NCBI RefSeq assembly: GCF_009828925.2
Contig: NZ_WUTY02000001.1
Span: forward strand, 4,432,492 to 4,496,491
DNA from: Methylicorpusculum oleiharenae
GTDB lineage: Bacteria > Pseudomonadota > Gammaproteobacteria > Methylococcales > Methylomonadaceae
Length of the DNA: 64,000 nt
Reading direction: 5' to 3'
Shown: positions 1 through 64,000 of the stretch, piece after piece
Layout of the letters: each line of letters opens with the position of its first letter
Numbering within the stretch: position 1 is the stretch's first letter
Notes under the pieces: model-generated
Database searches by the model: none
What the model was told of the DNA's origin: nothing
The model's input: the letters and a program-made list of their open reading frames with translations, nothing else
Translations under genes and position numbers: made by a program

Positions 1-1
1 C

Positions 2-1477
2 ACCTGCAATCTGCGTTTTGATGACACCAACCCTGAAAAAGAAAGCATCGAGTATATGGAATCCATAGAAAGAGATGTGAAATGGCTGGGTTTTGAATGG
101 CACGAATTAAGACATGCTTCGGATTATTTCGAACAACTTTACCAGTATGCAGTTGATTTGATTAAACAGGATAAAGCCTATGTTGACAGCTTGTCACCTG
201 AAGAAATAAGACAATATCGGGGCACGCTTACCGAACCCGGCAAGGAAAGTCCCGACAGAAGCCGGAGCATAGAAGAGAACTTACGGCTGTTCGAAGGTAT
301 GCGAAATGGCGATTTTGCTGATGGCCAGTATGTGTTGCGGGCAAAAATCGACATGGCTTCTCCGAACATCAACATGCGCGATCCTGCCATTTATCGGATT
401 CGCCGCGCTCACCACCATCGGACCGGCGATCAGTGGTGTATTTATCCGATGTATGATTACACCCACTGTATTTCCGATGCACTGGAGAACATCACTCATT
501 CATTGTGTACACTGGAATTTGAAGACCATCGCCCTCTTTATGACTGGGTCCTGGACCAACTCGATGTGCCCTGCCATCCGCAACAGATTGAATTTGCGCG
601 CTTACAACTGGAATACAGTATCGTCAGCAAACGCAAACTCAATCAGCTGGTCATGGAAAAACATGTCGACGGCTGGGATGATCCGCGTATGCCCACTCTT
701 GCAGGTCTGAGACGAGCCGGAGTGACCCCCAATGCCATTCGCGATTTTTGCGAACGTATCGGTATCACCAAAAAAGACTCCTGGATTGAAATGGCTGTAC
801 TTGAAAACAGCATTCGTGAAGATCTTAACGAAAACTCGCCCAGAGCCATGGCGGTATTAAAACCACTAAGAATCGTTATCGACAATTATCCTGAAGATCA
901 GGTTGAGTCTCTTGACATCAGCAATCATCCGCAGCACCCGGAAATGGGCTCCCGCAACATTCAGTTTTCAAAAACCGTACTGATTGAACACGATGATTTT
1001 GCCGAGGTGCCGCCATCGGGATTCAAGCGTTTGATTAATGGCGGCGAAGTGCGTTTACGTGGAGCTTATGTCATTAAATGCAATGAAATCAGCAAAGATG
1101 AACAAGGGAACATTGTCGAACTTCGTTGTACCTACGATCCCGATACACTGGGCAAAAATCCTGAAGGCCGTAAAGTAAAAGGCGTTATTCATTGGGTATC
1201 CGAACAGCATTCAGTACCCGCTGAATTACGCCTGTACGATAGGCTATTCAATCATCCTAACCCTGATACATTAACCAACTTCCTGGATGCGCTGAATCCA
1301 CATTCACTTGAAGTGCTTAAGTATTGTCGCGTTGAATCCAGTCTGGCGACATCGGCACCTGGCAGCCGTTTTCAGTTTGAACGCTTGGGTTATTTTTGCC
1401 GCGACCTTCAAGATACCGACAAAGGCGTTATGGTGTTTAACCGGACGGTGACCCTCAGAGACACCTGGGGGAAATAA
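2..1477 (+). CDS. glnS: Glutaminyl-tRNA synthetase, 5' end cut by the window edge
   Basis: Charges tRNA-Gln with glutamine in the cytoplasm. The frame is open from base 2, and the first codons read [14 protein letters not shown], which is the class I GlnRS segment just after the HIGH motif. The gene therefore starts before the window; the ATG at 56 is internal. About 491 residues are present, against roughly 550 in E. coli, so only the first ~65 are missing. The KMSKS-like loop reads SIVSKRKL. The C-terminal part ([11 protein letters not shown] onward, then a segment with GVIHWV) is the anticodon-binding beta-barrel region typical of GlnRS and distinguishes it from GluRS. It ends in TAA at 1477. 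The neighbour is convergent. Confidence 0.96.
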
Positions 1478-1500
1478 TCTTCTGATTGGGGGACGTGGAT

Positions 1501-1524
1501 GACGGCAGCATGAAAGCTGCCGTC
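1501..1524. other. Hairpin in the glnS / ABC exporter intergenic space
   Basis: A perfect 9-bp inverted repeat (GACGGCAGC / GCTGCCGTC) encloses a 6-base loop, 24 bases after the glnS stop. There is no T-run on either side, so it is not a textbook intrinsic terminator. It could be a Rho-assisted or mRNA-stabilising hairpin between the two convergent genes. Confidence 0.4.
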
Positions 1525-1668
1525 ACCGCACATTGACCGGTTGAAGTCGGTCCGGTCCTCGACGGTCAATTCTGCGGCTTTAACGAAATCGAACGATTTT
1601 TCAGTATGAAATGAATAAAAGCCTCTTCTGAAACCCCAGTGGCCGGCAACAACGAGGCCAGCATTGAT

Positions 1669-3444
1669 TCACAAATGAATATCGCCAAATTGTAAAGCAG
1701 CCAGCCGCGCATAAAGTCCCCCTTGCTTTAACAATTCCTGATGCGTTCCATTGGCTACTATTTTGCCTTTATCCATTACTACAATTCGATCCGCATTCAA
1801 TACCGTGGCCAGGCGATGCGCAATAACCAGCGTGGTGCGATTTTTCATGACTTGTTCCATCGCTGCCTGCACCCATTTTTCACTCTCCGCATCCAATGCG
1901 CTGGTTGCTTCATCCAGTAAAAGAATAGGCGGGTTTTTTAAAATGGCTCTGGCAATAGCGATGCGCTGGCGCTGACCTCCGGAAAGCCTGATGCCTCGTT
2001 CGCCTAAAAAGGTGTCGTAACCATCAGGAAGATGACTGATAAATTCATCCGCCGCAGCCGCTTTTGCCGCCGCTTTAATCTCAGCATCGGTGGCATCCAG
2101 TTTACCCATCCGAATGTTTTCCATGACATCTGCAGCAAAAATGACCGTATCCTGAGGAACAATACCGATACTGCGTCGCAACTGATCAATATCAGCCTCG
2201 GCTATATTGGTACCTCCCAAACGAATACTACCGTGCTGCGTATCGTAAAAGCGCAGCAATAATTGAAAAACAGTACTTTTCCCTGCCCCGGATGGCCCCA
2301 CCAGAGCCACGGTCTCACCCGGTTCAATCATTAATGAAAAATCTTCCAATGCATAGTGTTCAGATCTTGATGGGTAACTGAAGTACACCCGATCGAATTG
2401 AATCCGGTCAATGGTCAACGGATTCATCACTTTCGGATGCTCAACCCGTTTCAGTGCCGGCAACTGGTTTAACAGCTGCAAAATACGCTCCATGGCACCG
2501 GCCGCCCTTTGAACATCCCCCCAAACTTCACTGAGTGACGCCGTATTGGAAGCCACAATGATCGCATACATCATAAACTGGCTTAACTCTCCAACGGTGA
2601 GCTGACCGGCCATGACGAAACGGGCACCGATCCAGATGACTGTCATGATCGCGCTAAACACAATAAAGAGTGCAAAAGCCGATAATAAAGCGCGGGCTTT
2701 TAACCGGCGTCTGGCCGTGGAAAAAGCAGTTGCCACTGAATCATTAAAGCGACTGGAGTGATACGTCTCCAATACATAGGCCTGAACAAGATGTATTGCA
2801 TTCAGTGTTTCACCGGCTATCGCACTGGATTGTGCAATAGAATCCTGATTGATTTTGGACAAATACCTGACCTTACGGCCAAAGAAAATGATAGGAAAAA
2901 TCACCAAAGGCACAATCACAACAATCAGTCCGGTCAACTCGGGACTGGTCAGCGTCATCATAAAAAGACTGCCCATTAGTAAAAACAGGCTGCGTAGCGT
3001 GACCGAGAGACCGGCACCGACCACTGACTGCACCAATGTGGTATCGGTCGTCAATCGGGACAAGACTTCGCCGGAGGGTGTCTCTTCATAAAAAACCGAG
3101 TCCATCGCCAAAACATGTTGGTACAAGGTTGAACGAATATCGGCAACGATTCGCTCACCCAGCCACATGACCAAGTAATATCTCAATGCTGAAAACAAGG
3201 ACATCACGACGACAATTGCCAACAGAATCAAAAAATACCTGTCGATAACCGCTTGCTGATTAACAAAAAATCCTTGATCGACAATGTTCCTGATAACTAG
3301 GGGCAGCGAAAGAGAGGATGCGGCAGCTATCACCAGTGCAACGAACGCCATCAGCATTCTGAATTTATAGGGCTTGAAAAAAACGGACAGCCGGCTGAAT
3401 ATTTTGATTTTTGTCGAGGCTAAACGGGCAATAGGCTCATTCAA
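1669..3444 (-). CDS. MsbA-like ABC exporter, fused permease and ATPase
   Basis: An inner-membrane half-transporter that would work as a homodimer and use ATP hydrolysis to export a hydrophobic substrate (lipid, lipopeptide or drug). It has 591 residues. The N-terminal ~320 form a six-helix type IV exporter membrane domain. The nucleotide-binding domain has Walker A GPSGAGKST at 383-391, the LSGGQ signature at 487-491, and Walker B ILLLDEAT followed by a D-loop SALD and the H-loop IAHR. The start used is TTG; upstream bases give no clear Shine-Dalgarno, and the next Met (near residue 29) would cut into the first helix, so the TTG is a best guess. Substrate cannot be read from sequence. The gene stands alone on the minus strand and is not next to lpxK, so I do not call it msbA. 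Confidence 0.85.
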   Translation of the reverse strand: MNEPIARLASTKIKIFSRLSVFFKPYKFRMLMAFVALVIAAASSLSLPLVIRNIVDQGFFVNQQAVIDRYFLILLAIVVVMSLFSALRYYLVMWLGERIVADIRSTLYQHVLAMDSVFYEETPSGEVLSRLTTDTTLVQSVVGAGLSVTLRSLFLLMGSLFMMTLTSPELTGLIVVIVPLVIFPIIFFGRKVRYLSKINQDSIAQSSAIAGETLNAIHLVQAYVLETYHSSRFNDSVATAFSTARRRLKARALLSAFALFIVFSAIMTVIWIGARFVMAGQLTVGELSQFMMYAIIVASNTASLSEVWGDVQRAAGAMERILQLLNQLPALKRVEHPKVMNPLTIDRIQFDRVYFSYPSRSEHYALEDFSLMIEPGETVALVGPSGAGKSTVFQLLLRFYDTQHGSIRLGGTNIAEADIDQLRRSIGIVPQDTVIFAADVMENIRMGKLDATDAEIKAAAKAAAADEFISHLPDGYDTFLGERGIRLSGGQRQRIAIARAILKNPPILLLDEATSALDAESEKWVQAAMEQVMKNRTTLVIAHRLATVLNADRIVVMDKGKIVANGTHQELLKQGGLYARLAALQFGDIHL

Positions 3445-3642
3445 TGAGGAGAGTTCTCGTAGTTAAGATCTGTTGTTACGCATTGTCCACAAAACGCATG
3501 AAATACACAAAACTTCATAGCCCAATCAACTCGGGACCTGGATTTTGATGGCCCCTAAGCTATGCAACCTTGAATAAAACGCGTCAAGAAAACCGCAAAA
3601 CATTCCCCTATTCAATTTTTTCGTAGGGAGTGAGGGGTGGGC

Positions 3643-3684
3643 GAAAAAAGCCGGTCAGGGTCAGACAAACTGACCTTGACCGGC
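3643..3684 (-). terminator. Intrinsic terminator of the Met/His-rich protein gene
   Basis: Read on the minus strand, a 15-bp stem with one mismatch (GCCGGTCAAGGTCAG / CTGACCCTGACCGGC, loop of 5) is followed directly by six T residues. It begins 43 bases beyond the stop codon of the gene at 3728-4117. The long GC-rich stem plus U-tract is a strong Rho-independent terminator, so the small gene is probably monocistronic. Confidence 0.85.
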
Positions 3685-3727
3685 TTAAATCTGTAGCGTT
3701 GGACGAACTAAAGTTCAACCGAGTTTA

Positions 3728-4117
3728 TTACATTTTATGATTTTTCATCATTTGCATCATATGCATATGATGGGATTTCATGAGCTCGATTTGTTGATCT
3801 TTTAATGCTTGTTTTTTAGCTGGGTCGGTTTCCGCAAGAATTTTATTGGAAAGATCATGCATTTTAAGGTCATGTTCTTGCCTCATCTTCATATGTTCCA
3901 TCATTTTGGATTCATCCATGCCGCCCATGCCTCCTTCTTTACCGCCTTCCATACCGGCCATACCGTCTTCTTTACCAGCACCCATGCCGGCCTTATGTTT
4001 CATGGGTTTTTCCATTTTCATATCGGACTTTTGGGGCATAGTGTCTTCCATCGCCACAGCCAGCGGCCCAAACTGGGTCAGCACTAAAAATAAACTGGTT
4101 TTGATTATTATATTCAT
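3728..4117 (-). CDS. Exported Met/His-rich small protein, possible copper binder
   Basis: Not a family I recognise. The product has 129 residues. Residues 1 to about 22 (MNIIIKTSLFLVLTQF then ...LAVA) form a signal peptide; the rest is predicted periplasmic. The mature part is very rich in Met, Lys, Gly and His, with repeated K-x-GMAGM / GGMGGM blocks at about 35-65 and a C-terminal cluster SHHMHMMQMM. Such Met/His clusters are typical of copper- or silver-binding periplasmic proteins; that role is inference. The ATG at 4117 was chosen because GAGGAG lies 8 bases upstream and it starts the signal peptide directly; a longer in-frame start at 4156 would place 13 extra residues before the signal peptide. 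It has its own terminator. Confidence 0.72.
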   Translation of the reverse strand: MNIIIKTSLFLVLTQFGPLAVAMEDTMPQKSDMKMEKPMKHKAGMGAGKEDGMAGMEGGKEGGMGGMDESKMMEHMKMRQEHDLKMHDLSNKILAETDPAKKQALKDQQIELMKSHHMHMMQMMKNHKM

Positions 4118-4481
4118 GGTGTCTCTCCTCGTTAAATTGCATACCGAACATAACACGTTAATTACTATCAGTCATCTGTTGACAAGATCGAATTCATAAA
4201 AATTAGGCACTCTTTTAGTGCTAAAAGCATTTTATGCACCAGAATAATGCAAAATAACGCATCCAACTCATCTTTAGCCTCAGTAAATCCTAATTAATTC
4301 AAGTAATTGCCGCACCGAATGAGTAAGGAACATTTATTGCTAAATAGTGAGCAAATGTGCCCCATTATGAATCGTTCCTATACTTTGTAACCCTCTTTCT
4401 GTCGCAATCAATTAACCGACGTTACCTATTTGTTCAGCAAATGCCCAATTCAACCGACTTGAGTTCATCTGTGCCAACCCA
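4118..4481. other. Divergent intergenic region, promoters not resolved
   Basis: A 364-base AT-rich space between the Met/His-rich gene (minus) and the transporter-kinase gene (plus). It contains an inverted repeat around 4204-4225 (GCACT, loop of five, AGTGC, flanked by TTAG/CTAA). Neither a convincing -35/-10 pair nor a -24/-12 pair could be assigned, and I see no small gene in it. Confidence 0.4.
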
Positions 4482-7400
4482 ATGAGCCGACCCATTCATC
4501 AAACTATTTCAAAAATTCGCCGGGATTATAATTCCTGGGTGGCTGATGAAACGATGGAAGATTACGCGCTCAGATTTGCTCCGCGCAGTTTTCGCAAATG
4601 GTCTGAATTTCAGGTAGCCAATACCGCATTCGGCTCGACATCCTTTTTGGTGCTGGAGGCTATCGGCGGATTTTTGTCCATCAATTACGGATTCACTAAT
4701 GCTTTCTGGGCGATTCTAGTGGTGGGTTTGGTCATTTTTATTACCAGCTTTCCAATCAGCTATTATGCGGCCCGCTATAACATCGACATTGATCTGCTAA
4801 CGCGCAGCGCGGGCTTCGGCTACATTGGCTCTACCATAACATCACTGATTTACGCGTCGTTTACATTCACCTTATTCGCACTGGAAGCCTCCATCATGTC
4901 GCTGGCGCTGGAATTATATTTTCAGATGCCGTTGGCTCTCGCTCATGTGATAAGCGCTGTTCTGGTGATACCGCTGGTGACTTTCGGTGTCACCACGATC
5001 AGTAAATTGCAATTATGGACACAACCCGTCTGGCTCATTATGTTGATTGCGCCTTATGTCGCGGTTTTTATGCATGAACCGGAAGCGCAGTTAACGCTCT
5101 CCACTTATTTCTGGATCGCCGGAAGCGGCAGGGGATTCGATGCATTGTTGTTTGGCAGCGCGGCAACGGTGGCTTTTTCGATGATGGCCCAGATCGGCGA
5201 ACAGGTGGACTTTTTAAGGTTTATGCCTGAAAAAAAACATGAAAACAGATTTCGCTGGTGGGCCGGTGTTTTTGCTGCCGGCCCCGGCTGGATTTTATTC
5301 GGCATGCTTAGACAATTAGGCGGCGCCTTGCTGGCTCATCTGGCAATCCGCAATGGAATCAGCCCGGAGCATGCGCATGAGCCAACTCAGATGTACCAGA
5401 TTGCCTACGGTACGCTTTTTAGTAATCCGGAATGGGTTGCGGCCTGCACTTTATTGTTTGTGATTATCAGTCAGCTCAAGATTAATGTCACCAATGCTTA
5501 CGCAGGATCACTGGCGTGGTCGAATTTCTTCTCCCGCCTGACTCATACCCATCCCGGTCGGGTTATCTGGCTGTTCTTCAATGTCGCCATTGCTTTGCTG
5601 TTGATGGAGTTTGGTGTATTCGGCGCTTTAGAAAAAGTACTGGGCCTTTTTTCGCATATGTCTATCGCCTGGATCAGCGCTGTAGCCGCAGAGTTTTTAA
5701 TCAACAAACCGTTAAAGTTAAGTCCTCCAATTGTCGAGTTTAAAAGGGCCTACCTGCCGGACCTCAATCCGGTTGGCATCATTGCAACCCTCGCCGCTTC
5801 GGTGATATCGATTTTGTCTTATGTCGGTCTGTTTGGTCTATACCCTCAAGCATTTTCGGCTTTTATCGCGCTGGGCCTGGCTTTTCTATTAAGCCCACTG
5901 ATGGCCTGGCGTTTCGGTAACAGACATTATCTGGCACGCGACCGCCATAAAAATAACAGCGCCGCGCATCAAAAATGCAGCATATGCGAAAACCAGTTTG
6001 AACAGGAGGATTTAGCCTATTGTCCGGCCTATTCGGGTTCTATCTGTTCCTTATGTTGTACCCTGGATGCACGTTGTCTGGATGCCTGCAAGCCTGGTTT
6101 CAGGCTGGACGATTACCTGGAAGTGTTTGCCAACCGGATTTTTCCGGCAAATATGTCGCTGCACTCCCGATTAAGATTACTGCGCTTTTTTCTGTTATTC
6201 GGCTTTTTGACAATACTCACCAGCATTTTCATAGGCATTATTTATTACCAGGATTTGTTGGTTGCGCAAAAGTATTTGCCCTCTTTCGACCTCTTGTTAG
6301 CCAATTTCGTCAAAATTTATGCCTCTCTGCTGGTCTTCATCGGCTTGTGTACCTGGTGGTTGATTTTGAATGACGAAAGCCGCCGCTTTGCCCATGAAGA
6401 AACCGCCAAACAAACACAATTGTTATTGATGGAAATCGAGGAACATAAAAAAACCGATATCAAACTGGAGCAGGCTCTAAAAATAGCAGACCAGGCCAAT
6501 AGCGCGAAAAGCCGATTTTTAAGCAATATGAGCCATGAAATAAGAACACCGCTGAACAGCATCATCGGTTATGCCTATGTCTTGCAGAAAGACCCGGCTA
6601 TTCCCGAGCATCGGCGCTCCGCTATCGATATTCTTAAACGCAGCGGTGAACATCTATCCTCGTTAATTGAGGATATTCTGGATATTGCCCGCATCGAAGC
6701 CAGGAAGTTTGAATTAAAATCTGAACCGATCAACTTTCCGGCCTTTATCGAACATCTGGTGAGAATCTACAAAGCTCAAGCAGAAGAAAAAGGCTTGGCA
6801 TTTTGCTGCCAGATCACCCAATCATTGCCGAAACGAATCAAGGGTGATGAGAAGCGCGTACGGCAAATATTAATTAACATATTAAGCAATGCGGTTAAAT
6901 TCACCACTTCCGGAGACATCTTGTTCCGTATCGGCTACAGCGGTGAAGTAGCGACCTTCCAGATAACCGATACGGGCAGGGGTATCAGGGAAGAGGAATT
7001 ACAAAATATTTTCCAGCCCTTTACGCGTTTGATGGATACGGCCGAACATCCTGTTTCAGGCAGCGGCTTGGGCCTCACGATCAGTAAAATTCTGGCAGAA
7101 ATCATGGGCGGCGAACTCACGGTAAAAAGCCGGCCTGAACAGGGCTCTTCGTTTACGGTCCGTTTGTTCCTGCCGAATCTGGGCGGGGATAACCACTTAC
7201 AACGAGAGGCCGACATTACCGGCTATCTCGGCCCCCAAAAAACGATCTTAATCGTGGATGACCAACCTGAACACCGTGATCTGATGTGCTCCATTCTGCA
7301 GCCCTTAAGGTTTAATACATTACAGGCTGACTCGGGAGAAGCCGGCTTATTGGCGGTTGCCAAACAGACCCCTGATTTGATCCTGCTGGATATCAGCATG

Positions 7401-7847
7401 CCGGGCCTGGATGGTGTTGCTACGGCGATACAACTGCGCCAGCAAGGCCATACCTTACCGATCATCGTGTTAAGCGCCAACGCCTACAGTTCAGACCGGC
7501 TTGCCGCTATCCATGCCGGATGCAACGATTTTCTCAGTAAACCGATACAGATCTCGGACCTGCTGTACAAACTCAAACTGCATCTTGCCCTGGATTGGGT
7601 TTACGAAGGCGAAGATGATCCTGACAACAAGCCCGCAGTTGCTATCGTGCTGATTCCTCCCGACCGGGAAGTTCTCGAAATGTTGCAGGCTTTTGTTAGA
7701 ATTGGCGACATTTTAGGATTGAAGGCCGCGATTCACCAGTTGCAAAAAAACGGCAGGATACACGACGGTTTTTCAACAAAACTGATCGCACTGGCTGATG
7801 ATTTTAAACTTTCAGAACTCAAGCAAATACTGACTTATGCAACATGA
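4482..7847 (+). CDS. NCS1-type transporter fused to hybrid histidine kinase and receiver
   Basis: A 1121-residue membrane sensor. Residues ~40-480 look like an NCS1 (nucleobase-cation symport, CodB/allantoin permease type) transporter with about 12 helices. Residues 499-536 hold a cluster of nine Cys including CSIC and CSLCC, resembling a metal-binding knuckle. Two further helices lie at ~565-590 and ~608-628. A HisKA domain follows with phospho-acceptor His685 in NMSHEIRTPLNS, then HATPase_c (N-box NILSNAVKF, G-boxes DTGRGI and GSGLGL), then a receiver with Asp970 in LLDISMPG and a short tail. By analogy with CbrA-type SSS-kinases, the transporter probably senses or imports a ligand; a purine, pyrimidine or hydantoin is only a guess. 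Its ATGA overlap with the next regulator gene indicates a cognate pair. Confidence 0.85.
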   Translation: MSRPIHQTISKIRRDYNSWVADETMEDYALRFAPRSFRKWSEFQVANTAFGSTSFLVLEAIGGFLSINYGFTNAFWAILVVGLVIFITSFPISYYAARYNIDIDLLTRSAGFGYIGSTITSLIYASFTFTLFALEASIMSLALELYFQMPLALAHVISAVLVIPLVTFGVTTISKLQLWTQPVWLIMLIAPYVAVFMHEPEAQLTLSTYFWIAGSGRGFDALLFGSAATVAFSMMAQIGEQVDFLRFMPEKKHENRFRWWAGVFAAGPGWILFGMLRQLGGALLAHLAIRNGISPEHAHEPTQMYQIAYGTLFSNPEWVAACTLLFVIISQLKINVTNAYAGSLAWSNFFSRLTHTHPGRVIWLFFNVAIALLLMEFGVFGALEKVLGLFSHMSIAWISAVAAEFLINKPLKLSPPIVEFKRAYLPDLNPVGIIATLAASVISILSYVGLFGLYPQAFSAFIALGLAFLLSPLMAWRFGNRHYLARDRHKNNSAAHQKCSICENQFEQEDLAYCPAYSGSICSLCCTLDARCLDACKPGFRLDDYLEVFANRIFPANMSLHSRLRLLRFFLLFGFLTILTSIFIGIIYYQDLLVAQKYLPSFDLLLANFVKIYASLLVFIGLCTWWLILNDESRRFAHEETAKQTQLLLMEIEEHKKTDIKLEQALKIADQANSAKSRFLSNMSHEIRTPLNSIIGYAYVLQKDPAIPEHRRSAIDILKRSGEHLSSLIEDILDIARIEARKFELKSEPINFPAFIEHLVRIYKAQAEEKGLAFCCQITQSLPKRIKGDEKRVRQILINILSNAVKFTTSGDILFRIGYSGEVATFQITDTGRGIREEELQNIFQPFTRLMDTAEHPVSGSGLGLTISKILAEIMGGELTVKSRPEQGSSFTVRLFLPNLGGDNHLQREADITGYLGPQKTILIVDDQPEHRDLMCSILQPLRFNTLQADSGEAGLLAVAKQTPDLILLDISMPGLDGVATAIQLRQQGHTLPIIVLSANAYSSDRLAAIHAGCNDFLSKPIQISDLLYKLKLHLALDWVYEGEDDPDNKPAVAIVLIPPDREVLEMLQAFVRIGDILGLKAAIHQLQKNGRIHDGFSTKLIALADDFKLSELKQILTYAT

Positions 7848-8779
7848 AAACTGAACCCCCTTTCCATAACGGGACGGTCATGATTGTCGATGACACCCCT
7901 GGCAATCTTGCTATGCTTTCTGATCTGCTTTTCGAAGCGGGTTATCGCGTTCTGGTGGCTACTGACGGGGTCTCAGCCATCGAACAAATCGGCTTTTTAA
8001 AACCGGACATTATATTGCTGGATGTCATGATGCCGGGTATTGACGGCTTTGAAACCTGTCAACGCTTAAAAGCAGACCCTGCAACTGGCGATATTCCGCT
8101 GTTGTTCATGACCGGCTTGACCGAATTGGAACATTTGCTGAGAGGTTTCGAGGAAGGCGGGCTGGATTATATCGTCAAACCCGTTCGTCCACCTGAAGTG
8201 CTGGCCAGAATTGAAGTGCACCTGAATCAGGCCAGGCAGATGTTACAAGTTCGTATGGCCCTGGATCATAGCGCTGTATCCGTATTAACGGTTAATACAA
8301 GCGGTGAAATCACATGGATGACCGAAGCAGCCAAAACCATCCTCCAATCGTTTTCAGCAGAACACACTGAGTCTGAACAAAATGATCTAGCTTATGCTTT
8401 GCCAATGCCCATTCAAGATTGGATCATGCAAGCAATCAAGCACTTTGTTACAACCGGACCCGATCAGGCAGGGACAGATTTTGCCTATCAAGGCATAGTA
8501 TTGACCATGATGCCTTGTGAACATTCTGCTGAATATCTGCTCTTTCTTTCAAAACGGCAGGAAACATGGGATATGGAAGCGCTGCGGGAGTCACTCGGCC
8601 TGACCGGGCGAGAGGCTGAAATATTGATGTGGATTTCACGCGGCAAAACCAATAAAGAAGTGGGCATCATTCTGGGCAGCAGTCCCCGTACTGTCAATAA
8701 ACACCTTGAACATATTTTCGAGAAGCTGGGCGTATCAACCAGAGCGGCAGCGGTTGCCAAAGCGTTTCAGTCGGGTTAA
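7844..8779 (+). CDS. LuxR-family response regulator with N-terminal receiver
   Basis: A 311-residue DNA-binding response regulator. The receiver occupies residues ~10-130 with phospho-acceptor Asp60 in LLDVMMPG and the conserved Lys in VKPVRPP. A linker of ~100 residues follows (about 135-245), longer than in NarL and possibly a PAS-like fold. The C-terminal GerE/LuxR helix-turn-helix spans ~248-305 (LTGREAEILMW, GKTNKEVGIILG, RTVNKHLEHIF). The start codon overlaps the stop of the transporter-kinase gene (ATGA), so the two are translationally coupled and this is the likely phosphorelay output. Targets cannot be read from the window. The gene runs convergently into the GGDEF-EAL gene. Confidence 0.88.
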   Translation: MKTEPPFHNGTVMIVDDTPGNLAMLSDLLFEAGYRVLVATDGVSAIEQIGFLKPDIILLDVMMPGIDGFETCQRLKADPATGDIPLLFMTGLTELEHLLRGFEEGGLDYIVKPVRPPEVLARIEVHLNQARQMLQVRMALDHSAVSVLTVNTSGEITWMTEAAKTILQSFSAEHTESEQNDLAYALPMPIQDWIMQAIKHFVTTGPDQAGTDFAYQGIVLTMMPCEHSAEYLLFLSKRQETWDMEALRESLGLTGREAEILMWISRGKTNKEVGIILGSSPRTVNKHLEHIFEKLGVSTRAAAVAKAFQSG

Positions 8780-8826
8780 TGATCCGTCTAATTAGCGTTA
8801 GATGGGGGCGCGTCGTCAGGGTAGAA

Positions 8827-11316
8827 CTAAAGCAAAACTGAAGGCATATCGCTGCCGTAACCTTGAACGTAGTCAACCTTTAAACCCACCAGTATTTTTA
8901 AAACTTCATCATTTTCGACAAATTTGGCAATGGTTTTTTTACCCATCAGGTGGGCAATATCGTTAATTGACTTGACCATCTCCAATGAGACCGGATCAGA
9001 TTCGATATTTCTGACATGAATGCCATCCATTTTAAGAAAATCGACTTGAAGATTTTTAAGATAAGAAAACGATGAAAAGCCGCTACCAAAATCGTCCAGC
9101 GAAAACAAGCAACCCAGCTCTTTAAGTGAAATGATGAATTCAGTTGCCGAAGTCAAATTGGCAATAATGGCTGTTTCAGTAATTTCAAAACAAAACTTTT
9201 CGGGCGGCAAGCCGGTGTTTTTGAATTGCTCGACAATAAAGCCCGACATTTTTTTGCCTGCCAGACTGGAAGCTGAAAGATTGATCGAACACAAGGCTAA
9301 CGCCTGCAACCGTTCAGGATGCTGGAGAAACCAGTCGAACAGGTTACGGATTACCCATTGGTCCAAGTCAACAGCGAGTTGATAGCGTTCTGCTGCAGGA
9401 ATAAAAGCACAGGGCAAGATCAGATTCCCATCCTCGTCTTCCAAGCGAATCAATATTTCGTAATGCTCTCCCTCTCCTTCCCTTGAATTTAAAGGCATAA
9501 TCTTTTGCCGGTAAAGCCTGAATCGATTTTGGCTTAACGCATCCCTGATTTTTTCAGGCCAGGGCAGCTCATTTTGACGCAGGATATTGGCCTGGTCCTG
9601 TTCATCAAAGACATGAGACCGGTTACGGCCGGCTTTCTTCGCGAGGTAGCAGGCCATATCGGCGCGCTCCAGCAGATCATCAAAGGCGCTATTTTCAGAA
9701 TTGATCAATACCAAACCAATACTCACACCGATCCGAAAACATTTGTTTTCCCAATAAAACTGAAATTGTTCGATTTGCTTGTGGATGCGTTCCGTTGTCA
9801 CAAGCGCTTGCTGCAGCGAACAATGTTCCATTAGAATAGCAAACTCATCGCCACCCAGCCGGGCAATTGAGTCTCTGTAGCGGATAAGTTTTGTCAATTG
9901 GCTGCTGATTTGACGCAGCATTTCGTCACCGGCTGAATGGTTACAGGTGTCGTTTACAATTTTAAAATTGTCCAGATCCAGATAGCATAAAACATGCTCG
10001 GAATTATTGATTTTAGCCGTATTGATAATCCGCTTTAAACGCCGGTCAAATTCACTGCGATTGATCAGGTCCGTCAAAGAATCATGGGTGGCTTGATGAG
10101 AAATTTGTTCTCGCTGAAGCAGTGCCTCAGTTACATCTTCCTGGATTGCGACATAATGGGTCACACACTTCTCGGAATTCAGCATGGGGGCTATGGATTG
10201 TTGAGCCCAGTACAATTCACCTGTTTTCTTTCTGTTTTTAAATACACCCCGCCAAATTTGTCCTGAAGAAATAGTATCCCAAAGGATCTTGTATTCAAAC
10301 GGCGGCGTTTCGCCTGAACTGAATATACGGGGATTCTGACCTAACACCTCATCGGCGGTATAACCTGAAATATCAACTATTTTGGGATTGGCATATTCAA
10401 TCGTTCCTTTACTGTCGGTGATATATATCAGATTAGGACTGTTCTCAACCGCCAGATTAAGTTTACGCAGCATATTTTCGGAAAGTTTACGATCGTTAAT
10501 GTCCCTGATGACACCGTAAGTCCCGACAAATTCTTTGTTGTCCAGTTTCTTTTTATAAACACCTTTGGAACTGAGCACAATCGTGATCGAATGGGCTTCA
10601 ACATATTTCGGCTCTTTACTGTTCTTGCAGCAAAGCCGCAATTCAATCGCTTTGGTCGACCGGTCACCGGTCCTGCGTTCATTAAATGCGTATTTGGCCT
10701 TTTCCATATCAGGTTGGTAGACCAGGTCAGAGTAATGTTTACCGATGACTTCTTGTTTTTTGAAACCCAGAATTTTGGCTATAGCGTTATTCAAAAATAC
10801 AAATTCCCCCCTATCGTTCAGCATATAAATAATATCGGGCGAACTGTCGACGAAAAAGCGATGCAACTGCTCGGATTTGGACAACTGCGCCTGGATCTTG
10901 ATGTTGGCTTCTTTTAACCGGATTTTTTCAGCAGCCATTTCAACCGAGTGTAACAAGGCTTCAACCGCATAAGGTTTTTTTATGAATTCCTGAACGAAGT
11001 TGAAACGCAAGGATCTGGAAGCTTGAGAAAAAGTGGCTTCACCGCTGATAATGACAACCTGTACGTCTAACTGGTAACGGTCAATATATTCCAGCAAGTG
11101 GTGCCCGTCGTGAACGGGCATATTGAGATCGAGCAGAATCAAGGTAATATCACGCTCTTTGATATATCGGATAGCCGCTTGCACATTGCCTGCAGTTACG
11201 ACTCGATAACCCGAGAGTTTCAAAATATCTTGCAGACTATCTCTAACTTTAGGTTCATCGTCGATAACGAGAATCTCAAGATCGGAATTGGAATGTAAAT
11301 CAGTTCTTGCATCCAT
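8827..11316 (-). CDS. REC-PAS-PAS-GGDEF-EAL c-di-GMP signalling protein
   Basis: An 829-residue cytoplasmic regulator. Domain order: receiver (~13-130, Asp63 in LLDLNMPVHDG), PAS (~150-270), PAS (~280-400), GGDEF (~405-565) and EAL (~590-829). The GGDEF domain has an intact RLGGDEFAIL motif and an RxxD inhibitory site (RYRD) five residues before it, so active c-di-GMP synthesis with product feedback is expected. The EAL signature is EILIRL; the ITETA, DDFGSG and LKMDG motifs are present. However, the ExVE motif reads KFVE, with Lys798 where catalytic EAL domains carry a metal-associated Glu. Phosphodiesterase activity is therefore doubtful. The start has AAAGG seven bases upstream. It lies 39 bases after the HDOD-kinase gene on the same strand. 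Confidence 0.9.
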   Translation of the reverse strand: MDARTDLHSNSDLEILVIDDEPKVRDSLQDILKLSGYRVVTAGNVQAAIRYIKERDITLILLDLNMPVHDGHHLLEYIDRYQLDVQVVIISGEATFSQASRSLRFNFVQEFIKKPYAVEALLHSVEMAAEKIRLKEANIKIQAQLSKSEQLHRFFVDSSPDIIYMLNDRGEFVFLNNAIAKILGFKKQEVIGKHYSDLVYQPDMEKAKYAFNERRTGDRSTKAIELRLCCKNSKEPKYVEAHSITIVLSSKGVYKKKLDNKEFVGTYGVIRDINDRKLSENMLRKLNLAVENSPNLIYITDSKGTIEYANPKIVDISGYTADEVLGQNPRIFSSGETPPFEYKILWDTISSGQIWRGVFKNRKKTGELYWAQQSIAPMLNSEKCVTHYVAIQEDVTEALLQREQISHQATHDSLTDLINRSEFDRRLKRIINTAKINNSEHVLCYLDLDNFKIVNDTCNHSAGDEMLRQISSQLTKLIRYRDSIARLGGDEFAILMEHCSLQQALVTTERIHKQIEQFQFYWENKCFRIGVSIGLVLINSENSAFDDLLERADMACYLAKKAGRNRSHVFDEQDQANILRQNELPWPEKIRDALSQNRFRLYRQKIMPLNSREGEGEHYEILIRLEDEDGNLILPCAFIPAAERYQLAVDLDQWVIRNLFDWFLQHPERLQALALCSINLSASSLAGKKMSGFIVEQFKNTGLPPEKFCFEITETAIIANLTSATEFIISLKELGCLFSLDDFGSGFSSFSYLKNLQVDFLKMDGIHVRNIESDPVSLEMVKSINDIAHLMGKKTIAKFVENDEVLKILVGLKVDYVQGYGSDMPSVLL

Positions 11317-11355
11317 TTTATAGCCTTTATTATGAGATGCTAATTATAGTAGGGG

Positions 11356-13467
11356 TTATGTTTTACGGGGTAGAAAAATCTGAAAGGTTGTTCCTACCTC
11401 AGGCACCGAAATACAACTTATCGTACCGGATAATTCGTCGGCAAGATTTTTGGCGATAGTCAGGCCAAGCCCTGAGTGCCCGGCACCTTTAGTGCTTATC
11501 ACGGGGCTGAACAAGTTTTTGCTGATCTTCTCCGGAAAGCCTGGACCATCATCTTTTATTTCAATTTGAACGCAACATTTACTGCCCAGATAAACCCGGT
11601 CCTGGGTAATAATCGTGACATTCCCCCCGGAAGTGAAAGCTTCGGCGGCATTTTTAATCAAATTGGTCAGTAATTGTTTGAGTTTGGGCTTGCTTATCGC
11701 TATTTTTGGAAGCTTATCATCAAGCTTTAAAACTGAACTCACTCGATAAGAAGCAAATAGACCGCCTTTAAACAATGAGACAAGATCTAGTATCAAGACA
11801 TTAATATCAACGAGGTCGTTTTCTTCGTTGACAGCCCCCTGACTATCGGAAAGAGTCAGAATCAGTTCACCGACTCGATTGATTTCCTGCTGGATCAGCC
11901 CTATTTCCTGAGGACCGTTCTCTCCGAGTTTAAGGCCCAGTAAATAAAGATAATTATTGATAATACTCAACGGATTATTGGCTTCGTGTATCACCTTCTT
12001 GACCTGTAACTGAAAATCGGTTCGAAGGGTATCGACACTGTCATGAATAAATTCATCAGTCTGACGGTGATTTAAAATAGATTGTGCCGCTTCGCCTGAA
12101 AACATCCCAATCAAGCCCAGCTTGGCTTTTAATTTAGGGAGATCACTGGATTCTAATCCTGCTGTAACCACGCCCAAACTGTGATTTTTTGCAATCAACG
12201 GAATCACAACCATGCCTTGGGCTGCCAGCAGGCGGCAAATCTGACGGTCAATGACAGGAACCGGGTCCGGCAATACCGTGTTAAAAGAATCAAGTATCCT
12301 TTTTTGTAACAATGCATTGGCAGCCAGACTTCGATTCTCTTTAAAATCGATCGATAGTTTCGATAAAGCTTCTTCTGATTCGGAATAGCCCTCCAGTATC
12401 ATGTTTTCCTTGTTTAACAGAAAGACAGCGGTTGTACTTAATCCGAACAACACTTTTAAATCACGGCGTATCTTGCCGATGACATTATGGAGCGGGACGC
12501 AATTGTCATTATTACGGGTTATTGCACCAATATAGGCCAAATCCTTGGTGTGCTCTCCCAGGCGTTTAAAAATCGCACTGCGCTGATCCACTCTGGCTTT
12601 AATAACCGCCGTACTGTCGTCCCGTTTAGCCAATGAAACGCCTAAACTTCCTGCGGTTTTATTCACTTGCGCCATCACATCGGCGCATATTTCCTCCAGT
12701 AAAGGCTGACTCAGTCCGAATAAAGTGAAAGCGGCTTCAAAAATCCGCACTTCGGATTGGCTATCGAGACGGCTCAATTGTGCGGCCAAATTTACCAATT
12801 TAACTAACGCAGAACTGTCCAGAATAGCGGCTATGTCGTGGTTTTGATATTGAACAGCATCCGCAATAAATCCTTGAACTTTCCAGGTCTCTATAATATG
12901 AGCGCCGATTTCACTATGGGAAATACCGATTACCTTCTTTTCAAGCACCTCAACAACATCTTCGGAATGCTCGTTCAACAATGCGGAATATTCCTTGGGA
13001 AAACATTGCAACAAGACCAGTTGTCCGAGTCGGTGCAACAAACCGGTCAAATAGGCCTGATCCGGCGACTCAAAACCGGTCAATTTGGCGAGCCTTCGGG
13101 CGAAATGAGCGCAGGCCAGAGATCTAAACCAGATGACTTCAAGAAAGTTTTGCTGGGACGGGGGTATCTGACTAAAAAACTGCTGAGTCACACTGGTCAT
13201 CGTTATGGTCTTTAAGGTTTCCAGTCCCAAAACCACCACTACCCGGTTTAAATTTTTCAGCTCGCCGAATTGCTGATAAAAAGACGAATTAGCTGCAGCT
13301 AAAACCTTTGAGCTGAGTCCCGCATCCTGCGCAATAATCCGAGTCAAATCATCAAAACCGGTTTGCTGATTCTGAAAAGCCTCGATCAGACCTAACAATA
13401 CTTTAGGAATGGCAGGAAGTTGATGAGTATCGATCCGCGCAAGAATATTTAACAAGGCAGTATCCAT
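11356..13467 (-). CDS. HDOD-GAF-histidine kinase fusion
   Basis: A 703-residue signalling protein. Residues ~10-270 are an HDOD domain (a metal-free HD-superfamily relative; motifs LPAIPKVLLGL, SSKVLAAANS, GLLHRLGQLVL). About 290-460 reads as a GAF-type region. The C-terminal part is a histidine kinase: dimerisation/phospho-acceptor segment KVIHEANNPLSI with His near residue 494, then HATPase_c with NLIKNAAEAF, DDGPGFP and GHSGLGL. No receiver or membrane segment is seen. A coding sequence for a GGDEF-EAL protein with its own receiver follows 39 bases downstream, so a kinase-to-receiver relay into c-di-GMP output is a natural inference. The exonuclease gene ends 6 bases upstream, suggesting one operon. 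Confidence 0.88.
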   Translation of the reverse strand: MDTALLNILARIDTHQLPAIPKVLLGLIEAFQNQQTGFDDLTRIIAQDAGLSSKVLAAANSSFYQQFGELKNLNRVVVVLGLETLKTITMTSVTQQFFSQIPPSQQNFLEVIWFRSLACAHFARRLAKLTGFESPDQAYLTGLLHRLGQLVLLQCFPKEYSALLNEHSEDVVEVLEKKVIGISHSEIGAHIIETWKVQGFIADAVQYQNHDIAAILDSSALVKLVNLAAQLSRLDSQSEVRIFEAAFTLFGLSQPLLEEICADVMAQVNKTAGSLGVSLAKRDDSTAVIKARVDQRSAIFKRLGEHTKDLAYIGAITRNNDNCVPLHNVIGKIRRDLKVLFGLSTTAVFLLNKENMILEGYSESEEALSKLSIDFKENRSLAANALLQKRILDSFNTVLPDPVPVIDRQICRLLAAQGMVVIPLIAKNHSLGVVTAGLESSDLPKLKAKLGLIGMFSGEAAQSILNHRQTDEFIHDSVDTLRTDFQLQVKKVIHEANNPLSIINNYLYLLGLKLGENGPQEIGLIQQEINRVGELILTLSDSQGAVNEENDLVDINVLILDLVSLFKGGLFASYRVSSVLKLDDKLPKIAISKPKLKQLLTNLIKNAAEAFTSGGNVTIITQDRVYLGSKCCVQIEIKDDGPGFPEKISKNLFSPVISTKGAGHSGLGLTIAKNLADELSGTISCISVPEVGTTFQIFLPRKT

Positions 13468-13473
13468 AAGCTT

Positions 13474-13992
13474 TTACGGGGTCGTCGATGAGGTATTTAA
13501 TGCCATGGATCGCTGACTTGTGCGCATAAAGGTTTCCTGAATAATCAAAGCATCAGCGCTGGCTCTATGACGGCTTAATTGCAGATCCGAAATAACCTGT
13601 AATTTGGTTTCTTGCCAGATGTTCATTTGCGCTTCATTCAAGATCATTTCAAGATCTCTTATATAGAATAGCGTTTTAAACCCGGCGGTCTGAAATAAAT
13701 TATCCAACCAGGGTTTGTCTATACTGCAACAATCCGTGTAAACAGTGACACCGGATAAAATGTGATTAATGTCCGCAGCCACCTTGTCAACAGATTGTCC
13801 ATTTGCAATCAGTGTCTGCCGGGCAATGCCGTGAACTTTTTCCGCATCTTCATCCCAATGCTGCCATTCGGGGGCGGGTTTGACCAAACTGCAATATTTT
13901 TTACCAGACGCTAAAACAATTCCGATTTCGATGGGATAACTCAGTTTTCCAAACCCTGAAGCTTCGATATCAATAATACTAGGCTTGAACAA
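13474..13992 (-). CDS. DEDDh-type 3'-5' exonuclease domain protein
   Basis: A 172-residue stand-alone exonuclease of the RNase T / DnaQ superfamily. Exo I motif DIEASG gives Asp8 and Glu10, an Exo II-like region has SIDKPWLDNLF, and the Exo III motif HRASADA supplies the His and the last Asp. It would trim single-stranded 3' ends of DNA or RNA; the substrate is not evident. The start is TTG at 13992, supported by AGGGAG five to six bases upstream. The gene is first in a short minus-strand set with the HDOD-kinase and GGDEF-EAL genes; the functional link, if any, is unclear. Confidence 0.78.
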   Translation of the reverse strand: MFKPSIIDIEASGFGKLSYPIEIGIVLASGKKYCSLVKPAPEWQHWDEDAEKVHGIARQTLIANGQSVDKVAADINHILSGVTVYTDCCSIDKPWLDNLFQTAGFKTLFYIRDLEMILNEAQMNIWQETKLQVISDLQLSRHRASADALIIQETFMRTSQRSMALNTSSTTP

Positions 13993-14145
13993 AAATTCTC
14001 CCTGATTGATTTAGATGAAATGATTGATAGGCTTTTTGCTTATGAAGTTTAGAATAAAAAATTAATTTTAGGCCCAAAATAGCCCCACAAAACGGTTTAT
14101 TTTGGAAACTCACCGCGTTAATGATTTCAACAGAGTAAAAACACA

Positions 14146-15036
14146 ATGGCTAATATTCTCATCGCCGGCTGCGGCGATATAGGCATCCGCCTTGCCGGTT
14201 TATTGAACAGGCAAAATCACCAAGTAACGGGGATAAGAAGACATCCTCCTGAAAATCCGAATGAAACCGTTACTTTCTTTCAAGCGGATCTCACTCAAGC
14301 GTCAAGTTTTACGGCACTGTCTCTCAATTTTGACGAGGTGGTTTTTATGCCCACGCCGGGACAAAGAAGTACGGCCAGTTATCAGGCAGTCTATGATACG
14401 GCTTTGGAAAACCTGCTCAAGCATTTCGAAAAAGCGGAACGGCCGCCGCACTGGTTTTTTATTTCATCCACCAGCGTGTATGGTCAATCGAACGGAGAAT
14501 GGGTTGATGAGGATTCTGTCACTGAAACTAATTCGCCCTCAGGAAAACTCATCCGTCGCGCTGAACTTAGGCTTTTATCTGCTTTGCCGGAAACAACGAT
14601 TGTTCGTTTTTCCGGTATTTACGGACCCGGTCGGGAATACTTGCTGAATTCGGCCCGGGCTGCACCTGAAATTGTGCTTGATCCGCCTTATTACACAAAC
14701 CGCATTCATCAGGACGATTGCGCTACGGTGCTGGTCTTTCTTATCGGCTTGCGCTTGAAAGGTGAAAAACTAGCGACCTGTTATCTGGCAAGTGATGATT
14801 ACCCCGCCCCTCAATGGGAGGTTGTAAGCTGGATGACAGAACAACTGGGGTGCCGGCCACCTTCAGTGAAGCCGCCATCAACTCCGCCTGATCTCAACAA
14901 ACGCTGTGATAACAAACGCCTAAAAGCATTGGGTTATGAATTTATTTACCCTGATTATCGTGATGGCTACCTGCCGATGATTCAAAAAATACGCAATGAT
15001 CAAACTAGTTCTGAAGCGGCCAAATGTAAGGAATGA
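14146..15036 (+). CDS. SDR-family NAD(P)-dependent epimerase/reductase, YeeZ-like
   Basis: 296 residues with an N-terminal Rossmann fold (ILIAGCGDIGIRLAGLL, a GxxGxxG dinucleotide motif at about residues 8-13) and the extended-SDR region around FISSTSVYG. The active-site pattern is atypical: the usual Tyr-x3-Lys is not obvious, as in YeeZ/YlbE-type proteins. Substrate is unknown. The 3' end overlaps the convergent SLC13 gene by 32 bases. Confidence 0.8.
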   Translation: MANILIAGCGDIGIRLAGLLNRQNHQVTGIRRHPPENPNETVTFFQADLTQASSFTALSLNFDEVVFMPTPGQRSTASYQAVYDTALENLLKHFEKAERPPHWFFISSTSVYGQSNGEWVDEDSVTETNSPSGKLIRRAELRLLSALPETTIVRFSGIYGPGREYLLNSARAAPEIVLDPPYYTNRIHQDDCATVLVFLIGLRLKGEKLATCYLASDDYPAPQWEVVSWMTEQLGCRPPSVKPPSTPPDLNKRCDNKRLKALGYEFIYPDYRDGYLPMIQKIRNDQTSSEAAKCKE

Positions 15037-16777
15037 GTCCCACTGTCGTGATGGCGGCAATAATATTCATAGGCACGCCAACCCGTAAAAAGTCTTTAAA
15101 ATGGTAACCGCCGGGTCCATAGACCATCAGATTGGTCTGGTAACCCAGAGGCGTTGCAAAACTGGCTGAGGCACCCATCATCGTTGCAAACACAAATGGT
15201 TCAGGATTTAAACCCTGGCTACCGGTGATTGCCAACACGATCGGCAGCATCAGTAATGCCGCCGCGTTATTGGTAATGACCTCGGTAAGAATCGACACGG
15301 TGACATAAGTTAATCCCAATAAAATCCAGGGATTGCCGTCGGCAATAGATAAAATATGACGGGCTATAAAATCTGCCGCACCACTGACCTGCAAAGCGTT
15401 ACCCAAAGCAAAACTTGCAGCAATACTGACCAGCACGGTCAAATCCAAACTGCGTCTGGCCTCGGCTATACTGCAGCATCCCGTCAACACGATGAGCCCT
15501 GCACCTACCAAGGCAGCATTCAACATACTGGTCAGCCCAAATGTTGCGGCACCGATGACTCCCAATAAAAGTACCCATGCCAGTTTGGCGCGCTGATGAT
15601 TGGGACGCGTTTCTTCCAAATCATTAATCAACAAAAAATCGCGTTGTACCCGTTGCCGGGTAACAAACGCAGGGCGCGCTTCCAGTAATAGTACATCACC
15701 GGGTTGCAGCTCGATTGATCCCAAATTACCCTGAATGGCTTCGCCGTCTCTGGCCACGGCAAGAACCACAGCACCGTACCGATCACGAAAATGACTGTCC
15801 CGAATAGCCTTGCCAATGCTGTCGCAATGCTGTGAAACAACTGCCTCAACCAAACACCGCTCCGGTGTATCCTTGTCTATTACCGGTGTCTGGCTAACAG
15901 ATGGGACCAAACCATTAATACGCAAGATATCAAAAATTGCACTGGTCTCACCGACAAAAACCAACCGGTCCCCGCCCTGCAGTTTTTCCTCTGACGACAC
16001 GGCAGTCACAATACTTCCGTGACGTTCTATCTCAACCAGATAGATGCGCTGAAGATTTCGTAAGCCGGCCTTTGCAACGGTTACACCTTCCAACGGCCCA
16101 TTATTCGCCACAGCCACTTCAAACGTAAACTTTTTACGATCGGCAAACTGCTCGGCCGCACTTTGTCTGTTAGGCAACATAAAGGGCATACAAAATACAA
16201 TAAATAACACACCCACAACTGCAACAGGCAAACCAATCCAAGTGATATCAAACAACTCAAAGCCTTTTTTTCCTGTCAATGCTTGATATTGTCCATTAAG
16301 CACCAGGTTTGTGCTTGTTCCTATCAATGTCAATGTCCCACCCAAAATGGCGGTATAACTGAGCGGAATCATCAATTTGGATGGCGCAATACCAATTCGT
16401 TTAGACCAGCGGGTTACCGCAGGAATCATGGTTGCCACAACCGGCGTATTATTCAGGAATGCGCTCAAGGGTATTAGCGGTAAAACTAATCTAAGCAAGG
16501 CACCTTGCGTGGTTTTTGGGTTGCCCAGCAATTTATTGACCACCATTTCGACGCCTCCCGTCGAACTGATGCCTGCTGCGATAACAAACATAGCCGCCAC
16601 AGTAATCAAGCCTTCATTGCTAAAACCGGAAAGTGCTTGTTTGGGATCCAATACACCGGCGACACTCAACACAGTGAGTGCGACCATAAGCACCAAATCC
16701 GGGGTGAAACGTGAGAAAATCAGTGTCAATAAAACACCGGCAGTCAGTAAAACAGTAAGCCAACCGTGCCAATCCAT
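15005..16777 (-). CDS. SLC13 (DASS) family permease with two TrkA-C domains
   Basis: A 590-residue inner-membrane anion permease. The N-terminal half (~1-190) and C-terminal half (~390-590) each carry hydrophobic helices with the family hairpin motifs (PLSAFLNNTPVVA with GTSTNLV, and ITNNAAALLMLPI with ATPLGYQTNLMV). Between them, residues ~210-370 contain two RCK_C/TrkA_C regulatory modules (GVTVAKAGLRNLQRIYLVEI; GSIELQPGDVLLLEA). This architecture is common for putative sulfate or dicarboxylate sodium symporters; the ion is not identifiable. GAAGAG precedes the ATG. The 3' end overlaps the SDR gene on the other strand. Confidence 0.88.
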   Translation of the reverse strand: MDWHGWLTVLLTAGVLLTLIFSRFTPDLVLMVALTVLSVAGVLDPKQALSGFSNEGLITVAAMFVIAAGISSTGGVEMVVNKLLGNPKTTQGALLRLVLPLIPLSAFLNNTPVVATMIPAVTRWSKRIGIAPSKLMIPLSYTAILGGTLTLIGTSTNLVLNGQYQALTGKKGFELFDITWIGLPVAVVGVLFIVFCMPFMLPNRQSAAEQFADRKKFTFEVAVANNGPLEGVTVAKAGLRNLQRIYLVEIERHGSIVTAVSSEEKLQGGDRLVFVGETSAIFDILRINGLVPSVSQTPVIDKDTPERCLVEAVVSQHCDSIGKAIRDSHFRDRYGAVVLAVARDGEAIQGNLGSIELQPGDVLLLEARPAFVTRQRVQRDFLLINDLEETRPNHQRAKLAWVLLLGVIGAATFGLTSMLNAALVGAGLIVLTGCCSIAEARRSLDLTVLVSIAASFALGNALQVSGAADFIARHILSIADGNPWILLGLTYVTVSILTEVITNNAAALLMLPIVLAITGSQGLNPEPFVFATMMGASASFATPLGYQTNLMVYGPGGYHFKDFLRVGVPMNIIAAITTVGLIPYIWPLQN

Positions 16778-17050
16778 TCTTTACTCTTCAGTTTTGAGAA
16801 ACGCAATTTAATGGGGCATTATAAGATAAATTGATTTATTGAGTGCCGATTTTAGTCCATCGGCTATTGACTTAATGAGCGAGTATCTGATGGTTGACGA
16901 CATTGGATGAGGCGACTGGGTGCGCTGATAATTCGACAAGCTCTCATTGCCCCTTTGTCTCAAGGATCTATTAGAACTCGTCGAATCGTAAGCAAAAATG
17001 AACTAATGCCCTTCCCTGGCAATATCTGCTGCTTATTGTTCTGAAAGAAA
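16778..17050. other. Intergenic region with a degenerate REP-like stretch
   Basis: 273 bases hold no convincing gene. Around 16928-16960 the sequence contains AATTCGACAAGCTCTCATTG, which resembles the dispersed TTCGACAAGCTCA-type repeats of many gammaproteobacteria, but no paired arm is preserved. The assignment is weak. Confidence 0.25.
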
Positions 17051-17416
17051 TTAGCTTTTCCCCGGTAACATGCCAACAGAACCCGGTTTTATGCGCTTAC
17101 ACTCAACCACTACATCTTCCATATGACAACGAAACCCGGTTTCTTTGGGGTTATCACAGGGCGTGCAAACCGGTTTACCGGAATCTTTAATTTGTTCCAA
17201 ATGCCAACCGTAACCTTGAGTCTGGCAGAACTTTTTACTGAATCTTTTAATATTATAGTTTTTTGATGCGCTGGCTATTGCGGCTGACTCTGCTTCACAT
17301 TTAGCAGATGGTAACGTATTAGCCATCAGTTCACGATATATATAATCAGTTGCCAACGCATTGCTGGCCGTAAAAGTGAGTGAGGCTGCGAAAATTAGTT
17401 TTAAGATTTTTCTCAT
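17051..17416 (-). CDS. Small secreted six-cysteine protein, function unknown
   Basis: 121 residues. A clear signal peptide spans 1-22 (MRKILKLIFAASLTFTASNA, likely cleavage before TDYIY). The mature part contains six Cys (AKCEA, KFCQT, VCTPC, RCHME, ECKR), consistent with a disulfide-bonded periplasmic or secreted protein or with metal binding through the CTPC pair. I do not recognise the family. It lies 94 bases beyond the start-proximal neighbour's stop, on the same strand as the 59-residue membrane protein gene. Confidence 0.65.
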   Translation of the reverse strand: MRKILKLIFAASLTFTASNALATDYIYRELMANTLPSAKCEAESAAIASASKNYNIKRFSKKFCQTQGYGWHLEQIKDSGKPVCTPCDNPKETGFRCHMEDVVVECKRIKPGSVGMLPGKS

Positions 17417-17510
17417 AGTGATTTCCTGCTAAAGCGGTTAGGCTAAGCGCAACGATTTAAGTCATAAGTGATGCGTCTTGAATCAGTCAAAACTCTGATA
17501 GTGTGTGCCG

Positions 17511-17690
17511 TTACCGGTTACCTATAACCCGAATGTTCATTTGTTTTTCCTCCTCTATCAATTGTTGCTTGATAGGCTCAAACTTTTCATTTTCATTCAT
17601 TTTAACCATCAGTAAAACGGCCACTAATGAGAAAGTAAACAAGCCGACATATAGCCAGAATCGGTCTTTTTTGGGCTCTTCTTGTATCAT
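17511..17690 (-). CDS. 59-residue single-pass membrane protein
   Basis: A short gene with ATG at 17690 and TAA at 17511-17513. An AGGGGA Shine-Dalgarno lies about seven bases upstream. The product starts MIQEEPKKDR, has one strong membrane helix at residues 11-30 (FWLYVGLFTFSLVAVLLMVK), then a charged, Gln/Glu-rich tail. The positive residues before the helix and the acidic tail leave orientation open. No family is recognised. The good ribosome site and the amphiphilic pattern support a real small membrane protein. Confidence 0.55.
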   Translation of the reverse strand: MIQEEPKKDRFWLYVGLFTFSLVAVLLMVKMNENEKFEPIKQQLIEEEKQMNIRVIGNR

Positions 17691-17984
17691 GATTATCCCC
17701 TGATTAATTAGTATCTCTGTAAGCTATAAACTTGACTCGATATAAAAATACACAGATAACTGGCTGTTTATTCAAATAAAGTCTAATGCAAACGTAAACA
17801 TGCAATTTGGTAGTGCATCGATACTATAAGAAGCAATAATGGAAAAGTCAATAAATTATCGATTCGATACGATATATTTTTTCGAATTAATTTACGACAA
17901 TCAGAAAAACTACCGACTTCTGAAGCTGATGAGCGCAATAAAGAAAATTAAAGCAGCGTATGTTCTTGGCAGATTTTTTCACTG

Positions 17985-18509
17985 TCACTTTGGGTCTAAA
18001 GTTTCTTTGGTTAATCCGCATAAAAAGCCGTCATTCGTATGAGTAAAGAACTTACACGTTTTACATAAACCAAAGGAATTGGATTTATGAGCTTTTTGCA
18101 GTGCCGTCAACGCATTAATAAAAGGTTCTTCGGTTAAATCAGGATTGTGCTCTTCCAAAAACAAGCCCGCATTACTAAAAAGATCAGAGGGGTAGGCTTG
18201 ACTTAGCATCAGTTTCCCCTCCTCTGTCAGGTATAGATGAACCATCCGTTTATCGGCTAAATCGGCTTCTTTTATGATAAAACCTTTTCTTTCAAGCAGA
18301 AGAAGCGTTTGCGAAACCGTGCCCTTGGTCATACCCAGATAATTGGTCAACGCAACCGGTGTATTGCTGTATCTGTTGCAGCGCGACAAATAATCCATGA
18401 CTTGCAGATGCACAACCTGCAAACCCATTTCCGTGCAACGTTTTCGTTCTTCCGAACGAATTAATGCCGCCATTCGTTCAATTAACTTATAAACATCAAC
18501 TTTTTGCAT
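17985..18509 (-). CDS. MarR-family regulator with C-terminal cysteine cluster
   Basis: A 174-residue winged-helix repressor-type protein. The DNA-binding domain spans ~30-105 (LQVMDYLSR, ALTNYLGMTKGTVSQTLLLLERKGF, wing KEADLADKRMVHLYLTEEG). The C-terminal tail has CKTCKFFTHT...FLCGLT, a CxxC plus a third Cys, which could bind a metal or sense redox; that is inference. It is divergent from the DUF2024 gene, with only about 27 bases between its start and that gene's -35 element, so it plausibly controls both. The small membrane protein gene lies downstream on the same strand after 294 bases in which I see no gene. Confidence 0.85.
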   Translation of the reverse strand: MQKVDVYKLIERMAALIRSEERKRCTEMGLQVVHLQVMDYLSRCNRYSNTPVALTNYLGMTKGTVSQTLLLLERKGFIIKEADLADKRMVHLYLTEEGKLMLSQAYPSDLFSNAGLFLEEHNPDLTEEPFINALTALQKAHKSNSFGLCKTCKFFTHTNDGFLCGLTKETLDPK

Positions 18510-18535
18510 AGAGTTTCTTAATTTTTATTACTCAG

Positions 18536-18570
18536 TTGACAAATGAAATGGAATTAAAATACATTATGCC
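18536..18570 (+). promoter_or_regulatory. Sigma-70-like promoter of the DUF2024 transcript
   Basis: TTGACA at 18536-18541 is a perfect -35 element, followed after 17-18 bases by ATACAT/TACATT as a -10. It reads away from the MarR gene. An inverted repeat GTTTCG-ATT-CGAAAC at 18573-18587 sits at the expected start site and is a candidate operator for the divergent MarR protein. Confidence 0.55.
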
Positions 18571-18656
18571 CTGTTTCGATTCGAAACTAAATGGCTTTTT
18601 GCCACCTTTTTTCATATCCAGGACGGAACACGATTCCTCAGATTCTTGCGACTCAA

Positions 18657-18682
18657 GGCCGGCACTTTGCCGGTCTTTTTTT
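18657..18682 (+). terminator. Intrinsic terminator inside the DUF2024 leader (attenuator or sRNA end)
   Basis: An 8-bp stem (GGCCGGCA / TGCCGGTC, one G-T pair, loop CTT) is followed immediately by seven T residues and then by the AGGAG ribosome site of the DUF2024 gene. A transcript from the promoter at 18536 would stop here at ~105 nt unless it reads through. It may be an attenuator, a riboswitch-type expression platform, or the end of a small RNA. Confidence 0.65.
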
Positions 18683-18700
18683 AGGAGCTTAGTACCGCTT

Positions 18701-18964
18701 ATGTCAATGTCTCATGTTTTTGATACTTATGCTAAAACAGTCAAGGGCCGGATAATGCACTTCGATGTTGTGCTCGATAATAAAGACCCTGAGATGGCCA
18801 TCACCTATGCAAAAGAATGGTTAGCCAGCATCGGTGAATCAGACGCTATCGTCAATCAAACCAATTGTGTATTTTGCCATAGTGCAGAAGCGCCTACGGA
18901 TATACGCAATGAAATCGATACCAAAGGTTATAGCATCCTTAAATTGGAAGGTTGCCCGAAATAG
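18701..18964 (+). CDS. DUF2024 family protein
   Basis: An 87-residue protein whose N-terminus (MSMSHVFDTYAKTVKGRIMHFDVV) matches the conserved start of DUF2024 proteins, whose role is unknown. A CVFC motif lies near residue 60 (TNCVFCHSAEAP), so a metal or redox role is possible. The ATG at 18701 was chosen because the family motif starts here; an in-frame frame extends upstream through the terminator hairpin but is not protein-like. AGGAG lies 13 bases upstream, which is rather far, so ATG 18707 is less likely still. Transcription must pass the leader terminator. Confidence 0.75.
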   Translation: MSMSHVFDTYAKTVKGRIMHFDVVLDNKDPEMAITYAKEWLASIGESDAIVNQTNCVFCHSAEAPTDIRNEIDTKGYSILKLEGCPK

Positions 18965-18995
18965 AACTGCCTCATCAAATAGCTGTGAATTGCTA

Positions 18996-19015
18996 GCAGG
19001 CCTAATACGGCCTGC
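18996..19015. other. Hairpin between convergent DUF2024 and DUF748 genes
   Basis: A perfect 7-bp inverted repeat (GCAGGCC / GGCCTGC, loop of six) in the 74-base space between two convergent stop codons. No T-run follows on either strand, so its termination role is uncertain. Confidence 0.35.
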
Positions 19016-19038
19016 GCCAGCCTGATTGCCTAAAAAGA

Positions 19039-22000
19039 TCATCTAATTGACAACTTCACATTAACCCCGGGCTCACTCCTTTCAGGATCAAGTTCGGTTG
19101 CCAGTAAAAATACCCGGTTACTGGCTATACCCGCCTCCTGCAGATATTTTGCTACATTACCGGCGCGTAATACCGCAAGGTCATTTAACCGTTGTTCTTC
19201 CGGAGGTAAAAGCGCCTCAAGTTTTTGCCTGGCAACCTCATAAAAATCGCCACTTTCGCCCTCTTTGAGCCTCGGTGTTCCAAAAATTGAAACATCAGCC
19301 AATGATGGGAATTTCTCAATAAACTGTTGCGCTAATAATCGTTTGTATTCATCTTCAGAAAGCTCAATGTATTCTGAACGGGTTCTTTCCCCTTTTGTGC
19401 GCAATTCCTTGGCTTTGATTTTTTTCAGCTGATCTTTCAAGGCTTCGTCGCGCATTGCCGGCCAATCCAAATCCTGAAAAGCGGCCCCTTTGACTTCCAG
19501 ACTGAGCGTCGGTTTACTGATTAATGCTTTGGCAATCGCATCAAGTTTCATCTTTTCATGATCAGGCAGATCAGGGTTACCTTCACTAAAACCGATCATA
19601 CTGAGATCTTCATCACTGCCAAAATTGACCAGCGAAGCAAGCATCTTAAAAGGCGCTGAAGCAATTTTGCCTATCACATTGCCCAGCGCTTTGAAAACCA
19701 GCGAGCTGACACTGAATTGAGGATCATCCAGACTACCGGATATAGGCAACTCAAGATTGATTTTTCCATCACCATCTTTCATCAGGGTAATGGCTAGCTC
19801 TAAAGGCAAAGACACCGCTTTTGGGTTGTCCACTTTTTCACCCAAAGTAAACTGATCTATGAACAGCTTATTTTCTGCTACGAGTTTGTTGTCCTTGATG
19901 GTGTATTTCAAATCCAACGACATCTGGCCTTTTTCAATTTTATAACCTGCAAATTCTGCCATGTAAGGCGTCACCAACGGTAAAGGCATATCCTCGAATT
20001 TAAGCTCGACAGCCGAATCACCGGAATCAAGGGCATATTGACCATCAATATCGACTTTCGCTAAATCGTAAACTTTGCCGTCCAAATTCAATTTTGCCGT
20101 CGCACCTTTGTCGGAAGAAAGCCCCTGCAGATTCCCGTTAAGCCGGGTCATTTTGGTAACAAAGGGCAGTATCAATGAGTAATCGGCAAAATCGGACATC
20201 CCGTCCTTGAGTTGAATCGCACCAATTTTGAAGACCGGTGAATTTTTTGGCTTTGCCTTCATCTTTTCTGAAGAAGGCGCTGCACTGCTAGCATCCGTGT
20301 TATCGGCAATAACATCATCGAAATTGGTTCCCCCTTCTTTTTTGATGAGCAACCGTATGTAAGGCCTATCAAAAAGCACATCCTTAAGGAAATAGTGCTG
20401 CTTGAGTAAATCTACATTGATTTTTGTCAAATGCAGATTTTCCCATTTAACAAAGTCTCGATGCTGTTTTTGATCACGCAGCAACAAACTGTCGACATTG
20501 GCATTACCGTTATATTTCAAATCCAGTTCGCCGGAAGGAGTCAAGGCTAAAGAAAGACTCCCATCGGTAGAGAGCCCCCCATCGATAATATCCAATTTCG
20601 CAAACTGCTCTAAATAAGGTTGAAATCCTTTCAAATGCAAGTTGTCAAGAGCCACTGAGAAATCAGCTGAGAAAGGATCCAAAACAGCATCTCCGGCAAT
20701 ACTGACCTTTCCGGACTTGTTAATCTGCGCTTTAAAATCGATAGGTAGCGCTGTCGTTTTCAGCGTATCAAAACCTTTAACCTGAAGATTTAAATCTGAA
20801 AGTTCAACGGCTAGAGGTTTGTTTTGATTTCTATCTGCAAAACTGACCTGATAATCGTTAATTACCAAATCATCTACAGCAATCTGCCACGCTGGTTGAC
20901 TGCTATTGCCGCTTTCCGCAATGCGGGATGTTTCTTTATCAGTGCCCTTTACAACAAACAGGTTTTGCAAATTAAACGTGCCGTCCTCGTTTAACCAGGT
21001 ATTAAGTGTCGCATTTGCTGTGTCAATTTTTGCCAGCTTGACGCGTTGCTTGCCCCCTTCCACAGTTATTCCCTGAACTGCGAGTGTTGGAACAGTCACC
21101 ACCTTAGAATTCTGACCGGGATCGGTTATCACCAGTGATTTAAGATCGGCTGTACCTGCCGATATCGAATAATTCAAAACCTGATTGGCATCATCAAATG
21201 CAAACTCGCTTTGTGACTTAAGCGACCTTATCGTAATAGCCGGAAAATGCTTTAATCCATCATGGTGAAATAAACCCACTTCAGCCAGATTAATCTGATT
21301 TTGCCCGGCACTCAGTTTTAGCTGATCTGCAGACTGCTCAACAGCCAAATGGGTATTCCAATCGAGGTGTTTAACCTTGATTAAGGGCATATCTTTTCCG
21401 CTTACATCCATGTTATCCATTTCCAGCCGCGTATTTTTGCTTTGCAGAGACAATCCTTTTTCTTCTGATCGCAAAACGAGCCCTGCCTGAAGATTCATTT
21501 TGTCATTCAAAATACGAGTTTGGCCGCCCCCCTGATCATTAACCGTTAATTTAAAGCTTTCTAGATCAATTTTTGTTTCCGGGGCGTCCAGTTGCAAAAC
21601 CCGATTGTCATAATTCAATAGATAAGCAGCTGAAACTGCCAGCTGACCCTTTTCCAGCATGACACCCGGCAAATCCTGAAGAAACAAGGTGGCTATTCGG
21701 AATAAATCGGCCTTTTCGAGTTTGATCAGCCCTTTGGAATGAATCGGATTAAGGCTGGCTTCGCCTGACCACTGTAAAGTTGCTCCCGAAGAAAAAGCCA
21801 TGTTGAGTTCAAGATTGGCAGGATTATCCTGAAATGTTGATAATTCCAACAGTTTCAGATTAATGGGCTGCAGGGTTTCTTTTTCCACTCCATTGGCCCG
21901 GGCATGTTCCCAAAGTGCCGAACCAGCCGACAAATTCAATTGATGAATCTTTACAGGAAATAAACCTTCCGATGCGTCCTTTTCCTCTTGAGTGTCCGAG

Positions 22001-22395
22001 CCAAGATCATCGAAATTAAAAATTCCTTTTTGATTTTTAGCAACCCTGAGAAACGGTTTATCTAGCTGAAATGTATCAATGACCAAGCCAATATGTCTAA
22101 TCGAAGTGAATACAGCCAAATCGGTGTACAGCCTATCGAATGCAACAAATGCCTGACCATCAGTTTCTTGCAAGGTGAACCCTTGAATTTCCAGACAAAA
22201 ATCAAAAGGATTAAAAGCAATCTTTTCAACTGAGGCATGACGACCAGTAGCATCGTGGATCAATCCTGGAAGTTGCATTTTCAATAATGCCGGTAAGATA
22301 AAAAACCCCGACACAGCATAAAAAGCCACAAGGGCCAGTGTGATCAATGTAGGTTTTATGAGTTTTTTTACCATGCCTGATTCAAAAAAATGCAC
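19039..22395 (-). CDS. DUF748 / AsmA-like envelope protein
   Basis: 1118 residues. One N-terminal helix (~8-32, KLIKPTLITLALVAFYAVSGFF) anchors the protein in the inner membrane. The rest is a long, repetitive beta-rich chain with DUF748-type segments, consistent with the AsmA/TamB-like bridge proteins that carry lipids across the periplasm; that role is inferred by family. The C-terminal end (KYLQEAGIASNRVFLLATEL) resembles the family's OmpA-like tail. Start ATG 22395 has GAGGTG 11 bases upstream; Met8 (22374) is an alternative with a poorer site. Confidence 0.82.
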   Translation of the reverse strand: MHFFESGMVKKLIKPTLITLALVAFYAVSGFFILPALLKMQLPGLIHDATGRHASVEKIAFNPFDFCLEIQGFTLQETDGQAFVAFDRLYTDLAVFTSIRHIGLVIDTFQLDKPFLRVAKNQKGIFNFDDLGSDTQEEKDASEGLFPVKIHQLNLSAGSALWEHARANGVEKETLQPINLKLLELSTFQDNPANLELNMAFSSGATLQWSGEASLNPIHSKGLIKLEKADLFRIATLFLQDLPGVMLEKGQLAVSAAYLLNYDNRVLQLDAPETKIDLESFKLTVNDQGGGQTRILNDKMNLQAGLVLRSEEKGLSLQSKNTRLEMDNMDVSGKDMPLIKVKHLDWNTHLAVEQSADQLKLSAGQNQINLAEVGLFHHDGLKHFPAITIRSLKSQSEFAFDDANQVLNYSISAGTADLKSLVITDPGQNSKVVTVPTLAVQGITVEGGKQRVKLAKIDTANATLNTWLNEDGTFNLQNLFVVKGTDKETSRIAESGNSSQPAWQIAVDDLVINDYQVSFADRNQNKPLAVELSDLNLQVKGFDTLKTTALPIDFKAQINKSGKVSIAGDAVLDPFSADFSVALDNLHLKGFQPYLEQFAKLDIIDGGLSTDGSLSLALTPSGELDLKYNGNANVDSLLLRDQKQHRDFVKWENLHLTKINVDLLKQHYFLKDVLFDRPYIRLLIKKEGGTNFDDVIADNTDASSAAPSSEKMKAKPKNSPVFKIGAIQLKDGMSDFADYSLILPFVTKMTRLNGNLQGLSSDKGATAKLNLDGKVYDLAKVDIDGQYALDSGDSAVELKFEDMPLPLVTPYMAEFAGYKIEKGQMSLDLKYTIKDNKLVAENKLFIDQFTLGEKVDNPKAVSLPLELAITLMKDGDGKINLELPISGSLDDPQFSVSSLVFKALGNVIGKIASAPFKMLASLVNFGSDEDLSMIGFSEGNPDLPDHEKMKLDAIAKALISKPTLSLEVKGAAFQDLDWPAMRDEALKDQLKKIKAKELRTKGERTRSEYIELSEDEYKRLLAQQFIEKFPSLADVSIFGTPRLKEGESGDFYEVARQKLEALLPPEEQRLNDLAVLRAGNVAKYLQEAGIASNRVFLLATELDPERSEPGVNVKLSIR

Positions 22396-22704
22396 TGCTT
22401 AACACCTCTAAAATCCTGAAAGACGCTTAAATCAAGTCTGGCAAAAAGCTCAATACCTTGATCGAATAGAGATCTAAAGCTAGTTATTTTAGCCCTTAAC
22501 ATTGGTTTATATCCGGGAATCTTTCAAATTGAAAGATAACAACAAGTCACTCATTAAAATAGCTTACAACACTATAAATGAATCACTCATAAACTGTCCC
22601 GCTTATGCATAGCAACAGGGATAGGAGAAAATTTAGGCAATGCTGATGGACAGTGCGTCCCTGCACAGAACTCTTCAGAACAAAGAGTTATTTAGGAGTG
22701 TGAA
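22396..22704. other. Intergenic region without a recognisable gene
   Basis: 309 AT-rich bases. A 7-bp inverted repeat (AACTCTT / AAGAGTT) at about 22669-22690 lies just after the amtB stop and may end that transcript weakly, but it has no U-tract. Nothing else is visible. Confidence 0.35.
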
Positions 22705-23997
22705 CTACAAATTGTGATACCCCGTTTCCTCGTGCATCACGATATCAAGGCCTTGTTCCTCCTCATCTTTTGTGACGCGAAGACCCATTGTCCATTCAAT
22801 CGCTTTCAAGATAAGGTAACTGAATAAGGCGCTCCAGCCTATTGTGACTAAAACGGCCAAAGCCTGAACCTTGACTTGATCAAAAATGGAGACACCCTCC
22901 GCCAGACCCAGTCCGCCCAAACTGGTGGCTGCAAACACACCGGTCAGTAAAGACCCGACAATTCCGCCTACACCATGAACGGGAAACACATCTAACGAGT
23001 CGTCAATTTTTAATTTACGTTTGACGATCTGGGTAGCGCAAAAACAAACCACTCCGGCTGTTATTCCGATGACCAAGGCACCTGCAGGACCAACAAATCC
23101 GGATGCAGGCGTTATAGTTCCCAGCCCCGCAACCATTCCTGTGACTATTCCCAACACACTGGGCTTGCCAAACCTGACCCATTCAATGAACATCCAGGTC
23201 AATGAACCTGCCGCCGCACCGATATGGGTAACTATAATAGCCATTCCTGCCGAGCCATCAGCTTTAAGGGCGCTGCCGCCATTAAATCCAAACCACCCCA
23301 CCCACAACATACCTGCACCGGTAACCACCATAGTCATGTTATGTGGCGGCATCGCTGTGGTTGGAAAACCTTTTCGATTTCCAATGACCAATGCCGAGAC
23401 AAGAGATGCAATACCAGCATTGACATGAATAACAATGCCGCCTGCAAAATCCATAGCCCCCATATCGGCCAGCCAACCGCCGCCCCAAATCCAGTGACAA
23501 ATTGGCATATACACGATAACCAGCCACAAACTGCTAAACCAGAGCATCGCGGAGAATTTCATTCTCTCTGCGTAAGCACCCACAATTAGCGCTGGAGTAA
23601 TAATACCGAAGGTCATCTGAAACATAAAAAATACAGTTTCAGGAATATCCCCTGTCATTGATGACGTTCCCAACTCCGGCATAAAGAATTTACTGGTACC
23701 GCCAATAATTTCCTGCCATTCACCACCATCAGAAAATATAAGACTGTAAACACCGGCAAGCCAGAGTAAAGAAACGACACAGGTAATCGCAAAACATTGC
23801 ATCAAAACCGAAAGCGCATTTTTGCTTCTTACCAATCCAGCGTAAAAAAGCGACAAACCAGGTAATGTCATAAACAGCACGAAAGCGGTAGAGGTTAAAA
23901 CCCAAGCGGTGTTGCTCGGGTTTAACTCATCCGCACTAACTAAACCGGGCAAAGCCCATAAGAGAAAAATTAAATAATTATTATTATAGGATTTCAT
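22705..23997 (-). CDS. amtB: Ammonium transporter with signal peptide (AmtB type)
   Basis: 430 residues. Trimeric inner-membrane channel for NH4+/NH3. A cleavable signal peptide (~1-22, ending VSA before DELN) precedes 11 helices, as in E. coli AmtB. Family motifs include AFVLFMTLPGLSLFYAGLVR, DFAGGIVIHVNAGIASL with the first pore His, and VFPVHGVGGIVGSLLTGVF with the second. It follows a glnK gene (stop at 24281), 283 bases upstream; in that gap I found no clear sigma-54 site. GlnK binding would close the channel when ammonium is plentiful. Confidence 0.95.
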   Translation of the reverse strand: MKSYNNNYLIFLLWALPGLVSADELNPSNTAWVLTSTAFVLFMTLPGLSLFYAGLVRSKNALSVLMQCFAITCVVSLLWLAGVYSLIFSDGGEWQEIIGGTSKFFMPELGTSSMTGDIPETVFFMFQMTFGIITPALIVGAYAERMKFSAMLWFSSLWLVIVYMPICHWIWGGGWLADMGAMDFAGGIVIHVNAGIASLVSALVIGNRKGFPTTAMPPHNMTMVVTGAGMLWVGWFGFNGGSALKADGSAGMAIIVTHIGAAAGSLTWMFIEWVRFGKPSVLGIVTGMVAGLGTITPASGFVGPAGALVIGITAGVVCFCATQIVKRKLKIDDSLDVFPVHGVGGIVGSLLTGVFAATSLGGLGLAEGVSIFDQVKVQALAVLVTIGWSALFSYLILKAIEWTMGLRVTKDEEEQGLDIVMHEETGYHNL

Positions 23998-24280
23998 AGC
24001 TTCCTCTAAGCGCGGCTATGCGTTTTTCAAATCAAAAAACAAATCCGGCTTTAAATGATTGTTAGCCTATTCGATGTGACCTCCTCATCAAATATGCTGA
24101 TTAAGGTAAGTGAATCAAAGATGCCAAGGGACTGAAATAAAATAACTAACGCAAATAAGACCGTATTTATATTCATGTTCAAGGCGCGAAAACAGGCCCA
24201 TAGAAATCTATGCAACCGTTTAAGCAACAATGATGTTGTAAAAAAGGCAAGTCAGTTTTGGAAGTTATCTATTCACGTGC

Positions 24281-25001
<721 letters not shown>

Positions 25002-26279
25002 TTACTTACTGCCTTCGGAAGTAAACTCAGGATAAGCTTCCATACCACACTCGGAGAAATCCACACCTTGGTATTCATCTTCAGAAGAGACCCTGATACC
25101 CATAGTTGACTTCAGCAGGAACCACATGGCTAAACTGGCAGTGAATACAAAGCCAAAAATCGTAGCGATGCCAATTAATTGAGCCGACAGTGTTGATTCT
25201 TCATTTGATAAACAAACCGCAAGTAAACCTAATATACCCGATATACCATGAACCGATATGGCACCGACAGGATCATCGATTCTGAGCTTATCAATAGTGA
25301 CAATGGCAACCACAACAAGGCCACCGGCAACAAAACCAATGCCTGTAGACAGTAGTGTGCTGGGACTGGCCGGATCGGCAGTAATCGCAACCAAACCTGC
25401 CAATGCGCCGTTTAAAATCATGGATAAATCAGCCTTACCAAACATCATGTGTGCGGTGATTAAAGCCGCCACCACACCAGCAGCGGCGGCTGCATTGGTG
25501 TTAACAAAAACTTTGGCAACCGTATTGGCTTCTGAGACATTGGATATAATCAGTTCTGAACCACCGTTAAAACCAAACCAGCCCATCCACAAAATCAACG
25601 TACCTAAGGTTGCCAAAGGCATGTTACAGCCCGGAATGGGGTAAATAACTCCGTTTTCACCGTATTTCCCTTTTCTTGGACCCAGCAAGAGAACACCGGC
25701 TAATGCAGCACTGGCACCGCATAAATGCACAACACCGGAGCCTGCAAAATCAAAAAATCCCAAGGTGTCCAGAAAACCGCCACCCCATTTCCAGTAACCT
25801 TGTATGGGGTAAATAAAGCCAGTCATGACGACAGAAAATCCCAGGAAGGCCCACAATTTCATCCGTTCGCACACCGCACCGGAGACTATCGACATGGCTG
25901 TCGCGACAAAGACTACCTGAAAGAAAAAGTCAGCCATTTTAGAATAGACAACATTATTGTCGTCGTCTGTATCATTATTGACCGAAATGACTTCGGCAGC
26001 TTCATTATCAATATTGCTCAATAAAAATTCGATACCAGGCCATACGCTGTTGACAGCCTCACCGGGATACATCAGGTTATATCCGCACAACATATACATG
26101 ATGCAGGCAATTGCATACAAAACCACGTTTTTGGTAAGAATTTCTGTTGTATTTTTTGCTCTGACTAACCCAGCCTCAAGCATGGCAAACCCAGCCGCCA
26201 TCCACATTACAAAGGCACCGCTTATCAGCAAATAGAACGTATCTAATGCGTAACTCAGTTCTGTTAATTTATCCACCAC
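25002..26279 (-). CDS. amt: Ammonium transporter without signal peptide
   Basis: 425 residues of the Amt family, 17 bases downstream of its glnK. The N-terminus (MVDKLTELSYALDTFYLLISGAF) enters the first helix directly with no cleavable leader. A distinctive acidic insert lies in an exposed loop at about 95-112 (VNNDTDDDNNVVYS). Pore motifs DFAGSGVVHLCGASAAL and GAISVHGISGILGL carry the two His positions. It belongs to a different Amt branch from the neighbouring amtB, so the two pairs did not arise by simple recent duplication of the whole unit. Confidence 0.94.
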   Translation of the reverse strand: MVDKLTELSYALDTFYLLISGAFVMWMAAGFAMLEAGLVRAKNTTEILTKNVVLYAIACIMYMLCGYNLMYPGEAVNSVWPGIEFLLSNIDNEAAEVISVNNDTDDDNNVVYSKMADFFFQVVFVATAMSIVSGAVCERMKLWAFLGFSVVMTGFIYPIQGYWKWGGGFLDTLGFFDFAGSGVVHLCGASAALAGVLLLGPRKGKYGENGVIYPIPGCNMPLATLGTLILWMGWFGFNGGSELIISNVSEANTVAKVFVNTNAAAAAGVVAALITAHMMFGKADLSMILNGALAGLVAITADPASPSTLLSTGIGFVAGGLVVVAIVTIDKLRIDDPVGAISVHGISGILGLLAVCLSNEESTLSAQLIGIATIFGFVFTASLAMWFLLKSTMGIRVSSEDEYQGVDFSECGMEAYPEFTSEGSK

Positions 26280-26296
26280 GTTTCTCCTGTCTCAGA

Positions 26297-26665
<369 letters not shown>

Positions 26666-26677
26666 TCAATCTTCCTT

Positions 26678-26696
26678 TTGCATGGATTGTGCCAAC
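26678..26696 (-). promoter_or_regulatory. Sigma-54 promoter of glnK2-amt
   Basis: The minus strand reads TTGGCAC-AATCC-ATGCA. GG and GC are separated by exactly 10 bases, as the -24/-12 consensus requires; only the T before TGC is replaced by A. The predicted start is about 33 bases before the glnK ATG. Confidence 0.7.
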
Positions 26697-26765
26697 CAAA
26701 TTCGACGGCTCTTTTCTTTGCATAAAAAATAATCGACCCCCTAAAGCACAGGTCATGCGATCGAT

Positions 26766-26919
26766 TATGGTGCGAAAATACAGCAATAACGACTCATTGT
26801 GGTGCGCTAACAAAATACACAGCTACCAACGCACCATTTAAATCCTTTTCTAACAACTATTTAAATTTCTGGCACATGAAATGCTTTAAATAATAGTGAT
26901 GGAGTGCCATAACTGGCGC
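26766..26919. promoter_or_regulatory. Cluster of NtrC-like half-sites between glnK2 and glnA
   Basis: TGGTGCG occurs at 26768-26774 and 26800-26806, and its complement CGCACCA at 26830-26836, spaced 32 and 30 bases, about three helical turns. A further imperfect palindrome, GTGCCA-TAAC-TGGCGC, is at 26904-26919. These resemble the GCACCA/TGGTGC arms of NtrC sites. Binding is inferred only from pattern and location. Confidence 0.4.
26869..26886 (+). promoter_or_regulatory. Candidate sigma-54 promoter towards glnA
   Basis: CTGGCACATGAAATGCTTT has GG (26871-26872) and GC (26883-26884) ten bases apart. It would give a ~385-base leader before glnA, which is long. A second, poorer element with the same spacing, TGGCAGGCCGTTCGCA, is at 27102-27117 and is closer. 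Either may be functional. Confidence 0.4.
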
Positions 26920-27280
26920 AATCCATAAAGTTAATTTTTTGAAAAGCAAGATCGCTCTTCAAACCAACTAATAAACAGGTATAAGAAATTCAATTTTCTA
27001 TAAATTCACTTTTGGATGCTTCAAGGCGAAAATGCAGGATAGATTTTTTGTATGAAGCATGCGCTTGATTGATCAAAACAGTGGCGATAGATCAAAGAGA
27101 ATGGCAGGCCGTTCGCATCATTACGATACCAATAAATTAAACGGCTTATCGCCACATTATTTAATCGTCGAAAAGCTTACAGCGGCAAGGCTTTTTTAGC
27201 CATTAAGATAGAAAAATGATATTGTTATGCCCTGTAAGCTTTAACCCATTACTCAACAACAAACCCAGGAGACAATCTAC

Positions 27281-28690
27281 ATGTCTGTAGCTAACGTTCT
27301 TAAAATGATTCAAGAAAATGAAGTTAAATTCGTGGATTTTCGTTTTTGCGATACCCGAGGTAAAGAGCAGCACGTGACTTTTCCAGCCAAAGATATCGAC
27401 GAAGATCTTTTCGAAGAAGGCAAAATGTTTGATGGCTCCTCGGTTGCAGGCTGGAAAGGGATCAACGAATCCGACATGATCCTGATGCCGGACCCTTCCA
27501 GCGCTGTGATGGACCCATTCTTTGATGATTCAACACTAATTTTGCGTTGTGACATTATCGAACCCAATAACATGCAAGGTTATGAGCGCGATCCCCGCTC
27601 TATCGCCAAACGTGCAGAAGCCTACCTGAAATCTACGGGCATTGCTGATACTGCTTTTTTTGGTCCTGAAAACGAATTTTTCGTATTTGACGATGTCCGC
27701 TGGTCAGCAGACATCTCCGGCGCGTCGTTTAAGATTGATTCTTCTGAAGCCGGCTGGAACTCAGAAAAAGCCTACGAAGACGGCAACATGGGGCATCGTC
27801 CAGGCGTTAAAGGCGGTTATTTTCCCGTTCCTCCGGTTGATTCCATGCAGGATATGCGTTCTGCAATGTGCTTGACTCTGGAAGAAATGGGCCAAACTGT
27901 TGAAGTACATCACCATGAAGTGGCAACTGCCGGTCAATGTGAAATTGGCGTCAGATTCAATACCCTGGTCAAAAAAGCGGATGAAGTGCTGGAATTAAAA
28001 TACGTGATTGCCAACATTGCTCACGCTTATGGAAAAACCGCAACATTTATGCCTAAACCTATTGTCGGCGACAATGGCAGCGGCATGCACGTTCACCAAT
28101 CTTTGGCCAAAGGCGGTGTCAACTTATTCAGCGGCGACCTGTACGGCGGCTTATCTGAAACGGCATTGTTCTACATAGGCGGAATCATCAAGCATGCAAA
28201 AGCCTTAAATGCTTTGACCAACGCGTCAACCAACAGCTACAAACGTCTTGTACCAGGATTTGAAGCACCGGTTATGCTAGCTTATTCTGCTCGTAACCGT
28301 TCTGCATCCATCCGTATTCCATTCATTTCAAATCCAAAAGGACGCCGTATCGAAGTCCGCTTCCCTGACTCGACTGCAAATCCTTATCTGGCCTTTGCCG
28401 GTATGTTAATGGCCGGCCTGGACGGAATTCAAAATAAAATTCATCCTGGCGATGCGATGGATAAAGACTTGTATGATCTGCCGCCTGAAGAAGAAAAAGC
28501 AATACCACAAGTCTGCCACTCTTTTGACCAAGCGTTGGATGCATTGGACAAAGACCGTGAATTCCTGACGCGTGGCGGTGTATTTACCGACGATGCGATC
28601 GATGGCTATATTGCATTAAAAATGGAAGATGTCACTCGCCTGCGCATGAGTACTCATCCTGTTGAATTTGATATGTACTATAGCTTGTAA
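27281..28690 (+). CDS. glnA: Glutamine synthetase type I
   Basis: 469 residues; dodecameric GSI makes glutamine from glutamate, ammonia and ATP. Motifs: [24 protein letters not shown], the metal site [33 protein letters not shown] and the glutamate-site [19 protein letters not shown]. Tyr398 in DLYDLPPEE is the adenylylation site, so GlnE/GlnD/PII control is expected. AGGAG lies nine bases before the ATG. A strong terminator follows, and ntrBC lie downstream. Confidence 0.98.
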
Positions 28691-28738
28691 TTAATCTCTG
28701 CATCTGCGGTTTGGTTTATACCAACGCAATCCAAAGTA

Positions 28739-28764
28739 AAACGCCCCATAATGGGGCGTTTTTT
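28739..28764 (+). terminator. Intrinsic terminator of glnA
   Basis: Stem ACGCCCC / GGGGCGT with a 5-base loop at 28741-28759, followed by T residues, about 50 bases after the glnA stop. It should separate most glnA transcripts from ntrBC. Confidence 0.88.
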
Positions 28765-28768
28765 ATTC

Positions 28769-29082
28769 CGCCGCATCAAACTTGGGCAATATCCCAAAAT
28801 TATAACTTTTCAATCCCCGCATTCAGGTAACATTTCGGTTCACTGCTGCACCGTTATATTCAACCGGCTTTATAATAGCCGCATTTTGCAGCCACCATTA
28901 AAGTCTTATACCATTGTTTTATCAGTATTTTATGAAAATTAAACAGGCAATGCTATCGCTTTAGAGGAAGGTGCCGAATTGCATCTTTTTGGTTATAAAA
29001 ATTTCGAGCTAAATCTCTTTAATCGCCAAACCAGCAATCAAGGCCGTGTAAATATATCTGGCCTGCAAATTGCTTTTATTTA
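28769..29082. other. glnA-ntrB intergenic region
   Basis: 314 bases with no recognisable gene. AGAGGAAGG at about 28962 looks like a ribosome site but no sensible frame follows it. It must carry the ntrBC promoter if the glnA terminator is efficient; no clear promoter was found. Confidence 0.35.
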
Positions 29083-30165
29083 TTGAACGACTATCAGCCC
29101 CTACCGATAAACATTGTGTACAAACGAATTCTTGAACACCTGAATGAAGCCATCTTGTTATTTAACCGGGAACTTGTCCTGATCTATATCAACACAGCCG
29201 GCGAAATCATGTTCGCAGACAGTGCGCGTCATTTGTTGGGCAGTCATGCAGACGATTTGCTTAAGTATGTAGATGAAGATCAGCAACTGAACCTTCGCAT
29301 GTGCCTAAATATGGATGAACCTCTGGTGGATCGTGAATTGACGCTGGATTTTCAGAATCAACATGTAACTGTCAACTTTAGTGCAACTCCTTTGCTCGTT
29401 AATGATCAGGTTAACGAGATTATTGTTGAATTACAACAATTGGACCGACACCTGCGAATCTCAAAGGAAGAACAAATAATGGCGCAACAGACTACCGCGA
29501 GAATGCTGGTCAGAGGGCTTGCTCATGAAATTAAAAACCCCCTGGGCGGGTTAAGAGGGGCAGCTCAATTGCTGGATCTTGAACTGGAAGATCCGGAATT
29601 GAAAGAATACACGCACATAATCATTGCTGAATCAGACCGGCTACAAAGCTTAATGGACCGGATGCTGGGCCCCAATAAACTGCCTATTAAAACTCAGCTG
29701 AATATCCATGAAGTGCTTGAACGGGTTCGTCAGCTTCTGCTCGCGGAATCCAACGGTAAAATTACTATTCAGCATGATTATGACCCCAGTATTCCGGATA
29801 TACATGCCGATAAAAACCAGCTTATTCAGGCCATATTGAATATCGCCAGAAATGCCATTCAGGCGATGGATAATGCCGGCACGTTAACAATCAAGAGCCG
29901 CATTTGCAGGCAAATGACAATAGGTCGCAAGCGAAACAAACTCACCGCAAGAATCGATATCATTGATGATGGTCCCGGCATCAATAAAGACATGATGAGT
30001 AAAATATTTTACCCCATGATTACGGGCAGACCGGACGGGACCGGTCTTGGACTATCCATCGCTCAATCGCTGATTAACCAGCACGACGGCTTGATTGAGT
30101 GCGAAAGCCAGCCCGGCCATACCGTTTTTTCAATTTATCTGCCACTGGAGAGTCACAATGGATAA
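29083..30165 (+). CDS. ntrB: Nitrogen regulation sensor kinase NtrB
   Basis: 360 residues; a soluble kinase/phosphatase of NtrC controlled by PII. PAS domain at ~10-120, H-box with His148 in GLAHEIKNPLGGLRGAAQLL, then HATPase_c with NIARNAIQAM, DDGPGI and GTGLGLSIAQ. The start is TTG at 29083: no ATG or GTG is available upstream in frame, the alignment to other NtrB N-termini begins within a few residues, and no good Shine-Dalgarno is seen, so the start is uncertain. It overlaps ntrC by 8 bases. Confidence 0.93.
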   Translation: MNDYQPLPINIVYKRILEHLNEAILLFNRELVLIYINTAGEIMFADSARHLLGSHADDLLKYVDEDQQLNLRMCLNMDEPLVDRELTLDFQNQHVTVNFSATPLLVNDQVNEIIVELQQLDRHLRISKEEQIMAQQTTARMLVRGLAHEIKNPLGGLRGAAQLLDLELEDPELKEYTHIIIAESDRLQSLMDRMLGPNKLPIKTQLNIHEVLERVRQLLLAESNGKITIQHDYDPSIPDIHADKNQLIQAILNIARNAIQAMDNAGTLTIKSRICRQMTIGRKRNKLTARIDIIDDGPGINKDMMSKIFYPMITGRPDGTGLGLSIAQSLINQHDGLIECESQPGHTVFSIYLPLESHNG

Positions 30166-31564
30166 TTCAGGCACAGTCTGGATTGTAGATGACGATAAAT
30201 CCATACGTTGGGTTTTGGAGAAGGCTTTACAAAAAGCTTCAATAACCACCCGGACATTTTCTAACGGATCACCTCTGTTGGAAGCGCTGAAAACCGATTT
30301 ACCGAATGCATTGATAACTGACATACGCATGCCGGGAATCGACGGTCTGCAATTACTCAAGAAAGTTCAGGAATCGCACCCTGAACTACCCGTGATTGTC
30401 ATGACAGCTCATTCGGACTTGGAAAGCGCTGTCTCAGCATTTCATAGCGGCGCATTTGAGTACCTGCCCAAGCCTTTCGATATAAAAGAAATTGTCGAGG
30501 TTGCCCAACGTGCCTGCGCCCATGCCAAACAACATGCGACAGCCAAAGAACAGCTGCCTAGCGAAGCCACTCCTGAAATCATCGGGGCAGCTCCTGCCAT
30601 GCAGGAAGTTTTCAGAGCGATAGGCAGGCTGGCCCGTTCTCACATCACGGTAATGATTAACGGCGAATCCGGCACCGGCAAAGAATTGGTTGCCAAAGCG
30701 CTACACAGGCATAGCCCCCGAGCCGGAAATCCGTTTATCGCCTTAAACATGGCGGCTATCCCTAAGGATTTGATGGAATCGGAACTGTTCGGTCACGAAA
30801 AAGGCGCATTTACAGGCGCTCAATCCCGCCGCTCAGGGCGTTTTGAACAAGCCAATAATGGCACTCTGTTTCTTGATGAGATAGGCGACATGCCCGCCGA
30901 ACTTCAAACGCGCTTGCTCAGGGTGCTGGCTGACGGCCAGTTTTATCCGGTAGGGGCTCATTCTTCAATAAAAGTGGATGTGCGTATCATCGCGGCAACG
31001 CATCAAAATCTTGAAGCACTGGTCGCTCAAGGGCGATTTCGTGAAGATTTATTTCACCGCTTAAATGTCATCCGCATTCATATTCCGCCGCTTAGAGAGC
31101 GGCGTGAAGATATTCCTTTACTGATGCAGCATTTTCTAAGCCAAGCGGCAACCGAACTGAATACTGAATTAAAGGTTTTAAAACCGGAAACCGAACAGTT
31201 TCTTAAGACACTTGACTGGCCCGGTAATGTCAGACAATTGGAAAATCTGTGCAGATGGTTGACCGTCATGGCATCCGGACGCGAGATTCATAAAAACGAA
31301 TTGCCGCCTGAGCTGTTGAATACCCGCGACGAAACAAAAGCGCATGAAGATAACTGGCAGATGCTGCTCAGTAAAAGCATAGAACTTCAGCTACAACGCG
31401 GCGATAGTGATATTGCCAAACATACCATTCCCACGATTGAAACCATTCTGATTAAAGCGGCATTAAATCACTCGGGAGGCAGACGACACGAAGCAGCCAA
31501 GATGTTAGGTTATGGGCGGAACACGTTAACCCGCAAAATTAAAGAGCTCGATATCGATAATTAA
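30158..31564 (+). CDS. ntrC: Nitrogen regulation response regulator NtrC
   Basis: 468 residues; a sigma-54 activator for glnA, glnK-amt and other nitrogen genes. Receiver with Asp55 in ALITDIRMPG; AAA+ domain with Walker A GESGTGKE, sigma-54-contacting loop GAFTGAQ and Walker B LFLDEIGDMP; Fis-type helix-turn-helix at the C-terminus (EAAKMLGYGRNTLTRKIKEL). ATG 30158 was chosen because GGAGAG lies just upstream and it begins at the receiver; an in-frame extension to 30095 overlaps ntrB in a non-homologous way. Confidence 0.97.
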   Translation: MDNSGTVWIVDDDKSIRWVLEKALQKASITTRTFSNGSPLLEALKTDLPNALITDIRMPGIDGLQLLKKVQESHPELPVIVMTAHSDLESAVSAFHSGAFEYLPKPFDIKEIVEVAQRACAHAKQHATAKEQLPSEATPEIIGAAPAMQEVFRAIGRLARSHITVMINGESGTGKELVAKALHRHSPRAGNPFIALNMAAIPKDLMESELFGHEKGAFTGAQSRRSGRFEQANNGTLFLDEIGDMPAELQTRLLRVLADGQFYPVGAHSSIKVDVRIIAATHQNLEALVAQGRFREDLFHRLNVIRIHIPPLRERREDIPLLMQHFLSQAATELNTELKVLKPETEQFLKTLDWPGNVRQLENLCRWLTVMASGREIHKNELPPELLNTRDETKAHEDNWQMLLSKSIELQLQRGDSDIAKHTIPTIETILIKAALNHSGGRRHEAAKMLGYGRNTLTRKIKELDIDN

Positions 31565-31574
31565 CCTATTGAAT

Positions 31575-33884
31575 TTACCGTTTGAAACTCCAGCTATCCA
31601 TTTTGATAAGTAAGGCCGGTAACAGTAATAAATCCATGATCAGTGCAACCGCTATGGTCAGTGCCGACATTAATCCCATAGTGGAATTCATTGTGAAATG
31701 AGATAAATTCAGTACTAAAAAACCGCAAACTAAAACCGCCGTAGTCACCCACATTGCCTGACCTACGGATGACATCGCAAAGCGAACAGCGTCTTCAGAG
31801 TCATGACCCAACTCAATTCGGGCTCTGCGGTACTTACTCATAAAATGGACGGTATCGTCGACCACAATCCCCAGCGTCATTGCCATGACGACAGATAAAC
31901 TCAAACCGACCATTCCGTCTATCAGCGCCCATAAACCGAATGCGATGGCGGCTGGCGCCAGATTCGGAATCAGACTGATCAATCCCAGTTTAAGCGAACC
32001 AAATGCCCGTATAAGCATTATCGATATTAGAACAAAGGCCAGCATACTGCCTGAAATCATTTGGCCTATGTTGGTTTTACCCACGTGGGCAAACATCAAA
32101 ATGGGACTGGCCATCGACATGCTTACTTCAGGCATATTAACCAGCTGCCACGCTTTAATTTTACTTTCCAGCTCTAACATTTTGATAGAGCTGAGATTAG
32201 CCAACGTGGCAATCGTACGCACGGACGACTTTGAAATATTGACCTGATCGTTCAAATCCAATCCATAAGGCAATGACATTTCGTACAGCAATAAATACTG
32301 AGCGGCAAGATTACGTTCCTCGGGTAACTTGTAATAAGCCGGATCATCACCGTGCATATTCATATTGAGGCGCTTGTAAATTTCTGAAAGAGTATTTACA
32401 TGTTTTACTTCAGGTTGCTGGCTTAGCCAGACCGACAATAAATCCAGTTTTTGCAAGAAAACCGGATCATTGATCCCACCTTCGGAATTGGCATGAATTG
32501 CTACTTCCAGAGTGTATAAACCACCCATATGCTCTGCCAAAAAATCGGTCCCCTGTCTAAAGTCCATTGCCTCGTCAAAATACTTGATAAACTCATCGTT
32601 AAATTGATTGATAGGGGTAAAACCGAGCATCAGCAGCGTAAATACGCCTAAATACAGGATGACTTTATTTTTATAGCGGATGACAAACTCAGCTAATCGA
32701 GGCATAAATTGGGTCTTGCCCCGGCTTTTCCTGGAGGCCTTAAACGGAAGCACACATAGGATGGCAGGAAAAAAAACTAGCGCCAAAACCCAGGAAATGA
32801 ATACGCCCAAACTGACGATATTGCCTAAATCTCGGAAGGGAGGCGAATCACTGAAATTCATACTGAGAAATCCGACAGCTGTGGTCAGATTAGTCAAAAA
32901 TACCGGCTCAAAGTTAATCCTCAAGCTTTCCCGCATGGCTGCAAGCCTTGCTTCGCCCTTTTCGATAAAATGCAGCTGCGAAACCGCAATATGTACACAA
33001 TCGGCGACAGCAACGGTCAAAATAATGGTAGGGGCGGCTATAGAGGTAGACGTCAACTCCCAACCCAGCCAACCGGTAATGCCTAAAGTTGAAAGTAATG
33101 TTAAAAAAACCAATAAAACAGTGGCGAAAATGATGCTCCAGTTCTTGACACAAACATAAAGAACGAAGACCAGAATGATATACATCAATGGCGCTAATAT
33201 TTTGCCATCATCTATCACTGATTCAATAAACGCATCATTCATCACTACCATGCCGCTCAGATAAATCTTGAGGTCAGAATTACCAGCCTCCAAAACCCGT
33301 GCCATATCCCTGGCTTGATTCACTATATCCATAGTTTGAGCTGCATTTTCTTTGGGCAACTGAAAGGTCACATTCACCCCGGTCACATCGCCTTGCCTTG
33401 AAATCAGCCGATTGACAAGACGAGGATCGTTAAGCGCCACATTTTTGATATCAGCAATCTGAACAGCGGTCAGCTGACCGGCATCGGCAATCAAATTAGC
33501 CACATTCATCTGATCGTGATTTGCCGTAGTTCTTTGATAGTTGGCTAATGAATCAACGCGTATGGAGTAAGGAATACGCCATGCCGCATCAGTCAACTCC
33601 TTGATGGCTTTAAGCGAAACGGCGGTAAACAAATTACCGGAGCGGGAAGAAACGATAAACAGAACATTATCCGTTTTGCTGAAAGTGGATTGTATTTCAT
33701 TAAAAGCCAGCAATTCGGGACTATCTGACTTAAAGTAAACACGGTAATCGCTGTTAAATTGCAAACAAGTCAAACCGATACCGGCGATTCCGGTGATAAG
33801 CAGAACGGTGAGTAAGACATATTTTGGATAAGAGGTAACTAATAACCCTAAGCGTACACCAATTATATTTTTTCCATTTGTCAT
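31575..33884 (-). CDS. RND/MMPL-superfamily exporter
   Basis: 769 residues from the chosen start. Twelve-helix inner-membrane exporter organised as two repeats: helix 1 (YPKYVLLTVLLITGIAGIGL), a large periplasmic loop, a 5-helix block with VADCVHIAVSQLHF and ATVL-rich helices, a second loop, then the second block with VVDDTVHFMSKYRRA. These motifs fit the predicted-exporter/MMPL branch rather than AcrB. The frame is open a further 67 codons upstream (TTG 34085), but that part is basic and low in family similarity, so ATG 33884 is preferred although it lacks a clear ribosome site. It is convergent with ntrC. Substrate unknown. Confidence 0.8.
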   Translation of the reverse strand: MTNGKNIIGVRLGLLVTSYPKYVLLTVLLITGIAGIGLTCLQFNSDYRVYFKSDSPELLAFNEIQSTFSKTDNVLFIVSSRSGNLFTAVSLKAIKELTDAAWRIPYSIRVDSLANYQRTTANHDQMNVANLIADAGQLTAVQIADIKNVALNDPRLVNRLISRQGDVTGVNVTFQLPKENAAQTMDIVNQARDMARVLEAGNSDLKIYLSGMVVMNDAFIESVIDDGKILAPLMYIILVFVLYVCVKNWSIIFATVLLVFLTLLSTLGITGWLGWELTSTSIAAPTIILTVAVADCVHIAVSQLHFIEKGEARLAAMRESLRINFEPVFLTNLTTAVGFLSMNFSDSPPFRDLGNIVSLGVFISWVLALVFFPAILCVLPFKASRKSRGKTQFMPRLAEFVIRYKNKVILYLGVFTLLMLGFTPINQFNDEFIKYFDEAMDFRQGTDFLAEHMGGLYTLEVAIHANSEGGINDPVFLQKLDLLSVWLSQQPEVKHVNTLSEIYKRLNMNMHGDDPAYYKLPEERNLAAQYLLLYEMSLPYGLDLNDQVNISKSSVRTIATLANLSSIKMLELESKIKAWQLVNMPEVSMSMASPILMFAHVGKTNIGQMISGSMLAFVLISIMLIRAFGSLKLGLISLIPNLAPAAIAFGLWALIDGMVGLSLSVVMAMTLGIVVDDTVHFMSKYRRARIELGHDSEDAVRFAMSSVGQAMWVTTAVLVCGFLVLNLSHFTMNSTMGLMSALTIAVALIMDLLLLPALLIKMDSWSFKR

Positions 33885-34228
33885 AGGTGTGTCTAAGAAT
33901 AATATCCTCAAAGGGAAAAAAGCCCTGCATATTCGAGGCAAAAATGGCTTATCAATTAAGCCTTTTTGATCTGAAGCAGATTTGGATTTGATGACCGTTT
34001 TAGCAAAACTCATAACTGATTTACTGATCAGATTTTGATTAATAAGCTTAGCAGTTTTTACAATTTTCTTTTTATACTTCGCCAAAATGACTACAAAGTG
34101 TAATCATATGCTTACAAAAAATAGCACATAACTTCGTTTGTATAAAATCTTAACAACGTGAAGTATCAATACCCGAAACTTTCTTAGGCTTGATCCTTAC
34201 GGTACAATTCAGCCTTTTGCAAAATCAC
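33885..34228. other. Region between the RND exporter and pdxA
   Basis: 344 bases. About 200 of them are an in-frame upstream extension of the exporter gene whose coding status is open. The remainder must contain the divergent promoters. No RNA gene is seen. Confidence 0.35.
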
Positions 34229-35230
34229 ATGGAAGCATCCAACACAATCAGGCGTATTGCCCTAACGCCAGGCGAACCGGCCGGAATCGGTCCCGATTTA
34301 GTGCTGAAACTTATTCAAACGCCCCATGACTGCCAGATCATTTGTGTCGCCGATACCGAGTTGATGCGTGAACGAGCCGCACAATTAGGATTGCCGGTTG
34401 AAATAAAGCAATTTGACGCCGACGCGCCCGCTGTTTGCCAGAAAGCAGGAGAGCTGACCATTTTGCCGATCAAAATGATCAAACCAGCAAAAACAGGCCT
34501 GCTGGATAAAGAAAACAGTCGCTATGTTTTGAAATCGATTGACCGGGCTACACGAGGCTGCGTAGAAGGCCTTTTTTCTGCGCTGGTCACAGGGCCTGTC
34601 CACAAGGGCATTATTAATGATGCCGGAATCGCTTTTACCGGACATACCGAATATATTGCCGAAATCACCGGAGGACAACCGGTCATGATGCTGGCCACCG
34701 AAGGGCTAAGAGTCGCTCTGGTCACCATTCATATTCCCTTGTCTAAAGTCAGCGAGATGATTACTCATGCGCGCTTAAGAACCGTCATAAGGATACTGGA
34801 TCAGGATCTGCGCAGCCGCTTTGGCATCGCCAACCCGCGAATAGTGGTCTGCGGGCTTAATCCTCATGCCGGTGAGAATGGTCATTTGGGCAGCGAGGAA
34901 AAAGAGATCATAGAACCTGTTATCGAAAATCTGCGCCAGCACGGTTTAAATCTTCAGGGTCCTTTACCGGCAGATACCGTATTTACCCCCAAATATTTAG
35001 ACAATGCCGATGCAGTTCTGGCGATGTATCATGACCAGGGCTTGCCTGTTCTTAAATATAAGGGCTTTGGCAAGGCCGTCAATATCACGTTGGGGCTGCC
35101 CATCATCAGAACTTCTGTTGATCATGGTACGGCACTGGATTTAGCGGGAACCGGACTGGCCGATGAGTCCAGTCTTGTCTATGCATTGCAGACAGCGTTA
35201 ACCCTGACGCCTGCTTACCCATCGGATTAA
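34229..35230 (+). CDS. pdxA: 4-hydroxythreonine-4-phosphate dehydrogenase
   Basis: 333 residues; NAD-dependent step of the DXP-dependent pyridoxal phosphate pathway. Signature segments are ALTPGEPAGIGPDL at the N-terminus, ALVTGPVHKGIINDAGIAFTGHTE with a metal-ligand His, CGLNPHAGENG with a second, and AMYHDQGLPVLKY with the third. ATG 34229 is used; a TTG at 34190 is in frame but poorer. One base separates its stop from the rsmA start, the usual pdxA-rsmA pairing. Confidence 0.96.
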   Translation: MEASNTIRRIALTPGEPAGIGPDLVLKLIQTPHDCQIICVADTELMRERAAQLGLPVEIKQFDADAPAVCQKAGELTILPIKMIKPAKTGLLDKENSRYVLKSIDRATRGCVEGLFSALVTGPVHKGIINDAGIAFTGHTEYIAEITGGQPVMMLATEGLRVALVTIHIPLSKVSEMITHARLRTVIRILDQDLRSRFGIANPRIVVCGLNPHAGENGHLGSEEKEIIEPVIENLRQHGLNLQGPLPADTVFTPKYLDNADAVLAMYHDQGLPVLKYKGFGKAVNITLGLPIIRTSVDHGTALDLAGTGLADESSLVYALQTALTLTPAYPSD

Positions 35231-35231
35231 T

Positions 35232-36005
35232 ATGGCACACAAGGCGCGTAAACGTTTCGGTCAAAACTTTTTGACCGATCACTCCATCATCTCGAATATT
35301 CTGTCCTGTCTTCAGATGCATAACGGGGAACACTGGGTAGAAATAGGTCCAGGGCAAGGCGCATTGACAAAGCCTTTGCTGGAAAAAGCCGGGACGCTGG
35401 ATGTCGTGGAACTGGACAGAGATCTGGTCGTATTGCTCACCAAGCAATTCGCCAATGCCGAAAATTTAAATATTCACAGCGCCGATGCGCTGCAATTTGA
35501 TTTTTCATCCCTGGTCAAAAACAATGAAAAATATCGATTGATAGGCAATCTGCCTTATAACATTTCAACACCGTTATTGTTTCATTTGCTTAACTATCCT
35601 TCCTGTATCAGCGACATGCACTTCATGCTGCAAAAAGAAGTCGTGGACCGAATTTGCGCGACTCCGAACAGCAAAAGCTACGGCCGCTTAAGCGTCATGC
35701 TGCAATATTACTGCGAAGCCGAACATTTATTTGATGTGCCGCCTGAATGTTTCGATCCTATCCCTAAAGTGACTTCAGCCATTATCCGGCTGGTGCCTCA
35801 CGCAAAACCACCCGTGGAATTAGCATCTATTGAAAACTTCAAATCCCTGGTCGCACATGCATTTTCCCAGCGCCGCAAAACCATTCGTAATTCATTAAAA
35901 AAGCTGATGAGTGAAGAAGTCTTTATTGAATTGGGAATAGATCCTTCCGCCCGGGCCGAAAACTTGTCCTTACTCGATTTTGCCCGGCTAAGTAATCACC
36001 TGTGA
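35232..36005 (+). CDS. rsmA: 16S rRNA dimethyladenosine transferase
   Basis: 257 residues; dimethylates two adjacent adenines in helix 45 of 16S rRNA during small-subunit assembly. N-terminus KARKRFGQNFLTD, SAM site EIGPGQGALTKPLL, and catalytic NLPYNIS near residue 112. Co-transcribed with pdxA and followed by a terminator. Confidence 0.97.
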   Translation: MAHKARKRFGQNFLTDHSIISNILSCLQMHNGEHWVEIGPGQGALTKPLLEKAGTLDVVELDRDLVVLLTKQFANAENLNIHSADALQFDFSSLVKNNEKYRLIGNLPYNISTPLLFHLLNYPSCISDMHFMLQKEVVDRICATPNSKSYGRLSVMLQYYCEAEHLFDVPPECFDPIPKVTSAIIRLVPHAKPPVELASIENFKSLVAHAFSQRRKTIRNSLKKLMSEEVFIELGIDPSARAENLSLLDFARLSNHL

Positions 36006-36131
36006 TGCCTGCGTCAGACTGTCACGCGACAATTTGACACATTTTCAAACCGAAGCAGGACGTTTAGAATATTAGCAACTCTTAAAGTTATCTTCTTTGC
36101 TGTTTTAAGAGCTTATATATCCTTCTTTTTT

Positions 36132-36157
36132 AGCGGCCTATTTGGCCGCTTTTTTTT
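36132..36157 (+). terminator. Intrinsic terminator of pdxA-rsmA
   Basis: A perfect 7-bp stem (AGCGGCC / GGCCGCT, loop TATTT) is followed by eight T residues. It is one-sided: the minus strand has no U-tract, so it does not serve the convergent glgP. Confidence 0.9.
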
Positions 36158-36186
36158 GCCCGTCTTAAAATTCGCAAACCCCCTCT

Positions 36187-38670
36187 TTATCCCAGTCTGA
36201 AGGGATCCAGTTGCGGGGTATCAATAGGGATGGATTTGACCTTCCAAATATCCTGACAATATTCAGCGATCGTTCGATCAGAAGAAAACTTCCCTGACCG
36301 AGCCGTATTCAGCACAGACATCGTTTGCCAGCGCGCAACATCACGGTAAGCCAAATCAACTTCATCCTGACAGCTTGTGTAAGCATCAAAATCAGCAAAA
36401 ACCTGATAAGGATCACTGTACAGCAGGTTATTGGTCAAATCGCGAAACATTTCTGTATTGCCGTGAGAAAAGAAACCGTTATTGATCAAATCAATCGCAC
36501 TTCTTATAGCGGGGTTTTTCAAGTAATAATCGTAAGGCGTATAACCTTCTTTCCACAACGCTTTCACTTCCCCATCGGTATGACCGAACAGGAAAAAGTT
36601 TTCCGCACCGACTTCTTCACGAATTTCAATATTTGCGCCATCCAGAGTACCTAAGGTCATGGCGCCGTTCATCGCAAATTTCATATTCCCGGTACCGGAT
36701 GCTTCTTTTCCTGCGGTGGAAATCTGCTCAGACACTTCCGCCGCGGCATAAATCTGCTGCCCGTTAGTGACATTGAAATTTGGCAAAAAGACCACTTTAA
36801 GTCTGTCTTTGGTCGCACGGTCACGATTGACCACTTCGCCAACCGCATTGATCAATTTGATGATCAACTTGGCCAAGTGATAACCTGGCGCCGCTTTTCC
36901 GGCAAAAATAAAGGTGCGGGGATGAAAATCAAAATGAGGATCGGTTTTCAGGCGCTGGTATAAACTGATAATGTAAAGAATGTTTAAATGCTGCCGTTTG
37001 TATTCATGGATGCGTTTTACCTGCACATCAAATATCGATTCGGGGTCGACACCGACACCGGTACGTTTGTAAAGACTGACAGCAAATTCATGTTTATTGA
37101 CCCGCTTGGCATCCTGCCAGCGATCCAGAAAGCCGGGTTCAGTAACAAAGGTTTCCAGATTTTCAAGGCAACTCAAGTCTTTGACCCAGCTTTCGCCAAT
37201 CGCTTCAGTAATGACCCGGCTCAGCCTGGGATTACACAATGCCAGCCAACGCCGTGGCGTTACACCATTGGTTTTATTGCTGAATTTGGCCGGCCAAAAG
37301 GTATAAAAATCCTTGAGCACATCGTTTTTCAGCAGCTCGGTATGCAATTCGGCGACACCGTTGATCGCATGACTGCCCACACAGGCCAAATGAGCCATAC
37401 GCACCATCCTTTTGTTCGAGTCATCAATCAATGACATTCGAAACACTTTATCCCTATCGTTCAGGCATTCGGCCCTGACTTGATCCAAAAAGTGATGGTT
37501 GATTTCGTAAATTATTTCGAGAATCCTCGGCAATAATTGCTCCATCATTTCCACTGGCCAGCATTCCAGTGCTTCAGGCAACAAGGTATGGTTGGTATAA
37601 GAAAATGTTTTTTGCGTGACCTGCCAGGCCATATCCCAAGGCATGCCGTTTTCATCAACCAGCAAGCGCATCAACTCGGCGATAGCAATCGCCGGATGCG
37701 TATCATTGAGTTGTACGGCAAATTTTTCATGAAAATGATCCAGACGGATTCTCTGTGTTTTCATAATCCGCAGCATGTCCTGCAATGAACAGGAAACAAA
37801 GAAATATTGTTGCTCCAGACGCAATTGTTTACCTTGCAACGTACCGTCATTCGGGTAAAGAATTTTGGTCAGATTTTCTGAAGCCACTTTTTCCTCTACC
37901 GCACCGTAATAATCACCTTGATTGAACCGGCTAAAGTTCAAAGACTCAGGCGCAATTGCCTGCCATAAACGCAGCGTATTAGCCGTGTTATTACGGTAAC
38001 CCAGGATGGGCGTATCGTAAGGGACACCTTTTACCACCCAGTCCGGTATCCAGCTTACAATCTGCTCGCCTATTTCATTAGTATGCCGCTCCGTTCTTCC
38101 GCCCAGCTTGATTTCCACCGCCCATTCCGGCCTGACAATTTCCCAGGGATTACCCCGGAAAAGCCATTTATCGGTTTTCTCCACCTGCCAACCGTCGACA
38201 ATCACCTGTTCAAAAATACCAAACTCATAACGAATGCCATACCCCACTGAAGGAATTTCCATGCTTGCCATCGAATCCAGAAAGCAGGCTGCTAAACGTC
38301 CCAAACCACCGTTTCCCAGACCCGGTTCGGGTTCTTCGGTCAATAATTCATCAAGATTAAGCCCTAACTCAGCCATCGCCTGGCGAACTTCGCTGGTAAT
38401 ACCCAGGTTCAACAAATTGGAAGCCAAATGGGGACCCATCAGAAATTCGGCAGACAGATAGGCGACTGTCCTCGATTTACTCCGGGTATATTCGTTTGCA
38501 GTGCCTACCCACCTCGCCATCAACATATCCCGGACAGTAAAGGCCAAGGCCATGTAATAATCGTAGCGGCTGGCTAAAGCAGGAAACTTGCCCTGCACAT
38601 TGGCCAGATTACGAAAAAAGCTGCGCTTGATTACATCTTTAGAGGGTTTGTAATTCGATTTTTTCTTCAT
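36187..38670 (-). CDS. glgP: Glycogen/starch phosphorylase
   Basis: 827 residues; releases glucose-1-phosphate from alpha-1,4-glucan. The PLP-lysine region GTGNMKFAMNGAMTLGTLDGAN, the glucan/phosphate-site segment EEPEPGLGNGGLGRLAACFLDS and VQLNDTHPAIAI are present. ATG 38670 fits the usual family length (~815-830) and has GGGG seven bases upstream; the frame extends to 38766 but the extra 32 residues are not family-like. It stands alone here with no other glg gene nearby. Confidence 0.96.
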   Translation of the reverse strand: MKKKSNYKPSKDVIKRSFFRNLANVQGKFPALASRYDYYMALAFTVRDMLMARWVGTANEYTRSKSRTVAYLSAEFLMGPHLASNLLNLGITSEVRQAMAELGLNLDELLTEEPEPGLGNGGLGRLAACFLDSMASMEIPSVGYGIRYEFGIFEQVIVDGWQVEKTDKWLFRGNPWEIVRPEWAVEIKLGGRTERHTNEIGEQIVSWIPDWVVKGVPYDTPILGYRNNTANTLRLWQAIAPESLNFSRFNQGDYYGAVEEKVASENLTKILYPNDGTLQGKQLRLEQQYFFVSCSLQDMLRIMKTQRIRLDHFHEKFAVQLNDTHPAIAIAELMRLLVDENGMPWDMAWQVTQKTFSYTNHTLLPEALECWPVEMMEQLLPRILEIIYEINHHFLDQVRAECLNDRDKVFRMSLIDDSNKRMVRMAHLACVGSHAINGVAELHTELLKNDVLKDFYTFWPAKFSNKTNGVTPRRWLALCNPRLSRVITEAIGESWVKDLSCLENLETFVTEPGFLDRWQDAKRVNKHEFAVSLYKRTGVGVDPESIFDVQVKRIHEYKRQHLNILYIISLYQRLKTDPHFDFHPRTFIFAGKAAPGYHLAKLIIKLINAVGEVVNRDRATKDRLKVVFLPNFNVTNGQQIYAAAEVSEQISTAGKEASGTGNMKFAMNGAMTLGTLDGANIEIREEVGAENFFLFGHTDGEVKALWKEGYTPYDYYLKNPAIRSAIDLINNGFFSHGNTEMFRDLTNNLLYSDPYQVFADFDAYTSCQDEVDLAYRDVARWQTMSVLNTARSGKFSSDRTIAEYCQDIWKVKSIPIDTPQLDPFRLG

Positions 38671-39216
38671 TATGACCCCAGGTGATGGAATAAAATTGAC
38701 CGGTCTTTTATAAAGCTTCGCCAAAGACTTCAAGAAGGAAACTGAGTAGGAACTAAGCAACAGCAATGCCAGCTTTGCCCATTCATTATGAGAATTGCAA
38801 TAATTCAGCGCTTATGGACGCCAGAGAGGAATCCTGTTGAATACCAAGGACTCAAAAACTCAAGACCAGGGGATACTTGCACAAACAAAGAGCATGAAAA
38901 AGCACTCAAACAGTGCGCAGCAGTTGTGATAAATCGATGGCGATATTTAGCGGGATCAGACCAACGAAAACGGCCGTCAGCAATTTTATCCATCAAAATT
39001 CTCGCTGTTATGTCAAAAACTTAATTTTGAATGTCATTATGATTCGATAGACGACTTCTGTTAGGTTATATATACTCCTCTCACCATCTGCTAGGACCAG
39101 ATTACAGAGCTTAGTTGAAAGACCACCTCATGCTTTATGGGGTTAAAAATCCTATCTTGACTCCTGGCCATCAAGTTTGTGATCAAAAACTAATAAAATT
39201 CGAATTTGATTAATAA
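38671..39216. other. Junction between glgP and the defence island
   Basis: 546 bases with short open frames on both strands (for example 38788-39024 plus) that have no ribosome site and no recognisable similarity. A TTGACT at 39156-39161 could be a -35 element for hsdR but no good -10 follows. This is the left edge of the island; I found no integrase or att-like direct repeat. Confidence 0.35.
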
Positions 39217-41958
39217 ATGAAGCTTGTGGCAATAATAACTCCCAAAGAAACTGTTACGCGTACCGAACTAATCGACACCCAGCTCGCGCGAGCCGGTTGG
39301 TCCAAGCAACGTAAAATGTTGTTGGAAGAAGTGTTGTTGCAAATCGCAACGCCGGATCAGTCTTACGGAAAAAACCAGTTCGCCGATTACGTCTTGCTTG
39401 GCTCGGACGACAAACCGCTGGCGGTGGTAGAAGCCAAGCGCTCTTCGCGAGACGAATTAGCCGGAAAACGCCAAGCGGCGGACTATGCCGAAGCGATCAA
39501 AGCCAAAACCGGCATCGATCCATTTATCTTCCTAACCAACGGCAAGGAAATCCAGTTTTGGGATCGTGACCGCTACCCACCTCGGAAAATTACCGGTTTT
39601 TACACTCGTGACGACCTCGAACGCCTGAAACACCAAAAGCAATATGTATTGCCACTGAACGAAGTCACTATTAACGCGGATATTGCCGGTCGTGATTATC
39701 AAAACGAAGCGATTCGCCGAGTTACCGAAGGTGTCGATGCCTCCAAGCGTAAATTTTTGTTGGTGATGGCAACCGGTACCGGTAAAACCCGCACTACGAT
39801 TGCCTTGGTCGATACCCTGCTAAGGGCTAAGCGCGTTCAGAAAGTGCTGTTTCTGGCCGACCGCCGCGAACTGGTTCGCCAAGCCATGTCCGAATTCAAA
39901 ACCCATCTGCCCAATGAAAGCTTAAGCCGCATCGAGGGTGGAGCAACGTCCGGAGCGCGTATTCAATTCGCTACCTATCCCAGCATGATGCAGGTTTATC
40001 ATCGCTTATCGGTTGGTTGTTACGACCTGATCGTCGCCGACGAAAGTCATCGCTCCATTTATCAACGTTACAAAGCCATTTTCGATCATTTCGATGCCAT
40101 CCAGCTCGGTTTGACCGCTACACCGACCGATTATATCGACCATAACACCTTCGAACTGTTCGACTGTGGCGATGGGCTGCCGTCTTACTATTACAGCTAT
40201 GAACAAGCGGTTGCCGATAAAAATCTGGTCAATTATCGGGTATTGGATGCGCAAACCAATTTTCAACTACAAGGCATTCAAGGCGACGCATTACCCGAAC
40301 CGTTGAAACAAATGGCCCGAGATCAAGGTGTTGAACTCGACGAACTCAACTTCGACGGCAGCGACATTGAAAAAGGTGTCATTAACCAAGGCACCAACGA
40401 TGCCATTGTGCGTGAGTTCATGGATAAATCCCGGAAGGACGCGCGCGGACTGCCACATAAAACTATCATCTTCGCGGTCAGCCACGCCCATGCCAAACGC
40501 TTGTACGAAAGCTTCAATCGACTCTATCCGGAGTTGCAACGGCAAGGCATGGCGGAAATAATCGATAGCCACATGGAACGGGCCGATGCCACGCTGGATG
40601 ATTTCAAATACAAAACCATGCCCCGTGTCGCCATCTCGGTGGACATGCTCGACACCGGTGTCGACGTACCAGCCATTCAAAATTTAGTGTTCGCCAAACC
40701 GGTATTCAGCCGCGTGAAGTTCTGGCAGATGATAGGACGCGGTACCCGGCTTTACATCGACAAAGCCACCGGCGAAGTAAAACAAGACTTTCTGATCATC
40801 GACCATTGGAAAAACTTCGCTTATTTCAAACTCAACCCGGACGGCGAACTCGACCATCCCAGCGAACCATTACCAGTGCGGCTATTCCGCTTACGCTTGG
40901 AAAAATGGAATCTGCTCCATGCGCAGCAATTCGATACACAGTCTGTCGTTGAAGAACTACAAGCCATGCTGGCCGCCTTACCCCGGCAAAGTATCAACGT
41001 GCGACCGCATTGGGACGAACTGGACCAACTACTCGCCCAATGGCCGCAACCCGATCACACAACCATCGAGCATCTCAGCAAAACCATTGCGCCGTTGCTG
41101 CGCCTGGTACCGCTTTGCGGACTCGACGAACTGCAATTTCGCGTCTGGTGCGAGCGGTTAACAATGGCTTGGTTGAAAACCGATGCAGCCGAACAACTCA
41201 AGGTAAAACAGCGTATTCAAGAGGCCATTGCCAGTTTGGCGGACAACATTCCGGAAGTCCGCAAAGTGCAGGAACAACGCGTCTGGGTTGCCACGACTGG
41301 CTTTTGGGAACATTTGGATTTGGCCCGTCTGAATAATCTGCAAGCCACATTTGCGCCGCTGATGCGTTACCGAACGGTTGCACCCAAACACACAGTGGAA
41401 ATCAACCTGCCGGATGCTATAAGCCAACGCAGTTGGATCATTTATGGTCCCAGCGGCGAAGGCGCGTTTGCGGAAAGCTACCGCGAACAAGTTGAAGTTT
41501 GGATCAAGCGTCTGGCCGACGAACTGCCGGCATTGGCCAAGTTAAAAAGCGGCGAAAACCTCAGCGACGACGAACTTGATAGTATCGCCGCCACCCTAAA
41601 TCAAGCTGATTTATTTGTCACCGAAGAAACCTTGCGCAAAGCCTTTGAAAATCAAACCGCCGCGCTACCGGAATTCTTACGCCACATTCTCTGCGAAGAT
41701 GCGCGCTTGCCCGACCGCGAGCAGCGCATAAACCAGGCATTCGAAACCTTCATCGCCCAACACGGCTACTTACGCGCCAATCAACTCAATTATTTACGCG
41801 CGGTAAAGGCTGCGCTACTGCGCCACGGCCGCATTACCCGCGCGGCATTGAACGAACCGCCGCTGTCGCGTGTCGGCCGAGTCGAGGCTTTGTTTCCGCC
41901 GCAGGACATTGAAGAACTCATCGCCTTCGCCAACCAATGGATTGACGATGTCGCTTAA
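39217..41958 (+). CDS. hsdR: Type I restriction enzyme R subunit (EcoEI type)
   Basis: 913 residues; ATP-driven DNA translocase and nuclease of a type I system. The N-terminal nuclease fold carries Asp in FADYVLLG and E-x-K in VVEAKRS at ~60-75. SF2 helicase motifs follow: Walker A VMATGTGKTRT near 185, DESH box (ADESHRSIY) near 275, motif III GLTATPT, and motif VI region QMIGRGTRL. The C-terminal ~350 residues correspond to the EcoEI-type R C-terminal domain that docks on the methylase. No clear ribosome site precedes ATG 39217. It leads the island and is separated from hsdM by a MITE-like insertion. Confidence 0.93.
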   Translation: MKLVAIITPKETVTRTELIDTQLARAGWSKQRKMLLEEVLLQIATPDQSYGKNQFADYVLLGSDDKPLAVVEAKRSSRDELAGKRQAADYAEAIKAKTGIDPFIFLTNGKEIQFWDRDRYPPRKITGFYTRDDLERLKHQKQYVLPLNEVTINADIAGRDYQNEAIRRVTEGVDASKRKFLLVMATGTGKTRTTIALVDTLLRAKRVQKVLFLADRRELVRQAMSEFKTHLPNESLSRIEGGATSGARIQFATYPSMMQVYHRLSVGCYDLIVADESHRSIYQRYKAIFDHFDAIQLGLTATPTDYIDHNTFELFDCGDGLPSYYYSYEQAVADKNLVNYRVLDAQTNFQLQGIQGDALPEPLKQMARDQGVELDELNFDGSDIEKGVINQGTNDAIVREFMDKSRKDARGLPHKTIIFAVSHAHAKRLYESFNRLYPELQRQGMAEIIDSHMERADATLDDFKYKTMPRVAISVDMLDTGVDVPAIQNLVFAKPVFSRVKFWQMIGRGTRLYIDKATGEVKQDFLIIDHWKNFAYFKLNPDGELDHPSEPLPVRLFRLRLEKWNLLHAQQFDTQSVVEELQAMLAALPRQSINVRPHWDELDQLLAQWPQPDHTTIEHLSKTIAPLLRLVPLCGLDELQFRVWCERLTMAWLKTDAAEQLKVKQRIQEAIASLADNIPEVRKVQEQRVWVATTGFWEHLDLARLNNLQATFAPLMRYRTVAPKHTVEINLPDAISQRSWIIYGPSGEGAFAESYREQVEVWIKRLADELPALAKLKSGENLSDDELDSIAATLNQADLFVTEETLRKAFENQTAALPEFLRHILCEDARLPDREQRINQAFETFIAQHGYLRANQLNYLRAVKAALLRHGRITRAALNEPPLSRVGRVEALFPPQDIEELIAFANQWIDDVA

Positions 41959-41965
41959 CCCATGC

Positions 41966-42090
41966 CCTTATACATCAATCCGTCATTCCGGCAGGGATTG
42001 CCGGAATCCAGGCTACAGGGAAGTCATCAGTTTGCCGGCCTTGGCGCTGGATATCCGCTTCCCGGTGGATGATGGTATTGATGTATAAGG
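41966..42090. mobile_element. 125-bp MITE-like element between hsdR and hsdM
   Basis: Bounded by perfect 14-bp terminal inverted repeats, CCTTATACATCAAT at 41966-41979 and its complement at 42077-42090. Just inside the left end is a dispersed-repeat palindrome, ATTCCGGCAGGGATTGCCGG (in 41985-42005), a REP/MITE-type motif. It contains no gene. A clear target duplication was not found. It splits the hsdR-hsdM transcript leader. Confidence 0.65.
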
Positions 42091-42121
42091 TATGCGCTTA
42101 ACCTTAAGGAAAAACCCGTAA

Positions 42122-44638
42122 ATGCTAGCCCCGCATATCAAGAAAAAAGTCGATAAACTTTGGGACCGTTTTTGGTCCGCCGGCCTGACCAACCCATTGG
42201 TCGCCGTCGAGCAAATTACCTATTTGCTGTTTCTGAAAAGACTTGAAGACATCGATAACATTCGTGTTAGTCGAAATTTACCGTCTATCTATGATCTAAC
42301 GGACGAAGAAAAATCAAAAATAGCAGAGGCAAATGAAGAAGATCGAGTCAAATTGCGTAAGCAGTTTGATGCCTCAACCTGCCGTTGGAGTTATATCCGC
42401 CAGTTGGAAAAAACCAATCCGCGTCATCTGTCCGAAGTGGTCTTTCCGTGGTTGAGAACCATCGATAGCCGTTTGTCCGCGCAAGAAACTGACGCCGAAC
42501 TAGGCGGTTTGGACAAACGCATGGCCGATGCCTATTTCCAGCTCGACCCCAATAAAGGCCAAGTGCTGGGCGATGCCATCGATTTGATCGACCAACTCTT
42601 CGCTCGCGCCGGAGAGGGTTCTGCTGCCCAGGACATCATGGGCGACACCTTCGAGTACCTGCTCAGCGAAATGGCCACCGCCGGCAAAAACGGCCAGTTT
42701 CGTACCCCACGGCATTTGATCCGCTTCATGGTGGAACTGCTCGACCCCAAGCCCGGCGACAAAATCATCGATCCGGCAGCGGGTACCGGCGGGTTTTTGT
42801 TCAGTGCCCAGCAATACCTGATGCGAAAATTCACACTACCCGACACCATCCGCCTGGAGTGGGACGGCACGCCGCACCGTCTGGATGGTGCAGGCACGAC
42901 CACGCGGGAATACGCCGAAATCCATAACGGCGCCAATTTCGTCGGTCTGGATAACGACCGCACCATGACCCGCATCGGCTGGATGAACTTGATCCTACAC
43001 GACATCGCCGACCCGCAACTGGTGCAAGGCGACTCGTTGAGCAAGCGCGAAAGTAAAGCCAAACTGGCCGAATTACTCACGCCGGAAAGCTACCGCTTCG
43101 TACTCGCCAATCCGCCATTTACCGGTACCGTCGATACTGCCGATTTGGAAGAAGATAGCGTGTTATTTCCGCGCATCGGTGGTGGTGGCAAGAAAAATAA
43201 AGATACCGTCACCAACAAAAGCGAATTGTTGTTTTTGTGGTTGATGCTCGATTTGCTTGATATAAGCGGTCGTTGCGCGGTAATCATTCCCGAAGGCGTC
43301 TTGTTCGGCAACACCGACGCCCACAAACGCTTGCGCCGTGAACTGCTGACCGAGCATGTCGTCGAAGCGTTGCTCTCGCTACCCGGCGGCGTGTTCCAGC
43401 CCTACACCGGCGTTAAAACCTCGATCCTGATCTTCCGCAAGGAAACCCGGCGCGACGACAAGCAAAGCTTTACCTGCCAAGCGCCACGTACTGAATACGT
43501 TTGGTTTTATGAAGTCAACGATCATTGCTATTCCAACGATGCAAAACAGACTGAAAGAAAGGAGCAGTCTAATGATTTGTGGGACGCCTTAGTCAAATTC
43601 AAGGTCTGGTTGAACGAAGGCCGCCCCGGTTCTGAACGCTTGGAAAAAACCTATTGGCAACCGACTTTCCAAAAACAACGCTGGCGGCAAGCGCTGTTGC
43701 GCGATAGCGCCGATCAGCTAACAGCGGCCGGTTATGCCTTTGCCAATCAATCCGATACCGGCATGTGGGACGGTCAGGTTTGGGGCATACACGAACTGTT
43801 TCCGGAATTACCCAGCGATCCCAAAGCGGCCGAAGAACAAATCAAGGCCAAGGTTCAACCTGCTTTATTGGCATTAGCCAAACGCTATCTGGCGCCCGCA
43901 ACCCGCGAGATTTGGGCAAAATGGCATCCGGCGCAAATTCCGGCACCGCAACAAGCTCTGGACGATTGGCAAAAAGCCATCAAAAATTTGCCGCAGGAAT
44001 TCAGGCGCGCCGCCAGCGATGCCCAGCGTTTTTTCGAGAGCGAAGATTCCCCGGCCTTACCGTTTTGGAAAGATTGGACCAAAGAGGCGCTGAATACTGC
44101 ACTGGCAGAGCATGAAATCATAGTCACTCAGGCTAATCGCAACAGCTTTGGCGAATATCAACCAGTCAACGATTTGGTGCGGGAAATGGAAGCCTTGGCG
44201 CGCGAAGTGGCCAAACTGGACGGTTTCGACGTGGTACTGCGCAGTCTTGCCATCGATCAGCAAACGACTATCGACACCGCCAAGCACTGGGTGATTCCAG
44301 TGCGGCAATGGCTACCAAACGACGATTGGCAATCGGTGGACGGCAAGCTACAAGGCTCGCATGATGCCGGCGGCTTGGTCAGGCCGGAATATGTTCAAGC
44401 CATGATGGCCGCAGGGCTATTCGACGACAAAGGCAATTTGAAAGACGACTTGCTTGACCCGGATTGCATTGAGGCCCGCGACTGGAACCTATCGGCCGGA
44501 CAATACAAACCCTTCGATTTCAGCCAACTCAAGAGCGACAAGAGTGTCGTCGAGTTGATTAGTGAGCTTCGGGAGACCGAGCAGAATATTTTGGGTGGTT
44601 TGGACAAATTGCTGGCGATGGTTGAGGGACGGGAATGA
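42122..44638 (+). CDS. hsdM: Type I restriction-modification DNA methyltransferase, long form
   Basis: 838 residues, well above the ~500 of EcoKI HsdM. N-terminal HsdM_N helices (~1-160) are followed by an N6-adenine methylase core with SAM motif DPAAGTGGFL near 217 and catalytic NPPF (LANPPFTGTVD) near 330. The extra ~300 C-terminal residues (from ~520) include helical, charged segments and are typical of long EcoEI-group M subunits; their role is not obvious from sequence. AAGGAA precedes the ATG. The hsdS start overlaps the stop (ATGA). Confidence 0.93.
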   Translation: MLAPHIKKKVDKLWDRFWSAGLTNPLVAVEQITYLLFLKRLEDIDNIRVSRNLPSIYDLTDEEKSKIAEANEEDRVKLRKQFDASTCRWSYIRQLEKTNPRHLSEVVFPWLRTIDSRLSAQETDAELGGLDKRMADAYFQLDPNKGQVLGDAIDLIDQLFARAGEGSAAQDIMGDTFEYLLSEMATAGKNGQFRTPRHLIRFMVELLDPKPGDKIIDPAAGTGGFLFSAQQYLMRKFTLPDTIRLEWDGTPHRLDGAGTTTREYAEIHNGANFVGLDNDRTMTRIGWMNLILHDIADPQLVQGDSLSKRESKAKLAELLTPESYRFVLANPPFTGTVDTADLEEDSVLFPRIGGGGKKNKDTVTNKSELLFLWLMLDLLDISGRCAVIIPEGVLFGNTDAHKRLRRELLTEHVVEALLSLPGGVFQPYTGVKTSILIFRKETRRDDKQSFTCQAPRTEYVWFYEVNDHCYSNDAKQTERKEQSNDLWDALVKFKVWLNEGRPGSERLEKTYWQPTFQKQRWRQALLRDSADQLTAAGYAFANQSDTGMWDGQVWGIHELFPELPSDPKAAEEQIKAKVQPALLALAKRYLAPATREIWAKWHPAQIPAPQQALDDWQKAIKNLPQEFRRAASDAQRFFESEDSPALPFWKDWTKEALNTALAEHEIIVTQANRNSFGEYQPVNDLVREMEALAREVAKLDGFDVVLRSLAIDQQTTIDTAKHWVIPVRQWLPNDDWQSVDGKLQGSHDAGGLVRPEYVQAMMAAGLFDDKGNLKDDLLDPDCIEARDWNLSAGQYKPFDFSQLKSDKSVVELISELRETEQNILGGLDKLLAMVEGRE

Positions 44639-46377
44639 AATTGCCGAACTCATGGGTTGAGGCCCGTTTGCGTGACGTCTGCCAGATTAATCCTAAATTC
44701 GAAATAGAAGAACGCCCGGAGGAAGATATTCAGGTAACTTTTGTGCCTATGTCCGCTGTGGATGAAAACGTGGGTGTAATTGCAAAGCCGGAGATTCGTA
44801 ATTACAGTGAAGTTGCCAAGGGTTACACCAATTTCAAGGAAGGAGATGTTCTCTTTGCCAAAGTCACGCCTTGTATGGAAAATGGCAAAGCGGCCATTGT
44901 TGGTCCATTGCTTAATGGGCTTGGCTTTGGTTCAACCGAATTTCATGTATTGCGCCCGACTGATGAGGTATTACCTGAGTATCTGTTTCATTTCATTCGA
45001 CAGCCAGCATTTCGCACCCGAGCAGCGTCGGCATTTGTTGGTACAGGTGGTTTACAACGGGTACCACTTGATTTCTTGTCACGTGTAAAGCTTCCACTTC
45101 CCACTCTCCCCGAACAACAGCGCATGGTTGATGTATTGCGGCTTCTTGACGACATGATTACTGCACGCAACACCCAAATATCAAGGCTGCATAGCTTAAT
45201 ATTCCTTTTGTTCGCCGAGTATTTTCAAGCTCCAGAAGTGAGCCGAGGTAATGAAAAAAACGGATTGTTGGCAGATTTAGCATGGATCAATCCGCCTCTA
45301 GATAGTCCAATAGATTTGCAGCAAGAAGTGTCTTTTCTTCCGATGGCGGCGATCGACGAGGTTTCTGGCAGGATAGCCAAATATGAAACTAAGTTTTTCC
45401 AGGAAGTAAAGGCCGGTTATACACGGTTCGTTGAAAATGATGTTCTCTTTGCCAAAATCAGCCCTTGCATGGAAAACGGGAAGATTGCCATTGCCCAAGG
45501 ATTGAAAAACGGCATCGGCGTAGGGTCAACGGAATTCCATGTATTTCGTCCGAAGCCAAATGCAACCGCTGAGTTCCTATGGGCGCTAACAAGAAGAACT
45601 GTATTTCGAAAAATGGCTGCGAGAGCATTTATAGGTACCAGCGGCCATCAACGTGTACCCGAAAGCTTTTTGAAGACATACAAACTTCGAATTCCAACTT
45701 TCGAAAAACAATTAGCATTTTCAGAAAATGTTCGAAATATTTTTCAAGAGTTAGAACGCCAAGAAAATCAGCAATTCCTGCTGAAAAAATCAAGCCAGGC
45801 ACTTGTTATTTCTGCATTTAACGGGGAGCTTACTGAAGCATGGAGAGCTGCCCATATTAAAGAAATAACAACGTCTACCATCGAACGTGATGAAAGCTTA
45901 CGCGAACGAGGGTCAAAGTTCGCGCAATCTTATGCTGAGTCCAAGTCAACTCCAACGCTGCAGAAAGATTTGGATCGTCCAGCTCGCCATTGGCTCCTCA
46001 ACGAAATCAGTGAATTTCAAGGTGCAGTCTGGACTATGCTGTGTCACGAATGGCCACAAAAACTGGTCGTCGTCGATGATCCCGAAGCGTTTAACGACTT
46101 TTGCACCAACGAGCAAACCACTTGGCCGATCGAACACTTTAACGCCTCGCCCAATCGCGTTCGCCGAACCCTAGAACAACTGGCAGCCTTGGGTTTGATC
46201 GCCAAAGTCAGCGTACCGCGCCAGAATGCCGCTACTCAGCAAACCGAATATTTGACAGCGTTCCGTCCGCTACGCGAAGCCGAAAACAGCCGCTTACGCG
46301 ATGCAGCAATGCTAAATAACGAATTGAATCCAAGCGAAAAAAGCGGCGATAAATCGAATATAAGAGGTAGTTGGTAA
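44635..46377 (+). CDS. hsdS: Type I specificity subunit with two similar target-recognition domains
   Basis: 580 residues; sets the DNA site for the HsdM/HsdR complex. Target-recognition domain 1 covers ~10-185 and domain 2 ~205-385, each ending in the central helical spacer (PTLPEQQRMVDVLRLLDDM; PTFEKQLAFSENVRNIF). The two domains are unusually alike (LFAKVTPCMENGKAAI versus LFAKISPCMENGKIAI; GSTEFHVLRP versus GSTEFHVFRP). A C-terminal extension (~455-560) looks like a winged helix (SPNRVRRTLEQLAALGLIAK). The stop abuts the next ATG. Confidence 0.92.
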   Translation: MKLPNSWVEARLRDVCQINPKFEIEERPEEDIQVTFVPMSAVDENVGVIAKPEIRNYSEVAKGYTNFKEGDVLFAKVTPCMENGKAAIVGPLLNGLGFGSTEFHVLRPTDEVLPEYLFHFIRQPAFRTRAASAFVGTGGLQRVPLDFLSRVKLPLPTLPEQQRMVDVLRLLDDMITARNTQISRLHSLIFLLFAEYFQAPEVSRGNEKNGLLADLAWINPPLDSPIDLQQEVSFLPMAAIDEVSGRIAKYETKFFQEVKAGYTRFVENDVLFAKISPCMENGKIAIAQGLKNGIGVGSTEFHVFRPKPNATAEFLWALTRRTVFRKMAARAFIGTSGHQRVPESFLKTYKLRIPTFEKQLAFSENVRNIFQELERQENQQFLLKKSSQALVISAFNGELTEAWRAAHIKEITTSTIERDESLRERGSKFAQSYAESKSTPTLQKDLDRPARHWLLNEISEFQGAVWTMLCHEWPQKLVVVDDPEAFNDFCTNEQTTWPIEHFNASPNRVRRTLEQLAALGLIAKVSVPRQNAATQQTEYLTAFRPLREAENSRLRDAAMLNNELNPSEKSGDKSNIRGSW

Positions 46378-48402
46378 ATGAAGTTGCGCTACCTGCATCT
46401 CAAAGACTATCCGCCGATCAAAGACATCAAGGTGGTATTCGCCAGTGGCTCGCCACTGCAACGTGATTGCTCGATTCGCTTTGTGGTCGGCGTCAACGGC
46501 AGTGGCAAATCCAATTTGCTGCGCGCCATTGCTGAAGTATTTTTGGCGTTATCCGAACAGCGCGTGCCGCCGTTTCCGGTTAGTTTGGTCTACGAATTGG
46601 GCCAGAAAGGTTCAGCCAACCACCGGACGTTGTTACTGCATTGTCCGGGTAAACGGACGGAATCGAGTTTATGGATGCATGAATTTCATAGCCCTCAAGA
46701 TCAAAGTTCAATTGCAGAGTTTGACTTGATGATTGGGTCTTTAGACCTAAATAGTAATCCTGTTCCTCCTGGATTCGTGCCATTGATCGCTCCAGGCGAA
46801 TGGCCCAGCCGCGCAACCACGCCGCCATTAATGGCTCTACCAAACGCAGTACTGGCCTATACCACAGGTGCTATTCAGCCTTGGCAGACCTTATGGAATC
46901 GTAGCGCCGATAGCAAAAACGGCGAAGAATCTTTCTCGACCGGCGAAGAGACATTAGAAGTCGAACGTCCGGTGGGCTGGAATATGGCTCAGGAACTAGC
47001 AAGCCAAAACCAACAGAGCGGCCAATCGGAAACCAGTAATGTTGAAGATTGGTTTCCCGAAAGTTCTTCTTCAACTATGGGTTTTCGTCGCCCGATCTTG
47101 CTGAATCCCGCATTGTTGAAATGCGCTTTATTGGCGATAGCGCTGCCGCAAGCCTACCTGGATACACACGACAGATTAGCTGAATTGGAAATCAAATTAG
47201 CCAAAGCGTTTAGAAAAGAGAGGCAATTGTCGCCGTTACAAGAAATGTTGCAACGCGGAGGTTGGCATTATCTGGTTTCGGTAGCTTTCCGTTGCCGCTT
47301 GCAAACTGAAGCGTGGCGCCGCAATCGTTTATTGGGCATTGCCCACGATTGGTTGATTTGTGCAGGAGAAGTGATTGCGGAACCGCACCCAACCGAAGCC
47401 AGAAGAACGCTGTATTTCGATCTGAAAGGCAATTTCAGCAGTTATAGCGAAACCTTATCTGCCAATGACAATTTGCAAATCAGCGGCACCCAAGGCGAAG
47501 CGCTTTGGGCATTATTGGGTGGCCACGAAGCCACAGCTTTTGAGTTGTTTACCAAATTAGTGGATTTGCATCAGGCTGGCTTGTTCGACGATGTCGAATT
47601 GCGTTTGCGCCGTTACCCAAAGCCTGACGAATCAGCTGATAGTGACACCGTTGAAAACGATGTCGGTGTATTGCGCTACGAAGAACTTTCCGACGGCGAG
47701 CAAATGGTGTTGGGCCGTATGGCCTTGTTTCATTTGCTGGAAGGGCAACAAGATTCTCTATTGTTGCTAGACGAACCGGAAACGCATTTTAACGACCTCT
47801 GGAAACGCGATGTGGTCTCTGTGGTGGATGGCGCGTTAGGCAAAACCTCGTGCGAGGTTGTAATAGCCACCCATGCCGCCTTGGTGTTGACCGATGCCTT
47901 GAAAGACGAATTGGTGGTCTTGGAGCGAACGATTGACGAGAATTCGAATACTTCATCGCATTCTGTTCTCCGTGTATTGGACAGTGATATCCATACTTTC
48001 GGCGCGACGGGGGATCATCCACTTCGGGATATTTTTGGTGCATCCGATACCGTGGGTCGTCGGGCGAGCCGCATTCTCGAGGTGTTGATAGCGGCGGCTA
48101 GCGTTGCTGATCAAATGGATAGCTGTTGGGCACGTGAAAAACCTGTTCTAAACGGCAAAATTGTCGAACAAGTTTGTAAGATTGTCGCCGAAACCGAACC
48201 CAGTATGAGTAAAGCCAGTATCAGGGAGGCACTTGAGAGTATCGAGCATTTTGCTGTGCATTTCGGGGCCGAGCGACCGCTGACTATGAAGGTAGTTTTG
48301 GAAGCCTTCATCCGGCAAACCGGCCCCGGCTATTTTCAGGTGGAATTGAAGCGCGCATGGCGGCGCTTATTGAACGAGGTAGGCAATGTTACACAAGCGT
48401 GA
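46378..48402 (+). CDS. Septu-like AAA/ABC-type ATPase of the restriction island
   Basis: 674 residues, PtuA-like by organisation. ATP-binding features: Walker A VGVNGSGKSNLLRAIAE near residue 37, signature LSDGEQMVLGRMALF near 437, Walker B LLLLDEPETHFND near 461 and H-loop IATHAALVL near 497. The arrangement with a long insert between Walker A and the signature is that of SMC/RecF-like ATPases (AAA_21 type) found in defence systems. The start immediately follows the hsdS stop, and its 3' end overlaps the HNH gene by 17 bases. With that gene it resembles the PtuA-PtuB pair of Septu; it could instead belong to the related ATPases known as restriction-system accessories. Confidence 0.72.
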   Translation: MKLRYLHLKDYPPIKDIKVVFASGSPLQRDCSIRFVVGVNGSGKSNLLRAIAEVFLALSEQRVPPFPVSLVYELGQKGSANHRTLLLHCPGKRTESSLWMHEFHSPQDQSSIAEFDLMIGSLDLNSNPVPPGFVPLIAPGEWPSRATTPPLMALPNAVLAYTTGAIQPWQTLWNRSADSKNGEESFSTGEETLEVERPVGWNMAQELASQNQQSGQSETSNVEDWFPESSSSTMGFRRPILLNPALLKCALLAIALPQAYLDTHDRLAELEIKLAKAFRKERQLSPLQEMLQRGGWHYLVSVAFRCRLQTEAWRRNRLLGIAHDWLICAGEVIAEPHPTEARRTLYFDLKGNFSSYSETLSANDNLQISGTQGEALWALLGGHEATAFELFTKLVDLHQAGLFDDVELRLRRYPKPDESADSDTVENDVGVLRYEELSDGEQMVLGRMALFHLLEGQQDSLLLLDEPETHFNDLWKRDVVSVVDGALGKTSCEVVIATHAALVLTDALKDELVVLERTIDENSNTSSHSVLRVLDSDIHTFGATGDHPLRDIFGASDTVGRRASRILEVLIAAASVADQMDSCWAREKPVLNGKIVEQVCKIVAETEPSMSKASIREALESIEHFAVHFGAERPLTMKVVLEAFIRQTGPGYFQVELKRAWRRLLNEVGNVTQA

Positions 48403-49498
48403 GTTGCCGGCTTCTGTGTTCGAGGACTTGAACAAGGTTTATCAAGTCAAGCTGAAATTGCTTTATTGGCTGCTGCGTGCGCCTCCGGCTGGCCAGGTGA
48501 CCAAGGAAGACATAGAAACCTTATACGGTAATAAATCAAAGCTGCTGGGTTGGTTTGGTATTCGTCGTTTGGGTAAACCTGATAAGCGCACTCAATTTGG
48601 CCAAGCGTTAGACGCGTTGGCAAACAAAGCGCGATTAGTGCCAGTCGAAGCGGAACAGGTCGCTGCCGCCATCGAACATGATGCGGGTTTTCATCAAAAT
48701 TGGCACGAACCGGGATTTGAGCTGAAATTTCCAGGTGGCTTTACAGGTTGGCTGGAGCCGGTTAAGGCCGTTGCCGAACCATTTTATGATTGGCTGGCTT
48801 CGGAAAAAGGCTTTGCCAAAGATGTTTTTGGGTTAACGGGCGATGACATGACTCGTTCCAAAATCATGCAGGCATACCGTCCTCAAAGTCTTGGAATTTG
48901 TGGTTACTGCGACGGTCCTCTAGGAGAAATCGGTACCAAAGCCGACGCCAATGATTGCGAGCACTTTTTCCCAAAGTCCAAATGGCCGCATTTAGCCATT
49001 CATCCCGCCAATTTGTTTGCTTCCTGCAAGGGTTGTAACGAAACCTGGAAGCTGGATAAAACCCCAATGGGGAATGCCGACGAAGCTGCAATTCGGGGAA
49101 CGTATCATCCTTCTTTAATCACTGGCGCTTCGCTAATTTCTGTGGCGGCCAAACAGTCGCTAAAACATCCCATGCGGGTTTCTATCGAAATTCGTGATAC
49201 AGCGGTTCCGGAACGCGCTCAAACATTAGTTAACACCCTTGATCTCGAAGCGCGTTGGTCAAACGATGTGAATGAGAAAATGGATGGCAGAGGCGTATCG
49301 GTATTCGTCTCCAAAGCATTTCAGGATAGATTTCGGGGACAAACACCCGATGAAGCCGAGATTGGTGAATTGCTCGAAGATTCGATTATCTGGGCCAGGA
49401 CAAATGTAGGCATAGAAGAACGCTCGATTCGTCAGGCCGCCGCCTTGCAATACCAGAAGGATTGCCATTTGGCGCAAATCATTCAGGAGTTGCTATGA
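48386..49498 (+). CDS. HNH-family nuclease, PtuB-like
   Basis: 370 residues. The N-terminal ~160 residues are helical and unassigned. The HNH core reads CGYCDG near 171, DCEHFFPKS near 191 with the catalytic-type His, HPANLFASC, and CKGCNETWK near 213; the two CxxC pairs would hold a structural zinc. The remaining ~130 residues are unassigned. It overlaps the upstream ATPase gene by 17 bases and the downstream DUF1016 gene by an ATGA, so the three are translationally coupled. A nuclease effector gated by the ATPase is the natural inference. Confidence 0.75.
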   Translation: MLHKRELPASVFEDLNKVYQVKLKLLYWLLRAPPAGQVTKEDIETLYGNKSKLLGWFGIRRLGKPDKRTQFGQALDALANKARLVPVEAEQVAAAIEHDAGFHQNWHEPGFELKFPGGFTGWLEPVKAVAEPFYDWLASEKGFAKDVFGLTGDDMTRSKIMQAYRPQSLGICGYCDGPLGEIGTKADANDCEHFFPKSKWPHLAIHPANLFASCKGCNETWKLDKTPMGNADEAAIRGTYHPSLITGASLISVAAKQSLKHPMRVSIEIRDTAVPERAQTLVNTLDLEARWSNDVNEKMDGRGVSVFVSKAFQDRFRGQTPDEAEIGELLEDSIIWARTNVGIEERSIRQAAALQYQKDCHLAQIIQELL

Positions 49499-50538
49499 GC
49501 GATCAAATCAACCCGGTGTCACTTATCGACACGCCCACCGGCTACACCGACTGGCTAACCGAACTCAAAACCCGCATTCATTCCGCACAACAACGCGCGG
49601 CCTTATCCGTCAACCGTGAATTGATTCTGCTGTATTGGCAGATCGGTCGGGACATTCTGGAAAGGCAAGCGCAACAAGGCTGGGGTGCCAAGGTTATCGA
49701 GCGATTGGCTCACGATTTGCGCACCACATTTCCGGATATGAAGGGTTTTTCCCGCGCTAACTTGATGTATATGAGGGCTTTTGCCGAAGCCTGGCCTGAT
49801 GCCGCAATTGTCCAACAGCTTGTTGGACAATTGCCATGGGGACACAACTTGGTGCTACTCAGCAAATTGAAAGAGGTGGGTAGCCGCAAACGCTATGCCG
49901 AAAGGGCTATTGAATACGGTTGGTCGCGCAATGTGCTGAATATCCACATCGAAACCCGTTTGCTGGAACGGGAAGGCAACGCGGTCACTAATTTCGAAGC
50001 CAATCTGCCAAAGCCGCATTCGGATTTGGCCCGCGAATCCTTGAAAGACCCTTATTTGTTCGATTTTCTCGACATTGGCCAAGAGGCCGACGAGCGGGAA
50101 ATTGAAAACGCGCTGGTTAAGCATATCACCCGTTTTTTGATCGAACTCGGCGCAGGCTTTGCTTTCGTCGGCCGGCAATACCATCTGGAAGTTGGCGGCG
50201 ACGACTTTTTTATCGACCTGTTGTTTTACCACCTGAAGTTGCGTTGCTATGTGGTGGTGGAACTCAAGACCGGAGCTTTCAAGCCGGAACACGCCGGACA
50301 ATTGAGTTTTTACCTGACGGCCGTAGACGCGCAACTCAAAGCCGAGTTCGACCAGCCAACTATCGGCCTATTGTTGTGCAAGACACAAAACCGGGTCGTG
50401 GCCGAATATGCTTTGCGCGATACCAACAAGCCGATCGGCGTGGCTGAGTACCAATTGGTCGAAGCCCTGCCGACCGAATTGCAAACCAGTTTGCCCAGTA
50501 TAGAGAAAATTGAACAGGAGCTGGGTGATTTGTCCTGA
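49495..50538 (+). CDS. DUF1016 (YhcG-type) PD-(D/E)XK nuclease domain protein
   Basis: 347 residues. The DUF1016 N-terminal domain (~10-160; LYWQIGRDILERQ, AKVIERLAHDLRTTFP) is helical and includes QLVGQLPWGHNLVLLSKL. The C-terminal PD-(D/E)XK nuclease (~165-345) shows DDFFIDLLFYH with the Asp and VVVELKTGAFKPE with E-x-K near 255. Such proteins occur beside restriction systems; function is unproven. Start 49495 is the ATGA overlap with the HNH gene. Last gene of the island. Confidence 0.85.
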   Translation: MSDQINPVSLIDTPTGYTDWLTELKTRIHSAQQRAALSVNRELILLYWQIGRDILERQAQQGWGAKVIERLAHDLRTTFPDMKGFSRANLMYMRAFAEAWPDAAIVQQLVGQLPWGHNLVLLSKLKEVGSRKRYAERAIEYGWSRNVLNIHIETRLLEREGNAVTNFEANLPKPHSDLARESLKDPYLFDFLDIGQEADEREIENALVKHITRFLIELGAGFAFVGRQYHLEVGGDDFFIDLLFYHLKLRCYVVVELKTGAFKPEHAGQLSFYLTAVDAQLKAEFDQPTIGLLLCKTQNRVVAEYALRDTNKPIGVAEYQLVEALPTELQTSLPSIEKIEQELGDLS

Positions 50539-51108
50539 AGAAATTGATTGACTGTTAGTAAAGCAAATCCTGAGAATTTACCAAATATGTATGATAAAAC
50601 TACTAATCATCAACTCATTGAAAACGTGAAGTTTCCCAGTTTTTATAGGGATGTTCAGGCTGGTTCAGGCACTGTGTTTGTATAAATAGTTCCCTTCGCT
50701 CAGGCAGGGTTTGCTGGAACCCAGAACAATGAATGGCAAAGGCTTTGGCACGTCTCCTTGTGTCCTGGATCCCAACAATCCCTTATATCTGCCGGGATAA
50801 CGCTTCTACCCAATGCGATCAATGCTTAACTAAATTGTTTTGCCACCGTTTACGCATACCCTATCGATAATTCCTGCAACCCAGGCATAATTTTGAAATT
50901 ATTGGGAAACTTCAGATTGTAAACTTTTTATGACACGAACTACAGGAAGACGACCATTGGGATACCAACGACCAGCTTCACACTAATTCAACGCCTCCAT
51001 CAACAAAAACTCGATTCTTGTGCTTACCTCAGCCGATAATTCTGATTATGAGAGCAATGAAGCTGGCAGGCACGAAGCAATGCGCACCTACTGACTTTTT
51101 TGCTTCCT
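50539..51108. other. Right edge of the defence island, no gene
   Basis: 570 bases with no supported coding sequence. Two degenerate REP-like arms lie at 50700-50724 and 50765-50802. The rest (to 51108) has only broken frames. No terminator with a U-tract for either flanking operon was found. Confidence 0.35.
50700..50802. repeat. Pair of degenerate REP-like arms in inverted orientation
   Basis: The left arm (TCAGGCAGGGTTTGCTGG...) and the right arm (CTGGATCCCAACAATCCC...GCCGGGATAACG) each resemble the motif within the MITE at 41981-42011, the right one as its reverse complement with a ~7-base insertion. They look like decayed copies of the same dispersed repeat. Confidence 0.45.
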
Positions 51109-51642
51109 TCAACTCCAGGCTTGATCTATCCCTTTCAACCATAAGTCTATGCGTTCTTCTGTCAGTTCTTTTTGATTCTCTTCATCCAAAACGAGACCGA
51201 CAAATTGATCATCAATTATCGCCTTGGAAAATTTAAATTTGTAGCCAGCAGCCTCCCATCCGTCACCGATAATTTCAGCCCCGCATTCAGTAAATGCATC
51301 GTATATATCCCGTAAAGCGCTGGCGAAATTGCTGCTGTATGATTTTTGGTTTCCCAAACCATACAAGGCTACTTTTTTACCCTCGAACGAATGGCCTTTC
51401 AATCTGGGCAAAAACTCTTCCCAGCTTTCCGTCTGATTACCCGTCGATTTACCCGGCAATTCGCCTTCGCCATAAGTCGGCGTGCCCAAAATCAACACAT
51501 CATAAGCAAGCAAGTTCTCAACACCGGCATTACGAATATTGACGGGTTTATCGGCTTGAGAGCCTATGCATTTTGCAATCGTCTTGGCAACACGCCGCGT
51601 TGAGCCCGTATCAGTTCCAAAAATCACACCTACTTTCGCCAT
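51109..51642 (-). CDS. nifF: Long-chain flavodoxin, probable NifF-type donor
   Basis: 177 residues; an FMN electron carrier. FMN phosphate-binding loop GTDTGSTRRVA, Trp/Tyr loops around GTPTYGEGE and YGLGNQKSYSSNF, and the extra loop of long-chain flavodoxins at ~125-150. AAGGAA precedes the ATG. The position, last in the nif operon after the clpX paralogue, matches A. vinelandii nifF, so transfer of electrons to nitrogenase reductase is likely; the general fldA role cannot be ruled out. Confidence 0.85.
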   Translation of the reverse strand: MAKVGVIFGTDTGSTRRVAKTIAKCIGSQADKPVNIRNAGVENLLAYDVLILGTPTYGEGELPGKSTGNQTESWEEFLPRLKGHSFEGKKVALYGLGNQKSYSSNFASALRDIYDAFTECGAEIIGDGWEAAGYKFKFSKAIIDDQFVGLVLDEENQKELTEERIDLWLKGIDQAWS

Positions 51643-51653
51643 GGTGCTATTCC

Positions 51654-52274
51654 TTAAAGTTGAATTTGTAGTAATCCCGGAACAGACGTCTTATCTAAAT
51701 TCCCCCATTCTTCCGGTGTATAGGTTTTCAATGTCACCGCATGCAATCGACCGGATGCCAAGGGTTCAGTCAGCACAGCCATCACGCCTTGCTGCTTCTT
51801 TACCAGTGGTAAGGCCTGAAATTGCTGACTAATCACCGTAATCGACAAATTACACCCCTCGCCTTCAATCAGGACGGTCGCATCAGGAAAGCCGTTTTTA
51901 ACCAATTGTTCAACTTCAGCATGCGTTATTACTTGAGTATCAACCGCTTGTTGCTGACCTTCAACAATCGCACTTTTTAGCAAGGGCAACAAGCTGCCAT
52001 CACTGTCCATCGCTTCAACAATATCGCAGCCGCCGACTAACTCGCCCTTGACAAACAATTGAGGAAAAGTTGGCCACTTTGATAACTTGGGCAATTTTTC
52101 GCGAATAAAAGGTGCTTCCAAGATGTTGACAAAGGCAAACGGGATTGCACTGGCATTAAGAATACCGACTGCTTTGCCGGAAAAACCGCATTGTGGAGCG
52201 GAAGGAATACCTTTCATATATAAAATGATCGGATTGTCGGCGAGTTGCTTGCGGATTTTTTCTTCGGTGGTCAT
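51654..52274 (-). CDS. Monothiol glutaredoxin-BolA fusion
   Basis: 206 residues. The N-terminal ~105 are a CGFS-type monothiol glutaredoxin: Cys29 in PQCGFSGKA, WPTFPQLFVKGELVGGCD. Residues ~120-195 read as a BolA domain, ending in HAVTLKTYTPEEW, which is the BolA signature. Separate CGFS glutaredoxin and BolA proteins form [2Fe-2S]-bridged complexes; here they are one chain. In the nif operon an iron-sulfur delivery or sensing role is likely but inferred. AGAG precedes the ATG; the flavodoxin start is 11 bases downstream. Confidence 0.85.
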   Translation of the reverse strand: MTTEEKIRKQLADNPIILYMKGIPSAPQCGFSGKAVGILNASAIPFAFVNILEAPFIREKLPKLSKWPTFPQLFVKGELVGGCDIVEAMDSDGSLLPLLKSAIVEGQQQAVDTQVITHAEVEQLVKNGFPDATVLIEGEGCNLSITVISQQFQALPLVKKQQGVMAVLTEPLASGRLHAVTLKTYTPEEWGNLDKTSVPGLLQIQL

Positions 52275-52381
52275 GGTTTTTTCTCTTTAAAAAAGGACAT
52301 TCGGAATGACATTGGATATCCGCCGGCTAAGGCCATGATATAAACAATCAACATCCGAATTTTGATGGGTGATTTTTTGAA

Positions 52382-53668
52382 CTAATGAGCTTGCTGTTGA
52401 ATTGGCGAGGGTTCTTCGCGTTCGATCAATTTGATCGTCGTTTCACCCTTAACGGCTGACGCCTCAATAATGCAGGCTTCAACATTGTCCCGGGTCGGTA
52501 GCTCGAACATGGGCTTGCGTAAAATTGTCTCAATGATACTTCGCAACCCCCGCGCACCGGTATTTCTGACAATCGCTTTTTCAGCAATTTCGACCAGGGC
52601 TTCGGTGGTAAACTCAAGATTCACGCCGTCATAGGCAAACAAATGCTGATACTGCTTGACCAGTGCATTTTTAGGTTCGGTCAGTATTTGGATTAACGCA
52701 TCTATATCCAGAGGTTCCAGCGGCGCGAGTATCGGAAACCGACCGATAAACTCAGGAATCAAACCAAAACGTTTCAGATCGTCCGGCTCGGTCGCATTGA
52801 GCAGTTCTTCCAGTGGCGGTTTCTGATTAGACCGACTGATATCCAGATGAAAACCAATCGCTGTGTTGGCAGGCACCAACCGTTTTTCTACATGTTTTTC
52901 CAGCCCTGGAAATGCCCCGCCTGCTATAAATAAAATGTTACGGGTATCAATCATTACCGAATCGGAGTTACTGGCATCTTTCCGTCGCCCTTTGCAGGGC
53001 ACTTTAACCTGAGATCCTTCGACCAGCCTGAGCAGCGCCTGTTGCACGCCTTCGCCGGAGACATCACGCGTACCGAAAGCCTGCTCCGGACTGCGGGCAA
53101 TTTTATCCACCTCATCCAGATACACAATGCCCCACTCGGCTTTACCGGTATGACCGTCGGCTACATCCAGAAGACGGACCAATATATTTTCCACATCGTC
53201 GCCGACATAGCCGGCCTGCGTCAGCGTCGTCGCATCGGCCACTACAAACGGAACTCCGACAATTTTCGCCAGGGTACTGGCCAGTAACGTTTTACCGGTT
53301 CCGGACGGGCCTATCAGCAAAATATTGGATTTTCCTATTTCAACGCTGCCGGATGCCGATCCCAAACCGCCGATTTGGCTGCTTTCATGTTTCAAGCGCT
53401 TGTAATGGTTATAAACCGCAACAGACAAAATTTCCTTGGCCAAATTCTGGCCAATAATATATTCATCCAGCAACGCTTTTATTTCGACCGGCTTCGGTAA
53501 AGGACCCTGCATTTCAGCCAGTTCCTTTTTTTTACCCCAGCTGGAGACGACCTGATTGGCCAGCACAACACAGGCCTCGCAAATCTGCCCTTCATTGCCG
53601 GCAATCAACGGCACATCGATAGAGGCCTCTACCCCGCAAAATGAACACTTTTTATTTTGTTTTTGCAT
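52382..53668 (-). CDS. clpX: ClpX paralogue in the nif cluster
   Basis: 428 residues; AAA+ unfoldase. The zinc-binding domain has Cys8, Cys11, Cys30 and Cys33; Walker A GPSGTGKT near 117; pore loop GYVGDD; Walker [10 protein letters not shown]; and the IGF tripeptide (AIGFHLD) used to dock ClpP. Located between nifM and the glutaredoxin gene as in A. vinelandii (clpX2), so it probably remodels or turns over nif proteins. No clpP is adjacent. Confidence 0.93.
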
Positions 53669-53684
53669 AAAAGCCCCGTTTGAA

Positions 53685-54530
53685 TCACTTAGGTAAACCG
53701 GATAACCACGCTTTTTGACAGTTGCGTCGGTAACGCTCCTGCATGATTTCCCGGATTTTAGGCGTCGCCTTTTGCAGCGATAATGTTTCAGCTTTGACTA
53801 TCTCAATACATTCAATGATATGAAAGCCGACTTCAGTTTCTATTACCTGACTGATTTCATTCAGTTTTAAATTGAACAATACAGCATCGATTTCGGGATA
53901 TAAGATGCCCCGCGCAAAAACGCCGAGCATGCCGCCTTGCAGAGAAGTCGGACATTCGGAATATTTAAGGGCCAGATCAGGAAATTTATACGGCTTGTTT
54001 TTCAGCTTCAGGCGAATATCCAGCAAGCGCTGACGTGCATTTTCCCGGCTGTTTTCCGGGTAATCAGGATTAATCGTAATTAAAATATGACGAACGGTGC
54101 GTTGTTCCGGAATATTGAATTTTTCAGGGTGGCAATGATAAAAAATGCCTATTTCAACTTCACTCACGCTGGGTGTCCGACTGGCGACTTTGTCCATCAC
54201 GGCATTGACTTTACATTCTCTTTTCAATGCCGCGCGCAATCCATCGCTGTCGAGATTATTATGCTTCAAGGTCTCCAGAAAACTTTCATCATCATTAAAC
54301 CGGCTGCGAATTTCTTCATAAGCCCGGTCAAGTTCTTCATCTGAAATGATAACGCCGGTAGCCTCTTTAGCATTTAAAACCCGGGTTTCGATATCATAGG
54401 CTTTTGATGCATGAATCCGGGCTTTGGTAAATTGTTCACTTTCCAGTTCGGCCGGGGGTTTTTTAAATAGCGCCAGCGCCGCTCTTAATAAGGTATAAGG
54501 CTCTATCGATACTTCGGCCGTCATATTCAT
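53685..54530 (-). CDS. nifM: NifM, PpiC-type peptidyl-prolyl isomerase for nitrogenase Fe protein
   Basis: 281 residues from ATG 54530 (A. vinelandii NifM ~292). N-terminal helical half (~1-135), then a parvulin domain (~140-240; [46 protein letters not shown]). Required for maturation of NifH in other diazotrophs. A longer open frame to 54638 exists, but the chosen start sits one base from the nifZ stop and matches the family N-terminus. Confidence 0.93.
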
Positions 54531-54531
54531 A

Positions 54532-55011
54532 TCACTCTTCCGGTTCTGAAAAGGTATCCGGATTAGCCGGCTCCAAAATGCTTTCCGGTACTTGAAGCGT
54601 TCTGCCTGGAAATCGGACATGGTATTGAATTGGCTCATAGTCTCTTAGTACCTTGAGAATTTCGCCTTCCTGCCCTTTTTCGGCGACAACCTGCCCTTGA
54701 ATGCCCAAATCAATTGTGCTGACCACTTTATCCCGAAATTCAAAACGACTGGGATTCCAAGGCGCATCAGCCAAAATCAGCTCTTCCGCTCGGCAACCGA
54801 CCATACGACCCAAATCAAGAAAATGAACGGTGTAAATCACTTGATCCTGCAAAAACGTTCCCACCTCAATGACATGACCGATACTGCCTCGCCGGATCAG
54901 GAGTTCGCCAACTGCCTTGCCGGGATACGTGCCGTCGTTGCGCACATTGCGGGTCACCCGCACGGCTTCACCAAAATCGAAGCGCTCTTCGTCGAACCGT
55001 TCCTCAATCAT
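54532..55011 (-). CDS. nifZ: NifZ, P-cluster maturation protein
   Basis: 159 residues; NifZ assists formation of the second P-cluster of the MoFe protein. Conserved N-terminal beta domain with VRVTRNVRNDGTYPG, GELLIRRGSIGHV and FLQDQVIYTVHFLD. Its start overlaps the nifW stop by one base. Confidence 0.93.
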   Translation of the reverse strand: MIEERFDEERFDFGEAVRVTRNVRNDGTYPGKAVGELLIRRGSIGHVIEVGTFLQDQVIYTVHFLDLGRMVGCRAEELILADAPWNPSRFEFRDKVVSTIDLGIQGQVVAEKGQEGEILKVLRDYEPIQYHVRFPGRTLQVPESILEPANPDTFSEPEE

Positions 55012-55322
55012 TACTTGATGTCGGTCAAGGGGACAAACACGGTTTGCGGTTCGCCCATTTTGAAAACTTTGAACACTTTTTCGGTTTGCGCATCGGATTC
55101 CACAAAATCGAAATAAGCCCGATGCAGCAGTTGTTTGTAGATGGCCTGACGTGCATCTTCATCTTCCGGCATTTTGTCTCCCGCCTGATTCAAATAATCA
55201 TGAAAACGCTGCAAAATATGCAGTCGGTTGACATGCACGACGGACGGGTCGTAGTCCAGTTCGAAATACTGTAAAAAGTCCTCTGCCGATTCCAACTCTT
55301 CGATTTCTTCTGTAAAGCTCAT
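55011..55322 (-). CDS. nifW: NifW, nitrogenase-stabilising protein
   Basis: 103-104 residues; protects or stabilises the MoFe protein from oxygen. Motifs SAEDFLQYFELDYDPSVV and LHILQRFHDYL are typical. ATG 55322 has GAGG 9 bases upstream; an in-frame ATG at 55352 is less likely. One-base overlap with nifZ. Confidence 0.93.
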   Translation of the reverse strand: MSFTEEIEELESAEDFLQYFELDYDPSVVHVNRLHILQRFHDYLNQAGDKMPEDEDARQAIYKQLLHRAYFDFVESDAQTEKVFKVFKMGEPQTVFVPLTDIK

Positions 55323-55338
55323 GACGTTAACCTCGGGT

Positions 55339-55449
55339 TTAAAATGGACCAATCAGATCCGTATCGCTAACGATCAAATACACCGCCAATACCGCAAAAA
55401 TCAGCACTGAAATGACAGCAAGAACAGGTTCCGGTTTTTCGTTAAACAT
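55339..55449 (-). CDS. 36-residue single-helix membrane peptide in the nif operon
   Basis: ATG 55449, TAA 55339-55341. An AAGGGG ribosome site lies about seven bases upstream. The product (MFNEKPEPVLAVISVLIFAV...) has one strong helix at 9-27 and a short polar tail. It lies between fdxB and nifW on the same strand, with only 16 bases to the nifW start. No family is recognised. Confidence 0.5.
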   Translation of the reverse strand: MFNEKPEPVLAVISVLIFAVLAVYLIVSDTDLIGPF

Positions 55450-55518
55450 CTGACACCCCTTATCGTGGACGGGATAGCGCTAGAGACTCAAAATCTCGCG
55501 TCTCATCAAGACTCAACA

Positions 55519-55836
55519 TCAAGCCGCTTCTTTATGCTCATGGGTAAAGCAATCTTTCGGACAAACTTTCGAGCAGGCTTCGCAGCCTATACAGTCATTC
55601 GCATTTTTAATGTTCATGACCATGCTGTTATCATCATCGTCCTCGAAATCACCGTAATCATCGCCAAAATCTTCCGGATTCAGCACCTCGTCTTTTTCGA
55701 CCAGATCGAACACATCTCTGGGACACACTTTAAAGCAGCGCCCGCAACCAATGCAGGTCCGTTGATTTAAATCCGTCACATAAGCAGGCGTCCAAACGGC
55801 GCCGCCAAAGGTTACTCCAGTTACTAAATCTGCCAT
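55519..55836 (-). CDS. fdxB: Nif-specific ferredoxin III (two [4Fe-4S])
   Basis: 105 residues. Two cysteine clusters, CIGCGRCFKVCP (~28-39) and CIGCEACSKVCP (~82-93), separated by an acidic insert (DFGDDYGDFEDDDDN) as in FdxB/ferredoxin III of nif clusters. Likely an electron carrier for nitrogenase or FeMo-co assembly. Confidence 0.93.
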   Translation of the reverse strand: MADLVTGVTFGGAVWTPAYVTDLNQRTCIGCGRCFKVCPRDVFDLVEKDEVLNPEDFGDDYGDFEDDDDNSMVMNIKNANDCIGCEACSKVCPKDCFTHEHKEAA

Positions 55837-55845
55837 GGTTGCTCC

Positions 55846-56061
55846 TTACGCAGTTTCAGATTGGGCTGCAAGCAGTTTTTGGTTGGCTTCGTCCCACGTC
55901 TTGCAGGCGTCAAAGGTCGCCTGTGCAATTCCCATCAGTTCCCCGTAAGCATCGGGCAACTTGTCTTCAATTAAATCGTGCAATTCCATGGCTTGTTCAC
56001 TGGCCAGCCGCTTGTTTTTTTTGACTTCCTTTTCCAATGCCTTGATTTCTTCGGATGTCAT
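55846..56061 (-). CDS. CCE_0567-type nif-associated metalloprotein
   Basis: 71 residues from ATG 56061; a small helical protein (MTSEEIKALEKEVKKNKR; DLIEDKLPDAYGELM; ATFDACKTW) of the type encoded after the DUF269 gene in nif clusters. Function unknown. A longer in-frame start at 56145 would overlap the DUF269 gene and is rejected. Confidence 0.85.
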   Translation of the reverse strand: MTSEEIKALEKEVKKNKRLASEQAMELHDLIEDKLPDAYGELMGIAQATFDACKTWDEANQKLLAAQSETA

Positions 56062-56071
56062 GACACGCTCC

Positions 56072-56545
56072 CTAGGCTTCTGCCACTTCTTTATGCTTCT
56101 CGATAAAAGCCAGCGCCTTTTCGATTTGTTTCTCACTTTCCACACACAGAGCTTCCAGGCTTGGAAAGCCCCAGCGATGAACGTCCCGCAACGTTTTATC
56201 GGTTACGATCAATTTTCCGACCATGATCAATGCACGACCAAAACCTTCATGTGTCAAATTGACAAACGGTACCGCCATCAAACCGGTTTTCTTCTCGATC
56301 AATGATGCAATGGCGTTGTAATAAGACTTTAGCCGCGTGATGGTGATTTCATCAGGATCGCCGACAATCGGAATCTCGCGCTTACGCTCTTTGGTCAAAA
56401 TCAGCGGATCGATGATTTTTTCCTCAGGCCAGCCTTCGAATGTGTCGTAAGTGTCGACAGCGCGTAATTGTTTGAGCATTTCCACAACGAAATCCGAACT
56501 CATGTAAGGATCGTTTTCTTCAATGACGAGTGCTGCTTGGGACAT
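56072..56545 (-). CDS. NifX-associated protein (DUF269)
   Basis: 157 residues; family typically encoded between nifX and the small CCE_0567 gene in diazotrophs. Conserved block WPEEKIIDPLILTKERKREIP and FVNLTHEGFGRALI. GAGGAAA precedes the ATG. A hairpin (56585-56610) lies in the 84 bases upstream, after nifX. Confidence 0.93.
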   Translation of the reverse strand: MSQAALVIEENDPYMSSDFVVEMLKQLRAVDTYDTFEGWPEEKIIDPLILTKERKREIPIVGDPDEITITRLKSYYNAIASLIEKKTGLMAVPFVNLTHEGFGRALIMVGKLIVTDKTLRDVHRWGFPSLEALCVESEKQIEKALAFIEKHKEVAEA

Positions 56546-56584
56546 AGTGTTTCCTCGATAGAGATCAATTAGATAGAACGTTAG

Positions 56585-56610
56585 GATGGGCTGATGTTAG
56601 AAAGCCCATC
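56585..56610. other. Hairpin between nifX and the DUF269 gene
   Basis: Inverted repeat GATGGGCT / AGCCCATC with a 10-base loop in the longest intergenic space of the nif operon. No U-tract. It may act as an mRNA processing or stability element between nifENX and the downstream genes. Confidence 0.35.
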
Positions 56611-56629
56611 GCTTGCTATGGGTGTTGAA

Positions 56630-57115
56630 TCATTCCGACCACCCCTCTTCTTCCATTTCATCGAAACGCGAAGCATCGGGACTTTTGGCTTTATTCAGTG
56701 CTTTTACCAGCCAGCTTGACGGGCCGGTTTTCAATTCGTTTTGCAAATCGGCAATTAAATCGGCGATTCGGCTGCCTTCGTGTACCTTTACCGGCTGGAT
56801 ACCCTGAGCCACCAGCTGTTTGATCGCTGAGGCACCGACAGCTTGACAGTAAACCGCGGCGCAACCTTCCAGCATCTGCATTTTGACCGACAATTTTTGT
56901 TCATTACCGTCCTGATCCAGTTCGCCGAACTGGGCGGCTTCCAGTAATTCGTAACGCTCCGGATTCACTGCATAGACCGCGAATGACCTGGAAGAACCGA
57001 AATGCTGATTGACTGTTTTCATATCGGTGGTGGCAAAAGCGACTTTTATGGCGGTATCCATGGCTAGACTCTGCTCGTTGGTTTGGACAATGTGCATGCG
57101 CCGGGTTAGTGACAT
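56630..57115 (-). CDS. nifX: NifX, FeMo-co precursor carrier
   Basis: 161 residues; carries NifB-co or VK-cluster between NifB and NifEN. Core KVAFATTDMKTVNQHFGSS, a typical NifX/NifY/NifB-C fold, and GCAAVYCQAVGASAIKQL. The first ten codons overlap the nifN 3' end by 10 bases. The acidic C-terminal tail is usual. Confidence 0.94.
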   Translation of the reverse strand: MSLTRRMHIVQTNEQSLAMDTAIKVAFATTDMKTVNQHFGSSRSFAVYAVNPERYELLEAAQFGELDQDGNEQKLSVKMQMLEGCAAVYCQAVGASAIKQLVAQGIQPVKVHEGSRIADLIADLQNELKTGPSSWLVKALNKAKSPDASRFDEMEEEGWSE

Positions 57116-58503
57116 GACGGCGTGTCCTGTTGTCTTTCGTTTTCAGGTTTTTGCGCGTAAACCGAGTGATAAGGTGCTATCTCTTCATGGGCAAAATTGA
57201 TGACCAGATTAGCCAAATCAAACAAGGCCTGACGGGTTCCGCGATAGCCTATCCAGGTTTTCTGATAACCACCGATGATGTCATAAAGCGGAAATCCCGC
57301 ACGTAAAACAGGAATACCCAATCGTTCGGCTGTCGCAACAGCGTGTGAATTGCCGATCAGTAATTGTGCTTTATGGGCTTTGGCAGTTAATTCAAGATCT
57401 TCCAGATCGCCAATTTTGATACTATCCGTTTTAGCTTCGGCTAATACCGGCGCATTGGCAGCACTGATCGCAGCAACGACCTCGGATCCCATTTCATTAA
57501 CCAAATCGATGAAAGCATTGAGCTGATCGGGATCCGCAGCTATCGCAATACGCAATTGACCCAGCATAAAATGCGTGTCCAGCATCGTATCCTGCAACTG
57601 CGCGCGCTGACGCTCGATGCGTTCAGGCACATCCTGCCCGGCAATTTCGCTGAGTGCGCAAATCAATGCATCGCTCGCGGATAAACCATAACAATGCTTA
57701 AAGAAGTAACTGGGGACCTGGGTTTTTTCCTGCAGCAATTCACCGGCTTTTTGCAAGGAAGCGCCGATGACCAGTGTCGCCTTGGCATCGCCCAAAGTAG
57801 CCATTTCCGAAATCGCTGTACCGCCTATGGTCACTGGCGAGAAATCCTGATCGGTCAATACGCCGTCCAGTGAATCGGAAATATCGGGAACGAATACCGG
57901 CCTCAGTTGAAACTGTTCAATGAGTTCGCGCAAAGCTTCCAGATCGCCTGGCGTCAACATAGGACCGGACAAAACATTGACCTGCCGTTTACGTTTACCC
58001 GGCGCAGTTCCGGCAACAGCGGTATCCGGAACCAGCGTCCGGATGATTTCAGTCAGCGTTGCTGCATAACCGGTTTCGACACAGCCGGTAAAATCGGGCG
58101 TATTGACCGCGACAACAGCGACATGATCAAACTGTGGATATTTTGCGCGAAATTCGCGGACATTCCGGTGCACATCGGCACCTTGTGTTTCGGCCAAACC
58201 GGTGGTCAGCACCGTAATCAAGGCCGGATTGGATTTTTCGGCAATCGCTTTTAAACCTTCAACTACATTTTCATCAGCCCCCATCACCGAACTGCCCTGA
58301 TCCATGGCAGTTGACTGCAAGGGTATCGGCTCCCTGAAATGACGCACGAAAAACACTTTGGCAAAGGCCGTGCAACCCTGCGATCCATGAAGCATGGGGA
58401 TGGCCTTATCGAAACCCAGTGTTGCCAACGAACCGCCAATCGGTTGACTGGCTTTCAGAGGATTAACCGACAATGCTTTTTTACGTTTGTGTATTTCAGC
58501 CAT
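57106..58503 (-). CDS. nifN: NifN, FeMo-co scaffold beta subunit
   Basis: 465 residues; pairs with NifE to form the scaffold on which FeMo-co is built. N-terminus NPLKASQPIGGSLATLGF, LHGSQGCTAFAKVFFVRHF with the P-cluster-like Cys, and TTGLAETQGADV. Five bases separate it from nifE; it overlaps nifX. Confidence 0.96.
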   Translation of the reverse strand: MAEIHKRKKALSVNPLKASQPIGGSLATLGFDKAIPMLHGSQGCTAFAKVFFVRHFREPIPLQSTAMDQGSSVMGADENVVEGLKAIAEKSNPALITVLTTGLAETQGADVHRNVREFRAKYPQFDHVAVVAVNTPDFTGCVETGYAATLTEIIRTLVPDTAVAGTAPGKRKRQVNVLSGPMLTPGDLEALRELIEQFQLRPVFVPDISDSLDGVLTDQDFSPVTIGGTAISEMATLGDAKATLVIGASLQKAGELLQEKTQVPSYFFKHCYGLSASDALICALSEIAGQDVPERIERQRAQLQDTMLDTHFMLGQLRIAIAADPDQLNAFIDLVNEMGSEVVAAISAANAPVLAEAKTDSIKIGDLEDLELTAKAHKAQLLIGNSHAVATAERLGIPVLRAGFPLYDIIGGYQKTWIGYRGTRQALFDLANLVINFAHEEIAPYHSVYAQKPENERQQDTPSCH

Positions 58504-58508
58504 AGTCG

Positions 58509-59939
58509 TTACCCGGCGACAGGTTGTGCATGACTGACGACAGACTTACGCGATGCGCAGCCTGCTTTCCAGGGCGCGGGGGCTCGAACGGCGGGCCAGA
58601 CCGGGCTTTCTATCGTCAACGCCAATTGGCGGACCAGTTCCAGCATACCTTGATAGCCTTCGTAGCCGAATTCGCGCTCCTGGTTGATATCCAGAAACGG
58701 AACGCGTGCTTTCAATGCGGTGTACATATTTCTACCGCCCGCAATCAGGATATCGGCTTGATAATCCCTGACAATTTTTAGCAGCGCTTTAGGACTGCCG
58801 TCATCGATCATCACCGTATCTTCACCCATCAATTCACGAATACGGGCTTTATCTTCTTCGGTTGATTTTTTGGTACCTGTCGCAACGACGACCATACCCA
58901 AATCCTGCAAGGCTGAAATCACCGACCAGCTTTTTACCCCGCCGGTAAATAGCAACACGCGTTTGCCCGCCAATCTTTCCCGCCACGGTTCAAGTTCCTT
59001 TCGGATGCGCGTTTCTTCACGGACGATCAATGTTTCAGTGCGGGCCAGTAAATCAGGATCGTTCAGCGATTTGGCAAAATCCCGCAACGATTGACTGGTA
59101 TCGGTAATTCCGTAAAAACTGCCTTCAAACCAGGGCGTACCGTATTGTTGCTGCAATTTACGCGCGACATTGACCATCGCCTTGGAACACACCATCATGT
59201 TGACTTCAGCCTTATGCATGGTTTGTACTTCGCGAAACCGCGCATCACCGGACAAAGTACACAAGACCCGCAAACCCAATTCGTCAAGTAGCGGCAGCAC
59301 ATGCCAGAACTCTCCGGCGATATTGTATTCACCGATCAGATTGACATCGTGCACCTTGATATCAGGCCTTTCTGACGTCTTAGGTAACGGATCCGGATCA
59401 CGGGTACCGACCACATATTTGACCATCGCATCACCGGCAATCCGGTTACCCAAGTTTTTAGTCCCGTAAAATCCGGCACAATCGACAGGCACAACGGGCA
59501 CACCCCAGCGTTCGATCGCTTCCTTACAGACGGCAGTGATATCATCACCAACCAAAGCAGGCACACAGGTGTTATAAACAAAAACTGCAGGCGGATGATA
59601 TGTATCGATGGCCTGCTTGATGGAATGGAACAAGCGCTTTTCGCTGCGTCCCATGATCACATCCTGCTCGGTCAAATCAGTGGTCATACCGACTTTATAA
59701 AGATCGGAACCGGATGAGCGCGTACCCCGGTTATCCCAGGAGCTTCCCGCACAAGCGATAGGCCCATGGACGATATGCGCTACATCGGCAATCGGCAACA
59801 GCGCTATTTGAGCACCATCAAAGGCACACCCCCCTGCTGCCGAACCGGGTTTTGGCTTGGCACAACCGGATTTCTCCTTTTTGTTATGCTCGCAAGCCGG
59901 TTCATCCAACAGTTCGGCAATATCTTTGGTAGATTTCAT
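58509..59939 (-). CDS. nifE: NifE, FeMo-co scaffold alpha subunit
   Basis: 476 residues. Conserved [57 protein letters not shown] and [23 protein letters not shown] lies before the ATG. First gene of the nif maturation operon, under a sigma-54/NifA promoter. Confidence 0.96.
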
Positions 59940-59971
59940 AGCGCGATTCCTAAAGTATTTAACAAGACATT

Positions 59972-59987
59972 TGCAACCGCCGTGCCA
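59972..59987 (-). promoter_or_regulatory. Sigma-54 promoter of nifE
   Basis: The minus strand reads TGGCACG-GCGG-TTGCA, an exact match to the -24/-12 consensus with correct 10-base GG-GC spacing. The predicted start is about 22 bases before the nifE ATG. Confidence 0.9.
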
Positions 59988-60031
59988 GCGTTCATTTTGT
60001 TGATTTTATTGGCACTTCAAAGTAAACGCTG

Positions 60032-60047
60032 TGTAGCAAATACGACA
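60032..60047. promoter_or_regulatory. NifA upstream activator site
   Basis: TGT-N10-ACA, the NifA binding consensus, centred about 80 bases upstream of the predicted nifE transcription start. Combined with the sigma-54 promoter, this supports NifA control of the whole nifE-nifF set. Confidence 0.8.
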
Positions 60048-60652
60048 AACGCAGGTTTTATGAAGGAAATCGGATGTAGGAGGGCTTTTGTTAATACCTG
60101 CGTCGGTTAGAGGGGGAATCATCAAGTCGTAGTAACCGGTAAGGATTTATTGATCCTGGGAGTCAGTCGATTGTGTTCTGACGGGATGTTGTAAAAAAGA
60201 CGTTCGTTGTGAGCCTTCAGCTAGGCTCAGGACACGCATGCGAACCTCCTTGTCACCATTAAGCCCACGCAAGATGAGCTGTCTGAGAGGTCTTGCACTG
60301 AATGCCCGCATAACCTATTCATGTTATATTACGCGACCTGAGCCCTCTGCGATACCATGCTTTGACCCCATTTTGGGCCTTTGATAAATGACACCTTTCG
60401 CGATTGATGCGGTTCCTATCGTCACCGCATCCCACAACAGCGCTGACCTCCAACATTTGAAAATAGTACTCGCTGCGAACCCCAACTATAGAGTGACTAA
60501 AATTGCAATTAATAGAGCTTCCTTAAAATTGAACACAGCTAATTTAATTGACCATTGAGATCAGATCAAATCAAGACTTTTTCAACTCAGTGTATTGATT
60601 TATGTCTGTAAGCTTTATTTTGTGAATACGTTATGATCGAATCAGGAACTAA
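60048..60652. other. Long intergenic region between nifE and the glycosyltransferase
   Basis: About 600 bases with decayed sequence. A stretch at ~60198-60235 (GTGAGCCTTCAGCTAGGCTCAGGAC) looks like a degenerate dispersed repeat. A short open frame at 60388-60558 (56 codons) lacks a ribosome site. No convincing gene or RNA. Confidence 0.35.
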
Positions 60653-61675
60653 ATGAACCATAGAAATTTATATGTACCCCTTCTGTTATTACTAATGGTA
60701 TTTACTTTTTTTGTGAACAATGATGCCTTCAAGGCGAATACAATGGAGTCTCGAAACCTTACCACCGCCAGAGAAATGCTTGAAAAAGACAACTGGTTTG
60801 CACCCACCATGAACGGTGAGCTTCGTTTCGAAAAACCGCCTCTACCTACGTGGACCACAGCATTTACAATGCATCTGTTCGGGCAAGATAACCTGTCGCT
60901 GCTCAGGCTGCCTGCTGCATTAGCCGCGATGTTACTGGTTTTCTTTCTGTTTCAACTGACAAAAGAGTTGACTACGGACGAAATGCTGCCCTACCTGGTT
61001 GCGGGCACCGCATCAACCTCCCTTCTGATCTTATGGATGTCCCGCAATATTACCTGGGATATTTTTTGCCACAGTTTTATGCTTGGGGCTATCTATCTGA
61101 TCCACAAGGGCCTGGTAATCAGGCACTACAACCTGAAATATTTTATTGGTGCAGGAGTTCTAATGGGATTCTCTTTTCTATCTAAAGGACCGGTATCCTT
61201 TTTCTCTTTGTTGATGCCTTATCTGACTGCGCGAGTTTTGGCATATGAAGGAAACGATTTCAGAATAAATCTTGTACCATCAATGGTTATGATACTAACT
61301 GCTTTAGTAATCAGTGCAATCTGGCCAATTTACATTTACTCACAGTATCCAGATTTTTCTCAACACATAGCCAATAAAGAATCAACAGCATGGATAAAAA
61401 GAGCAGTAAAACCTTTTTACTACTACTGGAATTTTCCGGCTCAATCAGGTATCTGGGCATTTCTGGCATCAATTACGCTCGTTTTTCCTTATGCCCGTAA
61501 ACGAATAGACGAATTCGGAAATTACAAATTCATGGCTACATGGATAGGGTCGTCCGTCCTGTTGATGTCGCTTTTCCCGGAAAAAAAAGCCCGCTATCTG
61601 CTTCCAGTTGTTTTGCCGCTATCTATAATCACATCATTTTACTTCCGCTATCTGATCGACTCGTTTAAGGAATAA
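60653..61675 (+). CDS. GT39/ArnT-type glycosyltransferase, N-terminal part of a split gene
   Basis: 340 residues of a polytopic membrane glycosyltransferase that would use a polyprenyl-phosphate sugar. The first periplasmic loop has ESRNLTTAREMLEKDNWFAPTMNG and EKPPLPTWTT, the ArnT/PMT donor motifs. About 9-10 helices follow. Full-length relatives have ~500-550 residues; this ends at TAA 61673-61675, which falls inside the target duplication of the IS66-type insertion. The continuation after the element is in the same frame, so this is the N-terminal piece of a disrupted gene and probably inactive. AGGAAC precedes the ATG. Confidence 0.75.
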   Translation: MNHRNLYVPLLLLLMVFTFFVNNDAFKANTMESRNLTTAREMLEKDNWFAPTMNGELRFEKPPLPTWTTAFTMHLFGQDNLSLLRLPAALAAMLLVFFLFQLTKELTTDEMLPYLVAGTASTSLLILWMSRNITWDIFCHSFMLGAIYLIHKGLVIRHYNLKYFIGAGVLMGFSFLSKGPVSFFSLLMPYLTARVLAYEGNDFRINLVPSMVMILTALVISAIWPIYIYSQYPDFSQHIANKESTAWIKRAVKPFYYYWNFPAQSGIWAFLASITLVFPYARKRIDEFGNYKFMATWIGSSVLLMSLFPEKKARYLLPVVLPLSIITSFYFRYLIDSFKE

Positions 61676-61680
61676 AGAAA

Positions 61681-63446
61681 GTAATTACTCAGCGTAATTA
61701 ACAACCATCCCAAATATGATATTGGTTGGCATGATCACGCGCTCATGCCGTTAAAGAATAAAGTCCGGTAATCTGCCTTCAAAAAGCAGAGTCAGTGCAT
61801 TGGTGGCAGAGACATCGTTTTTACAGCAAGTCGATAAATAACTCCGCACACGGCAAAAGATTTTCGCCCCTTCCATAGATCGGAAGCAACCGGAAATTTT
61901 CTGATGCAACTTAGTCATGCGAATATCATTTTCCCCCTGATTATTGGTAAAGGATACCTCCTCGTCGGTCATGAAGCGTAGCGTTTCTTGCTCAAAATCG
62001 CGCAATCGTTCCAGTAAATTTCGGGATTTGCTCCGTTTGATGCGGCCCCTCTTGTTGCGGTCTTTTCCTTCCGGCTCTGGCGGTGGCGGGCATTCCAACT
62101 CCGCCTGCTTCACTAGTGCCCGGTATTGTTCGCGGTACTGAACGGCTTGATCTTCAGTTAACCTCCCGCCCTGTGAATAAACCTCATCCAGAATGTCTTC
62201 TAATAGATCAATCATCAATTTTGCCCAGGCCTGCCCCTCTTCTTCATGGGCAAAAGCCAATTCCCGTAAGTGATGGGCATTGCATAAGGCATGCTGACAA
62301 ATGAGTTTGAAATACGGTTTCCAATGGTCGTGAACCAGGATACCGGTAAACCGTGTTAACAGGGGTAAGCTTGCCATGGCTTCCAGTCCGCGTTTTTCAT
62401 GCGCATAATACAGCGTCCACAGCGGACTGGACACGCAGTGTAACCAGCGGTTTTTGCCATTGATATTGATGCCGGTCTCATCGGCATGAATGACCCGCGT
62501 ATGGCGTAGTTTGGCGATCAGCTTTTGCTCAAACTGCTCCAGCAGTTCATAGGCCTGTTGATTATAGGTAAAAATCGATCCTTCGCTGATGGGCAAGTCC
62601 AGTTGCTCCTGAAAATGCTCTTGGACCCGGTTATAGGGAATCAATTGATACTGCGACAAATACACCGACTGGGCTTTGACGCCGTTGCCGTACTGAACGG
62701 CTTTAGTCACACCCGCTGGAAAGGGCGCTGTAAAGCGTTGCCCCTGCAGATTTTCCAAGATTTCGGCTTGGTATTCGATCACGACGCGTCGAATGTCAAT
62801 ATCAAACACTTGGCGAGAGTCGAAACCGACCACCGTATAGTCGCCGGGCGGCAAAAGACTTCGGTCGACCGTCAGGGGTTTAATCACATCGGGATTATCA
62901 CTCTTTTCCAGCGTGGTGCCAATGCGCCCCGGTTGACCTCCGGTTTTTTTGCCGGAGTCCCCTTTATCACCTTTTCCGCTATTGCCAAACCGATTGGATG
63001 AAGGTGGCTTGCTACTGTTACGGCTGTTCAAGTTCAAACGGCCCGCCATGATCTGCACCAGCAGAATCAGCACGGCCAATACCGAACGAAAAGCCGGTGA
63101 CAATTGCGATTCCTCGGCAAGCAATTGCTGAGCAGTTTTGATCGTGGCTTCCACGTCAATGTCATTGACTGTCAAATTAAATACCGTAAACCGTTTGGAA
63201 TGACGCTATTATAAGGCCGGTTTCAGAACTCGAATTTTGCCTTCGAGGATGACCTAAGCGCCACGAAAGGTATGGGTAAGCAATCTGCTGTGCTTGTAAA
63301 GCTCTCCGGCTTTTCTTGAACGAGCTGGAGGCTATAAATAGCAAGCCTAAAGCCTTTCGATGAATTGCTTAAAATTACGGTTATTTGCGAAAAAACGTGT
63401 CAAGCATTATTTTTTATTTTTTGAAAAAATTACGCTGAGTAGTTAC
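61681..63446 (-). mobile_element. IS66-family insertion sequence, single-transposase type
   Basis: 1766 bp bounded by inverted repeats GTAATTACTCAGCGTAATT (left) and GTAACTACTCAGCGTAATT (right, complement), 18 of 19 matching. It is flanked by an exact 8-bp direct repeat TAAAGAAA (61673-61680 and 63447-63454), the size typical of IS66. It carries only the transposase, without the tnpA/tnpB accessory genes of classic IS66, as in the ISBst12 subgroup. Intact ends and duplication indicate recent insertion. Confidence 0.9.
61751..63175 (-). CDS. IS66-family transposase
   Basis: 474 residues. Low-complexity N-terminal linker (NSRNSSKPPSSNRFG, GKKTGGQPGRIGTTL), zinc-like and catalytic parts including VIHADETGININGKNRWLH, GILVHDHWKPYFKL and CNAHHLREL, and FTNNQGENDIRMTKLHQKISG near the C-terminus with the last acidic residue. 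Full-length and apparently intact. Confidence 0.93.
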   Translation of the reverse strand: MTVNDIDVEATIKTAQQLLAEESQLSPAFRSVLAVLILLVQIMAGRLNLNSRNSSKPPSSNRFGNSGKGDKGDSGKKTGGQPGRIGTTLEKSDNPDVIKPLTVDRSLLPPGDYTVVGFDSRQVFDIDIRRVVIEYQAEILENLQGQRFTAPFPAGVTKAVQYGNGVKAQSVYLSQYQLIPYNRVQEHFQEQLDLPISEGSIFTYNQQAYELLEQFEQKLIAKLRHTRVIHADETGININGKNRWLHCVSSPLWTLYYAHEKRGLEAMASLPLLTRFTGILVHDHWKPYFKLICQHALCNAHHLRELAFAHEEEGQAWAKLMIDLLEDILDEVYSQGGRLTEDQAVQYREQYRALVKQAELECPPPPEPEGKDRNKRGRIKRSKSRNLLERLRDFEQETLRFMTDEEVSFTNNQGENDIRMTKLHQKISGCFRSMEGAKIFCRVRSYLSTCCKNDVSATNALTLLFEGRLPDFIL

Positions 63447-64000
63447 TAAAGAAATACAAAAACAGATACTATCTTATTCAGTGCTAACGGCTTTTTGATA
63501 GCGTGTATCAGTTTCATTGCCCCTCTTACTGTTTGGTACCTGATGGATAGAAATGGTTTTGAATCTAAACTAGGGTTTAAGTTAATAACTTTATTTGTTT
63601 TTTGGACGCTGGCGTTTGTTTTGATTCACTCTACAATCAATAAAAAACCATTTTTGGTTTGGGCTTCTATGGTTGCAATGGTTGCTTCTGCATGCGTCAT
63701 GTTCATGGGTCATGCTCAGGAAATTTTAGTGCCCCATCGACAGGGTAGGCCCTATGAAGAACTGCGTCACCTTCAGGCATTGAAAAATATACCCTTTTTT
63801 TTCAATGGCAATGTCTCTGGAAATTTCATGGGTGTCGTATGGGCTAGCGGTCGTGAAATTCGGCATTGGAATCCATTGACACAACGGGATTTACCAACTG
63901 AACCTCCGTTGGCTTTTATGAGTCATGAAAAGCCATCGGAGATTTTGCCCGATGAAATATTAGATCGTTATGAAGTCATGGTTTTAGGATTTTTTGATGG
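63447..64000 (+). pseudogene. C-terminal remnant of the GT39-type glycosyltransferase, runs off the window
   Basis: The frame from 63447 opens with TAA (target duplication) and then stays open to the window edge: RNTKTDTILFSANGFL..., then helical segments (WTLAFVLIH; ASMVAMVASACVMF) and a soluble loop. Removing the element and one duplication copy joins this frame exactly to the upstream 340-codon part, with only the TAA between. The summed length (>520) fits ArnT-like proteins. A later ATG at 63543 could start a fragment, but no ribosome site is evident. Confidence 0.65.

Follow-up and report, generated by a model that had tools for sequence, protein, structure and literature searches.

Which signal does a transporter-like domain fused to a histidine kinase report, and to which genes? 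The question is raised by a gene pair in the window, the 64,000-nt stretch of DNA analysed here. The first gene (4482..7847, forward strand, as are all features below) encodes a single chain of 1121 amino acids, as proposed in the initial annotation. We call it an NCS1-type transceptor hybrid histidine kinase (NHK). It was a single fused frame in all 57 homologues fetched from our wide set of loci. The second gene (7844..8779) overlaps it by 4 bp, also as proposed, and encodes a REC-LuxR response regulator of 311 amino acids with a receiver domain at residues 12-123 and a LuxR-type HTH at 253-306 (Pfam).

The kinase and receiver modules described for the transporter chain were found by Pfam: HisKA (residues 675-740) and HATPase_c (788-897), together at 6504..7172, and a receiver domain (922-1031) at 7245..7574. 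In an alignment of 67 sequences (57 from the wide loci and 10 from a closer set), His685 and Asn803 were invariant, and the receiver Asp970 was present in 65 rows, the other two having gaps. The phosphorylatable histidine of HisKA, the HATPase, the receiver aspartate and a partner regulator, which together define a hybrid histidine kinase, are all present. A REC-LuxR homologue (at least 38% identity) was near the kinase in 51 of the 57 wide loci.

For the N-terminal domain (residues 28-486; 4563..5939), the Pfam NCS1 model PF02133 gave no match at E values up to 10, and it matched nothing in the whole host genome at E 0.001. Searches of Pfam, NCBIfam and PDB sequences with the window domain returned no transporter family except for a weak match to the CodB model NF008241, which scored 23.5 bits (E 2.1e-5) where the cut-off is 326. 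Because Pfam gives no such label, we reached the NCS1 assignment through a standalone relative and a fold comparison. The standalone relative is 25% identical to the window domain (E 4.4e-26), scores 36.4 bits with PF02133, above its cut-off of 23.5, and matches TIGR00800 below cut-off. A joint profile of seven sequences led to CodB at E 9.2e-25; we do not attribute this value to the kinase sequences, because one member (L201) matches CodB by itself (E 1.2e-28). When an AF2 model of the domain was compared with known folds, CodB scored Z 33.7 (3.5 Å, 392 aligned residues) and the Mhp1 entry 4d1a Z 27.3 (4.2 Å, 424 aligned). The best other family reached Z 24.7, the Mhp1 entry 2jln (24.5) was tied with other families, and SLC5-fold chains lay at about 22-23, below CodB. 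Among LeuT-fold proteins the modelled fold is closest to CodB/Mhp1, and by this model the domain has an NCS1-type fold. The NCS1-type assignment first suggested is thus upheld despite the silence of PF02133, and both the sequence bridge and the fold lead to NCS1 rather than to another transporter family.

Between the transporter and kinase modules, where a segment of nine cysteines had been described at residues 499-536, the position was right and the count was not: there are eight cysteines (499, 502, 514, 522, 525, 526, 532 and 536; 5976..6089), spaced CxxC-x11-C-x7-CxxCC-x5-C-x3-C. Every one of the eight was conserved in all 84 close sequences, the window's own among them, and in all 67 rows of the wider alignment, so the segment is not a chance feature, and the objection that it might not be conserved falls away. 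Structural look-alikes were all weak: the best Foldseek E value was 0.15, the best Z score was 3.9 (a ribosomal protein chain), and the others were mostly two-zinc cross-brace fingers (PHD, RING, FYVE, ZZ, LIM). The only sequence resemblance was to CRIPT (E 0.033 and E 1.1), which is a zinc-binding protein. On the model, the segment may be a zinc-finger-like knob, presumably holding zinc. The eight invariant cysteines include an adjacent CC pair, and the matches behind the zinc reading are weak throughout, so a redox, iron-sulfur or NO sensor gating the kinase might take the place of a structural zinc site. Set against the cross-brace fingers and CRIPT, we regard such a sensor as possible but doubtful.

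We also considered that the Cys segment could be a mobile domain. In 299 genomes, its profile gave 43 strong matches, all within fused kinases of the NHK family, counting at most 21 candidates per genome, so that weak relatives may be missed; six further matches below 19 bits look like chance. With no strong match outside the family in these genomes, the idea was dropped. The two extra helices noted earlier do follow the Cys segment (residues 560-632; 6159..6377), at 560-595 and 599-659 in the AF2 model and at 564-596 and 601-632 by hydropathy.

The architecture is not peculiar to the host genome. NHK homologues were found in 53 of 398 proteobacterial genomes, with a fragment, the 94-aa frame of G236, left out of those fetched. 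Plasmids carry NCS1-Cys relatives too, on 525 records, of which Klebsiella accounts for 342; among the matches listed, they were annotated as ArcB, "response regulator", "ATP-binding protein" or "integral membrane sensor hybrid histidine kinase", or were unannotated.

Conserved neighbours, to which the initial annotation had pointed as a guide, suggest a function; the putative target genes and the operator had gone unnoticed there. Genes for a urea/amide ABC transporter, formamidase (FmdA) or urease lay near the kinase in 55 of the 57 wide loci, and the two loci without them (L146 and L172) are both at contig ends. In the closer set, such genes were found at 50 of 80 loci, a tally that excludes weak ABC matches, and among the 52 loci whose upstream DNA reached 6 kb or more, 41 had them and 11 had no urt, fmd or ure genes. 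Where ABC genes lie near FmdA, their substrate may be amides and not urea.

The divergent promoters of the urea/amide loci have a palindrome in common, with the consensus ATACGTCATATGACGTAT. A de novo search of 40 divergent regions yielded it with a log-likelihood of 352.5, where shuffled sequences gave 24.7. A second form is a tandem of two overlapping dyads 16 bp apart. Methanotroph porin-urt promoters, which were outside the training pool, all scored at least 9.5 bits (34/34), a threshold set after the operator scores were known, compared with 2.7% both of shuffled sequences and of 1667 control windows; at 13 bits or more the figures were 33/34, 0.7% and 1.1%. An operator above 9.5 bits was missing in three of 51 wide regions (L125 and L161, urease-linked; L153, fmd-linked). 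We take the palindrome as the predicted operator to which the coupled regulators would bind. Since most relatives adjoin urea/amide uptake genes that share this operator, NHK is probably a urea/amide sensor, and the family probably an undescribed class of such sensors.

The window pair itself has no urt, fmd or ure genes beside it. No operator above 9.1 bits was found in the window, so there is no sign of autoregulation. The same genome carries, 1.35 Mb from the pair, a urtABCDE-urease operon with a porin-like gene. Pfam confirmed UreA, UreB, UreC, UreE, UreF and a UreG-type gene in this operon; the name "porin" is only weakly founded, as ExtI of NCBIfam matched below threshold and Pfam not at all. 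The operon's promoter has the tandem operator of related methanotrophs (C1:3089613-3089646), the only occurrence in the genome (reversed control, 0); the search pattern was written after the site was known, so its zero mismatches are uninformative and uniqueness alone counts. A paralogous kinase-regulator pair at C1:4548075 adjoins an amide transporter-formamidase operon, the only place in the genome with the exact single palindrome (C1:4547840-4547857). We used the exact match because allowing two mismatches gave 13 places against 21 in the reversed control, which is uninformative.

The window pair likely targets the porin-like gene-urtABCDE-urease operon, and the paralogous pair would serve the amide operon that it adjoins; both regulators might bind both operators. 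With no urt genes adjoining it, the window pair is tied to the urea operon by phylogeny and operator. In the tree, the window kinase falls in a methanotroph clade of 29 rows, 14 of them linked to urt/urease, six to fmd and nine unlinked. Its three closest neighbours also lack a urt neighbour, and in L009-L012 no urt, fmd or ure match exceeded 35% identity, the exception being an operon-less second kinase in L011. These absences would fit an orphan pair that acquired a new target in the host genome after separation from the urt operon. That history is very unlikely in our judgement: the genome's own urea operon retains the tandem operator in the methanotroph form, and its only other kinase of the NHK type is the amide-linked one.

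The class of linked genes changed between amide and urea seven times on the tree, or six times (at least five forced) when three loci holding both amide and porin/urea genes were left out, these counts covering amide- and urea-linked rows alone. The three loci suggest that one sensor may serve both. We looked for residues that follow the linked class. Position 399 ranked first of 450 columns by mutual information, Gly being present there in 37 of the 45 rows linked to amide genes and in two of the 31 linked to urea genes. It is a lead only, because with kinship counted it differs in just three independent pairs (p 0.25).

Sodium-site residues, whose retention had been left to be settled, were not kept. 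At the positions of CodB T278/T279 and Mhp1 S312/T313, which we take to be the Na2 ligands in this numbering, the kinase family has K333 (67/67) and I334 (66/67). This replacement of the Na2 hydroxyls weakens the claim of a sodium symporter and leaves that of shared descent unaffected. Four standalone NCS1-like relatives also have K or R at 333, and we dropped this lysine as a kinase-specific hallmark. R108, D243, R246, N338 and Y340 are likewise common to the kinases and these four relatives.

At the positions of the Mhp1 tryptophans, presumably Trp117 and Trp220, the kinase family has L/F131 and M/L234, so that aromatic stacking is lost. With this pair missing and urea/formamide genes as neighbours, purines and hydantoins, two of the ligand classes first proposed, are unlikely; the third, urea derivatives, was near the mark. 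A different sensor of metabolic state can be imagined: urea genes are usually under nitrogen control, and the solved NCS1 structures are, by their titles, those of cytosine and hydantoin transporters. The NCS1 domain could then sense ammonium, a pyrimidine/allantoin-type degradation product or membrane energization, with the urea/amide genes as controlled targets. We find this quite unlikely, since the linkage reaches formamidase and urease genes without a transporter match, small carboxamides being the common theme, and since the loss of the Trp pair removes aromatic stacking.

The residues kept in standalone relatives, including K/R at 333, which would fit a proton-coupled carrier, are also what a bifunctional transporter would show, one that imports urea or amides and signals with transport rather than binding. 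For CbrA, histidine import by the SLC5 domain has been reported, along with a lysine that may stand in for sodium (PMC13022988). Such flux sensing seems unlikely to us. Most wide loci have a dedicated ABC importer near the kinase, and a chimera study of SLC5 kinases reached the conclusion that activation is independent of transport (PMC5715377).

We thus return to sensing by binding, and consider it probable that the pair is a two-component system that reports urea or a small amide, its regulator acting on palindromic operators of uptake and hydrolysis genes. Five computed results underlie this proposal: the domain architecture, the class of fold, the conserved cysteines, the linkage of genes and the shared operator. 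We infer the ligand, the phosphotransfer route, binding of the regulator to the operator, activation as against repression, zinc, the assignment of each pair to an operon, and any transport by the domain. The ligand, urea or a small amide, would bind in the transporter pocket of the NCS1-fold domain, for which E135, Q237, K333 and N338 are candidate residues. The conformational change would be relayed by the eight-Cys knob and the two added helices until it reaches the DHp/kinase module, where His685 would be phosphorylated. The phosphate would then pass to the adjacent regulator directly, through the internal receiver, or by both routes, and the regulator, on single or tandem operators, would activate the uptake and hydrolysis genes.

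A broader proposal, which we hold with evenly balanced belief and doubt, is an undescribed, proteobacteria-wide class of urea/amide transceptors. In this class, an NCS1 fold without sodium coupling (Lys in the sodium site) would signal occupancy through an eight-Cys metal knob to the kinase and a dedicated palindromic regulon; the scaffold would have switched between urea and amides on five or more occasions, and where a cell has duplicated pairs, single versus tandem operators would separate the two regulons. If true, urea- and amide-linked members with their two operator forms offer a built-in comparison and ready reporters.

Dedicated two-component sensing of urea or small amides is not described in the open-access papers that we found. 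A related example is operon III of Ectopseudomonas guguanensis G3, a second urtABCDE operon with unnamed hybrid kinase and LuxR regulator genes; it is alike by gene list, and the passages on it in PMC13296017 give that list with no mention of a function, an operator, a Cys segment or an NCS1 domain. The methanotroph host also led us to consider the lanthanide-switch kinase MxaY of M. buryatense (METBUDRAFT_1818; key residue E147); it was set aside rather than excluded, PMC5018670 containing neither "transporter" nor "transmembrane". Kuenenia Amt-HK likewise joins a nitrogen-compound transporter fold to a histidine kinase, but the fold is Amt, not NCS1, and the opening of its abstract mentions no Cys segment (PMC5764959). 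CodB and Mhp1 share overall fold and core motifs with the NHK domain, but have the Na2 hydroxyls in place of K333/I334, and NHK differs further in lacking the Trp pair of Mhp1 and in its fused kinase.

The parallel to CbrA-type kinases drawn in the initial annotation, with a different transporter family, is well founded. CbrA/CbrB and CrbS/CrbR (MxtR/ErdR) also have a LeuT-fold transporter domain and a histidine kinase in one chain, and the partner of CrbS is a LuxR-type regulator whose target promoters must contain an inverted repeat (PMC5715377). NHK differs in its NCS1/CodB-type rather than SLC5 domain, in the eight-Cys segment and two helices at the place of STAC (no STAC match in the chain at E up to 1 in Pfam, which may hold no STAC model), in its linkage to urea/amide genes rather than to acetate or histidine, and in its operator. 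If our reading is right, NHK would be a second route from a LeuT-fold carrier to a kinase, beside SLC5/STAC.

The hybrid kinase gene (4482-7847, + strand; 1121 residues) overlaps by 4 bp the gene for a REC-LuxR regulator (7844-8779, + strand; 311 residues), in which Pfam recognized a receiver and a LuxR-type helix-turn-helix. In the kinase, Pfam placed HisKA at residues 675-740, HATPase at 788-897 and a receiver at 922-1031. His685 was identical in all 67 aligned sequences. Mean column conservation, taken as the commonest residue, was 0.70 in the NCS1 domain, 0.77 in the Cys segment, 0.63 in the kinase and 0.52 in the receiver. A small protein, rich in Met and His and starting with a signal-like stretch, is encoded divergently from the kinase (3728-4156, - strand); it had no Pfam match and looks like a metal-handling protein.

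For the transporter part, no family was named by Pfam, NCBIfam or PDB sequence searches with the whole protein or its first 633 residues. Residues 1-494 alone gave a weak cytosine-permease match (NF008241, E = 2.1e-5), far below the cut-off. An AlphaFold2 model of residues 1-660, built from 81 aligned sequences (pLDDT 76.5, pTM 0.76), was closest in fold to CodB (Z 33.7, rmsd 3.5 A, 392 aligned) and then to Mhp1 (4d1a, Z 27.3); the best other family reached 24.7. The plant urea transporter DUR3 (9vim, Z 23.2) was level with many LeuT-fold chains and therefore has no special bearing on urea. A standalone relative, 25% identical to the window domain (E = 4.4e-26), clears the PF02133 cut-off and matched TIGR00800 below cut-off. 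A joint profile, built from the N-termini of three kinases together with four NCS1-like proteins that stand alone, matched CodB (E = 9.2e-25); one of these four matches CodB by itself (E = 1.2e-28), and the argument is therefore carried by the fold and the pairwise bridge. On these two grounds the NCS1-type transporter proposed in the initial annotation stands as a predicted domain, apparently too diverged for Pfam's own model, which gives no match.

The residues E135, Q237, E240, Q241, D243, K333, N335 and N338 were each identical in 67 of 67 sequences. K333/I334 aligned to CodB T278/T279 and Mhp1 S312/T313, the sodium-site positions of those transporters. E135 aligned to Mhp1 Q121, and the Trp pair of Mhp1, W117 and W220, is replaced by L/F131 and M/L234 in the kinase family. 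Because the four standalone relatives also carry a basic residue at position 333, it may mark a sodium-independent NCS1 branch rather than the kinases alone. In CbrA, a lysine was proposed as a stand-in for sodium (PMC13022988).

The Cys segment follows the pattern CxxC-x11-C-x7-CxxCC-x5-C-x3-C. It had been credited with nine Cys; the count is eight, and its expected conservation was borne out, each Cys being identical in 84/84 close and 67/67 wider sequences. A profile of the segment gave 43 strong matches (>=61 bits) in 299 genomes, all inside 894-1247 aa frames of this kinase family. Modelled alone (pLDDT 65.5), the segment resembled known structures weakly; most of these were two-zinc cross-brace fingers, and a ribosomal protein chain ranked first (Z 3.9). 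Our best guess for the putative metal is zinc.

Among pattern-matched stretches in the genome collection, 251 of 255 encode a relative, and 53 of 398 genomes of the phylum had a match, the own genome counted. The fused kinase was found in the 57 wide loci; in L160 (889 aa) and L165 (883 aa) the receiver is evidently absent, and the L172 kinase is interrupted by a contig end. The neighbourhood of L160 and L165 includes formamidase, and urt matches there do not exceed 28%; the two form the first split in a midpoint-rooted drawing. Matches to the NCS1-Cys part also occurred in 525 plasmid records, 342 of them Klebsiella. A predicted conjugative K. pneumoniae plasmid (NZ_KY271406.1, locus L244) carries a full-length relative at 8995-12375 (1127 aa), annotated only as 'ATP-binding protein', which by visual inspection retains the eight Cys and has one further Cys; the locus has formamidase-urtEDCBA, a 25.2-bit operator and a REC-LuxR frame after the kinase.

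Urea/amide ABC transporter, formamidase or urease genes were present in 55 of the 57 wide loci within the stretch retrieved (up to about 20 kb), and both exceptions, L146 and L172, are cut short by the end of a contig. In the close set, the best 80 of the 251 relatives (one Pseudomonas, the others labelled methanotrophs or proteobacterial bins), such neighbours occurred in 50 loci, and in 41/52 of those with at least 6 kb upstream. Profiles named UrtA-E, FmdA, an FmdB-type zinc ribbon and UreD. The window pair and its nearest relatives had no urt, fmd or ure neighbours in their loci. In many methanotrophs (60/80 close loci, e.g. L086 8949-9878), a lipoprotein-like gene of ~275-310 aa without a Pfam match precedes the kinase; it had no match in the window, L141 (the paralogous pair of the same genome) or L228.

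Expectation-maximisation was applied to the 40 divergent regions left from 43 once near-duplicates were removed. It yielded an 18-bp palindrome, ATACGTCATATGACGTAT, with a log-likelihood of 352.5 (best of 25 starts), whereas a single shuffled set gave 24.7 (12 starts). Of 51 wide regions, 42 of which belonged to the training pool, 43 reached 17 bits and 48 reached 9.5 bits; L125, L161 and L153 had no operator at the latter level. Outside the pool, 34/34 methanotroph porin-urt promoters, which are related sequences, scored >=9.5 bits and 33/34 >=13 bits. Shuffled controls reached these two levels in 2.7% and 0.7% of cases, and 1667 further windows taken from those loci did so in 2.7% and 1.1%. 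Two dyads overlap with a 16-bp step in 21 of the 34 promoters. In Methylovulum miyakonense (L018 9760-9793), the tandem operator forms a perfect palindrome of 34 bp. It lies ~200 bp upstream of the kinase gene itself and follows two other genes, one of the isochorismatase family and one of 526 aa that matched no family; autoregulation or an additional hydrolase target is possible. Locus L034 has tandem operators before formamidase and before a porin-like gene, one each (1309-1342 and 9069-9102), and L082 likewise has two, an arrangement that suggests two operons under one regulator.

The window genome has one exact copy of the single palindrome, next to the amide transporter-formamidase operon of L141. 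The tandem operator is likewise present at one site (<=3 mismatches; none with the reversed control). This site precedes a porin-like gene-urtABCDE-urease operon, 70 bp from its first gene; the urease subunits of the operon were named by profiles. No further urease-alpha locus was found in this genome, and the operon is also the only other place where UrtA was found.

The two kinases of this genome are 46% identical. In a quick tree of 89 sequences with several long branches, the window kinase fell in a methanotroph clade of 29 rows (9 urt-, 5 urease- and 6 fmd-linked, 9 without link), and its paralogue grouped with L153 (fmd-linked) and tandem paralogues of L011 and L015. When amide- and urea-linked rows alone are counted, there are 6 to 7 changes of link, of which well-supported branches force at least 5; the scaffold has therefore switched repeatedly between urea- and amide-linked operons. 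Three loci hold both amide and urea genes.

Computation shows the architecture and the fold, the conservation, the gene linkage and the operator that the loci share; we infer the remaining steps. A ligand would bind in the NCS1 pocket, the signal would pass via the Cys knob and extra helix pair, and His685 would autophosphorylate; the phosphate would move to the LuxR-type regulator, which would bind the palindrome, and the importer with urease or formamidase would then be expressed.

No NCS1-kinase was described in titles or abstract openings, an absence that is weak evidence because the search covered open-access papers only. A second urtABCDE operon beside a hybrid kinase and LuxR gene is listed, without analysis in the accessible part, in PMC13296017. 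As in the SLC5-STAC kinases CbrA and CrbS, a carrier domain would signal to a kinase, and for CrbS a LuxR-type regulator acts via inverted repeats (PMC5715377). The system probably works like CbrA/CrbS without being an established member of that family: its closest fold is NCS1, and a Cys segment plus two helices serves as the linker.
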